Source: Labia minor (lineage: Eukaryota > Arthropoda > Insecta > Dermaptera > Spongiphoridae). From it: a DNA stretch of 64,000 bases. Each line of letters starts with the position of its first letter. Position 1 is the first letter of the stretch. Under the pieces are notes generated by a model. The model saw only the letters and a list, made by a program, of their open reading frames with translations. It searched no databases and was not told where the DNA came from. The position numbers and the translations under genes are program-made. The stretch spans positions 8,017,488 to 8,081,487 of the forward strand of contig OY720350.1 of the NCBI GenBank assembly GCA_963082975.1, given 5' to 3'. Below are positions 1-64,000 of this stretch, piece after piece.

Positions 1-190
1 GATAACAAAGAAATTTAATATTTGTAATTTTTAGAAATAATTTGGAGTGTCTTCACTCGTCTATCTCGATTTTTGAATTAGATTAAATAACATATATAAT
101 ATTTAAATAAATAAATAAATAAATATTTATTAAACCAGCGTGAGTTTGGCTCTTTGTTGACGTGTTAGCACGTGATTTGCAGTGTTAAAA

Positions 191-538
191 AATTAATTCC
201 AGTACTTTCAGTGATTCAATCAAGCTGAAATTCTATATATAGCAGTATTATAAAATTTTTAATCATGTGAAAAACTATCAAGCATATATCTTTATTTTTA
301 CGGTCACTTTAGAGGGAAAAAAAATGAAAACGTGGTAGGTAATGGACCTCTTCCGAATGAGCATCATTTCTCAAAAGTTGAGAGAAAACTACAAATTTTG
401 AATAGTTTTCATATACCAAATTTCATGATTCTAGCTCTAATCTAATTATTATTTAATTCCGGTAATTTCAGTGATTCAATCAAGCCGAAATTCTATATAT
501 AGCAGTTTTATATAATTTTTGATTCTATGAAAAACTAT
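191..538 (+). repeat. Internal subrepeat pair inside each unit (shown in unit 1)
   Basis: Two related stretches of roughly 88 bp begin near 191 and 451. Both contain TTTCAGTGATTCAATCAAGC and then AATTCTATATATAGCAGT, and both end near a GAAAAACTAT motif. They differ by about one base in six. In single-unit dispersed copies only the first is present, so the second marks the junction where one element body was joined to another. Confidence 0.85.
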
Positions 539-1211
539 AAAACTGTCACAAACGTTATAATAAATAGTTTAAATGCTAATCGTTAAACACTCAATTCAAG
601 TTAGGATATAAAAATTTCGAAAATAACAATGAAAATTCATCTATTAGTAAATTCAGATTTTATGAAATGAGATTTAAATGATTTATTAAATATTTGAATT
701 TATATTTAATTTAAATTGGGATATAATATAATCTGTATTATATAATATAAATATAATATAATATAAATTTAATATAAAATATAATAAAAGATTGTAATAT
801 TTATAATAACATATTATTTTTTTAAATTTTCTCCTTTCTTTTATAACAAAGAAAGGAATTACAAAAATTTAGGCCGGGCACTGGCCGGGCACTAAGATGA
901 TTTTGAAACTTCTCAGTGATGATTTTAAAATGGAAGGAATTCTATTTCACTTGCTAACCATGATTTTGTACTCACCGAATATAACAACAACCCTTAACAA
1001 TGTTTTAAAATTTAGTATTTGATATTTTTAAAAAAAAATTATTCTAAATTAATTCCAATTGTATTATAATCGGTCATTAATGATAATTTAGCCCTAAAAA
1101 GTGAAATATTTATTTTTAATATAATATATACTTTTCAATTTCACTGCTTTAACTAATGTTAGTGCCCTCTAGTGAGATAGGTCAGTATCCTCCTCACAAG
1201 TAAATTCTGTA

Positions 1212-2423
1212 GATAACAAAGAAATTTAGTATTTGTAATTTTTAAAAATAAGCTGGAGTGTCTCCACTCGTCTATCTCGCTTTTTGAATTAGATTAAATA
1301 ACATATATAATATTTAAATAAATAAATAAATAAATATTTATTAAACCAGCGTGAGTTTGGCTCTTTGTTGACGTGTTAGCACGTGATTTGCAGTGTTAAA
1401 AAATTAATTCCAGTACTTTCAGTGATTCAATCAAGCTGAAATTCTATATATAGCAGTATTATAAAATTTTTAATCATGTGAAAAACTATCAAGCATATAT
1501 CTTTATTTTTACGGTCACTTTAGAGGGAAAAAAAATGAAAACGTGGTAGGTAATGGACCTCTTCCGAATGAGCATCATTTTTCAAAAGTTGAGAGAAAAC
1601 TACAAATTTTGAATAGTGTTCATGTACCAAATTTCATGATTCTAGGTCTAATCTAATTAATTATTTAATTCCGGTAATTTCAGTGATTCAATCAAGCCGA
1701 AATTCTATATATAGCAGTTTTATATAATTTTTGATTCTATGAAAAACTATAAAACTGTCACAAACGTTATAATAAATAGTTTAAATGCTAATCGTTAAAC
1801 ACTCAATTCAAGTTAGGATATAAAAATTTCGAAAATAACAATGAAAATTCATCTATTAGAAAATTCAGATTTTATGAAATGAGATTTAAATGATTTATTA
1901 AATATTTGAATTTATATTTAATTTAAATTGGGATATAATATAATCTGTATTATATAATATAAATATAATATAATATAAATTTAATATAAAATATAATAAA
2001 AGATTGTAATATTTATAATAACATATTATTTTTTTAAATTTTCTCCTTTCTTTTATAAGAAAGAAAGGAATTACAAAAATTTAGGCCGGGCACTGGCCGG
2101 GCACTAAGATGATTTTGAATCTTCTCAGTGATGATTTTAAAATGGAAGGAATTCTATTTCACTTGCTAACCATGATTTTGTACTCACCGAATATAACAAC
2201 AACCCTTAACAATGTTTTAAAATTTAGTATTTGATATTTTTAAAAAAAAATTATTCTAAATTAATTCCAATTGTATTATAATCGGTCATTAATGATAATT
2301 TAGCCCTAAAAAGTGAAATATTTATTTTTAATATAATATATACTTTTCAATTTCACTGCTTTAACTAATGTTAGTGCCCTCTAGTGAGATAGGTCAGTAT
2401 CCTCCACACAAGTAAATTCTGTA
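1212..2423 (+). repeat. Representative satellite unit, internal architecture
   Basis: In order the unit holds: the GAGTG/CACTC mini-hairpin followed by CTATCTCGC (the element's 5' subterminal motif); a run of AAAT repeats; a first 88-bp subrepeat beginning ATTAATTCCAGTACTTTCAG; the GAAAACGTGGTAGGTAATGG block; a second related subrepeat about 260 bp later beginning TTTAATTCCGGTAATTTCAG; a long ATATAAT-rich stretch; a 9-bp stem palindrome CCTTTCTTT/AAAGAAAGG; a direct GC-rich pair GGCCGGGCAC T GGCCGGGCAC; and a conserved CCCTCTAGTGAGATAGGTCAG-type block just before the next unit. The GC-rich pair is the only clearly non-AT-rich part. Confidence 0.9.
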
Positions 2424-5400
2424 GATAACAAAGAAATTTAATATTTGTAATTTTTAGAAATAATTTGGAGTGTCTTCACTCGTCTATCTCGATTTTTGAA
2501 TTAGATTAAATAACATATATAATATTTAAATAAATAAATAAATAAATATTTATTAAACCAGCGTGAGTTTGGCTCTTTGTTGACGTGTTAGCACGTGATT
2601 TGCAGTGTTAAAAAATTAATTCCAGTACTTTCAGTGATTCAATCAAGCTGAAATTCTATATATAGCAGTATTATAAAATTTTTAATCATGTGAAAAACTA
2701 TCAAGCATATATCTTTATTTTTACGGTCACTTTAGAGGGAAAAAAAATGAAAACGTGGTAGGTAATGGACCTCTTCCGAATGAGCATCATTTCTCAAAAG
2801 TTGAGAGAAAACTACAAATTTTGAATAGTGTTCATATACCAAACTTCATGATTCTAGCTCTAATCTAATTATTATTTAATTCCGGTAATTTCAGTGATTC
2901 AATCAAGCCGAAATTCTATATATAGCAGTTTTATATAATTTTTGATTCTATGAAAAACTATAAAACTGTCACAAACGTTATAATAAATAGTTTAAATGCT
3001 AATCGTTAAACACTCAATTCAAGTTAGGATATAAAAATTTCGAAAATAACAATGAAAATTCATCTATTAGTAAATTCAGATTTTATGAAATGAGATTTAA
3101 ATGATTTATTAAATATTTGAATTTATATTTAATTTAAATTGGGATATAATATAATCTGTATTATATAATATAAATATAATATAATATAAATTTAATATAA
3201 AATATAATAAAAGATTGTAATATTTATAATAACATATTATTTTTTTAAATTTTCTCCTTTCTTTTATAACAAAGAAAGGAATTACAAAAATTTAGGCCGG
3301 GCACTGGCCGGGCACTAAGATGATTTTGAATCTTCTCAGTGATGATTTTAAAATGGAAGGAATTCTATTTCACTTGCTAACCATGATTTTGTACTCACCG
3401 AATATAACAACAACCCTTAACAATGTTTTAAAATTTAGTATTTGATATTTTTAAAAAAAAATTATTCTAAATTAATTCCAATTGTATTATAATCGGTCAT
3501 TAATGATAATTTAGCCCTAAAAAGTGAAATATTTATTTTTAATATAATATATACTTTTCAATTTCACTGCTTTAACTAATGTTAGTGCCCTCTAGTGAGA
3601 TAGGTCAGTATCCTCCACACAAGTAAATTCTGTAGATAACAAAGAAATTTAGTATTTGTAATTTTTAGAAATAAGCTGGAGTGTCTTCACTCGTCTATCT
3701 CGATTTTTGAATTAGATTAAATAACATATATAATATTTAAATAAATAAATAAATAAATATTTATTAAACCAGCGTGAGTTTGGCTCTTTGTTGACGTGTT
3801 AGCACGTGATTTGCAGTGTTAAAAAATTAATTCCAGTACTTTCAGTGATTCAATCAAGCTGAAATTCTATATATAGCAGTATTATAAAATTTTTAATCAT
3901 GTGAAAAACTATCAAGCATATATCTTTATTTTTACGGTCACTTTAGAGGGAAAAAAAATGAAAACGTGGTAGGTAATGGACCTCTTCCGAATGAGCATCA
4001 TTTCTCAAAAGTTGAGAGAAAACTACAAATTTTGAATAGTGTTCATATACCAAACTTCATGATTCTAGCTCTAATCTAATTATTATTTAATTCCGGTAAT
4101 TTCAGTGATTCAATCAAGCCGAAATTCTATATATAGCAGTTTTATATAATTTTTGATTCTATGAAAAACTATAAAACTGTCACAAACGTTATAATAAATA
4201 GTTTAAATGCTAATCGTTAAACACTCAATTCAAGTTAGGATATAAAAATTTCGAAAATAACAATGAAAATTCATCTATTAGTAAATTCAGATTTTATGAA
4301 ATGAGATTTAAATGATTTATTAAATATTTGAATTTATATTTAATTTAAATTGGGATATAATATAATCTGTATTATATAATATAAATATAATATAATATAA
4401 ATTTAATATAAAATATAATAAAAGATTGTAATATTTATAATAACATATTATTTTTTTAAATTTTCTCCTTTCTTTTATAACAAAGAAAGGAATTACAAAA
4501 ATTTAGGCCGGGCACTGGCCGGGCACTAAGATGATTTTGAATCTTCTCAGTGATGATTTTAAAATGGAAGGAATTCTATTTCACTTGCTAACCATGATTT
4601 TGTACTCACCGAATATAACAACAACCCTTAACAATGTTTTAAAATTTAGTATTTGATATTTTTAAAAAAAAATTATTCTAAATTAATTCCAATTGTATTA
4701 TAATCGGTCATTAATGATAATTTAGCCCTAAAAAGTGAAATATTTATTTTTAATATAATATATACTTTTCAATTTCACTGCTTTAACTAATGTTAGTGCC
4801 CTCTAGTGAGATAGGTCAGTATCCTCCTCACAAGTAAATTCTGTAGATAACAAAGAAATTTAGTATTTGTAATTTTTAAAAATAAGCTGGAGTGTCTCCA
4901 CTCGTCTATCTCGCTTTTTGAATTAGATTAAATAACATATATAATATTTAAATAAATAAATAAATAAATATTTATTAAACCAGCGTGAGTTTGGCTCTTT
5001 GTTGACGTGTTAGCACGTGATTTGCAGTGTTAAAAAATTAATTCCAGTACTTTCAGTGATTCAATCAAGCTGAAATTCTATATATAGCAGTATTATAAAA
5101 TTTTTAATCATGTGAAAAACTATCAAGCATATATCTTTATTTTTACGGTCACTTTAGAGGGAAAAAAAATGAAAACGTGGTAGGTAATGGACCTCTTCCG
5201 AATGAGCATGATTTCTCAAAAGTTGAGAGAAAACTACAAATTTTGAATAGTGTTCATATACCAAATTTCATGATTCTAGCTCTAATCTAATTATTATTTA
5301 ATTCCGGTAATTTCAGTGATTCAATCAAGCCGAAATTCTATATATAGCAGTTTTATATAATTTTTGATTCTATGAAAAACTATAAAACTGTCACAAACGT

Positions 5401-8400
5401 TATAATAAATAGTTTAAATGCTAATCGTTAAACACTCAATTCAAGTTAGGATATAAAAATTTCGAAAATAACAATGAAAATTCATCTATTAGTAAATTCA
5501 GAATTTATGAAATGAGATTTAAATGATTTATTAAATATTTGAATTTATATTTAATTTAAATTGGGATATAATATAATCTGTATTATATAATATAAATATA
5601 ATATAATATAAATTTAATATAAAATATAATAAAAGATTGTAATATTTATAATAACATATTATTTTTTTAAATTTTCTCCTTTCTTTTATAACAAAGAAAG
5701 GAATTACAAAAATTTAGGCCGGGCACTGGCCGGGCACTAAGATGATTTTGAATCTTCTCAGTGATGATTTTAAAATGGAAGGAATTCTATTTCACTTGCT
5801 AACCATGATTTTGTACTCACCGAATATAACAACAACCCTTAACAATGTTTTAAAATTTAGTATTTGATATTTTTAAAAAAAAATTATTCTAAATTAATTC
5901 CAATTGTATTATAATCGGTCATTAATGATAATTTAGCCCTAAAAAGTGAAATATTTATTTTTAATATAATATATACTTTTCAATTTCACTGCTTTAACTA
6001 ATGTTAGTGCCCTCTAGTGAGATAGGTCAGTATACTCCTCACAAGTAAATTCTGTAGATAACAAAGAAATTTAGTATTTGTAATTTTTAAAAATAAGCTG
6101 GAGTGTCTCCACTCGTCTATCTCGCTTTTTGAATTAGATTAAATAACATATATAATATTTAAATAAATAAATAAATAAATATTTATTAAACCAGCGTGAG
6201 TTTGGCTCTTTGTTGACGTGTTAGCACGTGATTTGCAGTGTTAAAAAATTAATTCCAGTACTTTCAGTGATTCAATCAAGCTGAAATTCTATATATAGCA
6301 GTATTATAAAATTTTTAATCATGTGAAAAACTATCAAGCATATATTTTTATTTTTACGGTCACTTTAGAGGGAAAAAAAATGAAAACGTGGTAGGTAATG
6401 GACCTCTTCCGAATGAGCATGATTTCTCAAAAGTTGAGAGAAAACTACAAATTTTGAATAGTGTTCATATACCAAATTTCATGATTCTAGCTCTAATCTA
6501 ATTATTATTTAATTCCGGTAATTTCAGTGATTCAATCAAGCCGAAATTCTATATATAGCAGTTTTATATAATTTTTGATTCTATGAAAAACTATAAAACT
6601 GTCACAAACGTTATAATAAATAGTTTAAATGCTAATCGTTAAACACTCAATTCAAGTTAGGATATAAAAATTTCGAAAATAACAATGAAAATTCATCTAT
6701 TAGTAAATTCAGAATTTATGAAATGAGATTTAAATGATTTATTAAATATTTGAATTTATATTTAATTTAAATTGGGATATAATATAATCTGTATTATATA
6801 ATATAAATATAATATAATATAAATTTAATATAAAATATAATAAAAGATTGTAATATTTATAATAACATATTATTTTTTTAAATTTTCTCCTTTCTTTTAT
6901 AACAAAGAAAGGAATTACAAAAATTTAGGCCGGTCACTGGCCGGGCACTAAGATGATTTTGAACCTTCTCAGTGATGATTTTAAAATGGAAGGAATTCTA
7001 TTTCACTTGCTAACCATGATTTTGTACTCACCGAATATAACAACAACCCTTAACAATGTTTTAAAATTTAGTATTTGATATTTTTAAAAAAAAATTATTC
7101 TAAATTAATTCCAATTGTATTATAATCGGTCATTAATGATAATTTAGCCCTAAAAAGTGAAATATTTATTTTTAATATAATATATACTTTTCAATTTCAC
7201 TGCTTTAACTAATGTTAGTGCCCTCTAGTGAGATAGGTCAGTATCCTCCACACAAGTAAATTCTGTAGATAACAAAGAAATTTAGTATTTGTAATTTTTA
7301 GAAATAAGCTGGAGTGTCTTCACTCGTCTATCTCGATTTTTGAATTAGATTAAATAACATATATAATATTTAAATAAATAAATAAATAAATATTTATTAA
7401 ACCAGCGTGAGTTTGGCTCTTTGTTGACGTGTTAGCACGTGATTTGCAGTGTTAAAAAATTAATTCCAGTACTTTCAGTGATTCAATCAAGCTGAAATTC
7501 TATATATAGCAGTATTATAAAATTTTTAATCATGTGAAAAACTATCAAGCATATATCTTTATTTTTACGGTCACTTTAGAGGGAAAAAAAATGAAAACGT
7601 GGTAGGTAATGGACCTCTTCCGAATGAGCATCATTTCTCAAAAGTTGAGAGAAAACTACAAATTTTGAATAGTGTTCATATACCAAATTTCATGATTCTA
7701 GCTCTAATCTAATTATTATTTAATTCCGGTAATTTCAGTGATTCAATCAAGCCGAAATTCTATATATAACAGTTTTATATAATTTTTGATTCTATGAAAA
7801 ACTATAAAACTGTCACAAACGTTATAATAAATAGTTTAAATGCTAATCGTTAAACACTCAATTCAAGTTAGGATATAAAAATTTCGAAAATAACAATGAA
7901 AATTCATCTATTAGTAAATTCAGAATTTATGAAATGAGATTTAAATGATTTATTAAATATTTGAATTTATATTTAATTTAAATTGGGATATAATATAATC
8001 TGTATTATATAATATAAATATAATATAATATAAATTTAATATAAAATATAATAAAAGATTGTAATATTTATAATAACATATTATTTTTTTAAATTTTCTC
8101 CTTTCTTTTATAACAAAGAAAGGAATTACAAAAATTTAGGCCGGGCACTGGCCGGGCACTAAGATGATTTTGAATCTTCTCAGTGATGATTTTAAAATGG
8201 AAGGAATTCTATTTCACTTGCTAACCATGATTTTGTACTCACCGAATATAACAACAACCCTTAACAATGTTTTAAAATTTAGTATTTGATATTTTTAAAA
8301 AAAAATTATTCTAAATTAATTCCAATTGTATTATAATCGGTCATTAATGATAATTTAGCCCTAAAAAGTGAAATATTTATTTTTAATATAATATATACTT

Positions 8401-11400
8401 TTCAATTTCACTGCTTTAACTAATGTTAGTGCCCTCTAGTGAGATAGGTCAGTATCCTCCTCACAAGTAAATTCTGTAGATAACAAAGAAATTTAGTATT
8501 TGTAATTTTTAAAAATAAGCTGGAGTGTCTCCACTCGTCTATCTCGCTTTTTGAATTAGATTAAATAACATATATAATATTTAAATAAATAAATAAATAA
8601 ATATTTATTAAACCAGCGTGAGTTTGGCTCTTTGTTGACGTGTTAGCACGTGATTTGCAGTGTTAAAAAATTAATTCCAGTACTTTCAGTGATTCAATCA
8701 AGCTGAAATTCTATATATAGCAGTATTATAAAATTTTTAATCATGTGAAAAACTATCAAGCATATATCTTTATTTTTACGGTCACTTTAGAGGGAAAAAA
8801 AATGAAAACGTGGTAGGTAATGGACCTCTTCCGAATGAGCATCATTTCTCAAAAGTTGAGAGAAAACTACAAATTTTGAATAGTGTTCATATACCAAATT
8901 TCATGATTCTAGCTCTAATCTAATTATTATTTAATTCCGGTAATTTCAGTGATTCAATCAAGCCGAAATTCTATATATAGCAGTTTTATATAATTTTTGA
9001 TTCTATGAAAAACTATAAAACTGTCACAAACGTTATAATAAATAGTTTAAATGCTAATCGTTAAACACTCAATTCAAGTTAGGATATAAAAATTTCGAAA
9101 ATAACAATGAAAATTCATCTATTAGAAAATTCAGATTTTATGAAATGAGATTTAAATGATTTATTAAATATTTGAATTTATATTTAATTTAAATTGGGAT
9201 ATAATATAATGTGTATTATATAATATAAATATAATATAATATAAATTTAATATAAAATATAATAAAGGATTGTAATATTTATAATAACATATTATTTTTT
9301 TAAATTTTCTCCTTTCTTTTATAAGAAAGAAAGGAATTACAAAAATTTAGGCCGGGCACTGGCCGGGCACTAAGATGATTTTGAATCTTCTCAGTGATGA
9401 TTTTAAAATGGAAGGAATTCTATTTCACTTGCTAACCATGATTTTGTACTCACCGAATATAACAACAACCCTTAACAATGTTTTAAAATTTAGTATTTGA
9501 TATTTTTAAAAAAAAATTATTCTAAATTAATTCCAATTGTATTATAATCGGTCATTAATGATAATTTAGCCCTAAAAAGTGAAATATTTATTTTTAATAT
9601 AATATATACTTTTCAATTTCACTGCTTTAACTAATGTTAGTGCCCTCTAGTGAGATAGGTCAGTATCCTCCTCACAAGTAAATTCTGTAGATAACAAAGA
9701 AATTTAGTATTTGTAATTTTTAAAAATAAGCTGGAGTGTCTCCACTCGTCTATCTCGCTTTTTGAATTAGATTAAATAACATATATAATATTTAAATAAA
9801 TAAATAAATAAATATTTATTAAACCAGCGTGAGTTTGGCTCTTTGTTGACGTGTTAGCACGTGATTTGCAGTGTTAAAAAATTAATTCCAGTACTTTCAG
9901 TGATTCAATCAAGCTGAAATTCTATATATAGCAGTATTATAAAATTTTTAATCATGTGAAAAACTATCAAGCATATATCTTTATTTTTACGGTCACTTTA
10001 GAGGGAAAAAAAATGAAAACGTGGTAGGTAATGGACCTCTTCCGAATGAGCATCATATCTCAAAAGTTGAGAGAAAACTACAAATTTTGAATAGTGTTCA
10101 TATACCAAATTTCATGATTCTAGCTCTAATCTAATTATTATTTAATTCCGGTAATTTCAGTGATTCAATCAAGCCGAAATTCTATATATAGCAGTTTTAT
10201 ATAATTTTTGATTCTATGAAAAACTATAAAACTGTCACAAACGTTATAATAAATAGTTTAAATGCTAATCGTTAAACACTCAATTCAAGTTAGGATATAA
10301 AAATTTCGAAAATAACAATGAAAATTCATCTATTAGTAAATTCAGAATTTATGAAATGAGATTTAAATGATTTATTAAATATTTGAATTTATATTTAATT
10401 TAAATTGGGATATAATATAATCTGTATTATATAATATAAATATAATATAATATAAATTTAATATAAAATATAATAAAAGATTGTAATATTTATAATAACA
10501 TATTATTTTTTTAAATTTTCTCCTTTCTTTTATAACAAAGAAAGGAATTACAAAAATTTAGGCCGGGCACTGGCCGGGCACTAAGATGATTTTGAATCTT
10601 CTCAGTGATGATTTTAAAATGGAAGGAATTCTATTTCACTTGCTAACCATGATTTTGTACTCACCGAATATAACAACAACCCTTAACAATGTTTTAAAAT
10701 TTAGTATTTGATATTTTTAAAAAAAAATTATTCTAAATTAATTCCAATTGTATTATAATCGGTCATTAATGATAATTTAGCCCTAAAAAGTGAAATATTT
10801 ATTTTTAATATAATATATACTTTTCAATTTCACTGCTTTAACTAATGTTAGTGCCCTCAAGTGAGATAGGTCAGTATCCTCCTCACAAGTAAATTCTGTA
10901 GATAACAAAGAAATTTAGTATTTGTAATTTTTAGAAATAAGCTGGAGTGTCTCCACTCGTCTATCTCGCTTTTTGAATTAGATTAAATAACATATATAAT
11001 ATTTAAATAAATAAATAAATAAATATTTATTAAACCAGCGTGAGTTTGGCTCTTTGTTGACGTGTTAGCACGTGATTTGCAGTGTTAAAAAATTAATTCC
11101 AGTACTTTCAGTGATTCAATCAAGCTGAAATTCTATATATAGCAGTATTATAAAATTTTTAATCATGTGAAAAACTATCAAGCATATATCTTTATTTTTA
11201 CTGTCACTTTAGATGGAAAAAAAATGAAAACGTGGTAGGTAATGGACCTCTTCCGAATGAGCATCATTTCTCAAAAGTTGAGAGAAAACTACAAATTTTG
11301 AATAGTGTTCATGTACCAAATTTCATGATTCTAGGTCTAATCTAATTAATTATTTAATTCCGGTAATTTCAGTGATTCAATCAAGCCGAAATTCTATATA

Positions 11401-14400
11401 TAGCAGTTTTATATAATTTTTGATTCTATGAAAAACTATAAAACTGTCACAATCGTTATGATAAATAGTTTAAATGCTAATCGTTAAACACTCAATTCAA
11501 GTTAGGATATAAAAATTTCGAAAATAACAATGAAAATTCATCTATTAGTAAATTCAGATTTTATGAAATGAGATTTAAATGATTTATTAAATATTTGAAT
11601 TTATATTTAATTTAAATTGGGATATAATATAATGTGTATTATATAATATAAATATAATATAATATAAATTTAATATAAAATATAATAAAAGATTGTAATA
11701 TTTATAATAACATATTATTTTTTTAAATTTTCTCCTTTCTTTTATAACAAAGAAAGGAATTACAAAAATTTAGGCCGGGCACTGGCCGGGCACTAAGATG
11801 ATTTTGAACCTTCTCAGTGATGATTTTAAAATGGAAGGAATTCTATTTCACTTGCTAACCATGATTTTGTACTCACCGAATATAACAACAACCCTTAACA
11901 ATGTTTTAAAATTTAGTATTTGATATTTTTAAAAAAAAATTATTCTAAATAAATTCCAATTGTATTACAATCGGTCATTAATGATAATTTAGCCCTAAAA
12001 AGTGAAATATTTATTTTTAATATAATATATACTTTACAATTTCACTGCTTTAACTAATGATAGTGCCCTCTAGTGAGATAGGTCAGTATCCTCCTCACAA
12101 GTAAATTCTGTAGATAACAAAGAAATTTAGTATTTGTAATTTTTAAAAATAAGCTGGAGTGTCTCCACTCGTCTATCTCGCTTTTTGAATTAGATTAAAT
12201 AACATATATAATATTTAAATAAATAAATAAATAAATATTTATTAAACCAGCGTGGTTTGGCTCTTTGTTGACGTGTTAGCACGTGATTTGCAGTGTTAAA
12301 AAATTAATTCCAGTACTTTCAGTGATTCAATCAAGCTGAAATTCTATATATAGCAGTATTATAAAATTTTTAATCATGTGAAAAACTATCAAGCATATAT
12401 CTTTATTTTTACTGTCACTTTAGAGGAAAAAAAAATGAAAACGTGGTAGGTAATGGACCTCTTCCGAATGAGCATCATTTCTCAAAAGTTGAGAGAAAAC
12501 TACAAATTTTGAATAGTGTTCATGTACCAAATTTCATGATTCTAGGTCTAATCTAATTAATTATTTAATTCCGGTAATTTCAGTGATTCAATCAAGCCGA
12601 AATTCTATATATAGCAGTTTTATATAATTTTTGATTCTATGAAAAACTATAAAACTGTCACAAACGTTATGATAAATAGTTTAAATGCTAATCGTTAAAC
12701 ACTCAATTCAAGTTAGGATATAAAAATTTCGAAAATAACAATGAAAATTCATCTATTAGTAAATTCAGATTTTATGAAATGAGATTTAAATGATTTATTA
12801 AATATTTGAATTTATATTTAATTTAAATTGGGATATAATATAATCTGTATTATATAATATAAATATAATATAATATAAATTTAATATAAAATATAATAAA
12901 AGATTGTAATATTTATAATAACATATTATTTTTTTAAATTTTCTCCTTTCTTTTATAACAAAGAAAGGAATTACAAAAATTTAGGCCGGGCACTGGCCGG
13001 GCACTAAGATGATTTTGAATCTTCTCAGTGATGATTTTAAAATGGAAGGAATTCTATTTCACTTGCTAACCATGATTTTGTACTCACCGAATATAACAAC
13101 AACCCTTAACAATGTTTTAAAATTTAGTATTTGATATTTTTAAAAAAAAATTATTCTAAATTAATTCCAATTGTATTATAATCGGTCATTAATGATAATT
13201 TAGCCCTAAAAAGTGAAATATTTATTTTTAATATAATATATACTTTTCAATTTCACTGCTTTAACTAATGTTAGTGCCCTCTAGTGAGATAGGTCAGTAT
13301 CCTCCTCACAAGTAAATTCTGTAGATAACAAAGAAATTTAGTATTTGTAATTTTTAAAAATAAGCTGGAGTGTCTCCACTCGTCTATCTCGCTTTTTGAA
13401 TTAGATTAAATAACATATATAATATTTAAATAAATAAATAAATAAATATTTATTAAACCAGCGTGAGTTTGGCTCTTTGTTGACGTGTTAGCACGTGATT
13501 TGCAGTGTTAAAAAATTAATTCCAGTACTTTCAGTGATTCAATGAAGCTGAAATTCTATATATAGCAGTATTATAAAATTTTTAATCATGTGAAAAACTA
13601 TCAAGCATATATCTTTATTTTTACGGTCACTTTAGAGGGAAAAAAAATGAAAACGTGGTAGGTAATGGACCTCTTCCGAATGAGCATCATTTCTCAAAAG
13701 TTGAGAGAAAACTACAAATTTTGAATAGTGTTCATATACCAAATTTCATGATTCTAGCTCTAATCTAATTATTATTTAATTCCGGTAATTTCAGTGATTC
13801 AATCAAGCCGAAATTCTATATATAGCAGTTTTATATAATTTTTGATTCTATGAAAAACTATAAAACTGTCACAAACGTTATAATAAATAGTTTAAATGCT
13901 AATCGTTAAACACTCAATTCAAGTTAGGATATAAAAATTTCGAAAATAACAATGAAAATTCATCTATTAGAAAATTCAGATTTTATGAAATGAGATTTAA
14001 ATGATTTATTAAATATTTGAATTTATATTTAATTTAAATTGGGATATAATATAATGTGTATTATATAATATAAATATAATATAATATAAATTTAATATAA
14101 AATATAATAAAGGATTGTAATATTTATAATAACATATTATTTTTTTAAATTTTCTCCTTTCTTTTATAAGAAAGAAAGGAATTACAAAAATTTAGGCCGG
14201 GCACTGGCCGGGCACTAAGATGATTTTGAATCTTCTCAGTGATGATTTTAAAATGGAAGGAATTCTATTTCACTTGCTAACCATGATTTTGTACTCACCG
14301 AATATAACAACAACCCTTAACAATGTTTTAAAATTTAGTATTTGATATTTTTAAAAAAAAATTATTCTAAATTAATTCCAATTGTATTATAATCGGTCAT

Positions 14401-17400
14401 TAATGATAATTTAGCCCTAAAAAGTGAAATATTTATTTTTAATATAATATATACTTTTCAATTTCACTGCTTTAACTAATGTTAGTGCCCTCTAGTGAGA
14501 TAGGTCAGTATCCTCCTCACAAGTAAATTCTGTAGATAACAAAGAAATTTAGTATTTGTAATTTTTAAAAATAAGCTGGAGTGTCTCCACTCGTCTATCT
14601 CGCTTTTTGAATTAGATTAAATAACATATATAATATTTAAATAAATAAATAAATAAATATTTATTAAACCAGCGTGAGTTTGGCTCTTTGTTGACGTGTT
14701 AGCACGTGATTTGCAGTGTTAAAAAATTAATTCCAGTACTTTCAGTGATTCAATCAAGCTGAAATTCTATATATAGCAGTATTATAAAATTTTTAATCAT
14801 GTGAAAAACTATCAAGCATATATCTTTATTTTTACTGTCACTTTAGATGGAAAAAAAATGAAAACGTGGTAGGTAATGGACCTCTTCCGAATGAGCATCA
14901 TTTCTCAAAAGTTGAGAGAAAACTACAAATTTTGAATAGTGTTCATGTACCAAATTTCATGATTCTAGGTCTAATCTAATTAATTATTTAATTCCGGTAA
15001 TTTCAGTGATTCAATCAAGCCGAAATTCTATATATAGCAGTTTTATATAATTTTTGATTCTATGAAAAACTATAAAACTGTCACAATCGTTATGATAAAT
15101 AGTTTAAATGCTAATCGTTAAACACTCAATTCAAGTTAGGATATAAAAATTTCGAAAATAACAATGAAAATTCATCTATTAGTAAATTCAGATTTTATGA
15201 AATGAGATTTAAATGATTTATTAAATATTTGAATTTATATTTAATTTAAATTGGGATATAATATAATGTGTATTATATAATATAAATATAATATAATATA
15301 AATTTAATATAAAATATAATAAAAGATTGTAATATTTATAATAACATATTATTTTTTTAAATTTTCTCCTTTCTTTTATAACAAAGAAAGGAATTACAAA
15401 AATTTAGGCCGGGCACTGGCCGGGCACTAAGATGATTTTGAACCTTCTCAGTGATGATTTTAAAATGGAAGGAATTCTATTTCACTTGCTAACCATGATT
15501 TTGTACTCACCGAATATAACAACAACCCTTAACAATGTTTTAAAATTTAGTATTTGATATTTTTAAAAAAAAATTATTCTAAATAAATTCCAATTGTATT
15601 ACAATCGGTCATTAATGATAATTTAGCCCTAAAAAGTGAAATATTTATTTTTAATATAATATATACTTTTCAATTTCACTGCTTTAACTAATGATAGTGC
15701 CCTCTAGTGAGATAGGTCAGTATCCTCCTCACAAGTAAATTCTGTAGATAACAAAGAAATTTAGTATTTGTAATTTTTAAAAATAAGCTGGAGTGTCTCC
15801 ACTCGTCTATCTCGCTTTTTGAATTAGATTAAATAACATATATAATATTTAAATAAATAAATAAATAAATATTTATTAAACCAGCGTGAGTTTGGCTCTT
15901 TGTTGACGTGTTAGCACGTGATTTGCAGTGTTAAAAAATTAATTCCAGTACTTTCAGTGATTCAATCAAGCTGAAATTGTATATATAGCAGTATTATAAA
16001 ATTTTTAATCATGTGAAAAACTATCAAGCATATATCTTTATTTTTACGGTCACTTTAGAGGGAAAAAAAATGAAAACGTGGTAGGTAATGGACCTCTTCC
16101 GAATGAGCATCATTTCTCAAAAGTTGAGAGAAAACTACAAATTTTGAATAGTGTTCATGTACCAAATTTCATGATTCTAGGTCTAATCTAATTAATTATT
16201 TAATTCCGGTAATTTCAGTGATTCAATCAAGCCGAAATTCTATATATAGCAGTTTTATATAATTTTTGATTCTATGAAAAACTATAAAACTGTCACAAAC
16301 GTTATAATAAATAGTTTAAATGCTAATCGTTAAACACTCAATTCAAGTTAGGATATAAAAATTTCGAAAATAACAATGAAAATTCATCTATTAGTAAATT
16401 CAGATTTTATGAAATGAGATTTAAATGATTTATTAAATATTTGAATTTATATTTAATTTAAATTGGGATATAATATAATCTGTATTATATAATATAAATA
16501 TAATATAATATAAATTTAATATAAAATATAATAAAAGATTGTAATATTTATAATAACATATTATTTTTTTAAATTTTCTCCTTTCTTTTATAACAAAGAA
16601 AGGAATTACAAAAATTTAGGCCGGGCACTGGCCGGGCACTAAGATGATTTTGAAACTTCTCAGTGATGATTTTAAAATGGAAGGAATTCTATTTCACTTG
16701 CTAACCATGATTTTGTACTCACCGAATATAACAACAACCCTTAACAATGTTTTAAAATTTAGTATTTGATATTTTTAAAAAAAAATTATTCTAAATTAAT
16801 TCCAATTGTATTATAATCGGTCATTAATGATAATTTAGCCCTAAAAAGTGAAATATTTATTTTTAATATAATATATACTTTTCAATTTCACTGCTTTAAC
16901 TAATGTTAGTGCCCTCTAGTGAGATAGGTCAGTATCCTCCTCACAAGTAAATTCTGTAGATAACAAAGAAATTTAGTATTTGTAATTTTTAAAAATAAGC
17001 TGGAGTGTCTCCACTCGTCTATCTCGCTTTTTGAATTAGATTAAATAACATATATAATATTTAAATAAATAAATAAATAAATATTTATTAAACCAGCGTG
17101 AGTTTGGCTCTTTGTTGACGTGTTAGCACGTGATTTGCAGTGTTAAAAAATTAATTCCAGTACTTTCAGTGATTCAATCAAGCTGAAATTCTATATATAG
17201 CATTATTATAAAATTTTTAATCATGTGAAAAACTATCAAGCATATATCTTTATTTTTACGGTCACTTTAGAGGGAAAAAAAATGAAAACGTGGTAGGTAA
17301 TGGACCTCTTCCGAATGAGCATCATTTCTCAAAAGTTGAGAGAAAACTACAAATTTTGAATAGTGTTCATGTACCAAATTTCATGATTCTAGGTCTAATC

Positions 17401-20400
17401 TAATTAATTATTTAATTCCGGTAATTTCAGTGATTCAATCAAGCCGAAATTCTATATATAGCAGTTTTATATAATTTTTGATTCTATGAAAAACTATAAA
17501 ACTGTCACAATCGTTATGATAAATAGTTTAAATGCTAATCGTTAAACACTCAATTCAAGTTAGGATATAAAAATTTCGAAAATAACAATGAAAATTCATC
17601 TATTAGAAAATTCAGATTTTATGAAATGAGATTTAAATGATTTATTAAATATTTGAATTTATATTTAATTTAAATTGGGATATAATATAATGTGTATTAT
17701 ATAATATAAATATAATATAATATAAATTTAATATAAAATATAATAAAGGATTGTAATATTTATAATAACATATTATTTTTTTAAATTTTCTCCTTTCTTT
17801 TATAAGAAAGAAAGGAATTACAAAAATTTAGGCCGGGCACTGGCCGGGCACTAAGATGATTTTGAATCTTCTCAGTGATGATTTTAAAATGGAAGGAATT
17901 CTATTTCACTTGCTAACCATGATTTTGTACTCACCGAATATAACAACAACCCTTAACAATGTTTTAAAATTTAGTATTTGATATTTTTAAAAAAAAATTA
18001 TTCTAAATTAATTCCAATTGTATTATAATCGGTCATTAATGATAATTTAGCCCTAAAAAGTGAAATATTTATTTTTAATATAATATATACTTTTCAATTT
18101 CACTGCTTTAACTAATGTTAGTGCCCTCTAGTGAGATAGGTCAGTATCCTCCTCACAAGTTAATTCTGTAGATAACAAAGAAATTTAGTATTTGTAATTT
18201 TTAAAAATAAGCTGGAGTGTCTCCACTCGTCTATCTCGCTTTTTGAATTAGATTAAATAACATATATAATATTTAAATAAATAAATAAATAAATATTTAT
18301 TAAACCAGCGTGAGTTTGGCTCTTTGTTGACGTGTTAGCACGTGATTTGCAGTGTTAAAAAATTAATTCCAGTACTTTCAGTGATTCAATCAAGCTGAAA
18401 TTCTATATATAGCAGTATTATAAAATTTTTAATCATGTGAAAAACTATCAAGCATATATCTTTATTTTTACTGTCACTTTAGATGGAAAAAAAATGAAAA
18501 CGTGGTAGGTAATGGACCTCTTCCGAATGAGCATCATTTCTCAAAAGTTGAGAGAAAACTACAAATTTTGAATAGTGTTCATGTACCAAATTTCATGATT
18601 CTAGGTCTAATCTAATTAATTATTTAATTCCGGTAATTTCAGTGATTCAATCAAGCCGAAATTCTATATATAGCAGTTTTATATAATTTTTGATTCTATG
18701 AAAAACTATAAAACTGTCACAATCGTTATGATAAATAGTTTAAATGCTAATCGTTAAACACTCAATTCAAGTTAGGATATAAAAATTTCGAAAATAACAA
18801 TGAAAATTCATCTATTAGTAAATTCAGATTTTATGAAATGAGATTTAAATGATTTATTAAATATTTGAATTTATATTTAATTTAAATTGGGATATAATAT
18901 AATGTGTATTATATAATATAAATATAATATAATATAAATTTAATATAAAATATAATAAAAGATTGTAATATTTATAATAACATATTATTTTTTTAAATTT
19001 TCTCCTTTCTTTTATAACAAAGAAAGGAATTACAAAAATTTAGGCCGGGCACTGGCCGGGCACTAAGATGATTTTGAATCTTCTCAGTGATGATTTTAAA
19101 ATGGAAGGAATTCTATTTCACTTGCTAACCATGATTTTGTACTCACCGAATATAACAACAACCCTTAACAATGTTTTAAAATTTAGTATTTGATATTTTT
19201 AAAAAAAAATTATTCTAAATTAATTCCAATTGTATTATAATCGGTCATTAATGATAATTTAGCCCTAAAAAGTGAAATATTTATTTTTAATATAATATAT
19301 ACTTTTCAATTTCACTGCTTTAACTAATGTTAGTGCCCTCAAGTGAGATAGGTCAGTATCCTCCTCACAAGTAAATTCTGTAGATAACAAAGAAATTTAG
19401 TATTTGTAATTTTTAGAAATAAGCTGGAGTGTCTCCACTCGTCTATCTCGCTTTTTGAATTAGATTAAATAACATATATAATATTTAAATAAATAAATAA
19501 ATAAATATTTATTAAACCAGCGTGAGTTTGGCTCTTTGTTGACGTGTTACCACGTGATTTGCAGTGTTAAAAAATTAATTCCAGTACTTTCAGTGATTCA
19601 ATCAAGCTGAAATTCTATATATAGCAGTATTATAAAATTTTTAATCATGTGAAAAACTATCAAGCATATATCTTTATTTTTACTGTCACTTTAGATGGAA
19701 AAAAAATGAAAACGTGGTAGGTAATGGACCTCTTCCGAATGAGCATCATTTCTCAAAAGTTGAGAGAAAACTACAAATTTTGAATAGTGTTCATGTACCA
19801 AATTTCATGATTCTAGGTCTAATCTAATTAATTATTTAATTCCGGTAATTTCAGTGATTCAATCAAGCCGAAATTCTATATATAGCAGTTTTATATAATT
19901 TTTGATTCTATGAAAAACTATAAAACTGTCACAATCGTTATGATAAATAGTTTAAATGCTAATCGTTAAACACTCAATTCAAGTTAGGATATAAAAATTT
20001 CGAAAATAACAATGAAAATTCATCTATTAGTAAATTCAGATTTTATGAAATGAGATTTAAATGATTTATTAAATATTTGAATTTATATTTAATTTAAATT
20101 GGGATATAATATAATGTGTATTATATAATATAAATATAATATAATATAAATTTAATATAAAATATAATAAAAGATTGTAATATTTATAATAACATATTAT
20201 TTTTTTAAATTTTCTCCTTTCTTTTATAACAATGAAAGGAATTACAAAAATTTAGGCCGGGCACTGGCCGGGCACTAAGATGATTTTGAACCTTCTCAGT
20301 GATGATTTTAAAATGGAAGGAATTCTATTTCACTTGCTAACCATGATTTTGTACTCACCGAATATAACAACAACCCTTAACAATGTTTTAAAATTTAGTA

Positions 20401-23400
20401 TTTGATATTTTTAAAAAAAAATTATTCTAAATAAATTCCAATTGTATTACAATCGGTCATTAATGATAATTTAGCCCTAAAAAGTGAAATATTTATTTTT
20501 AATATAATATATACTTTTCAATTTCACTGCTTTAACTAATGATAGTGCCCTCTAGTGAGATAGGTCAGTATCCTCCTCACAAGTAAATTCTGTAGATAAC
20601 AAAGAAATTTAGTATTTGTAATTTTTAAAAATAAGCTGGAGTGTCTCCACTCGTCTATCTCGCTTTTTGAATTAGATTAAATAACATATATAATATTTAA
20701 ATAAATAAATAAATAAATATTTATTAAACCAGCGTGGTTTGGCTCTTTGTTGACGTGTTAGCACGTGATTTGCAGTGTTAAAAAATTAATTCCAGTACTT
20801 TCAGTGATTCAATCAAGCTGAAATTCTATATATAGCAGTATTATAAAATTTTTAATCATGTGAAAAACTATCAAGCATATATCTTTATTTTTACTGTCAC
20901 TTTAGAGGAAAAAAAAATGAAAACGTGGTAGGTAATGGACCTCTTCCGAATGAGCATCATTTCTCAAAAGTTGAGAGAAAACTACAAATTTTGAATAGTG
21001 TTCATGTACCAAATTTCATGATTCTAGGTCTAATCTAATTAATTATTTAATTCCGGTAATTTCAGTGATTCAATCAAGCCGAAATTCTATATATAGCAGT
21101 TTTATATAATTTTTGATTCTATGAAAAACTATAAAACTGTCACAATCGTTATGATAAATAGTTTAAATGCTAATCGTTAAACACTCAATTCAAGTTAGGA
21201 TATAAAAATTTCGAAAATAACAATGAAAATTCATCTATTAGTAAATTCAGATTTTATGAAATGAGATTTAAATGATTTATTAAATATTTGAATTTATATT
21301 TAATTTAAATTGGGATATAATATAATGTGTATTATATAATATAAATATAATATAATATAAATTTAATATAAAATATAATAAAAGATTGTAATATTTATAA
21401 TAACATATTATTTTTTTAAATTTTCTCCTTTCTTTTATAACAATGAAAGGAATTACAAAAATTTAGGCCGGGCACTGGCCGGGCACTAAGATGATTTTGA
21501 ACCTTCTCAGTGATGATTTTAAAATGGAAGGAATTCTATTTCACTTGCTAACCATGATTTTGTACTCACCGAATATAACAACAACCCTTAACAATGTTTT
21601 AAAATTTAGTATTTGATATTTTTAAAAAAAAATTATTCTAAATAAATTCCAATTGTATTACAATCGGTCATTAATGATAATTTAGCCCTAAAAAGTGAAA
21701 TATTTATTTTTAATATAATATATACTTTTCAATTTCACTGCTTTAACTAATGATAGTGCCCTCTAGTGAGATAGGTCAGTATCCTCCTCACAAGTAAATT
21801 CTGTAGATAACAAAGAAATTTAGTATTTGTAATTTTTAAAAATAAGCTGGAGTGTCTCCACTCGTCTATCTCGCTTTTTGAATTAGATTAAATAACATAT
21901 ATAATATTTAAATAAATAAATAAATAAATATTTATTAAACCAGCGTGAGTTTGGCTCTTTGTTGACGTGTTAGCACGTGATTTGCAGTGTTAAAAAATTA
22001 ATTCCAGTACTTTCAGTGATTCAATCAAGCTGAAATTCTATATATAGCAGTATTATAAAATTTTTAATCATGTGAAAAACTATCAAGCATATATCTTTAT
22101 TTTTACTGTCACTTTAGATGGAAAAAAAATGAAAACGTGGTAGGTAATGGACCTCTTCCGAATGAGCATCATTTCTCAAAAGTTGAGAGAAAACTACAAA
22201 TTTTGAATAGTGTTCATGTACCAAATTTCATGATTCTAGGTCTAATCTAATTAATTATTTAATTCCGGTAATTTCAGTGATTCAATCAAGCCGAAATTCT
22301 ATATATAGCAGTTTTATATAATTTTTGATTCTATGAAAAACTATAAAACTGTCACAATCGTTATGATAAATAGTTTAAATGCTAATCGTTAAACACTCAA
22401 TTCAAGTTAGGATATAAAAATTTCGAAAATAACAATGAAAATTCATCTATTAGTAAATTCAGATTTTATGAAATGAGATTTAAATGATTTATTAAATATT
22501 TGAATTTATATTTAATTTAAATTGGGATATAATATAATGTGTATTATATAATATAAATATAATATAATATAAATTTAATATAAAATATAATAAAAGATTG
22601 TAATATTTATAATAACATATTATTTTTTTAAATTTTCTCCTTTCTTTTATAACAAAGAAAGGAATTACAAAAATTTAGGCCGGGCACTGGCCGGGCACTA
22701 AGATGATTTTGAACCTTCTCAGTGATGATTTTAAAATGGAAGGAATTCTATTTCACTTGCTAACCATGATTTTGTACTCACCGAATATAACAACAACCCT
22801 TAACAATGTTTTAAAATTTAGTATTTGATATTTTTAAAAAAAAATTATTCTAAATAAATTCCAATTGTATTACAATCGGTCATTAATGATAATTTAGCCC
22901 TAAAAAGTGAAATATTTATTTTTAATATAATATATACTTTTCAATTTCACTGCTTTAACTAATGATAGTGCCCTCTAGTGAGATAGGTCAGTATCCTCCT
23001 CACAAGTAAATTCTGTAGATAACAAAGAAATTTAGTATTTGTAATTTTTAAAAATAAGCTGGAGTGTCTCCACTCGTCTATCTCGCTTTTTGAATTAGAT
23101 TAAATAACATATATAATATTTAAATAAATAAATAAATAAATATTTATTAAACCAGCGTGGTTTGGCTCTTTGTTGACGTGTTAGCACGTGATTTGCAGTG
23201 TTAAAAAATTAATTCCAGTACTTTCAGTGATTCAATCAAGCTGAAATTCTATATATAGCAGTATTATAAAATTTTTAATCATGTGAAAAACTATCAAGCA
23301 TATATCTTTATTTTTACTGTCACTTTAGAGGAAAAAAAAATGAAAACGTGGTAGGTAATGGACCTCTTCCGAATGAGCATCATTTCTCAAAAGTTGAGAG

Positions 23401-25440
23401 AAAACTACAAATTTTGAATAGTGTTCATGTACCAAATTTCATGATTTTAGGTCTAATCTAATTAATTATTTAATTCCGGTAATTTCAGTGATTCAATCAA
23501 GCCGAAATTCTATATATAGCAGTTTTATATAATTTTTGATTCTATGAAAAACTATAAAACTGTCACAAACGTTATGATAAATAGTTTAAATGCTAATCGT
23601 TAAACACTCAATTCAAGTTAGGATATAAAAATTTCGAAAATAACAATGAAAATTCATCTATTAGTAAATTCAGATTTTATGAAATGAGATTTAAATGATT
23701 TATTAAATATTTGAATTTATATTTAATTTAAATTGGGATATAATATAATCTGTATTATATAATATAAATATAATATAATATAAATTTAATATAAAATATA
23801 ATAAAAGATTGTAATATTTATAATAACATATTATTTTTTTAAATTTTCTCCTTTCTTTTATAACAAAGAAAGGAATTACAAAAATTTAGGCCGGGCACTG
23901 GCCGGGCACTAAGATGATTTTGAATCTTCTCAGTGATGATTTTAAAATGGAAGGAATTCTATTTCACTTGCTAACCATGATTTTGTACTCACCGAATATA
24001 ACAACAACCCTTAACAATGTTTTAAAATTTAGTATTTGATATTTTTAAAAAAAAATTATTCTAAATTAATTCCAATTGTATTATAATCGGTCATTAATGA
24101 TAATTTAGCCCTAAAAAGTGAAATATTTATTTTTAATATAATATATACTTTTCAATTTCACTGCTTTAACTAATGTTAGTGACCTCTAGTGAGATAGGTC
24201 AGTATCCTCCACACAAGTAAATTCTGTAGATAACAAAGAAATTTAGTATTTGTAATTTTTAGAAATAAGCTGGAGTGTCTCCACTCGTCTATCTCGCTTT
24301 TTGAATTAGATTAAATAACATATATAATATTTAAATAAATAAATAAATAAATATTTATTAAACCAGCGTGAGTTTGGCTCTTTGTTGACGTGTTAGCACG
24401 TGATTTGCAGTGTTAAAAAATTAATTCCAGTACTTTCAGTGATTCAATCAAGCTGAAATTCTATATATAGCAGTATTATAAAATTTTTAATCATGTGAAA
24501 AACTATCAAGCATATATCTTTATTTTTACTGTCACTTTAGAGGGAAAAAAAATGAAAACGTGGTAGGTAATGGACCTCTTCCGAATGAGCATCATTTCTC
24601 AAAAGTTGAGAGAAAACTACAAATTTTGAATAGTGTTCATGTACCAAATTTCATGATTCTAGCTCTAATCTAATTAATTATTTAATTCCGGTAATTTCAG
24701 TGATTCAATCAAGCCGAAATTCTATATATAGCAGTTTTATATAATTTTTGATTCTATGAAAAACTATAAAACTGTCACAAACGTTATAATAAATAGTTTA
24801 AATGCTAATCGTTAAACACTCAATTCAAGTTAGGATATAAAAATTTCGAAAATAACAATGAAAATTCATCTATTAGTAAATTCAGATTTTATGAAATGAG
24901 ATTTAAATGATTTATTAAATATTTGAATTTATATTTAATTTAAATTGGGATATAATATAATGTGTATTATATAATATAAATATAATATAATATAAATTTA
25001 ATATAAAATATAATAAAAGATTGTAATATTTATAATAACATATTATTTTTTTAAATTTTCTCCTTTCTTTTATAAGAAAGAAAGGAATTACAAAAATTTA
25101 GGCCGGGCACTGGCCGGGCACTAAGATGATTTTGAATCTTCTCAGTGATGATTTTAAAATGGAAGGAATTCTATTTCACTTGCTAACCATGATTTTGTAC
25201 TCACCGAATATAACAACAACCCTTAACAATGTTTTAAAATTTAGTATTTGATATTTTTAAAAAAAAATTATTCTAAATTAATTCCAATTGTATTATAATC
25301 GGTCATTAATGATAATTTAGCCCTAAAAAGTGAAATATTTATTTTTAATATAATATATACTTTTCAATTTCACTGCTTTAACTAATGTTAGTGCCCTCTA
25401 GTGAGATAGGTCAGTATCCTCCTCACAAGTAAATTCTGTA

Positions 25441-26653
25441 GATAACAAAGAAATTTAGTATTTGTAATTTTTAAAAATAAGCTGGAGTGTCTCCACTCGT
25501 CTATCTCGCTTTTTGAATTAGATTAAATAACATATATAATATTTAAATAAATAAATAAATAAATATTTATTAAACCAGCGTGAGTTTGGCTCTTTGTTGA
25601 CGTGTTAGCACGTGATTTGCAGTGTTAAAAAATTAATTCCAGTACTTTCAGTGATTCAATCAAGCTGAAATTCTATATATAGCAGTATTATAAAATTTTT
25701 AATCATGTGAAAAACTATCAAGCATATATCTTTATTTTTACTGTCACTTTAGATGGAAAAAAAATGAAAACGTGGTAGGTAATGGACCTCTTCCGAATGA
25801 GCATCATTTCTCAAAAGTTGAGAGAAAACTACAAATTTTGAATAGTGTTCATGTACCAAATTTCATGATTCTAGGTCTAATCTAATTAATTATTTAATTC
25901 CGGTAATTTCAGTGATTCAATCAAGCCGAAATTCTATATATAGCAGTTTTATATAATTTTTGATTCTATGAAAAACTATAAAACTGTCACAAACGTTATA
26001 ATAAATAGTTTAAATGCTAATCGTTAAACACTCAATTCAAGTTAGGATATAAAAATTTCGAAAATAACAATGAAAATTCATCTATTAGTAAATTCAGATT
26101 TTATGAAATGAGATTTAAATGATTTATTAAATATTTGAATTTATATTTAATTTAAATTGGGATACAATATAATCTGTATTATATAATATAATAAATACAA
26201 TATAATATAAATTTAATATAAAATATAATAAAAGATTGTAATATTTATAATAAAATATAATAAAAGATTGTAATATTTATAATAACATATTATTTTTTTA
26301 AATTTTCTCCTTTCTTTTATAACAAAGAAAGGAATTACAAAAATTTAGTCCGGGCACTGGCCGGGCACTAAGATGATTTTGAAACTTCTCAGTGATGATT
26401 TTAAAATGGAAGGAATTCTATTTCACTTGCTAACCATGATTTTGTACTCACCGAATATAACAACAACCCTTAACAATGTTTTAAAATTTAGTATTTGATA
26501 TTTTTAAAAAAAAATTATTCTAAATTAATTCCAATTGTATTACAATCGGTCATTAATGATAATTTAGCCCTAAAAAGTGAAATATTTATTTTTAATATAA
26601 TATATACTTTTCAATTTCACTGCTTTAACTAATGTTAGTGCCCTCTAGTGAGA
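25441..26653 (+). repeat. Last, diverged satellite unit at the array edge
   Basis: This unit carries private changes not seen in the others: a local duplication of about 32 bp of AAAATATAATAAAAGATTG-type sequence near 26219-26280, and TTTAGTCCGGGCAC in place of TTTAGGCCGGGCAC. It breaks off at CCCTCTAGTGAG and is joined directly to AAAAATGAAAACGTGG of the element's 3' part. Extra divergence at the edge of an array is usual for satellites. Confidence 0.9.
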
Positions 26654-26791
26654 AAAATGAAAACGTGGTAGGAAATGGACCTCTTCCGAATGAGCATCAT
26701 TTCTCAAAAGTTAAGAGAAAACTACAAATTTTGAATAATGCACGTGTACTAAATTTCATTGTTCTAACTCAAACCGTTTTTGCGTAATCTT

Positions 26792-26833
<42 letters not shown>

Positions 26834-26850
26834 GCGAGGAAGTAAAAAAT
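26654..26850 (+). mobile_element. 3' end of the HINE-like element closing the array
   Basis: From AAAACGTGGTAGG the sequence follows the 3' part of dispersed copies (compare 41161-41445): GAATAATGCACGTGTAC, CTCAAACCGTTTTTGCGTAATC, then a (CA)n microsatellite at about 26797-26832. It finishes CTGGCGAGGAAGTAAAAA, a damaged form of the terminal hairpin CTATCTCTGGCGAGATAG plus TAAAA. The segment between the microsatellite and the hairpin in full copies is missing here. Confidence 0.85.
26797..26832 (+). repeat. (CA)n microsatellite inside the element 3' end
   Basis: Uninterrupted CA dinucleotides. Comparable but shorter CA tracts occupy the same place in the copies near 36695, 41300, 43450, 57840 and 62185, so this is an inherited part of the element that has lengthened here. 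Confidence 0.95.
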
Positions 26851-27530
26851 TTTATCTGGAGTTTTGTTTATTCTTTTATTTTTCTATTTGACTTGAAAAA
26901 TATTAATTATCATATATTAACTATACGACAATTAACCCCTTCATATTAAAATCATTATCAGGACAATTCAAATAAACCCTTTAATAACTTTATTAGATCT
27001 ATGTCTATTTTACTAAATTACCCATTTGGAAAATCAATTAATATCAAATAGGATAATTTTCATAGGCAATATTATATTTGAAAATGTAAATAGCTATTTT
27101 AATATTCATACAAAATTTAAATTTAAAATTTTAATAAATTATTTCTTTGTGGTTGATAACAATGAAATCGCCAGTTTTAACTTTGCAAATTTAATAATAG
27201 AATGGGTGAAAGTATATTTAAATGCGCTTAGTATTAATATAAATAGACTAACTATATATTGTATGTTAATAATAAACCTTCCAACATTATATATGAATAA
27301 TCCAGGATGTATATATATACATTTATATATTCTTAACTTAATTCCAATCCAATCATAGTGTAGAATAATTAATGATATTTATTTTTAAATAAATTGGTAT
27401 ATTAATAATTCTAACTTTCGTTTATTAAATTTATTTCACATTATATTCAATTTCTAATTTAATTTTTACACAAGATTAAGTATCAAGCATGAATTAAGTA
27501 AAAATTTAAAAAGAAAACACATATTAAACC
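26851..27530. other. AT-rich spacer between array end and an inverted copy
   Basis: No repeat or gene recognised. An open frame of 110 codons at 27026-27358 is made almost entirely of AT-rich codons (Ile, Asn, Tyr, Phe, Leu), has no family resemblance, and is judged chance. Confidence 0.6.
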
Positions 27531-28698
27531 ATTACGAAAAAATGGTTTGAGTTAGAACAATGAAATTTGGTACACGTGCATTATTCAAAACTTTTGGGAA
27601 ATGAAGCTCATTCGGAAGAGGGTCATTATCTTCAACGTTTTCTAAATTAACCTTAAAAATAAAGATATATGTTTGATAGTTTTTTACATGATTATAAATT
27701 TTATAAAACTGCTAGATATAGAGTTTCAGCTTGATTGAATCACTGAAAGTACCGGAATTAATTTTTAACACTGCAAATCACGCGCCAACACGTGGCGTGG
27801 TGTCATCAACAAAAACACGCGCTGGTTTAATAAATATTATTTATTAATTTAAATATTATATATGTAATTTAATCCAATTCATATAGCGATATAGTCGTGT
27901 GGAGACACTCCAGCTTATTTTTTAAAAATTACAAATATGAAATTTCTTTGTGATCTACAGAATCTACTTGTGAGCAGGATACTGACCTATCTCACTAGAG
28001 GGCACTAACATTATTTAATGAAGTGAAATTGAAAAGTATATTTTATCTTAAAAAATAAATATTTCACTTAGTATGGCTAAAATATCATCAAAGACCGATT
28101 ATAATACAATTGGAATTAATTTAGAATAATTTTTTTTTTAAAATATCAAATACTCAATTTTCAAACATTGTTAAGGGCTGTTGTTATATTTGTTGAGTAC
28201 AAAATCATGGTTAGCAAGTGAAATAGAATTCCTTCCATTTTAAAATCATCACTGAGAAGATTCAAAATCATCTTAGTGCCCGGCCAGTGCCCGGCCTGTG
28301 AATTTTTGCAATTCCTTTCTTTGTAATAAAAGAAAGGAGAAAATTTGAAAAAATAATATGTTATAAATATTATATTTTATATTATATATTATATATTATA
28401 TATTAAAAATATTAAATTAAATTTATATTTATAAAATACTTATTCTATTATATTTATAATACAGATTATATTATTTCCAAATTTAAATAAATATAAATAC
28501 AAATATTTAATAAATCATTTAAATCTCATTTCATAAAATCTAAATTTACTAATAAATGAATTTTCATTATTATTTATCGAATCCTAACTTGAATGTTTAA
28601 CGATTAGCATTTAAACTATTTATTATAAAGTTTTTCACAACTTCACTTGGAGTCTGTCTGTCTCTGTCTCAGACTCTCTGTCTGTTCGCTCTTTTGAC
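27531..28698 (-). mobile_element. HINE-like element copy, inverted, 3'-truncated
   Basis: Read on the minus strand it starts (28698 side) with a GCGAACAGACAGAGAG-type lead also present at 34911, then the AT-rich block, CCTTTCTTT palindrome, GGCCGGGCAC pair, GAGATAGGTCAG block, GGAGTGTCTCCAC motif, and the body to CTCAAACCATTTTTTCGTAAT near 27531. The microsatellite and terminal hairpin are absent. It keeps the ancestral longer form at the GTTGATGACACC-like site that array units have lost. It lies head-on to the array, about 700 bp from the array's 3' end. Confidence 0.9.
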
Positions 28699-28979
28699 AA
28701 ATTGAAATCGATTTTCCATCATCTTTAAATTTATATTATTTACTTATTTATTTTTTAATATTTTATAACAAGTTACCTAATTTACTTATAATTTCAATAT
28801 TTAGGGAAGCAGTCTTTAGTCTATAGTTGATTTCGCAAAAAAATCAAAATTTTACTTCTATTCTTTAATGCAGTTTTAATTTTTAATTAATATAATTAAT
28901 TATTATTAATTTCATTTCCTAATAACAATTTTGGGACTTTAGCAAACTATTTTAATAAACCTATGGTTTCGTTTTAGTT
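28699..28979. other. AT-rich spacer, nothing recognised
   Basis: Low-complexity AT-rich sequence with no open frame or recognisable repeat between two inverted element copies. Confidence 0.5.
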
Positions 28980-29241
28980 AATTGTATAAAACTGCTATAT
29001 ATAGAGTTTCAGCTTGATTGAATCGCTGAAAGTACCAGAATTAATTTTTTAACACTGCAAATCACGCGCCATAACGTAGCGCGGTGCCATCAACAAAGAG
29101 CCAAACACGCGCTTATTTAATAAATATTTTTTATTAATTTTAATTTATAATTTATAATTATAATTAGATTTAATTTAAATATAATATATCTTATTGAATC
29201 CAATTCAAATGCGTGGAGATACTCCAGGTTATTTTTTTTAA
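28980..29241 (-). mobile_element. HINE-like element fragment, inverted
   Basis: Matches only the middle of the element on the minus strand: CTGGAGTATCTCCACGC through the GGCACCGCGCTACG-like variant of the GTTGATGGCACC site to AATTCTATATATAGC-type sequence ending near 28980. It is more diverged than the neighbouring copy at 27531-28698 and is likely an older independent remnant. Confidence 0.8.
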
Positions 29242-29322
29242 TTTTGTGATATTAAAAAAAATCTATTTCTATAATTTTAGCTTTTATTTTGTTAAAAGTT
29301 GCTTAAGTATATCTTACTTTAG

Positions 29323-29349
29323 TATATATATATATATATATATATATAT
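29323..29349. repeat. (TA)n microsatellite
   Basis: Pure TA dinucleotides. Similar TA runs elsewhere lie near 44201-44222, 45213-45234, 47321-47340, 60845-60868 and 62446-62484. Confidence 0.9.
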
Positions 29350-29589
29350 TGGGAAAATTAAATTTCAATGTACAAGAAATTATAATATGTTAAATTAGAG
29401 AAAGCATAAAAATCTTTCAAGTGAAAAATTTTCAAATCTTATCTTATTATGCTAGCTAAAATTGTATCTATATATATATATTGGTTCTCAAAAACCGCTC
29501 TAACGATTTTTTTCAAATTCACACTAGATATAGTATTTATAAAGAAAAATTGAGTTTTATTGATCACATCTCTTGAAACTTACAGCTTC

Positions 29590-30480
29590 ATTATTAATTT
29601 CTTAATTAAAAATTATATATGGGTGACGTCAGAAATGGCATCCATTTTGAAATTTTACTCCGCCTTTTTTTAAAAAATTTTTTAAAGGATATTGTATTAA
29701 TATTTTTTTTATATTTAAAATATTTTAAAATTTATTATTTAATTTCGAAATAAAATTAAAAATATTTATTTTTAATAAAATATATATATATTTATTAATC
29801 TCTCTCAAAAAAAAAAAACAACAAAACAAATAAATGTCTTTGAAAGATGGTAAAAATATCTTTTTAATTATCAAAATATCATAGACCAATGGTAAGAACA
29901 ATTGTTTTTACTCCCCGAGTTCGAAGGATCGAAACTCGCCGCGTGCATTTTTTTTTTATCTATTTTCGTGATTTATTTATTCATTGTTCTTTTATTAAAT
30001 TTAATTTATTTTATTTTATTTTATTAATTAAAATGATGCAACATTTAATAATTGTAATATTGTAATAAAAAAACCGGAGGAAAATAATTTTTTTTTTTTT
30101 TTTTTAATCTATTATTTTTTAATAAATTACTATTTTATATTTATTTATTCATTGTTCTTTTATTAAATTTAAATATTTATTAATATTATTTATTATTAAT
30201 TTATATATCGATGACATATGACATTCATATTGAAATTTGACTCCCGCCTTTTTTTAAAAGATATATATTTTTTATATTTAAAATATTTTAAAATTGTTTA
30301 TTTAATTTCGAAATAAAATTAAAAATATATATTTTAATAATATTTTATAATTATAAATTACGATATATATTTATCATTCTTCCAATAAAAAAAAAATATT
30401 CATGCACTTAGAAACATACCTACCCCAAGTTCCATTCATTTTAATCAGATTGATGCAATGATGCAACATTTAATAATTGT
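29590..30480. repeat. Diverged local duplication, about 600 bp apart
   Basis: A segment around 29590-29790 (GGCATCCATTTTGAAATTTTACTCC, then ATTTAATTTCGAAATAAAATT) recurs around 30200-30345 with moderate divergence. The following ATTTATTCATTGTTCTTTTA motif at about 29967 recurs near 30145, and GATGCAACATTTAATAATTG at about 30033 recurs near 30461. This is an old rearranged duplication. A tRNA-like head may lie inside it (see 29880-29945). Confidence 0.65.
29880..29945 (+). other. Possible decayed tRNA-like (Pol III promoter) sequence
   Basis: TAGACCAATGGTAAGAAC resembles a degenerate A box and GGATCGAAACTCG, about 40 bases later, resembles a B box (consensus GGTTCGANNCC). No acceptor stem could be paired, so this is not called as a tRNA gene. 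It may be the head of an old tRNA-derived SINE or chance. Confidence 0.3.
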
Positions 30481-30505
30481 AATAATTAATTAAAGAATTG
30501 TATAT

Positions 30506-30816
30506 CAGCTCGGTGTCCCAAGTATTAATATTACCAGCCAAACCCAATATAATAATGAATTATTTTTTTTTAACTTAATTACCTAGCCGGTGTGATCTTA
30601 ATATATTGTCAGAATTAGATAAATAATGTAGAGAGAAAAATTATTTAAAAATAGATATTTATTTAAATGAAATAAAATTATTTAATTTACAGAATGAAAA
30701 TGACTATAATAATGTCTAAACATTTTTTCGAGCGACAGCTCGGTATCCCAGGTATTAATATTACCAGCCAAACCCAATAATAATGAATCATTTTTTTTAA
30801 CTTAAGTACCGAGCCG
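30506..30816. repeat. Two direct copies of an 80-85 bp foldback-like motif
   Basis: Copies at 30506-30590 and 30736-30816 share CAGCTCGGT, TATTAATATTACCAGCCAA and a T-rich tract. In the second copy the ends are inverted: CTCGGTA at 30738 and TACCGAG near 30807. The second is followed by GGGTCCCGGTACTAATA, a further partial inverted echo. Identity unknown, possibly a tiny MITE. Confidence 0.6.
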
Positions 30817-32136
30817 AGGCCCGGGGTCCCGGTACTAATAAATAAAAAATAAAAGAAATAACGAAATACGATGAAATTCAATATTGAACTGAAACATATA
30901 AATACAATAACAAGTAATATTAAGAAAACTTTTTTTGAAAAGTATTTTTATTTTTAAATTCATTGCAATTAAAGATTGTTGCCGATATTGGAGGACATAA
31001 TTCTTGTTCTTTTTCTTTTTTTTTTTTGGAAAAGTTTTTTATTTATCATTAATTTTAAAATAAAATTGTTATTATATCAAGAATTGTTGTTGATAAATTA
31101 AGAAAATGTCTATGATGTTGAATTTTTTTTCAATTTAAATATTTTATATTAAATAATATCATTTAAATATTTTTTCTAATAAATTTAAATGAAAAATAAT
31201 AGAATACTGACTTTTGTGAATATCTTACCCAAATACAGAACCTATCATGTATTAATATCTGTGGAACGAGTCCTATCAACCTTTACCGTGATTTTCTTGA
31301 CCGGAGACGCTACTTTTTATCAAGTAGATTCCCAATTTTGTTCCCGGAGGCTGGATTTTTTTTGCCTCCGTCCCATAGACCCCAAAAATGAAAAATATAA
31401 TTTTATTTGTAAGAAATAGAAATTGAGATTGATTTTATTGCTAATATTAATGTGATCACATTTCTATCTCATATTTATTACATGATTAGATTTTTTTTTT
31501 TTTTGCTTTCATTTTTTGAGGTCAATTTTGAGTAAATTAAATATAAGGTGTATAAAAAAATGCGACCAACTGTGTATGAAATTACGATTTATAGAATTTA
31601 GTAGCCCTTATATAGTTTCATTTTTTTTCGTTTTATCCAACTCTCTCTCTCTCTCTATAGAATTATTTTTTTTCCCCTTCTCCTGTCGACGACGCAGTTT
31701 CCTTTCGAGTCAGTCCAAATGGTCAGAGAAACACACAAAAGAGATGTGAAAAATATTAGCGAGCTGATGGAGCGAAAAATAGCTAGAGAAAAAAGACTTT
31801 AGTGTCTTTTCCACTTTTTTGATTATTATTAAATTATATTTATCCAAGTGGATGCTAAGACAAAGGTCAAGAGGGAGAAAGAGACAAAATTAGATAAGAA
31901 AAAAAAAAAATTAAAAAATAACCCTTGGAATTCCATTTGATGGTGTCAGCGATAAAAAAACCTAATTAGTAATTCTGTCAAAAAATAAAAAAGAATTATT
32001 TAATTTAAATGTTAGAAAACGGAATTAAATCCTCAAAACAAAAAACAAAACTACATTTTTTTTCTATAAATTCAATTTGAGATTAAATGATTACAAAATT
32101 AATATTTATATTAATTATAAATATAATATCCCATTG
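30817..32136. other. AT-rich noncoding stretch
   Basis: Contains poly-A/T runs and a (CT)n tract at about 31641-31656. Open frames of 60-77 codons here (for example 31189-31419) lack family signatures and are not called. Confidence 0.5.
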
Positions 32137-34100
32137 TTTTTACTATCTCGTCAGCGATAGTATTGCAATCACGAAAATTTACGATGTCAAGATTTTGATG
32201 TTTTTATACGTTTTAAAGGTTCCTGAATCATTTTCACTAAGGTTGAGAAAAATGTCTATGTGTGTGTATGTAGACAAGATTACGCAACAACAGTTTTAGC
32301 TAGAACAATGATATTTGGTACACGTGAATTAGTCAAAATTTGTAGTTTTCTCTCAACTTTTGAGAATTGATGCTCATTCGGAAGAGGTCCATTACCTACC
32401 ACGTTTTCATTTTTTTCCCTCTAAAGTGACCGTAAAAATAAAGATATATGCTTGATAGTTTTTCACATGATTAAAAATTTTATAATACTGTTATATATAG
32501 AATTTCAGCTTGATTGAATCACTGAAAGTACTGGAGTTAATTTTTTAACACTGCAAATCATGTGCTAACACGTGGCATGGTGCCATCAACAAAGAGCCAA
32601 ACTCACGCTGGTTTAATAAATATTTATTTATTTATTTATTTAAATATTATATATGTTATTTGATCTAATTTTAAAAAGCGAGATACACGAGTGGAGACAC
32701 TCCAGCTTATTTTTAAAAATTACAAATACTAAATTTCTTTGTTATCTACAGAATTTACTTGTGAGGAGGATACTGACCTATCTCACTAGAGGGCACTAAC
32801 ATTAGTTAATGCAGTGAAATTGAAAAGTATATATTATATTAAAAATAAATATTTCACTTTTTAGGGCTAAATTATCATTAATGACCGATAATAATACAAT
32901 TGGAATTAATTTAGAATAATTTTTTTTTAAAAATATCAAATACTAAATTTTCAAACATTGTTAAGGGTTGTTGTTATATTCGGTGAGTACAAAATCATGG
33001 TTAGCAAGTGAAATAGAATTCCTTCCATTTTAAAATTATCACTGAGAAGATTCAAAATCATCTTAGTGCCCGGCCAGTGCCCGGCCTGTGAATTTTTGTA
33101 ATACCTTTCTTTGTTATAAAAGAAAGGAGAAAATTTAAAAAAATAATATGTTATTATAAATATTACAATCTTTTATTATATTTTATATTATATTAAATTT
33201 AAATTTATATTATATTATATTTATATTATATAATACAGATTATATTATATCCCAATTTAAATTAAATATAAATTCAAATATTTAATAAATCATTTAAATC
33301 TCATTTCATAAAATCTGAATTTACTAATAGATGAATTTTCATTGTTATTTTCGAAATTTTTATATCCTAACTTGAATTGAGTGTTTAACGATTAGCATTT
33401 AAACTATTTATTATAACGTTTGTGACAGTTTTATAGTTTTTCATAGAATCAAAAATTATATAAAACTGCTATATATAGAATTTCGGCTTGATTGAATCAC
33501 TGAAATTACCGGAATTAAATAATTAATTAGATTAGAGCTAGAATCATGAAATTTGGTACATGGACATTATTCAAAATTTGTACTTTTGAGAAATGATGCT
33601 CATTCGGAAGAGGTCGTTTACCTACCACGTTTTCATTTTTTTTCCCTCTAAAGTGACCGTAAAAATAAAGATATATGCTTGATAGTTTTTCACATGATTA
33701 AAAATTTTATAATACTGCTATATATAGAATTTCAGCTTGATTGAATCACTGAAAGTACTGGAATTAATTTTTTAACACTGCAAATCACGTGCTAACACAT
33801 GGCATGTAGCCATCAACAAAGAGCCAAACTCACGCTGGTTTTATAAATATTTATTTATTTATTTATTTAAATATTATATATGTTATTTGATCTAATTCAA
33901 AAAGCGAGATAGACGAGTGGAGACACTCCAGCTTATTTTTAAAAATTAGAATCAAAAATTATATAAAACTGCTATATATAGAATTTCAAAATCATCTTAG
34001 TGCCCGGCCATTGCCCGGCCTATGAATTTTTGTAATTCCTTTCTTTGTTATAAAAGAAAGGAGAAAATCTAAAAAAATAATATGTTATTATAAATATTAC
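32137..34100 (-). mobile_element. Dimeric HINE-like element, inverted, with intact-looking 3' end
   Basis: Minus-strand reading begins near 34100 with the CCTTTCTTT palindrome and the GGCCGGGCAATGGCCGGGC pair, then a deleted first body, then the unit-to-unit junction CTAGCTCTAATCTAATT followed by AATTCCGGTAATTTCAG seen in the satellite. A second body follows, then a short CA-containing tract, TTTTTCTCAACCTTAGTG, and the 3' hairpin (CTATCGCTGACGAGATAG on the minus strand, about 32143-32160) with TAAAAAC after it. Neither body has the 13-bp deletion that marks array units. It is thus a two-unit version of the array with the true 3' end. Confidence 0.93.
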
Positions 34101-34904
34101 TCTTCATGTGATATAAATAAATAAATTCAATATTTATTTCAATACTACTATATTAATGAAATATAATATATATATAACGATTTCCCCTTTAATAAAATAT
34201 ATTTAATTTCATAAATAGTTAAATAGACTTGAACTTTAATTCATAAAAAATGATTTTAACTTCAATCTACATATATATTATTTTATTTCTATATTTGAAA
34301 CAAAAAGTAAAAACGATAAAATATTTTTTTTTCTTTTATATATTTAGATTTGTTTGATTGTCAATGTTTCAATTGCTGTTGTTTGTTTAGAAAGGGGCTG
34401 GATACAAATACCAATAGTAAATTGCATTGAAAATCTGTTGAACCAATAAAAAAAAGGGAGAGGTCGTCTTTAAGATATCGAGTTCTTTGACTTTATCGTC
34501 TGAAATCATTGAGGTTTGTTGTTTCTTCGTTCTTTTTTCTCTTTGGTTGACAGATGAAGATGAGTTGATGGCAAACGTAAAGCTGAGAGAAACGATTTCG
34601 CTTAAAACAACAACAAAAGAACAACTGGTTGCCAACAATCGCAAGATAACAGAAATATATATAGGTTAGAGAAAGATGAGGAAGAGAGAAAGAAAAATGG
34701 ATCAAATATATTTTTCAGAATATAATATATCTATTATGATAATTAAATTAAATTAAATTATTTATAATATCATTCTACTTAAGTTTTTATTTTTTCCAAA
34801 TAAATTTCATTTAGTTGTTAGAAAATGACAAATGTAATTTTAAAAGGATTAAAAATCTGTTTTAATTTTTTACTTTTTTAATTTAATTTTTAATTTAAAT
34901 TTGC
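34101..34904. other. Single-copy-looking spacer of the inverted element pair
   Basis: Mostly AT-rich. The stretch 34390-34700 is less AT-rich and contains overlapping open frames on both strands (34487-34669 +, 34387-34644 -, 34493-34705 -), none resembling a known family. A splice-acceptor-like TTGACAG precedes ATGAAGATGAGTTGATGGC near 34550. An unrecognised exon cannot be excluded. Confidence 0.4.
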
Positions 34905-36857
34905 CAAAAAAGCGAACAGACAGAGAGACAGAGACAGAGACAGACAGACGCCAAGTGAAGTTGAGAAAAACTTTATAATAAATTGTTTAAATGCTAATCG
35001 TTAAACATTCAATTCAAGTTAGTATATAAAAATTTCGATAAATAACAATGAAAATTCATCTATTAGTAAATTTAGATTTTATGAAATGAGATTTAAATGA
35101 TTTATTAAATATTTGAATTTATATTTAATTTAAATTGGGATATAATATAATCTGTATTATATAATATAAATATAATATAATATAAATATAAATATAACAT
35201 AATATAATTATTATATAATATATAATATAAATATAAAATATATTATTTATAATAACATAATATTATTTTTAAATTTTCTCCTTCCTTTTAAAACAAAGAA
35301 AGGATTTACAAAAATTAATAAGCCGGGCAATGGCCGGGCACTAAGATGATTTTGTAGATAACAAAGAAATTTAGTATTTGTAATTTTTAAAAATAAGCTG
35401 GAGTGTCTCCACTCGTCTATCTCGCTTTTTGAATTAGATCAAATAACATATATAATATTTAAATAAATAAATAAATAAATATTTATTAAACCAGCGTGAG
35501 TTTGGCTCTTTGTTGATGGCACCATGCCACGTGTTAGCACGTGATTTGCAGTGTTAAAAAATTAATTCCAGTACTTTCAATGATTCAATCAAGCTGAAAT
35601 TCTATATATAACAGTATTTTAAAATTTTTAATCATGTGAAAAACTATCAAGCATATATCTTTATTTTTAGTAAATTCAGATTTTATGAAATTTGATTTAA
35701 ATGATTTATTAAATATTTGAATTTATATTTAATTTAAATTGGGATATAATATAATCTGTATTATATAATATAAATATAATATAATATAATATAAATTTAA
35801 TATAATATAAAATAAAAGATTGTAATATTTATAATAACATATTATTTTTTTAAATTTTCTCCTTTCTTTTATAACAAAGAAAGGAATTACAAAAATTCAC
35901 AGGCCGGGCAATGGCCGGGCACTAAGATGATTTTGAATCTTCTCAGTGATAATTTTAAAATGGAAGGAATTCTATTTCACTTGCTAACCATGATTTTGTA
36001 CCCACCGAATATAACAACAACCCTTAACAATGTTTGAAAATTTAGTATTTGATATTTTTAAAAAAAAATTATTCTAAATTAATTCCAATTGTATTATAAT
36101 CGGTCATTGATGGTATTTTAGCCATAAAAAGCGAAATATTTATTTTTTAATATAATAATAATTTTCAATTTCACTGCAATAAATAATGTTAGTGCCCTCT
36201 AGTGAGGTAGGTCAGTATCCTGCTCACAAGTAGATTCTGTAGATAAGAAAGAAATTTTGTATTTGAAATTTTTAAAAATAAAAGCTGTAGTGTCTCCACT
36301 CGACTATATCGCTATTTAAATTGGATTAACTAACATATATAATATTTAAATTAAAAAATAATAATTTTTAAACAAGGGTGTTTTTGGCTCTTTGTTTAAG
36401 GCACCACGCCACGTGTTGGCGCGTGATTTGCAGTGTTAAAAAATTGTGGTTCAATAAAGATGAAACACTATATATAGCAGTTTTATACAATTTTTAATCA
36501 TGTGAAAACTATCAAACATATATCTTTATTTTTACGTTCCGTTTAGAGGAAAAAAAAATCAAAGCGTGGTAGGTAATGAACCTCTTCCGGTTGAGCTACA
36601 TTTCTCAAAAATTGTTAGACAACTACGAATTTGGAATAATGCCCGTATACCAAATTTAATGATTCTAACTCAAACCGTTTTTGCATAATCTTGTCTACAT
36701 GCATACATACATACACACATACACATATACACACACAGAGAGACATTTTTCTCAACCTTAGTGAAAATGATTCAGGAACCTTCAAAACATAAAAACATTA
36801 AAATCTCGACATCGAAAATTTTCGTGATCGCAATACTATCTCTGGCGAGATAGTAAA
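34905..36857 (+). mobile_element. Dimeric HINE-like element, forward, with 3' hairpin
   Basis: Opens with GCGAACAGACAGAGAGACAG, the same lead as the inverted copy at 27531-28698. Two bodies follow; the first lacks part of the block between GGCCGGGCAC and CTGTAGATAAC, and the second is joined at TTTATTTTTAGTAAATTCAG. The 3' side has CTCAAACCGTTTTTGCATAATC, a CATA/CACA microsatellite, TTTTTCTCAACCTTAGTG, and the hairpin CTATCTCTGGCGAGATAG at 36836-36853 plus TAAAAAA. The first body keeps the 13 bases (TGGCACCATGCCA) that array units have lost. Confidence 0.93.
36836..36853 (+). other. 3' terminal hairpin of the HINE-like element
   Basis: CTATCTCTGGCGAGATAG folds as a 7-bp stem with loop TGGC and is followed by TAAAA. 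The same hairpin lies at 41428-41445 and 55817-55834, with variants near 32143-32160 (minus), 43563-43580 and 62254-62271. Confidence 0.9.
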
Positions 36858-37536
36858 AAAGGAAGGAATGAATGGTAATTTAGCCATTGCATATTATTTA
36901 AAAGTTAGAGAATGAATATAGAAGAGAGTGAAAGTGGAGGATGCCAATCATCCAGCCACTTGAACTCATTCAGATGGGCAATGAGACAATCACACACTGC
37001 CTAGTAAGTATAGCTATTAAATAATATTCTCGAAATAAATTACTAAATAGACATTCTACACTATCATATAATATAAATAAAATAGCACCAGTTGAAGATG
37101 AGATGGATGTCTCCGATCTTATTAAATTTTATTCACTTTGAATTCATTTTGCTCACTTCAAATTTATATTATAGTAAATTGTTACCGTCATTTTATTGTA
37201 AGAAATAAAATACATTTCCTTTTCAATGATTAAACATTTCAAAAATCAATTAACTAGTTGGTATTTAAAGTCACCCTTGACTCAATTATAATGAATTTGC
37301 ATTTTAATGTGTATTTTTTTTATCAAATATTTAAATCTATATTCAAATTATTATATAATAATGTTATTTTTTTATTATTTATTTAAATGATCTCGTTAAT
37401 TAATATTTAATCAGATATTAGAAATATTTAACAATTTATAACAATGTTAAACTTAGGTATTAGTTAATAATAAAAAAAAATTGATTATGAATTTTTCAAA
37501 ATTTTATTTAAAAATATATAATTAATGAAATTGAAT
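36858..37536. other. AT-rich spacer
   Basis: No gene or repeat recognised; sequence complexity is moderate near 36890-37010, falling to AT-rich runs afterwards. Confidence 0.5.
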
Positions 37537-37967
37537 AAGTCATGAAGTCCGTGACTTTTCGAATGAACCACAGGTTTTTTGGATAAAAAAATATTTTTTT
37601 TAAACGTAGTCTCCTTTGAGCTCTATATACTTTGTCGAGGACATCAAAATGAATTTGTTTGTGAGATGATTCCAGTGTTGGAGTCAAATATCTTTCCGCC
37701 GAGTCATTTCTTCAGGTTTGGATACAAGAAATAGTCACTCGGGGCTAAATCCGGAGAATAGGTCGGATGAGGGATTTTCATGGAAAATCACTTTTTTTTT
37801 TCATTTTTTCTCAAATCGCCTGCTATTAATGGATGCCAAACAAATACTAAAAGATACATCTGGTTCAAATTTCGACAGGCGTCAGCTGTTAGTTTCTTGC
37901 TGATAGGACAGTGTTACTATTTCATTTAAGAAACGGGAAATTCAGTAAGTCACGTAATTATTGACCT
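37537..37967 (-). mobile_element. Internally deleted mariner-like element
   Basis: On the minus strand a translated segment reads HPTYSPDLAPSDYFLYPNLK, the catalytic-region signature of mariner transposases, and ends with KYIELKGDYV and a stop, the family's C-terminal end. One stop codon interrupts the segment between them. Ends are imperfect inverted repeats: GTCATGAAGTCCGTGACTT near 37539 against GTCAATAATTACGTGACTT (minus strand) near 37965. The N-terminal half of the transposase is missing, so the element is non-autonomous. Ends are placed to within a few bases. Confidence 0.8.
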
Positions 37968-38762
37968 GCTCTCGAATATATATACTAATATAATGAATGA
38001 TGACTCTTTTGTATTAAACCATCACAAACAAAACTTTAATTGAAAATGTAGTACCCTAACTTGATTACTGTGCAACGCCGTCCATCGTCAGTGTGGGGCA
38101 CATATCATTTGAAGATTCATATTATTTATGAGAACATTTATTTATGTGAGATATGGGTTTTATTCATTGAATATAATTATCCTCGTTAAACATACAATTT
38201 TATTTTGAAACCCATGAATTTTTTCAAGAGTTTTATTTTTAATGAGAAGAAGGCAATCCAAGATTTAAGAGCAAATCCTTTACTATAAATGAAATTATAT
38301 GATAAAAAAAATATTTACATTTTAAAAAGTTAAGTGAATGAAAGTTTAAATTTTATAACAATTTCAGTTGTGAGCTAATCTTTCTTTTTTTATAAAAGAA
38401 ATCCAAAGTTATGATGAAAGCAAATAATTTTTATATATTTATGTATTAATATTAATTTTGAGTTGAAAATATTAAATATTTAGATTCTATTCTCTAAATG
38501 TGTCTTGAGAGATTTTATTAAATGATTTAACAAATGCAAAACAGTCACGAACATACCAATCCTCTACTAAAAATTAAACTCCATGCAATGAACGTATCAT
38601 ACAAGAGCATACGAGGTGGTTGGGTGGGAGGGGGGGGGGGGAGAGTAGAGAAGATTCTAGAGGAGTGAAACAATTTTGTTAATTTTATGCTTTAGAATTC
38701 CTACTTTAAAATAATTTGAAATATTCATATAATCTCTATTTTCTTTAATTCTTTCATACATA
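37968..38762. other. AT-rich noncoding stretch with a G-run
   Basis: No gene recognised. It contains a G-rich tract at 38616-38643 (listed separately). Confidence 0.5.
38616..38643 (+). other. G-rich tract with quadruplex potential
   Basis: GGTTGGGTGGGAGGG is followed directly by more G, giving at least four G-triplets with one-base loops. This is exceptional in such AT-rich sequence. Whether it folds is not known. Confidence 0.6.
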
Positions 38763-38770
38763 ATATAAAG

Positions 38771-38982
38771 CAGAGGTTCCCAAACTTTTTCAGTATACGA
38801 CTCCCATAATACATCGGATTTTTTCCGCGGCTCCCTTAATTAGGGTGACCATATTTCGCGAAATTGAAAAAATTTTAAACAAAATCATCTTACCTTTTTT
38901 TGTTTTTTTTTTAGAACCAAAAAATTTCAAGTATTAGGAAATTTTTTCGCGGCTCCCCAGGCTCACAGTTTGGGAATCACTG
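38771..38982. mobile_element. hAT-type MITE, 212 bp
   Basis: Ends are CAGAGGTTCCCAAACT and AGTTTGGGAATCACTG, imperfect inverted repeats of the hAT (Charlie-like) kind. Flanks are ATATAAAG and ATATAAAC, a 7-of-8 match to an 8-bp target duplication. The interior is T-rich with no coding trace. Confidence 0.85.
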
Positions 38983-39257
38983 ATATAAACAATAATTTTT
39001 CTCTCTTCCCTCAACTCATAAAATAATATCAATTATATATAGATTCCTTGGTTTATTTACGTAATATAGTAGGTGTAAGGTGTGATCCATTTTGAAAAGT
39101 TTACACCTTTATATTCAGAAAAATGAGAGAGGGATTTTTAAGTTTCCATTAGTTAATTAATTGAATTTAGGTCGTCTCTTATGTGAATGGAGGTCGATAT
39201 CTTTTTAGTTGAAACATTCTTTTGATCCTTTTTATTCTTCTTATTCTTCTCCTAGAT

Positions 39258-39669
39258 CATAGGTTCTATATAGACCTCTGGGGGTCTATTTCAACCTCCA
39301 GGGGGTCCACGGCAGCGAATAACAAATTTAGGGGTCCATGAAATGAAAATGGGGGTCTAGTTGTTTTCCCGGCTCAAAAAAAGGTAAATTGTTTTCCGAC
39401 ATGACTTTTGAAACATTTTTTGATTTTTGTTTGTAAAAACAAAAAAAAAAGGTAAATCGTTTACCCGACATGGGTTTTGATACATTTTTTGAATTTTTTT
39501 CAATATGTCTCTAAAAAAAATTGTTTTTCCAACATTTTTGATTTTCAATAAGACTCTAAAAAAGGGTAAAATTTTTTTTAAAAAAAATCAATATCAATTT
39601 AGGGGGTCTACCCAAAACCGAAAAACAATGGCAAGGGGTCTACGACACAAAAAAGTTTGGGAACCTATG
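39258..39669. mobile_element. hAT-type MITE, 412 bp
   Basis: Left end CATAGGTTCTATATAG, right end AGTTTGGGAACCTATG; CATAGGTTC/GAACCTATG are perfect inverted termini. Both sides carry the 8-bp target duplication TCCTAGAT (39250-39257 and 39670-39677). Inside, a T-rich GGTAAATTGTTTTCC-type motif is repeated and GGGGGTC blocks lie near both ends. A 63-codon minus-strand frame inside is not coding. Confidence 0.93.
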
Positions 39670-39677
39670 TCCTAGAT

Positions 39678-40261
39678 AAACAAGAGTGTTGTTTGTTGGC
39701 ATTCAAACCTAAAAAGTAAGAAGGCATGTAACAAAAAGAGAGAGAGAGAGAGAGAAGAGGGGAGGGGGTGAAAGAATAGACCAATAAATCTCATCCGTTT
39801 CATTAATCGTGTTCATATCGCCTTTTCTATACGATCATCTATCATACTAAAAACACTTAAACATTTTAAAGTGATTATCATCAGATGCTGATAAGAAATA
39901 ATAAATAATTTCTTCAAAAATTATTTCCTATAATTTTTAATTTGTAAAAGTAATTTTTCCATACACAAGTCTAAATTAGTTTTATAAATTGTCTTTAAAA
40001 AAAAATTATTAATAATAATAATAATAATATAAATCTAAATTTTTAATCTAAATTAATTTAGAACAAACGATAAAAATATGTCATGGACGTATATAATGAT
40101 ATAAAGGATATAACTACACTTCCTTCTCTTCTCCCCTCCACCATTTCCAAAAGAGAAAAAATTATCTGGCATAGAAACAAAAACAAAAAAATAATGAAAT
40201 AAACGAAAAATTAGATTGTAATCATTCTTAAAATTTTAATTTCATTCATCATTTCAAATAT
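39678..40261. other. AT-rich spacer with (GA)n tract
   Basis: A GA microsatellite lies at about 39737-39755 and a TAA run near 40008-40030. Nothing else is recognised. Confidence 0.5.
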
Positions 40262-41449
40262 AAAATGTTTAATTTAATTTAATTTAAATTTAAATTGGGA
40301 GATAATATAATATAATATTATATAATATAAATATAATATAAATATAATATAAGAATGTTATATTTATATTTTATATTTAAATTTATAATAATATAAGAAT
40401 GTAATATTTATAATAACATATTATTTTTTTAAATTTTCTCCTTTCTTTTATAACAAAGAAAGGAATTACAAAAATTCACAGGCCGGGCACTGGCCGGGCA
40501 CTAAGATGATTTTGAATCTTCTCAGTGATGATTTTAAAATGGAAGGAATTCTATTTCACTTGCTAACCATGATTTTGTACTCACCGAATATAACAACAAC
40601 CCTTAACAATGTTTGAAAATTTAGTATTTGATATTTTAAAAAAAAAATTATTCTAAATTAATTCCAATTGTATTATAATCGGTCATTAATGATAATTTAG
40701 CCCTAAAAAGTGAAATATTTATTTTTAATATAATATATACTTTTCAATTTGACTGCTTTAACTAATGTTAGTGCCCTCTAGTGAGATAGGTCAGTATCCT
40801 CCTCACAAGTAAATTCTGTAGATAACAAAGAAATTTAGTATTTGTAATTTTTAAAAAATAGACTGGAGTGTCTCCACTCGACTATCTCGCTATTTGAATT
40901 GGATTAAATAACATATATAATATTTAAATTAATAAATAATATTTTTTAAACAAGGGTGTGTTTGGCTCTTTGTTGATGGCACCAGGCCACGCCACGTGTT
41001 GGCGCGTGATTTGCAGTGGTAAAAAATTAATTCCGGTACTTTTAGTGATTCAATCAAGATAAAATTCTATATATAGCAGTTTTATACAATTTTTAATCAT
41101 GTAAAAAATTATCAAACATATATCTATATTTTTACGGTCAGTTTAGAGGAAAAAAAAATGAAAACGTGGTAGGTAATGGTCCTCTTCCGAATGAGCTTCA
41201 TTTCTTAAATGTTGATAGAAAACTACGAATTTTGAATAATGCATGTTTACCAAATTTCATTATTCTAGCTCAAATCCTTTTTGCGTAATTTTGTCTACAC
41301 ACAAACACACACACACAGACAGACAGACATTTTTCTCAACCTTACAATTAGTGAAAATGATTCAGGACCCTTCAAAACGTATAAAAACATCAAAATCTCG
41401 ATATCTAAAATGTTCTTGATCGCAATACTATCTCTGGCGAGATAGTAAA
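40262..41449 (+). mobile_element. Monomeric HINE-like element with 3' hairpin
   Basis: The clearest single-unit copy: AT-rich block, CCTTTCTTT palindrome, GGCCGGGCACTGGCCGGGCAC, GAGATAGGTCAG block, GGAGTGTCTCCACTCG with CTATCTCGC, GTTGATGGCACCAGGCCACG, AAAACGTGGTAGG, CTCAAATCCTTTTTGCG, a CA/CAGA microsatellite, TTTTTCTCAACC, and the hairpin at 41428-41445 followed by TAAAAATC. No second subrepeat is present. The 5' edge in AT-rich sequence is approximate. Confidence 0.92.
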
Positions 41450-42239
41450 AATCAATGGTAGATAGATTTTAAATTTGCTTTTATTTAATTTACAAACACA
41501 AATAAAATATAGTATACTTTATAGTTTGTTTTTATCACCTCATCTTGAGTATCTTATAATAATAATGTTTCACTTTATCATTGTTATCTGTTTTCTTATT
41601 ATAAATTTAACAAAAAAGAAAAATCAATAAATAAATAATTGCATAATAAAAACAAGGGATGATGGATAAATAAAAAAACAGCAACATCTTTGGTTTAATG
41701 ATAAGAGACTTTCTTGAAAATTGTTTGATGATATTAATCAATCATACGGACAGTTTCTTGATGAGTTACGTTAAAAGACGTCGATGATTGTTTGAAAGAT
41801 TTTACTCTCTGGAGACAATGTCTAAAAAAAAGTCAAGCTCAAAGATACCGTCTTAATAATAAAAGAGCAAGAAAACTCTCCACTTTATTGATATATTATG
41901 TATAAGTATATACATTATTTATTTATTTATTAACATATTCGAATTGATAAATCAATTTAATTATATATTGTTATTCTATTTCTTTTAATAATAGAAAGAT
42001 GCAATTGAATAATAATTTTATAAATTATAATTTAATTATTTGTTAGAATGATGTATTTAATTAATGATACAAACATTTTATAATACCTTTGAATTACTTC
42101 ATATACTCTTATTCTAAAAATTTAATCATTTAATTTTTACCGATCGATGATAGGAAGGGAAGGTATTGTTTTCACCCCAAATTTCACATGTAGATATTTT
42201 TACATATCTCCACGAATTATATATTTTGATAACAGAAAA
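41450..42239. other. AT-rich spacer
   Basis: No repeat or gene recognised; contains long AT-rich runs. Confidence 0.5.
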
Positions 42240-42356
42240 GTGTATTTTTAGCATGATGTCTGTCCGTCTGTCCATTGTGTGTCCGTATAGACGTGTACAG
42301 CTTGAACGGCTCAACGGATTTTGATAAAATTTGGAATATTATGAAACGTTATAATG
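42240..42356 (+). repeat. GTCTGTCC-rich dispersed-repeat lead
   Basis: GTCTGTCCGTCTGTCC is followed by GGCTCAACGGATTTTGATAAA. Similar CTGTC-rich leads ahead of a GGATTTTGATAAAATTTGG-type block are common at the ends of invertebrate interspersed repeats. It abuts the element copy at 42357 and may be its true 5' part or a separate repeat. Confidence 0.45.
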
Positions 42357-43585
42357 AATCAAAAACATTATAATAAATAGTTTAATTGCTAATCGTTAAA
42401 CATTCAAGTTTCATCTATTAATAAATTTAGATTTTATGGAATGAGATTTAAAAGATTTATTAAATATTTGAATTTATATTTAATTTGAATTTAAATTTAA
42501 ATTGGGAAATAATTTAATCTGTATTATATATTATATATTATATAATATAAATATAAAATATAATATTTATAATAACATATTATTTTTTTAAATTTTCTCC
42601 TTTCTTTTATAACAAAGAAAGGAATTACAAAAATTCACAGGCCGGGCAATGGCCGGGCACTAAGATGATTTTGAATCTTCTCAGTGATAATTTTAAAATG
42701 GAAGGAATTCTATTTCACTTGATAACCATGATTTTCTACTCACCAAATATAGCAACAACCCTTAACAATGTTTGAAAATTTGGTATTTGATATTTTAAAA
42801 AAAAAATTATTCTAAATTAATTCCAATTGTATTATAATCGGTCATTGATGATATTTTAGCCCTAAAAAGTGAAATATTTATTTTTTAATAGAAAATATAC
42901 TTTTCAATTTCACTGCATTAAATAATGTTAGTGCCCCCTAGTGAGATAGGTCAGTATCCTTCTCACAAGTAAATTCTGTAGATAAGGAAAGAAATTTCGT
43001 ATTTGTAATTTTTAAAAAATATGCTGGAGTGTCTCCACTCGACTATCTCGCTATTTGAATTAGATTAAATAACATATATAATATTTAAATTAAAAAATAA
43101 TATTTTTTAAACAAGGGTGTGTTTGGCTCTTTGTTGATGGCACCATGCCACGTGTTGGCGGGTAATTTGCAGGTTTAAATAATTAAATCCGGTACTTTCA
43201 GTGATTCAATAAAGCTGAAATTCTATATATAGCAGTTTTATACAATTTTTAATCATGTGAAAACTATCAAACATATATCTATATTTTTACGGTCAGTTTA
43301 GAGGAAAAAAAAATGAAAACGTGGTAGGTAATGGTCCTCTTCCGAATGAGCTTCATTTCTTAAAAGTTGATAGAAAACTACGAATTTTGAATAATGCATG
43401 TGTACCAAATTTCATTATTCTAGCTCAAATCCTTTTTGCGTAATTTTGTCTACACACACACACGCATACATTTTTCTCAATCTTAGTGAAATTGACTCAG
43501 GGGCCTTTAAAACGTATAAAAACATAAAATTCTCGACATCGAAAATTTTCGTGTTAGCAATACTATATCTGTCGAGTTAGTAAAA
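42357..43585 (+). mobile_element. Monomeric HINE-like element, diverged 3' hairpin
   Basis: Same order of blocks as 40262-41449, beginning CATTATAATAAATAGTTTAA. The terminal hairpin is altered to CTATATCTGTCGAGTTAG (about 43563-43580) and followed by TAAAAG. The microsatellite is short (CACACACACACG). It carries the full GATGGCACCATGCCACGTG site. Confidence 0.9.
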
Positions 43586-43952
43586 GTCTTGATCATTATT
43601 TATATTTATTTATTATTTACTTAAATAAAATGGTTAATTTTAGCATGAGTAGAATCTATAAAGTGAATTTTAAACTTGGATAACTCAATAAAGTTAACAC
43701 TTAATGCTCTTCATTTTTTTTTTTTTTTTTTTTGTCCTATCAATATGCCCTTTTATCAATTTCTACTTGACTATAATGAAGATTTAAAAAAAATTATATT
43801 TAAAGCTGAGATGAAGAATGTATTATTTTAACTAAAATTATTTTAAAAAGTTAAGAATTTTTACAATTGGTATTCATATTTTGTTTTTAAATATGTTGTC
43901 TTTATATAAATATAAATTTTTAATTAAATAAAAAACAGAATGAATCAATATA
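43586..43952. other. AT-rich spacer
   Basis: Contains a poly-T run near 43717-43734. Nothing recognised. Confidence 0.5.
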
Positions 43953-44202
43953 TGAGGCCTTCAGCGCCAGAACGACCTAACCCACATTTTTCACTTTTTT
44001 GCTTTTATGTCTTAACATTATCCTCATAACTTATATTTTAAAATGCCGTAGTAGCCTAAGCAATCTTCTCGTTTTTATCGCTAGATTTCAGCACATGTAC
44101 TACTCTAGATTTCATGATTTAATAGAAATCTAAAACTCCAAACCGCATAAAAGTAAAAAAGTGAAAAACGAGGCTTAGGCCGTTCTGGCGCTGAAGGCCT
44201 CA
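43953..44202. mobile_element. MITE with about 55-bp inverted repeats, TA target
   Basis: Left arm TGAGGCCTTCAGCGCC and right arm GGCGCTGAAGGCCTCA are perfect inverses at the tips, and the inverted match extends to CACTTTTTTGCTTTTATG / CATAAAAGTAAAAAAGTG. Flanking TA on both sides suits a Tc1/mariner-class target duplication. The right flank runs into a TA microsatellite. It lies just upstream of the GPCR gene. Confidence 0.9.
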
Positions 44203-44539
44203 TATATATATATATATATATATTAATAAAATAATTTTCTTTTGTGTTTACAGAATGGTTCGTTACGGCTCGCCCCCATGTGAACATCCAACATTTGTCA
44301 ACATCTTTATTTAAAAAAAAAAAAAAAAATTAATGGAATAAGGGAGCCGTTGTTCTTTACGCAACGGCTTTCGTTTCCACATGCGTCCACCTCAACAACA
44401 CAAAGAACAACAGCAACAACAGAAACAACATCAACAACAACAACAACAAGATGACAGTGAAGATGATGAAGAGACTGATGGGATGGCATTCGCCAATATT
44501 ATTCTTTCTCATTATATTATTCTAAATCGACAATTTTAT

Positions 44540-44571
<32 letters not shown>

Positions 44572-44574
44572 ACG
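44203..44574 (+). other. Upstream / 5' UTR candidate of the GPCR gene with CAA repeats
   Basis: After a TA run comes GTGTTTACAG (a possible splice acceptor at about 44252), a poly-A tract near 44313-44329, and two CAA-rich tracts (44392-44450 and 44541-44573). The frame of the GPCR is closed by a stop at 44476-44478, with no upstream in-frame ATG, so the region is untranslated for that product. An overlapping 92-codon frame at 44381-44659 encodes polyglutamine from the CAA tracts. CAA repeats are common in arthropod leaders. Confidence 0.5.
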
Positions 44575-45059
44575 ATGGCGAATTGTTCGCATTCGTTACC
44601 CGAGAATATTAAAGAAGAATCATCCCTTGTGGAGTTTATCATCTACGGAGTGTTTATGAACACCATCGGTGTCTTTGGTGTTGTTGTCAATATAATTTCG
44701 ATGATTATTCTCTCGCGACCTCAAATGAAATCCAGTATTAATTACCTGTTGATTGGCCTCGCCAAATGTGATACTGTGCTCATTGTGACCTCAATATTAT
44801 TGTTCAGTTTCCCTAGTATTTATAAGTATACGGATTATATGGAATCTTATTTTCAGATTTTCCCGTTTCTCGTTATGTACCTTTTCCCAATTGCAATGAT
44901 TGCACAGACCATCTCTGTTTATTTGACATTAACAGTGACGCTGGAACGCTTCATCGCAGTTTGCCTCCCTCTTCGAGCAAGATCACTCTGCACCTATGGA
45001 CGAGCAAGAATTTATGTAATCGTTATCGTCATCTTTTCTATACTGTACAATCTAGTGAG
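44575..45059 (+). CDS. FMRFamide-receptor-like class A GPCR, exon 1
   Basis: Seven-transmembrane neuropeptide receptor of the plasma membrane; the closest resemblance by eye is insect FMRFamide receptors, and the ligand is inferred only. The exon encodes residues 1-161 plus two bases of codon 162. An N-glycosylation sequon is at N3. TM1 is about 21-46 with GVVVN (N39 as N1.50), TM2 about 53-79 with LAKCD (D66 as D2.50), and TM3 about 98-127 ending LERFIAVC, where ERF replaces the usual D/ERY (R125 as R3.50). TM4 is about 144-160, ending YNLVR. The start at 44575 is chosen because an in-frame stop lies upstream and the context ACGATGG is favourable (A at -3, G at +4). The donor is GTGAG|GTATAA, phase 2. 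A frame that stays open into the intron to 45132 is intron read-through, not coding. Confidence 0.88.
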
Positions 45060-45239
45060 GTATAATATTTTATTTAATTTCAATGCATTTCTATTCGTAA
45101 TAAAATTAATCTTACTTTTAGTAACAATTTAATTTATTTGAAACATTTCTATATTTTGTTGGGGACTCAAATTTTTCACATAGATTAAATACAACCCCTC
45201 AAAATAATATATTTATATATATATATATATATATTTAAA

Positions 45240-45518
45240 GCGCCATTGGGTGTGTGGGTAGCGTCCTGCCTCACATTCACATGGTCCCGGTTTCAAGTCC
45301 CGGGCCTGGCAAGGAAATTTCCCTAGCTGGGGTCTATGGGATGAAGTCAACCCAGCCTCCGGGAAAAACAATGGGGAAAAGCTACTTGATAGCGCCTCCG
45401 ATCAAGAAAATCAAGGTAAAGGTTGAGAGGACCCGTTCTACTGATCATAGGACAGCTCATTGATATAACCGGCTTGATAGGCGCTATCCTTGCGTAGGAC
45501 GTACAAAAGTCAGAGGTT
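45240..45518 (+). mobile_element. tRNA-derived SINE between TA microsatellites
   Basis: The head reads GGGTGTGTGGGTAGCG (A-box-like), then GGTTTCAAGTCCC (B-box) in a context GTCCCGG...CCGGGCC that pairs as a T-arm-like stem. The body continues to GGACGTACAAAAGTCAGAGG, followed by TTTTTATATATA. TA runs lie on both sides. Pol III promoter order and spacing support a tRNA-derived SINE. A 69-codon frame inside is not a gene. Confidence 0.82.
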
Positions 45519-46223
45519 TTTATATATATATATATTTTGAATACATAATTTTGACAATTTCAATGCAAACGATGGAATATATTATGAACAAACAAAATTG
45601 AAAGATTACACAATAACCCATATATGACCGTATAATTATATTGTTTTATTTGATTTGATTTATCAGACTTTAATAATTTTATATAAATGACATAACAACT
45701 AATTGGCTCCTCAATTGAAAAGTTCAATTAAAAAGACATAATTTCATACTAATTTATTGAATTGTCTATAGAAAAAATATTGATTTTAACTTTATAGAAA
45801 CTTTTAATATGATATTATTATTATTATTATTTTAATTAATAATACATTACATATATGAGCCACTCAGAAGCTAAAGCGATTAACTTCACATATAAACAAA
45901 CAAACTCCATAATCAATGTCATCTAGAATAGACCTAGAAACTTCGCTAAGAATCTAATATATGTTCGAGAATAAATAGTTTTAAATAGTTACATCTGGCC
46001 AACAACAATAAAATATTAAATATATATATTGTAATGATTTTTTTGTATTAGGGTGGATATTGCAGGGGAAAATCTAAGGAAAAGAAGGGTTGGTCTCATA
46101 TGTGTAATGGAAAAGGGTAGACTTTGAATCGGCGTGAACTGACCCGGAGATCTGGACTACAAAAAATGAGGAAAAATTAAATTTATCATTAAGAATAAAA
46201 TTTATAATAAGATTTATTATATT
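45519..46223. other. Intronic AT-rich sequence
   Basis: A less AT-rich patch at 46050-46160 (GGATATTGCAGGGG onwards) has no recognisable identity. Confidence 0.5.
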
Positions 46224-46835
46224 CAGTGGCGTACCTAGAACTTTTGCCGACCGGGGCGATCTCCAGTTTGCCGCCCTTTCTATTATAAGTCAATCATGGT
46301 TTTTATAAATTAATACACATAAATAAATTATTAAGTTATTTAATCAATATTAATTAATACACAGAGTAAATTTTTTTACACATATTTGTATGCACTCGTA
46401 AACATATTAATATATTTACTCTTCTAGCTTTCATACTAGAAAAATCGTGTATAATGCTCTCAAAATTTATATTATTTGTAATTTCTTGTTCTATTGACAA
46501 TATTGCAAGATTTTGTAGTCTTAATTGACTCATTGTAGAACGAAGATAATTTTGCAGAACAAAATCTTATAGATGCGTTTACGAATTCAACGAATTTTAA
46601 TGAATACAATAAAATAAAATTATTATCCTGTCCTTGGAATTAGAATTCAAAATTTACACTTAAGTGCATTTATATACACCGAGGAATAATATTCGAAATC
46701 GTATAGTTTTAATCATAATTTATATAAATCAAATATATAGTAAACTTACAACTATAACTAAATATAAAAAATGCCGCCCCAAGATAAGTGCCGCCCGGTG
46801 CGGACCGCCCCCCCCCCCCCTTAGGAAAGCCACTG
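46224..46835. mobile_element. hAT-type MITE, 612 bp
   Basis: Ends CAGTGGCGTACCTAG and TTAGGAAAGCCACTG (11 of 15 inverted matches) are flanked by a perfect 8-bp target duplication ATTATATT at 46216-46223 and 46836-46843. Subterminal GCCGCCC motifs occur at both ends, and a run of 13 C lies at 46808-46820. The interior is AT-rich with no transposase trace. Confidence 0.92.
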
Positions 46836-46843
46836 ATTATATT

Positions 46844-47764
46844 TAATGTTTAAATATAAATTTTCAAAACCTTTAAAGATTTAAATGTAAAGATTTTAAA
46901 TTATAAAATTATATACAATAATTTTTTTATATTTTTTATATAAAAAAAAGAAAAAAAGACGTTTTATAAAAATTATAAATAAACCAATATTTGTTGTGAA
47001 ACAATTTTTTTAATTCTTTGGTTAAAAAAATAAAAAAAACAATCCTTCTTGAAAAACAATATTTTTTGTTAATAATCTAGCCGGTCCTTTTGTAAGAGAT
47101 AGTCCGTGGACGACCGAGTGTAATGGTGGTACTTTTTTTCTTCCAATAAAGTCCGTCTGCTTTCGACGGTAGCCCAAGGACGAATGCTCTTGTCTCTTTT
47201 CAACAACTAGTCTCTCTTCTGGGGAAACGTATTACAATAATAATCCTTTCCAAAAATAAATTTATTTTTAAATAAATAATTTTTTTTTTTAAGGTTTAAT
47301 GATATTTTTAAAATATCATGACAATATATATATATATATAAACTATAAACGTGAAAATAAATAAATAAAAAAAATACTTTTTTATATACGCGCTTTTTAA
47401 TCAAAAATACCCTAAAAAATAGAAAATAAAATATTAATTAAATATGTAAAGGATAATATTCAAGGTTTAATTTAATTTTTTAGGGTATTTTTTTATTATA
47501 ATAAAAAACGTGTATATTAAAAAGTTTTTTTTATTAATTTATTATATACCATAATGTTGGATAATTAGAGCAGGTAAGCTCCAAAATGGTGGCTGAAGGC
47601 CCTGCCAACTTAAGAAAATTAAAATTCAAAAAAGAAACTTAGCCAACATAGCCCATTAGTAGTTCAATTATTGAAAAATGTTTATTTATTTATTTATTTA
47701 TATTCAATAACTATTTATAAAGGTGGGCAATTTATAAAGTCATTTTAAATTAAATATATATGTA
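46844..47764. other. Intronic AT-rich sequence
   Basis: A patch at 47080-47215 is less AT-rich but unrecognised. (TA)n is at about 47321-47340. The 65-codon minus-strand frame at 47207-47404 is low-complexity. Confidence 0.5.
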
Positions 47765-48529
47765 CAGTGGCGCAACCAGGATTTGATCCTGGGGGGGGTT
47801 TTGACTAGCCGCTCCACCTTCCTATGGCGCCCCCCCCCCCCCCCGGGGGGCTGTCTCAAAGACAAATTTTCATTAAGATTTTTTTTTTATATTAAATATT
47901 TAAAAAAGTTTTGTAAATGAAACACTGATTTTACAAAATCTGGCAAAAAAATTTAATTTTGTATTTTATTTACTCGTATTCACAGTTTTAGAAAGAAAAT
48001 ATTTTTTCCAGTTATAAGTAAATCATTTTAGCTTTCCTCATGGAATGATAGCTTATACGATGGTCGGAAAATTTTGAAAATTTTTTCTCCGAGATTTTTC
48101 GAGATTTCCACTTTTCAGACGGTTCTGAATCCAAAACTGCAAAAAAAAATTTTTGAACCGGCCGGCAGTTCGTTACCGAGATTACGTCTAGACAAAATGA
48201 GATATTGTCTTGAAATTTGATATTTAGATGTTTTTTTTTTTGGGCGGGGATTGGATTGTTTTTGGACAAGATCGGACCATAAGTAAGGTTAGTTTAATCC
48301 CTAATTTTTTTAAAGTATCAAAGCACACATTTTATTGATTTTCTCAATAAATACCGATTTTTATGAGAATTATACTATCGTATTAAATTTATAGGAAATC
48401 GAATTTACTAAAAGTTTCATTATATTCATTTTTACCTAAACATAATAATAAAGGAGTTATTTATAAAAAACTACTTTAAGATTTCGAAATCTTTTCGTCC
48501 GTCCGTAGTGGCAGGATATTTTGAAAGAA

Positions 48530-49764
48530 ATCATGTAAAAATCTCTGGAAAAAAATCCCTAAATGCAAAAATTCCTAAGTAAAATATCTCTAAAAAAATA
48601 AATCCCTAAATAAAAAATTTCCCTAATTTTTTTTACTTATTTAATAATGAATAGCCGAAGAGACTTGAATAAGTTATACATCATTCTTGGTGTCATCACA
48701 TCTGTTCCATCTGGTTTTTTAGCGTCCCATATTTCATGGTTTGCCTTCATTATGGTTAGAAGCTCATCATGCGAGTCGCGGAATCGTTTCCTTGGTGGAT
48801 CAGGCTTCTTACCACGAACATCACGACAGATTTCTAAAGAGATAAGGTTATGCTCAATATGGATTTGCTTAATCAGGTTCCATACTGATGTCTTGTAAGC
48901 TCCCAAGCGTGAACGAAGAGCAGTGTTGTAACCTTCCAATGCATTGTTTGTTCGAGGCAAACCCATCAAAGTGGCATCGTAGATGTTCCAATGATCCAAT
49001 GTCGAATTCGGGGTCATAAAAGCCAGCCAAATATTGTTCACCTAACCAAGTGCGCTCGAAGTAAGAAAAAAGATCACGGAATTTTGCCCTGTTGGTCGTC
49101 CAGCTAATGCTTGGTAGGCTACAATGACTTTTGATGGTGGTACCAAAACCAAAGCTGCAAGAGTTCGTAAATGAGTGGAGTTGTCAGGATTATCTATATC
49201 ATTATAGAGCTTCAAAACTTCTCTGGCATTGATTTGATGTTTCTCTAAATGCATTGAGCAAAATGAAAAAGACAACCTCTGATGATTGTAAATTTCACAA
49301 ATTGCGTTATATATTCCCTGGTGAAATATACGGTGCAAATGGTGTATTTTGTATTTGGAATCATTAAGCTATTAAAACGTATGCTAATAAACGATATTTG
49401 AGTAAATTCCCTTTATTTTACATACGAATTTGACACCCCTATTTTTTTGGAAAAATCACGTGTCTGGGCCATATGTATGTATTTTTTGACCTATTTTTCC
49501 CTACTTTCGGTCCAGGCCCGATTACCTCCTTGGGAGGTCGTGTCTCAGGCAACTGGGTGTCATGCTCACCCTGTGATTTACTTTTCTGAGTCACAATTAA
49601 AATTAATACAAAAATGAAAAAATTTGTTTTTAGTGATTTTTTCTTTTAGGGATTTTTTCAGTCAGCGATATTTTTATTTAGGGATTTTCGCTTTTGGGGA
49701 TTTTCGGTTTTAGGGATTTTTGACTTTTATGGATATTTTCCTTTAGAGATTTTTACCCGTTTCC
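48530..49764 (-). mobile_element. Degenerate MULE with iterated AAATCCCTA termini
   Basis: Perfect 12-bp flanking copies of ATTTTGAAAGAA (48518-48529 and 49765-49776) fit a MULE target duplication of about 9-12 bp. The left arm (to about 48620) contains AAATCCCTAAA-type motifs about four times. The right arm (about 49640-49764) contains the inverse TAGGGATTTT motif several times, and both outer parts have TAAAAATCTCT in matching orientation. The element lies inside the 47765-50933 TIR element. The transposase piece it carries is listed separately. Confidence 0.85.
48637..49338 (-). pseudogene. MULE (Mutator-like) transposase C-terminal remnant
   Basis: Would catalyse cut-and-paste of a Mutator-like element. 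On the minus strand the 5' piece (49042-49338) reads FHQGIYNAICEIYNHQ, then a CSMHLEKHQ-type Cys/His segment and LAALVLVPPSKVIVAYQAL. The 3' piece (48637-49041) reads WNIYDATLMGLPRTNNALEG, the RTNN-x-EG signature of MULE transposases, and then IWNLIKQIH-like sequence. A stop and frame changes separate the two pieces around 49020-49080. The N-terminal half and the first catalytic part are absent, so no activity is expected. Family assignment rests on recognising these motifs by eye. Confidence 0.75.
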
Positions 49765-49948
49765 ATTTTGAAAGAATTAGTCTTCGCTTCATAATTTTTA
49801 TGAAATTAGCAATTAATGTATTATTAATAAAAAATATTTAGAATTTGAGTAATATTTTTATTTATTTTATATTTAAATAATAGTCAAATTGGAAAATTTC
49901 ACATTCATCTAGTAATTTTATATTAAGTCTTTTGTTTTTCATGATTTA

Positions 49949-50933
49949 GGAGAAATAATAAAATAATTTTTTTATTTCTTATATTAAATTCTGTACGAAA
50001 AAATAAGCAATTTTTATTTTTGTTAAAATTTTTTTAAAATAAAATAAACTTGCTTATTATACACTAAGTTATGGTTTAAGAATTTTTTTTTTCAAATAAA
50101 AAGAAGGATTATATTTTTTCTTTTCTATTTGTAATATAGTACATAATATACAACAATTTTAATATTTTTTTCTCTCCTGGGGGGGGGGGGGTTATAACCC
50201 CCAAAACCCCCCCTGGTTGCGCCACTGGGAGAAATAATAAAATAATTTATTTCTTATATTTAATTCTGTACGAAAAAATAAGCAATTTTTATTTTTGTTA
50301 AAATTTTTTTAAAATAAAATAAACTTACTTATTATACACTAAGTCAGAGGTTCTTAAACTGTGGTCCACGGACCCCTGGGGGTCCGCGAAGCCTTTACTG
50401 GGGGTCCGCAAAGCCATCGTACAGGTGCACGAGAAAATGATGAGTCAGTTAAAACTTTAATTAATATAAAAGAAGCGATGGCATGGCTTTGTGAGGAAAC
50501 AGAGATCAAATACCCAAATTCAACGAAATGTGCAAGAAAACTATTGCTACCGTTTCCATCTTCATATTTAGCTGAATTTTCTTTCTTCCATATTATAATA
50601 TGTGTTCTACTATATGCAAAAAAATCGTTATTCACCAATCACTGTTAGAAATATCCATCATATATCCTTGTTCTTATGAGATCGTAAGCCAGAAATTAAT
50701 AATAAAATGACGTAAAGTACCTAAAGTTGGGATGGGGTCCGTCAAAAATTTTTTTTTTAAGTGGGGGTCCGCGGAGTACAAAGGTTTAAGAACCTCTGCA
50801 CTAAGTTATACTGTAAGAATTTTTTTTTTCTTTTCTATTTGTAATATAGTACATAATATACAGCAATTTATATTTTTTTCTCTCCTGGGGGGGGGGTTTT
50901 AACCCCCAAAACCCCCCCCTGGTTGCGCCACTG
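49949..50933. repeat. Tandem duplication of the TIR element's right end
   Basis: The segment 49949-50227 (GGAGAAATAATAAAATAATT to CGCCACTG) is repeated at 50228-50933 once the hAT MITE is discounted. The second copy lacks about 30 bases around the AAGAAGGATTATA stretch of the first. The repeat ends exactly at the terminal G of the element, suggesting a terminus-related event. Confidence 0.85.
50345..50798 (+). mobile_element. hAT (Charlie-like) deletion derivative with transposase tail
   Basis: The ends CAGAGGTTCTTAAACTGTGG and CAAAGGTTTAAGAACCTCTG are inverted, with an 8-bp target duplication CACTAAGT at 50337-50344 and 50799-50806. Inside, a plus-strand frame at 50361-50648 contains LLPFPSSYLAEFSFF, close to the LLPFPTTYLCE motif in the C-terminal dimerisation region of ZBED5-like hAT transposases. 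The catalytic core is gone. GGGGGTCCGCG-type motifs flank both ends. Confidence 0.9.
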
Positions 50934-50939
50934 TATGTA

Positions 50940-51769
50940 TTTGGTGTTAGGAGAGAAACTCTGGTCTAAATTGTATGCCAACTTACGATTTATCGTTTGA
51001 AAGATAATCTCGATGTAGACACTCACAGAAAGGACATCCAACATTCCCAACTGTCCCATCAATATAGTAAACGTTCGAGTATGATAAAAAAAAAATCTGA
51101 CAATTTAATTTATAGGAAATGTTCATGAAATGTAGAATAAAAAGTCAACGAATTCCATTCTTGAGATCATTTCCAATAATTTCTAATACAAACAAACCTA
51201 AAAAAAAATGTATTGTATAAAAATTAGAATATGAAAGAATATAAGATTTAATAACCAAAAGTGGAGTGAACCAAATGATTTGGTAAATGTGATTTGATTA
51301 TTCATGGAACGTGTCATTGATGAAATCAAACGACTTAAATTCACCATTTGCCCACCCTTAACCAACCTCTTTGGTAGTCTTTCACCATTACACTCTTTTC
51401 CACTTCTTCTATTAATAATTTAATAAAATTTTACATTATTTTTCATGCTGAAAACACACCCAATAGGGGGATATCAATATATTTCATCCATTTTTGACAG
51501 TACTTTTGGTGTTACTATAATTTGTAATAATAAATTTTTATGAAAAAAAAGTCATATCAAATCTTACCATCACCGAGAGAATATTGCTATTAAATTGCAT
51601 CAATTAGTTTTAAAAAGAATCGTTAAATTAATTCTTAGATATGCTTAATGCTTCTTTTGTTGATACTAATGCTGATTGCAATACTATAAAATTTAATTTA
51701 ATAAATCTTTAACACATAGATACATTTTTTTTTCTATCACATTTAATTAGATACTTTATTATATGTTTA
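50940..51769. other. Intronic AT-rich sequence
   Basis: No repeat or gene recognised. The frame at 50868-51062 on the minus strand is chance. Confidence 0.5.
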
Positions 51770-52186
51770 TGGGTGGGGTGAAAAATTTCCGGCCTGTCCA
51801 TGAAAATATAATCTCCATCAACACTGATCCATTTCTCATAACGTTGTTCTAATTAATTAAATTAATTAATCAATTAAATTTGATTTAATTTAATTTAAGT
51901 CTCATCAAGAGTTATGAATTGACGCAAAAATTCGTTTGGATTACGCCTACACCGCCAAATTGTCGGTAGACATGGTTTTTCGAAGCAGTTTTTGGTCTAA
52001 CGTTAGTAAACGCGGCACACACGTTGCACACAAATTTCCATGTTCAAATGGCTGAGCAAAATATTTCGCACACGTTCAGCTGACATCGTACAGGCCTCAG
52101 CTATCTTGAATATTGAAAAATAAAGCAAAAAAAAAAAATTTAAAATTTTTTCTTGGCCAGGCCGGAAACTTTTCACCCCACCCTCG
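51770..52186 (-). mobile_element. Internally deleted mariner-like element
   Basis: The inverted ends GGGTGGGGTGAAAAATTTCC and GGAAACTTTTCACCCCACCC lie between TA dinucleotides. On the minus strand a segment reads MSAERVRNILLSHLNMEICV and then NPNEFLRQFITLDET, matching the middle of mariner transposases (the DET motif holds the first catalytic Asp). Near the other end YEKWISVDGDYIF matches the C-terminal tail. The part between, with the remaining catalytic residues, is missing and replaced by AATTAA-rich filler. Confidence 0.85.
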
Positions 52187-52913
52187 TACTTATATAGTAG
52201 TATAGAATGACATGTAATTATATCTTTTAATAATGAAACATTTTTTCAATTTTCTTGTTTTTTTTTTTATTTAATTTAAACAATTATTTTAACTATTATT
52301 ATGAGTGAATGTGTAGGCGTTTCTATCCTCACGTAATTTAATCATGGTGGCCACTATTGTTTTGTTTTTTGTTTTTTTGTTTTTTTTTGGTATTGATATA
52401 AATCTGTGTAACAGGAGCTGATTAATCAATTTTAAAATAAAATATTTTCATTATTTTTAATAACCAATGATGGTAAATAAATACATAGGTATATATATGT
52501 AGTATAAAAATAATATCATATCATATATGAAATAATAACTAAGTATATAGGCAATTTAATTATTATTATCAATATATTAATTACAATATATATAATAAAA
52601 TCAAAAAAAAATCAAAATTGAATTTTATATAAGTATAGAATTTTGTAAGTTTTTAACAAATAAAAATAATATTTATACTACTTTACTAATACTTATAATA
52701 ATATCAAGTAAGAGCATATTTACAAGTTTTCAAAGAAAACTACTAACTTAAGAGAGAAAAAGTAATAAAAAAAAATAAAATAAAGTAAAAACATTAATTA
52801 TTAAAAATTTTAAAAATATCTTTAAAAAATCTCATTAGTAAGTATTCATTTCTAAACTGCGCATATATAATATAATAATATTTTATTTTAAATAATAATA
52901 TATGTATAAAACT
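52187..52913. other. Intronic AT-rich sequence
   Basis: Poly-T, poly-A and AT runs; nothing recognised. Confidence 0.5.
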
Positions 52914-52921
52914 ATCTACCT

Positions 52922-53100
52922 CGGTGATTCTCAACCGACTTTTTTTTCTAAATTTTTTAAAATTTGGTTCTAAAAAAAAGGTAAATCGTTTTTGGGACCA
53001 CTTTTTTCAATATGGTACACTTATCTTTTTCTTTGTGTGCCACCAAATTTTTAAACCTTTAAAAGTGTGCCGCGATAAAAACAAATGTTGAGAACCACTG
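52922..53100. mobile_element. hAT-type MITE, 179 bp, next to exon 2
   Basis: Left end CGGTGATTCTCAACC and right end GTTGAGAACCACTG are imperfect inverted repeats. A perfect 8-bp target duplication ATCTACCT flanks them (52914-52921, 53101-53108). The GGTAAATCGTTTTTGGGACC stretch resembles the interior of the MITE at 39258-39669. It ends 63 bases before the GPCR exon 2. Confidence 0.92.
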
Positions 53101-53163
53101 ATCTACCTATTTATACTTCACCTAATTAAATTTAATCAATATTTTATTTTATTTTATTTTCAG

Positions 53164-53347
53164 ATTCTGGGAATGGCAGCTTTGCCTATATGAATTTAAT
53201 AATACCACTGAGTATTTTTATGAAACAACGGAACTCCGACGCAACGATATTTACATCAGTGTCTATATTAATTGGTGTTATTTCATTTTCATGTATGTGT
53301 TACCATTTACTTGTATCGCAGTGCTTAATGGTGCTATCTACATGCAG
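53164..53347 (+). CDS. FMRFamide-receptor-like class A GPCR, exon 2
   Basis: Continues the receptor from 44575-45059. The first base completes Arg162 and the frame then reads FWEWQLCLYEFNNTTEY and ends with YVLPFTCIAVLNGAIYMQ (residues 163-223). It covers extracellular loop 2 (Cys169, the usual disulfide partner position; N-glycosylation sequons at N174/N175) and TM5 (about 192-219, P209 as P5.50). The NLVRFWEW join across the intron matches the NxxRFxE-type TM4 to loop 2 transition of FMRFamide receptors. The acceptor is TTTATTTTCAG and the donor is CAG|GTAAAAAT in phase 0. This exon starts with no ATG and is too short for a plain ORF search. TM6, TM7 and the tail are not found before 64000. 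Confidence 0.88.
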
Positions 53348-54290
53348 GTAAAAATAATAATTTCAATTTATTTAAATTTTAATATAATTTTACCTATTAA
53401 TTGAAATATAATTATACTTTCATTAAGTCAAAAGCTTTCAGTTTTTTAGCGTTATTTTCAATAATGTTATTTATTATTTAACTGGGACTTTTATTTTAAT
53501 TTTAAAAAAATGTTTTAAAAGGTTTCCTTAAAACAAAAAAAAATAATCAAAACTTTTAGACTACTTTCTTCTTTCTTTAATAAATTGCAGATATTCATAT
53601 TTAATTTTAATAGAATATATATATATATTTGAGTTTACTTTAATTGAGAATATTTTATTCTTTCTATATTTGTTTTGTGGTTATGACTTGAAATACACTA
53701 AAAAAAAAAAAATTAATTAAGTTTAAAATTTTTCAGTTTAATTTTATTTTAATTATAAAAATGTTTTGATGAATGTCAACGATTAAATCGATGAATTTTA
53801 GAATAGTTAATTTTCCCAATTGCAAAATTATAATTTTTATTTTTCAACAAATATACCACATGAGTTATCAAATGAAGTTTAGTTAGGTAAATATAGGGAG
53901 GATGGAGGAGATTTAGATTTAAGTCCTCAGGATTATACCTTCTTATGGTTTGGAGATTAAAGTTACTCATTATCATATTATATTTTTAAAAATATTTATT
54001 TTAATAATTGTTCTCAATATTCTAATCTTTCTCAAGATATCAAACTCATTCGTTAAATTCTATCGAACTCCATTTTTAGATGTTATATATTAATTTTATT
54101 ATATCATCCTCGATCTCTACAATTATTTTCTTATTAGATTAATTATCTAGAAGAGAAGGGATGTAAATAAATATATATTACCTACTCTTTTTTTTGTTCA
54201 TTTAGAATATGATTGATTACTTAGAACCTATATTATAAATTTAAAAATCCCAGAAAGTAAATTATAATAATAATTGTTAAATATAGAATA
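53348..54290. other. AT-rich, probably next GPCR intron
   Basis: Starts with the exon 2 donor. No later exon is recognised. The minus-strand frame at 53776-53976 is not supported. Confidence 0.5.
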
Positions 54291-54519
54291 GGGTAAAGCA
54301 TACAGTCGTTGGCCCCCTTAAGCAATTCCTAGTAGTTTTTAATGCATATCTGGGCAAATTGCAGAAGAATCTGTGTCAAATTAGGTTTGCAGAACATAGA
54401 TACTATGTGCATTTTGATGAATAAAAAAAAATCATTTTCTCATGACATTTTCAATAAGCAGGCAAGTAGTGATAGGGGGCCAACGACTGCCTCGGGGCCA
54501 ACGACTGTATACTTTACCC
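54291..54519. mobile_element. MITE with 26-bp inverted repeats, TA target
   Basis: Left end GGGTAAAGCATACAGTCG and right end CGACTGTATACTTTACCC, extended inward by TTGGCCCC/GGGGCCAA, are near-perfect inverses between TA dinucleotides. The GGGGCCAACGACTG motif is duplicated at the right end (about 54475-54509). A Tc1/mariner or pogo-type derivative is likely. The frame at 54342-54557 crosses the element end and is not a gene. Confidence 0.9.
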
Positions 54520-55366
54520 TATCTATTCTTATTTTCAATTATTCTTTTTTCTTTTGAATTTTTTGATCTTTCGTGATCTTAACTATATACATATAAAATT
54601 ATCTTGAGTGTATATGTGTGTGTGTGTGTCTGTTTTTGCACATCTTCCCTCTTTCCTGTTCAAGTCTATTAAAATTATCTTCAACCAATGCCAAGAAAAT
54701 ATAATGATAACACTTTTCATGCGAACAACTCGTCTCTTCTATAAAAACACGTTACAAAATTATATTCATGCATGAATACATAAATCTTCGTAGAAAAACA
54801 ATCAATCATGAAATTTCTTTTTTTTTTAATATTATTATCATTATGAATATTATTATTTAAAATTTACATTTAATAGGATATATAATAATCTTTATTAATT
54901 TCTAATTTAATCTACATAATAATGTTATTAATGTTTACTCATTAAAGCAGCAATCTTAAAATTTATTTATTTTTGGAATCAAAGCTTTAAAATAAACCTT
55001 GTTGTTAATTGCTTGCATAATATTTGCTTCGTTTCAATATTATTTATTTATTTAATAAGTATTAATGGCCATGAGCATATCTTTATTAATAAAACAAATG
55101 ATATTAAGTAGATATTTTTACAAAAATTAAAAAAGTAAAAGAATATACAGTAAGAGTAATACTTTCTTCAAAATTTTCTTAATTTCCTTAGTTTATAATA
55201 TTTGTACATATTAGATTATTGTTAAAATTGTCACTTTTTCAAGGTTTGATACAAAAACTATGGGTTGCTTAGTTATGTCTTTAACAATTGAATATACCTA
55301 TACAAGATTATCTAAATACATATTATTGTAAATATTATTATTAAATTTTCTGAATTCTTTAAAAAA
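54520..55366. other. AT-rich spacer with (TG)n tract
   Basis: A TG microsatellite lies at about 54613-54629. Nothing else is recognised. Confidence 0.5.
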
Positions 55367-55838
55367 AAGCATCCACTCGACTATCTAGCAAATTTGAATT
55401 GGATTAATTATCATATATAATATTTAAATTAAATTTAATTAATTATAAATTAAAATTAATAAATAATATTTATTAAATCAGCGCACGTTTGGCTCTTTGT
55501 TGATGGGACTACGTCACGTGTTGTCACGTGAGATTTGAAGTATTAAAAAATTAATTCTGGTACTTTAAGCAATTCAATCAAGCTGAAATTCTATATATAG
55601 CAGTTTTATACAATTTTTAATAATGTGAAAAATTATCAAACATAAATCTTTATTTTTACGGTCACTTTAGAGGAAAAAAATAAAAACGTTGTAGGTAATG
55701 ACCCTCTTCTGGTTAAGCTACATTTCTCAAAAGTTGATAGAAAACTACGAATTTTGAATAATGCCCATGTACCAAATTTCATGATTCTAGCTCAAACCGT
55801 TTTTGCATAATCTTGTCTATCTCTGGCGAGATAGTAAA
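55367..55838 (+). mobile_element. Short HINE-like element with 3' hairpin
   Basis: Starts CATCCACTCGACTATCTAGC, then the body with GTTGATGGGACTACGTCACG, AAAACGTTGTAGG and CTCAAACCGTTTTTGC, and passes straight from CTTGTCTA into the hairpin (55817-55834) and TAAAAAA. The microsatellite and the TTTTTCTCAACC block are deleted. The AT-rich and GGCCGGGCAC half is absent, showing the short form of the family. Confidence 0.9.
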
Positions 55839-57220
55839 AAATGATTGAACAGAAATAAATTTGTGAAATAATTTTTTTGATTTTGTTTTTGAATTTTCTG
55901 ATTTTTTTAATAATCAAATGTATATTTTATTGTATACATAATCTAATGATATTTCACTAAAACAAATTTTTGAATATTTTTCCGTGTACACTATATATAA
56001 GCTATGGTAGTATAATATTATAATAATACATACGAGTATTATGATGATAATATTTCATTAAGGCTCGATCAACAAAAACACGCAAAAAACTAAGAATTGA
56101 TATCATGGGAAAGGTGAGCAGGGGAGGGGAGTTGCATATCAATTACAAAATTAAATAAGAAATAATTTTTATTTTTTTGAACTTGAACTCTGATCCACCT
56201 TTAAAATATCAAGTATAGTAAAAAATCGAATTATTAAATAGTAAAATGGTACTTAATTGTTAAAATAAAATATTAAAAAAAATCAACAATAAAATTATTG
56301 TAAATTGTTATCAATTTTGGTTGAAAATTTTTGTTTGATTGATTGATTGATTTATTTATTTAATATAATAGTTAATATATGAAGGATTTATATATATATA
56401 ATATATTATAATTTTTGTTTTCCCTTCATTCATTTGAAACCTGAACATATTGCAAGTTTATTTTTATTAAAATATAACCTTGCTCTTGGTTGAGGGTTAG
56501 ATAGTTAAAGTTGGTTAAGGGGTGATGGGTGTGAGAGGAGGATGGGGGAGAGGAAGGGAGATGAATGGTATACGTAGAGGATGCTCATTTAGTAAAACTA
56601 AATGTATATGAGTAAATGAGATAGAGAGAGTTTAGATCTATTTAAATTAAGCTTTCAGACTGATGACGTCATCGTGACCACAGCAGGGGAGTTTGAAATT
56701 AGAAGAGTGAGAGAGGGAGTGAGATTGAAAAGAGATCATCTCATCAATTATGATCTCAAATAGAATCAATAAATAGCACGGCAACCAGAAATTAATTAAT
56801 TAATTAATTAATCGATTAAAAGGATATGTGTTATAAACAGATTAGGACATTTTTTTTTCTAATTTTTACTTTGTAAAACGTTCAACATTTTTTAATAAAA
56901 ATGTTCAATTTTTCAGATTTTACAATATACTAAAATGATAATATGCACATATTACTATAATCATATATACAGGGTACTTTTGTAAATAAATAAAAATTTT
57001 CAACAGCATTTAATCTTTTTTTTAAAAAGACCTTTGGTCAGGTCAGCCAATAAAATATTCAAGGAATTTTTTATTTTTTAACATTATGCGTATTTGAATT
57101 TAGATTTAAAAATAATAATAAAATAAAATAAAATAATATTCCTTTGGATATTAAACATAAACAATGATTATTTTTTAAAAATTTAAAAATAATATTTTCA
57201 TAATTTTTTTTCATATTATA
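55839..57220. other. AT-rich spacer with purine-rich patches
   Basis: Purine-rich tracts occur at about 56535-56570 and 56690-56745, and a TTAA run near 56789-56810. No gene recognised. Confidence 0.5.
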
Positions 57221-57860
57221 ACAAAGAAAAAAATAAGCTGGAGTGTCTCCACTCGAATATCTCGCAAATTTGAATTGGATTAAATATCATATATTATATT
57301 TAAATTAAATTTAATTAATTATAAATTATAAATTAAAATTAATAAATAATATTTATTAAACCAGCGCATGTTTGGTTCTTTGTTGATGGCACCACGTCAC
57401 GTGCTGGCAGGTGATTTGCAGTGTTAAAAAATTAATTCCGGTACTTTCAGCGATTATATATTATATTTAAATTAAATTTAATTAATTATAAATTAAAATT
57501 AATAAATAATATTTATTAAACCAGCGCGTGTTAGGCTCTTTGTTGGCACGTGATTTGCAGTGTTAAAAAATCAATTCCGGTACTTTCAGCGATTCAATCA
57601 AGCGGAAATTCTATATATAGCAGTTTTATACAATTTTTAATCATGTGAAAAACTTTCAAACATATATCTTTATTTTTACGGTCACTTTAGAGGAAAAAAA
57701 TGGGTAATGGGTAATGACCCTCCTTCCGGTTAAGCTACATTTTTCAAAAGTTAATAGAAAACTATGAATTTTGAATAATGCCCGTATACCAAATTTCATT
57801 ATTCTAGCTCAAACCATTTTTGCGTAATCTTGTTTACATACACACACACACACACACAAA
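57221..57860 (+). mobile_element. HINE-like element with its own internal duplication
   Basis: Starts AATAAGCTGGAGTGTCTCC with CTCGAATATCTCGC. A segment of about 165 bp (57291-57453) is repeated immediately (from about 57458), both containing AATAATATTTATTAAACCAGCG and ending TACTTTCAGCGATT; the second copy has a shortened GTTGGCACGTG site. It then follows the usual body to a CA microsatellite, where it stops without the hairpin. Confidence 0.9.
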
Positions 57861-58348
57861 CGATAAAAAAAATTAATCAGTAATCAATCAAAAATATATG
57901 ATAAACATTCATTATGATAAATTTAGAGTTATAAACCAACCATATAATATAATTATAAGTAATTTAATTAAAATCTTGATGATATACCTAATAACGATGG
58001 AATTATGAAATAACACATTGACACAAGTGGAATTAAAGTCACATCCAGTTTGCTATTATAAGGACACTCTGTTATATATATTGGCTTAATTCGGTAATTT
58101 AATTTGCGAATAGGACATGTGGGGAATTTATGAAATCCTTTATACTATATGAAAAATGAAATATAAATGAAATATATAGGATATAGGATGATTTATGATA
58201 TTTATGTTTATAATTTTCATAATTTTATAGCTAAAATTTATCCATTTTTATATAAGAAACTACAAACGAACCTATTCCTATATATATTTGTCAATATATT
58301 TAATATATATTACTTGCTTCTATTAATTTATGTTCCTTTAATGGTAAT
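57861..58348. other. AT-rich spacer
   Basis: No repeat recognised. The 70-codon frame at 58167-58379 is rich in Tyr, Ile and Phe from AT-rich sequence and is not called. Confidence 0.5.
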
Positions 58349-58605
58349 CAGGGCCTCCCAGCTCCTTAGAAATCGGTGAAACCATTTTTTTTTATTCTGA
58401 TGTCTCTATGTTGCACCACTAAGAGGCGCTGCAGGCGCATAACCGATAACTGTGCATGCAAAAACCAGGCAAAAACACACTCACACACAAGTCCGAATTT
58501 TTTTTCAATTAGTTACTACCTGCACTCGCATGGTGGCGCCAAAAACTTTGTTTCAGCAAAGACAATAGAGTTTACTAGTCTTATAGATGGTCTGTGATTG
58601 TAATA
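58349..58605. other. Less AT-rich patch, identity unknown
   Basis: From CAGGGCCTCCCAGCTCC to TTATAGATGGTCTGTG the base composition changes clearly from the flanks. A 73-codon frame at 58376-58597 has several Cys and Arg but no known motif. No inverted ends were found. It could be a repeat fragment or an unrecognised exon. Confidence 0.35.
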
Positions 58606-58632
58606 CAAATTTAAAACATTCATTCTCCTATG

Positions 58633-58886
58633 CAGTGGTGTATTGGGATGGGAAAGCGGGGGAACGACGTCCCTTATCTATCTTCCTTCCAGTACTTTTT
58701 CATGTCCCGACAACTCCCACTTAAATCGACTGTTAGAATTTCTTTTTTTTTGTTCGTTAATACTTTGTTTAGTAAGAATAAGAAAAAATAAAAACTTATA
58801 TGGAAAATAATAGTTTGTTGAAAATAGGACTATATTTTGCTCCCACTATACGTTCCCTTACTTCATATTTTACCAATACATCGCTG
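58633..58886. mobile_element. Probable MITE, CAGTGGTG termini
   Basis: Left end CAGTGGTGTATTGG and right end CCAATACATCGCTG are inverted with 12 of 14 matches. Flanks CTCCTATG and GGCCTAGG agree at only 5 of 8 positions, so a hAT-type target duplication is not secure. Confidence 0.6.
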
Positions 58887-59740
58887 GGCCTAGGACTTTA
58901 TTATATATACAGAATCAAGTTATAAGCCTTACTCCTACTCGTATAGTATTAGAGAAATTTTCCCCAACTCAACCCTTTTGATGATAAATAGACCTACCTC
59001 ATCTACTCTTATTTGTTGTCATCAACTTTTCTAAATACACTCTGAATATTCACACAAACAAAAATTATCTCTTTAAAACTTAATATAGATAAAACTTTAA
59101 AGGGTTTCTTTTTTCTCTCTTATTATGAATAAAATTAAAAAAAAAATAAATAAATATTTTATCTTCTTTAGTATTTGTTAGATCTTGTGAATTGTAATAA
59201 CAATTGTTCATTTTTTAATTATTAAAATAATAACAAATTATTTTACAATATTATACAATCCTAAGAACAATTATTTCTTCATAAATCAATGAATTTTTGT
59301 CTTTAATGTAGAATATCCTCTATTTAAAAAAAAAGCTTCTTCAGAAAAAGTATTTATCATAGAAATAATAGAAAATAATATTGCAAAGATAAGATATCAG
59401 TAATTTTTCTACAAATTGATTGGAAGCATTTTTGATGTATTAACGTTATTAAAGTTATAACATAAAGACTTTGAATATGTATAGATCATTTCGGAGGTTT
59501 AGATGCCGGGGCCTCAGCTAATCTATTATATTTCTACATTTATAAATATTCACTAAATAGGAAGAGCGTAGGAGGTGATCTGATCATCTAGTATTATAAT
59601 AATTCTTGGGTGAAATTACAAAAATTATTATTTTTACGTTTGTACAAATCACAATCTAGTTATAAATATTAACTAATAATTGATATTTATAAGAAAATAT
59701 ATAAAGTTCATAATTTTAAAAACATGCAAACATGAGCAGT
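58887..59740. other. AT-rich spacer
   Basis: Nothing recognised; the last part may be 3' untranslated sequence of the LINE fragment that follows on the minus strand. Confidence 0.45.
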
Positions 59741-60370
59741 TTAATCCATTAGTTCATGAGGTTTGTTCCTTTTTAATCTTCTGGTCTGTAGGGCCGTCCT
59801 AAGATTTTCGGCGCCCGTGGGCTCCTAAAATTCTGCGCCCCTTTTCATAAGAAATTACACAGAATGGTTAGTAAAAATATTAACTAATAAAAAATGCCGC
59901 CCCCAGAAGGCTTGCGCCCTAGGGCTATAGCCCAATTAGCCCTGTGGTTAGGGCGGCCCTGCTGGTCTGGTTGGCTACGTCAAGGAGTCGAACGGCCTTA
60001 GTGTTTGAATTCCTTTGCAGTCTATTTTGATGAGCTGCTGCAAATCGTTTAATTTCTTCTTTTACTGTCTCTATCTTAAGATCTTGGTGAAGTTCTTCAT
60101 TTCAAATATACCAAGGGGCATTGACAACGGCCCTTAGTATTTTGTTTTGACATCGTTGGATGATTTGTATATTGTTCTTTTCAGCACAGCCCCAGAGCTG
60201 AATACATAGGACCACACTGGTTTTAGGACATGTTTATATAGCAATAATTTGCTATCAATAGACAGGACTGAATATCGCCCTATTAGCCAATATATTTTTC
60301 TATATTTGATATTTGATATTTGAGCATACATGAAGAGGTTTATTGAGCTGTCCTGGGTTTTCAATGAACA
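59741..60370 (-). pseudogene. Jockey-type LINE, C-terminal reverse transcriptase fragment
   Basis: Minus strand. The region after the reverse-transcriptase core reads KIYWLIGRYSVLSIDSKLLL, then YKHVLKPVWSYVF, QRCQNKILRAVVNAPWYI, NEELHQDLKIETVKEEIKRF and AAAHQNRLQRNSNTKAVRLL, the typical tail of arthropod Jockey ORF2 proteins. At least one frame change lies near 60140-60190 and a stop follows WYI. After the inserted MITE (59789-59961) the frame resumes with RRLKRNKPHELMD and a stop at 59741. The copy is 5' truncated before the catalytic core and cannot move by itself. Confidence 0.85.
59789..59961. mobile_element. hAT-type MITE inserted in the LINE coding region
   Basis: Left end TAGGGCCGTCCTAAG and right end TTAGGGCGGCCCTG are inverted repeats, with an 8-bp target duplication CTGGTCTG at 59781-59788 and 59962-59969. 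The LINE reading frame is continuous across the removed element, confirming it as the younger insertion. Confidence 0.93.
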
Positions 60371-60691
60371 ACATGAATCATTTTTAATTATATAAATTTT
60401 TAAAAATTAATTTCTGTTAATGATTAGATATTGATAATATTTATAGTTTAGGTTCAAATAGAAGTATATAAAATTATTATGATATAATTTCATAGTAAAT
60501 GATTCAGACAATTTTGAGTCTTTAACATCGAAATTTTTCTGACAAACACATACATATAGACTGACAGACAGACAAAAAAACATTCTAAAACTTTTTGAAC
60601 CTCAAGTTATAAAAACGTAAACTAGGACGTGAAGATATACAAAAAAAATTAAATTCCTAGCAATGTTCACATAAAAACAATTACCTATATA
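60371..60691. other. AT-rich spacer with a CAGACAGACA motif
   Basis: GACTGACAGACAGACAAAAA near 60559 followed by CTTTTTGAACCTCAAG resembles tails of dispersed invertebrate repeats. No complete element is defined. Confidence 0.4.
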
Positions 60692-60846
60692 CGCGGTCTT
60701 TTCAAAAGAAAAGATGAATTTTGAATTTTCGCGGGCTGTGTACATTCGTTTATCGAAACTTTTTTGTTATGTTGGTATACATATGTTTCTCATATGTTGA
60801 TATTATCAGCCATTTTGAATTAGTAGTTTGTTTTTGACAACCCGTG
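60692..60846. mobile_element. Possible small MITE, TA target
   Basis: Left end CGCGGTCTTTTCAAAA and right end TTTTTGACAACCCGTG are weakly inverted, lie between TA dinucleotides and run into a TA microsatellite on the right. Suggestive of a Tc1/mariner-class derivative only. Confidence 0.4.
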
Positions 60847-60908
60847 TATATATATATATATATATATAAAGAGATATAGATATAGATAGATAGATAGATA
60901 GATAGATA
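60845..60908. repeat. (TA)n and (GATA)n microsatellites
   Basis: TA dinucleotides to about 60868, then ATAGATATAGATAGATAGAT-type tetranucleotides to about 60908. Confidence 0.9.
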
Positions 60909-61775
60909 TTGATTTATACATTAATTAATTTTTATGAAAGATGAATTTCAATAAGCTATTATTTTATTATTTATAAAAAGGTCTTTTTATATCTATTTTA
61001 TATTGTCTTTTGAAAATTGAATAAAAATCGTTTAGAAAATATTGACAAAAACAAAAAACTAAATAAAAGCAAATATTTGTTTTAGTTTATTTATTAAGAG
61101 TTACAGTATCTATAGCTATTGATAATGAAAAAGACACCATTAATAATACTTTATACAAGAAAGTCTTGTCTTTCATCATCATTATTTACAAAATACCTCT
61201 TCTACTTTTTGGATTGGACTATATTTTTTCATTAAAGTTAACAAATGAAAAAGAAAATATCTCAACAGTTAAAGTTTTTAATTTTCATTAAATATGATCT
61301 GAATATTTATGTTTTATCAATTTATTTTTAGAATTTAGTTGACTTTTGTATTTTTAATTTCTATTTTAGTTTTTGTTTATTTTTAAGTTGACCTGGATTA
61401 AAAAAAAAACTAAATAAAAATAAAATTAAATGACAAGAAGGAATTACGGCAATGAAATAAACGATTAAATAAAAAGAAATTAAAGGGCGATATAAAATTG
61501 ACACATTTTCACCGAACAATAGATATACAATATTTGAAAAAATTAAATATATACAATATTAATTACCAATGTAAAGGCTTAGCAATTAAAATTAATGAAA
61601 ATTTAATAATTATCAGAACAGGGACGCTAGTAATTTAGAACGAGAGGTAATTTTAAATAAAAAAAAAATTTGATTCCATGTATCTTTGCTTCACCCTTAA
61701 ATAATTAATTTTAATAATTATCTACATGGTGAAATTTTTGATTTAATTTATCTTTATTATTTCAAAATCAAACTT
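60909..61775. other. AT-rich spacer
   Basis: No gene or repeat recognised. Confidence 0.5.
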
Positions 61776-62276
61776 TAAAAATCTGGAGTGTCTCCACTTG
61801 ACTATCTAGCAAATTTGAATTGGATTAAATAACATATATTATATTTAAATTAAATTTAATTAATTAGATAATTGAAAGGAATAAATATATCATTTGAAAA
61901 TTAATAAATCATTTAACTAGCCATTCAACTATATATTACGGCGATTCAATCAAGCTGAAATTCTATATATAGCAGTTTTATACAATTTTTAATCATGTGA
62001 AAAACTATCCAACATATATCTTTATTTTTACGGTCACTTTAGAGGAAAAAAATCAAAACGATGTAGGTAATGACCCTCTTCCGGTTGAGCTACATTTCTC
62101 AAAAGTTGATAGAAAACTACGAATTTTGAAAAAAGCCCGTATACCAAATTTCATTAGCTCAAACCGTTTTTGAGTAATCTTTTCTCTACACACACACATT
62201 TTTCTCAAGCTTATTCAAAACGTATGGCATCGGAAATTTTCATGATCGCAATATTATCTCTGGCGAGATAGTAAAA
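61776..62276 (+). mobile_element. Short HINE-like element with 3' hairpin
   Basis: Starts ATCTGGAGTGTCTCCACTTG with CTATCTAGC. A stretch around the GTTGATGGCACC site is missing, and the body resumes at CGATTCAATCAAGC. It ends with CTCAAACCGTTTTTGAG, a short CA tract, TTTTTCTCAAGC, and the hairpin TTATCTCTGGCGAGATAG (about 62254-62271) plus TAAAAAGG. Confidence 0.9.
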
Positions 62277-62445
62277 AGGAATAAACATGTTTTGTTTACT
62301 ACGAGTATATATACATTTTACTCTATATTTAATATTTACGTTTCTTTTTATTTCAATAGAAATTTCTTTTTTGTCTCTCTTTATATATTTTTTATGTTTT
62401 AAATAATAATTTATTTATTTTGATGAGCTTATAAATGACAGATAA

Positions 62446-62477
<32 letters not shown>

Positions 62478-63176
62478 ATATATCTAGGGAGGAGAAATCA
62501 AGATTTGTCAAATCATATTTAATAATTATTATTTAAATAAAAATTTATCTTATGTCGTTTTAACGCAGCTTCATTCCACATTTCCCAATCATCTTAAAAT
62601 AAAACTAATTATCCTTCTATTCCCGTATCGGAAAATAACATTTAAATACAAAAAAAAAATCGTTTGATAATATCCCCCATGTGTAAAAAGATTAAAATAT
62701 TTAATTAGTACAATATTATTTCTATCTCTTTATAAATTCTAACCATAGTTCATATGTTGAAAGAGTGATTAACTTCAAAATTAAATCATTAAATTTTACT
62801 GATATTGAATGGATTATTAAAAAAACAAAAATAAGTACTTATACTGTATTTTTATATATTATAATTAGAAGGAATTGATAAAATTAATTTTTTTTTTAAT
62901 TAATTATTAATTACATTGTTTTATTAATGTGAACTTTTAAATAGCAATCTTTAATCATTTATGCTAAAATTAATTTAGAAATATATATAAATAAAAATAG
63001 GAGTACAAATGATATCAGCATTAAAAATAAAATTTTTAGAAAAAGAAAATATTACTTATATAAAATTTTATAAAAAATTAAATACAATTCTTAATTGATT
63101 AATTTTTTTTTTATATATAATATAAATATGCTCAATATATATACTATTATATATAATATTAATATATATATATATA
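62277..63176. other. AT-rich spacer
   Basis: (TA)n near 62446-62484 and again near 63120-63176. No gene recognised. Confidence 0.5.
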
Positions 63177-63712
63177 CACGGAGTTCGGTGAATGGTATGA
63201 TAAAAACATAAAAAGAGAATGTTAATTGTAAATACCTTTATTAACCTTCAAAATACTCTCCACTAGCCACAACCCACTTCTGACAACGTTCGTATAACGC
63301 TTGAAAACTGTTGGAGAAGTCTTGATGTGAAATCATTATCAGAATAGCCGTCAGACCGGCAATCCACAAGCAGGACACTAGAAAACACTGAACGTGTACG
63401 AGAGATGCTAACAAAAGATCGGCGATTGACTCTGCGACTAATAGCTGAAGAATTGGGTATTAGTAAAGACACAGTAAGTAGTGTTTTCTGGTGTCCTGCT
63501 TGTGGATTGCCGGCCTGAACGTTGTGGCGACTACTCTGAGAACGATTCCACATCAAGACTTCTCCAACAGTTTTCAAGCGTCATACGAACGTTGTCAGTA
63601 GTGGGTTGTGGCTAGTGGAGAGTATTTTAAAGGTTAATAAAGGTATTTACAATTAACATTCACTTTTTATGTTTTCATTATACCATTCACCGAACTTTTT
63701 AGAAACACCTCG
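63177..63712 (+). mobile_element. Foldback mariner derivative with arms over 200 bp
   Basis: Left arm 63177-63389 and right arm 63480-63712 are inverted copies (for example GTTCGGTGAATGGTAT near 63183 and ATACCATTCACCGAAC near 63680), leaving about 90 bp of single-copy centre. The centre translates on the plus strand with LRLIAEELGISKDTVS preceded by ERVREMLTKDRR, the second helix-turn-helix of mariner transposases. The right end CACCTCG|TA fits a mariner terminus with TA target; the left terminus is shortened. The catalytic domain is absent. The 104-codon minus-strand frame at 63263-63577 is a shadow. Confidence 0.88.
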
Positions 63713-64000
63713 TATAATATAGCATATTTATTTAGCAAAGATTTTATTCATTTATTGATTTGAATTTAATGTGAGTGTAAAGTATATTCATTTTGTAGTT
63801 GACTGTCATTCTATTTATTGATAAATTGTCAATTTGTTATTATGAGTTCTCCCACACTCTCTCCCTCTCTCTCTTTCTCTTTCTCTCCCTTTCATTCTCT
63901 GATTTTGATTTCAAATTTCATCTATGCTGATTACAACTTGACAAATGTCATTTTATAACAAAAACAAGCAAGCATCACTAAAATGCTGCTCTTTTTTTTA
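63713..64000. other. AT-rich end of window with CT-rich tract
   Basis: A CT-rich microsatellite-like tract lies at about 63849-63898. Nothing else is recognised. Confidence 0.5.

Follow-up and report, generated by a model that had tools for sequence, protein, structure and literature searches.

A two-body HINE-like element as an apparent relic of the passage from transposon to satellite DNA in Labia minor

Introduction

How does a dispersed transposon turn into a satellite, and can a copy that stands between the two states be recognized? The question is raised by a stretch of 64,000 nucleotides from Labia minor (Dermaptera; GenBank assembly GCA_963082975.1, contig OY720350.1, positions 8,017,488 to 8,081,487 of the forward strand), called the window here and used for all coordinates below. 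It holds a small repeat family without seen coding capacity, which occurs as single copies, as double copies and as a long tandem array. A sequence-only reading of this DNA had proposed that the double copies are intermediates between the transposon and the satellite. We asked which of the double copies, if any, can bear that role, and in which order the three forms arose.

Results

A HINE-like family in single, short, double and tandem forms

The single copies M40 (40262-41447, minus strand, with its 5′ end at 41447) and M42 (42345-43582, minus strand, with its 5′ end at 43582) each have a single 5′ palindrome and a single set of 3′ signals. M27 (27531-28700, plus strand) is a long form without a 5′ end. 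Among the short copies, F62 (61774-62273, minus strand) lacks the 3′ module and F57 (57229-57861, minus strand) lacks the 5′ palindrome, both ending about the 3′ palindrome; F55 (55372-55836, minus strand) ends within this palindrome. F57 also has a partial tandem duplication of its core with a junction of its own near 57455 and copies that are 93.5% alike, another internal duplication in the family. The two double copies, D1 (32141-34100, plus strand) and D2 (from 36855 to about 34900-34962, minus strand), lie in opposite orientation and contain two bodies each, as had been claimed.

Judging from the sequence layout, these copies look like a HINE-like lineage (nonautonomous Helentron, DINE-1-like), in which a T-run, a palindromic 5′ subTIR, an inverted 3′ subTIR and a 3′ palindrome follow one another. 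T-runs stand before the 5′ ends of D1, D2, M40, M42, F55, F62 and the array. Among the long copies, the 3′ ends differ. After the T-run, copies with an intact 5′ end carry the palindrome ACTATCTCGCCAGAGATAGT, which shows 0 mismatches over 26 bases in M40 and D2 and folds into an 8-bp hairpin in M40. The 3′ subTIR, GCGAGATAGT, is the inverse of the 5′ end and lies approximately 460-560 bases downstream of the 5′ palindrome. The palindrome TGGAGACACTCCA that follows it is intact in eight of the nine matches outside the array and altered in the first body of D2; a further 22 matches to the 3′ subTIR and palindrome lie within the array (at most 6 mismatches over 28 bases), and F55 gave no match. 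The exact 10-mer of the inverted repeat occurs six times in the window (0.01 expected), four times at 5′ ends and twice at 3′ ends. The family thus has the subterminal inverted repeats at both ends and the palindrome after the 3′ subTIR that characterize HINEs, although the repeat is identical over only 10 bp here, and the available text of PMC4067079 quotes subTIRs of 12-15 bp for mite HINEs and 13 bp for DINE-1. A canonical Helitron, with 5′ TC, 3′ CTRR and A/T insertion, was rejected; read by eye, the 5′ end is ACTATC after T-runs, and T-rich sequence follows the 3′ palindrome.

The long form extends beyond the 3′ palindrome by an extra module of approximately 450 bp, which contains a doubled GCCCGGCC and a second hairpin, CCTTTCTTTGTTATAAAAGAAAGG, and is followed by an AT-rich stretch and a tail. 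This module may have been acquired by read-through capture. An exact search for the GCC repeat in viral contigs gave 0 stretches. A 3′ end rich in GTCTGTCTGTCTC is common to M27 (28639-28700, plus strand) and D2 (34900-34962, minus strand) and absent from D1, M40 and M42. Directly after M42 (42200-42345, minus strand) stand AAAATCCGTTGAGCCGTTC and then GGACAGACGGACAGAC, which we take to be motifs of other arthropod mobile elements.

The window has a GC content of 25.3%, close to the 25.8 and 23.8% given for two aphid parasitoid wasps in PMC7257214, and contains four open reading frames of at least 100 amino acids, only one of which has Pfam matches. This frame (185 amino acids; 44575-45132, plus strand) matched GPCR families and presumably resembles an insect FMRFamide receptor. 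Another, of 134 amino acids (48637-49041, minus strand), had no Pfam match; it may be akin to a MULE-type transposase remnant.

The array is a homogenized satellite under a single 5′ end

The array occupies positions 1-26844 on the minus strand. It opens with a truncated first body (25877-26844, minus strand), continues through 21 complete units of 1211-1212 bp and is cut at base 1 within a part unit, with 22 junctions in all. The junctions were counted by a Hamming scan, with which a 38-mer scan agrees, and the unit count is a lower bound because the array reaches the window edge at base 1. The coexistence of monomers, dimers and a 22-mer, as previously described, therefore holds insofar as all three forms lie in the window (the monomers near 40262 and 42357), but the figure of 22 is only a minimum.

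The 21 complete units share one orientation and differ from one another at a mean of 11.1 positions over 1212 columns (range 2-23); within the window, they form the long, homogenized head-to-tail array expected of a satellite. Neighboring units are more similar (Mantel rho 0.35; 0 of 5000 permutations), as unequal exchange predicts, but the mean difference drops again at the largest separations, which counts against it.

As read from the sequence, the array has a single degenerate 5′ end (TACTTCCTCGCCAG; 26831-26844, minus strand), in which the second arm of the palindrome is lost, and a scan that allowed up to 7 mismatches over 26 bases detected no 5′ palindrome in the array. A perfect (AC)18 microsatellite (26796-26831) lies at this end, where the palindrome breaks. 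A concatemer of whole elements is ruled out, as the junctions carry no 5′ palindrome. The layout also departs from the central tandem repeats of HINEs, which lie between a left and a right module, in that the inner bodies carry their own 3′ subTIR and palindrome.

D1 and D2 are two-body elements with different joints

D1 begins with a 5′ palindromic subTIR (32141-32166; 2 mismatches over 26 bases; folded) and continues with the first 3′ subTIR and palindrome (32678-32705), the first GCCCGGCC repeat (33066) and second hairpin (33104; together 33066-33127), and a body-to-body junction as in the array (33521-33558). In the second body, D1b, follow another 3′ subTIR and palindrome (33904-33931) and another GCCCGGCC repeat (34000) and second hairpin (34038; together 34000-34061), and the element ends near 34100. 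Most of the module of D1b is replaced by a piece of approximately 38 bp (33951-33988) that matches the HINE core; this filler appears to duplicate the fragment within the tail of D1 itself, in a manner that resembles template switching. D2, on the minus strand, has its 3′ subTIR and palindrome sites at 36312 and 35425, its GCCCGGCC repeats at 35922 and 35341 and its second hairpins at 35884 and 35303. The earlier description of two bodies before one 3′ hairpin was consequently mistaken, since each of these 3′ features is present twice in either element. In both D1 and D2, the second body is incomplete, with neither a 5′ terminus nor a full 3′ module, so "dimer" is a loose term.

The joint of D2, TTTACTA/AAAATAAAG (35660-35675, minus strand), is unlike that of D1 and the array, and its second body begins directly after TTTACTA. 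Parts of its first core are nearest the monomers (e.g., in windows 450-510, 92-95% identity to M40 vs 82-88% to D1), and much of the length of its first module does not discriminate between the types. D1-type sequence makes up the end of its first tail and its second core (windows 0-270, 97-100%); around the second GCC repeat no type matches well, and the last tail is 95-100% D1-like. A sister relationship of its two bodies, D2a and D2b, was rejected (p-AU 2.87e-06), and a recent duplication of one body is thereby ruled out. D2 is a mosaic two-body element and, as it stands, no second copy of the D1 dimer. Because both sides of its joint are of the D1 type, the joint could have been derived from a D1-type dimer via a deletion of approximately 330 bp across the old joint; an independent exchange is as possible.

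D1 and the array share one junction

The 38-base junction string had 23 matches in the window at up to 3 mismatches, 22 of them in the array and one in D1 at 33521-33558, against 0.00 expected from 100 dinucleotide shuffles; it was not found in D2. The junction connects a partial HINE core fragment at the tail end with a core starting at AGCTAGAATCATG. From the first palindrome of D1 through the junction (32706-33558), 7 substitutions over 840 aligned bases and 2 gaps separate D1 from the array consensus, and in the tail plus junction 1 of 335 bases differs; the 21 array units themselves differ from this consensus at 2-12 positions. On these sequence comparisons, it is not credible that two independent joins yielded the junction of D1 and that of the array. 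The claim that the dimer has the same junction as the satellite units accordingly stands for D1 and fails for D2.

D1 lies outside the present array

Two deletions set the array apart from the other long copies. Every one of the 22 inner array bodies carries a 13-bp core deletion, and all 22 array modules that cover the site carry a 2-bp deletion; neither occurs in D1, D2, M40, M42 or M27. As the array bodies carry both deletions and D1 carries neither, D1 stands outside the present array. A comparison of the 5′ flank of D1 (995 bases) with that of the array (692 bases) gave no hit. The first core of D1 is 95-96% identical to the array units, and its middle is approximately 99% identical.

The tree of bodies to which the sequence-only reading had appealed was computed for the cores from 34 rows, 30 of them different, leaving out the first body of the array, the core of which is mostly deleted. 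D1a, D1b, D2b and 22 array bodies form one clade (100/100), within which the array forms its own group (94/87), D1b joins the array with modest support (84/75) and D1a joins D2b (92/74). Forcing D1a with the array was weakly rejected (p-AU 0.048, for a group picked after the tree was viewed); D1a and D1b as sisters (p-AU 0.134) and a group of D1a, D1b and D2b (p 0.218) were not rejected. The module tree places M40 between D1a and the array (81/75) and the short 3′ piece of D1b outside the D1a-array clade. In its alignment, D1b and D2b cover 17% and 50% of the columns, respectively, and no branch of the tree has the monomer outgroup as one of its sides. This tree excludes the cut unit U22 and the copies without a module (F29, F55, F57 and F62), and the bootstraps of both trees are unsettled.

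At the start of the core, GAACAATG with ACACGTG is common to D1a and the first body of the array, and GAATCATG with ACATG is common to D1b and the array units U1 and U8. These markers are few and not private, as M27 has those of first bodies and F55 those of inner bodies. At the few sites concerned, the sequence favors a founder in which both kinds of body were already in place; the positions of M40 and D1b in the module tree speak against it.

Discussion

Overall, the proposal that the dimers are intermediates between transposon and satellite is supported for D1, which shares the array junction, has a 5′ terminus of its own, shows no 5′-flank similarity to the array and retains the ancestral state at both deletion sites. 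It does not hold as stated for D2, with its other junction, mosaic ancestry and nonsister bodies, but D2 could still be a rearranged D1-type dimer. D1 looks like a relic of the transposon-to-satellite step.

On balance, we consider it probable that one founder two-body element came to lie at two sites, at one as D1 and at the other as the founder of the array, which was later expanded by unequal exchange. An illegitimate join in one lineage would have produced a two-body element, the first body of which held the sole 5′ terminus, and the second of which lacked its first approximately 140 bases. The presence of this element at two sites is suggested by the shared junction, the unrelated 5′ flanks and the separate 5′ ends. 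Unequal exchange between direct repeats at the second site would then have yielded at least 22 inner bodies and homogenized them. The 5′ palindrome of the array would since have decayed, and the array is therefore probably no longer mobile. This account draws on a single window with one array and one dimer that has the array junction. Neither an insertion mark nor an empty site was seen in it, and the 3′ end of the array lies beyond its edge. More tentatively, two-body Helentrons may transpose as units, passing the 3′ signals of the first body and stopping at the last, such that a founder dimer would be copied to several places, any of which could develop into a satellite; D1 and the array would then represent alternative outcomes for one such founder.

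D1 lies 5.3 kb from the array's 5′ end and could thus be the product of a local inverted duplication or conversion. The array, or an earlier version of it, would then have come first, and D1 would be an offshoot that gained its middle from the array, in line with its inverse orientation and with the closer match of its middle than of its first core to the array. However, the donor would need to be an older, unhomogenized array, given that D1 lacks the two deletions of all covering array bodies and that the array cores group by themselves, and we regard this course as distinctly unlikely. Unlikely as well, in our estimation, is an aberrant rolling-circle replication in which the 3′ signals were passed on a circle without a 5′ terminus and a concatemer was inserted in one step, with D1 as a short product of that event. 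The Helentron-like architecture suits such an origin, a route to tandem Helitrons according to the accessible portion of PMC12628747, as do the single junction throughout, which fits one circle, and the filler in D1b, which resembles replicative template switching. Yet the plant arrays described in that portion combine numerous 5′ ends with only one 3′ end, in contrast to the one degenerate 5′ end and the 3′ signals in each inner body here, and a one-step concatemer does not predict mosaic units or a greater likeness of near units, although later exchange could add these. A double insertion, in which a second element landed beside the first through target preference, as proposed for other transposons, seems highly improbable to us. 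HINEs prefer T-rich targets, as stated in the available text of PMC4067079, and the tails here are AT-rich; nevertheless, the second bodies of D1 and D2 lack a 5′ terminus, and the route as it appears in the published excerpts needs target-site duplications, which Helitron-type elements do not make.

Several parts of this picture have precedents, compared here on the sections of each paper at hand. HINE/DINE-1 elements (Thomas et al. 2014, PMC4067079) share the palindromic 5′ subTIR, inverted 3′ subTIR, 3′ palindrome, an apparent T-rich target, lack of seen coding capacity and, in some copies, tandem repeats; the present family differs in its extra module of approximately 450 bp and AT-rich tail and in a 1.2-kb tandem unit that includes the 3′ signals. 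In Drosophila DINE-TR1 (Dias et al. 2015, via PMC9957191), internal HINE repeats have likewise grown into satellite-like arrays, but its units are central repeats of approximately 150 bp between conserved blocks, whereas most of the element is the unit here. Cg_HINE of the Pacific oyster (PMC7492417) has short tandem arrays, some related to classical satellites and dispersed by the element; its repeats lie between flanking modules, unlike the right-end signals that recur in each inner body here. Dimers of transposable elements have been proposed as the source of arrays (McGurk and Barbash, via PMC12628747), although they are ascribed mainly to insertion-site preference, in contrast to the internal junction without a second 5′ end found here. 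Tandem plant Helitrons (Xiong et al. 2016, via PMC12628747) also form arrays of truncated rolling-circle elements, many of them with many 5′ ends and one 3′ end, the reverse of one 5′ end and many 3′ signals. From these sections, HINE-derived satellites (PMC9957191, PMC7492417) and dimers as seeds (PMC12628747) are already in print. The present case stands apart in that the repeated unit comprises most of the element, including the 3′ signals, under a single 5′ end, a variant on known themes; this layout did not appear among the open-licence papers that literature searches listed.

How a dispersed transposon becomes a satellite is usually reconstructed from the two end states. In this window, monomers, a two-body copy that retains ancestral states and an expanded array sharing its joint lie together, so that the order of events becomes testable by counting and dating junctions across a genome. 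Moreover, the presence of 3′ signals in every unit behind a single 5′ end raises the question of whether Helentron terminators are leaky.
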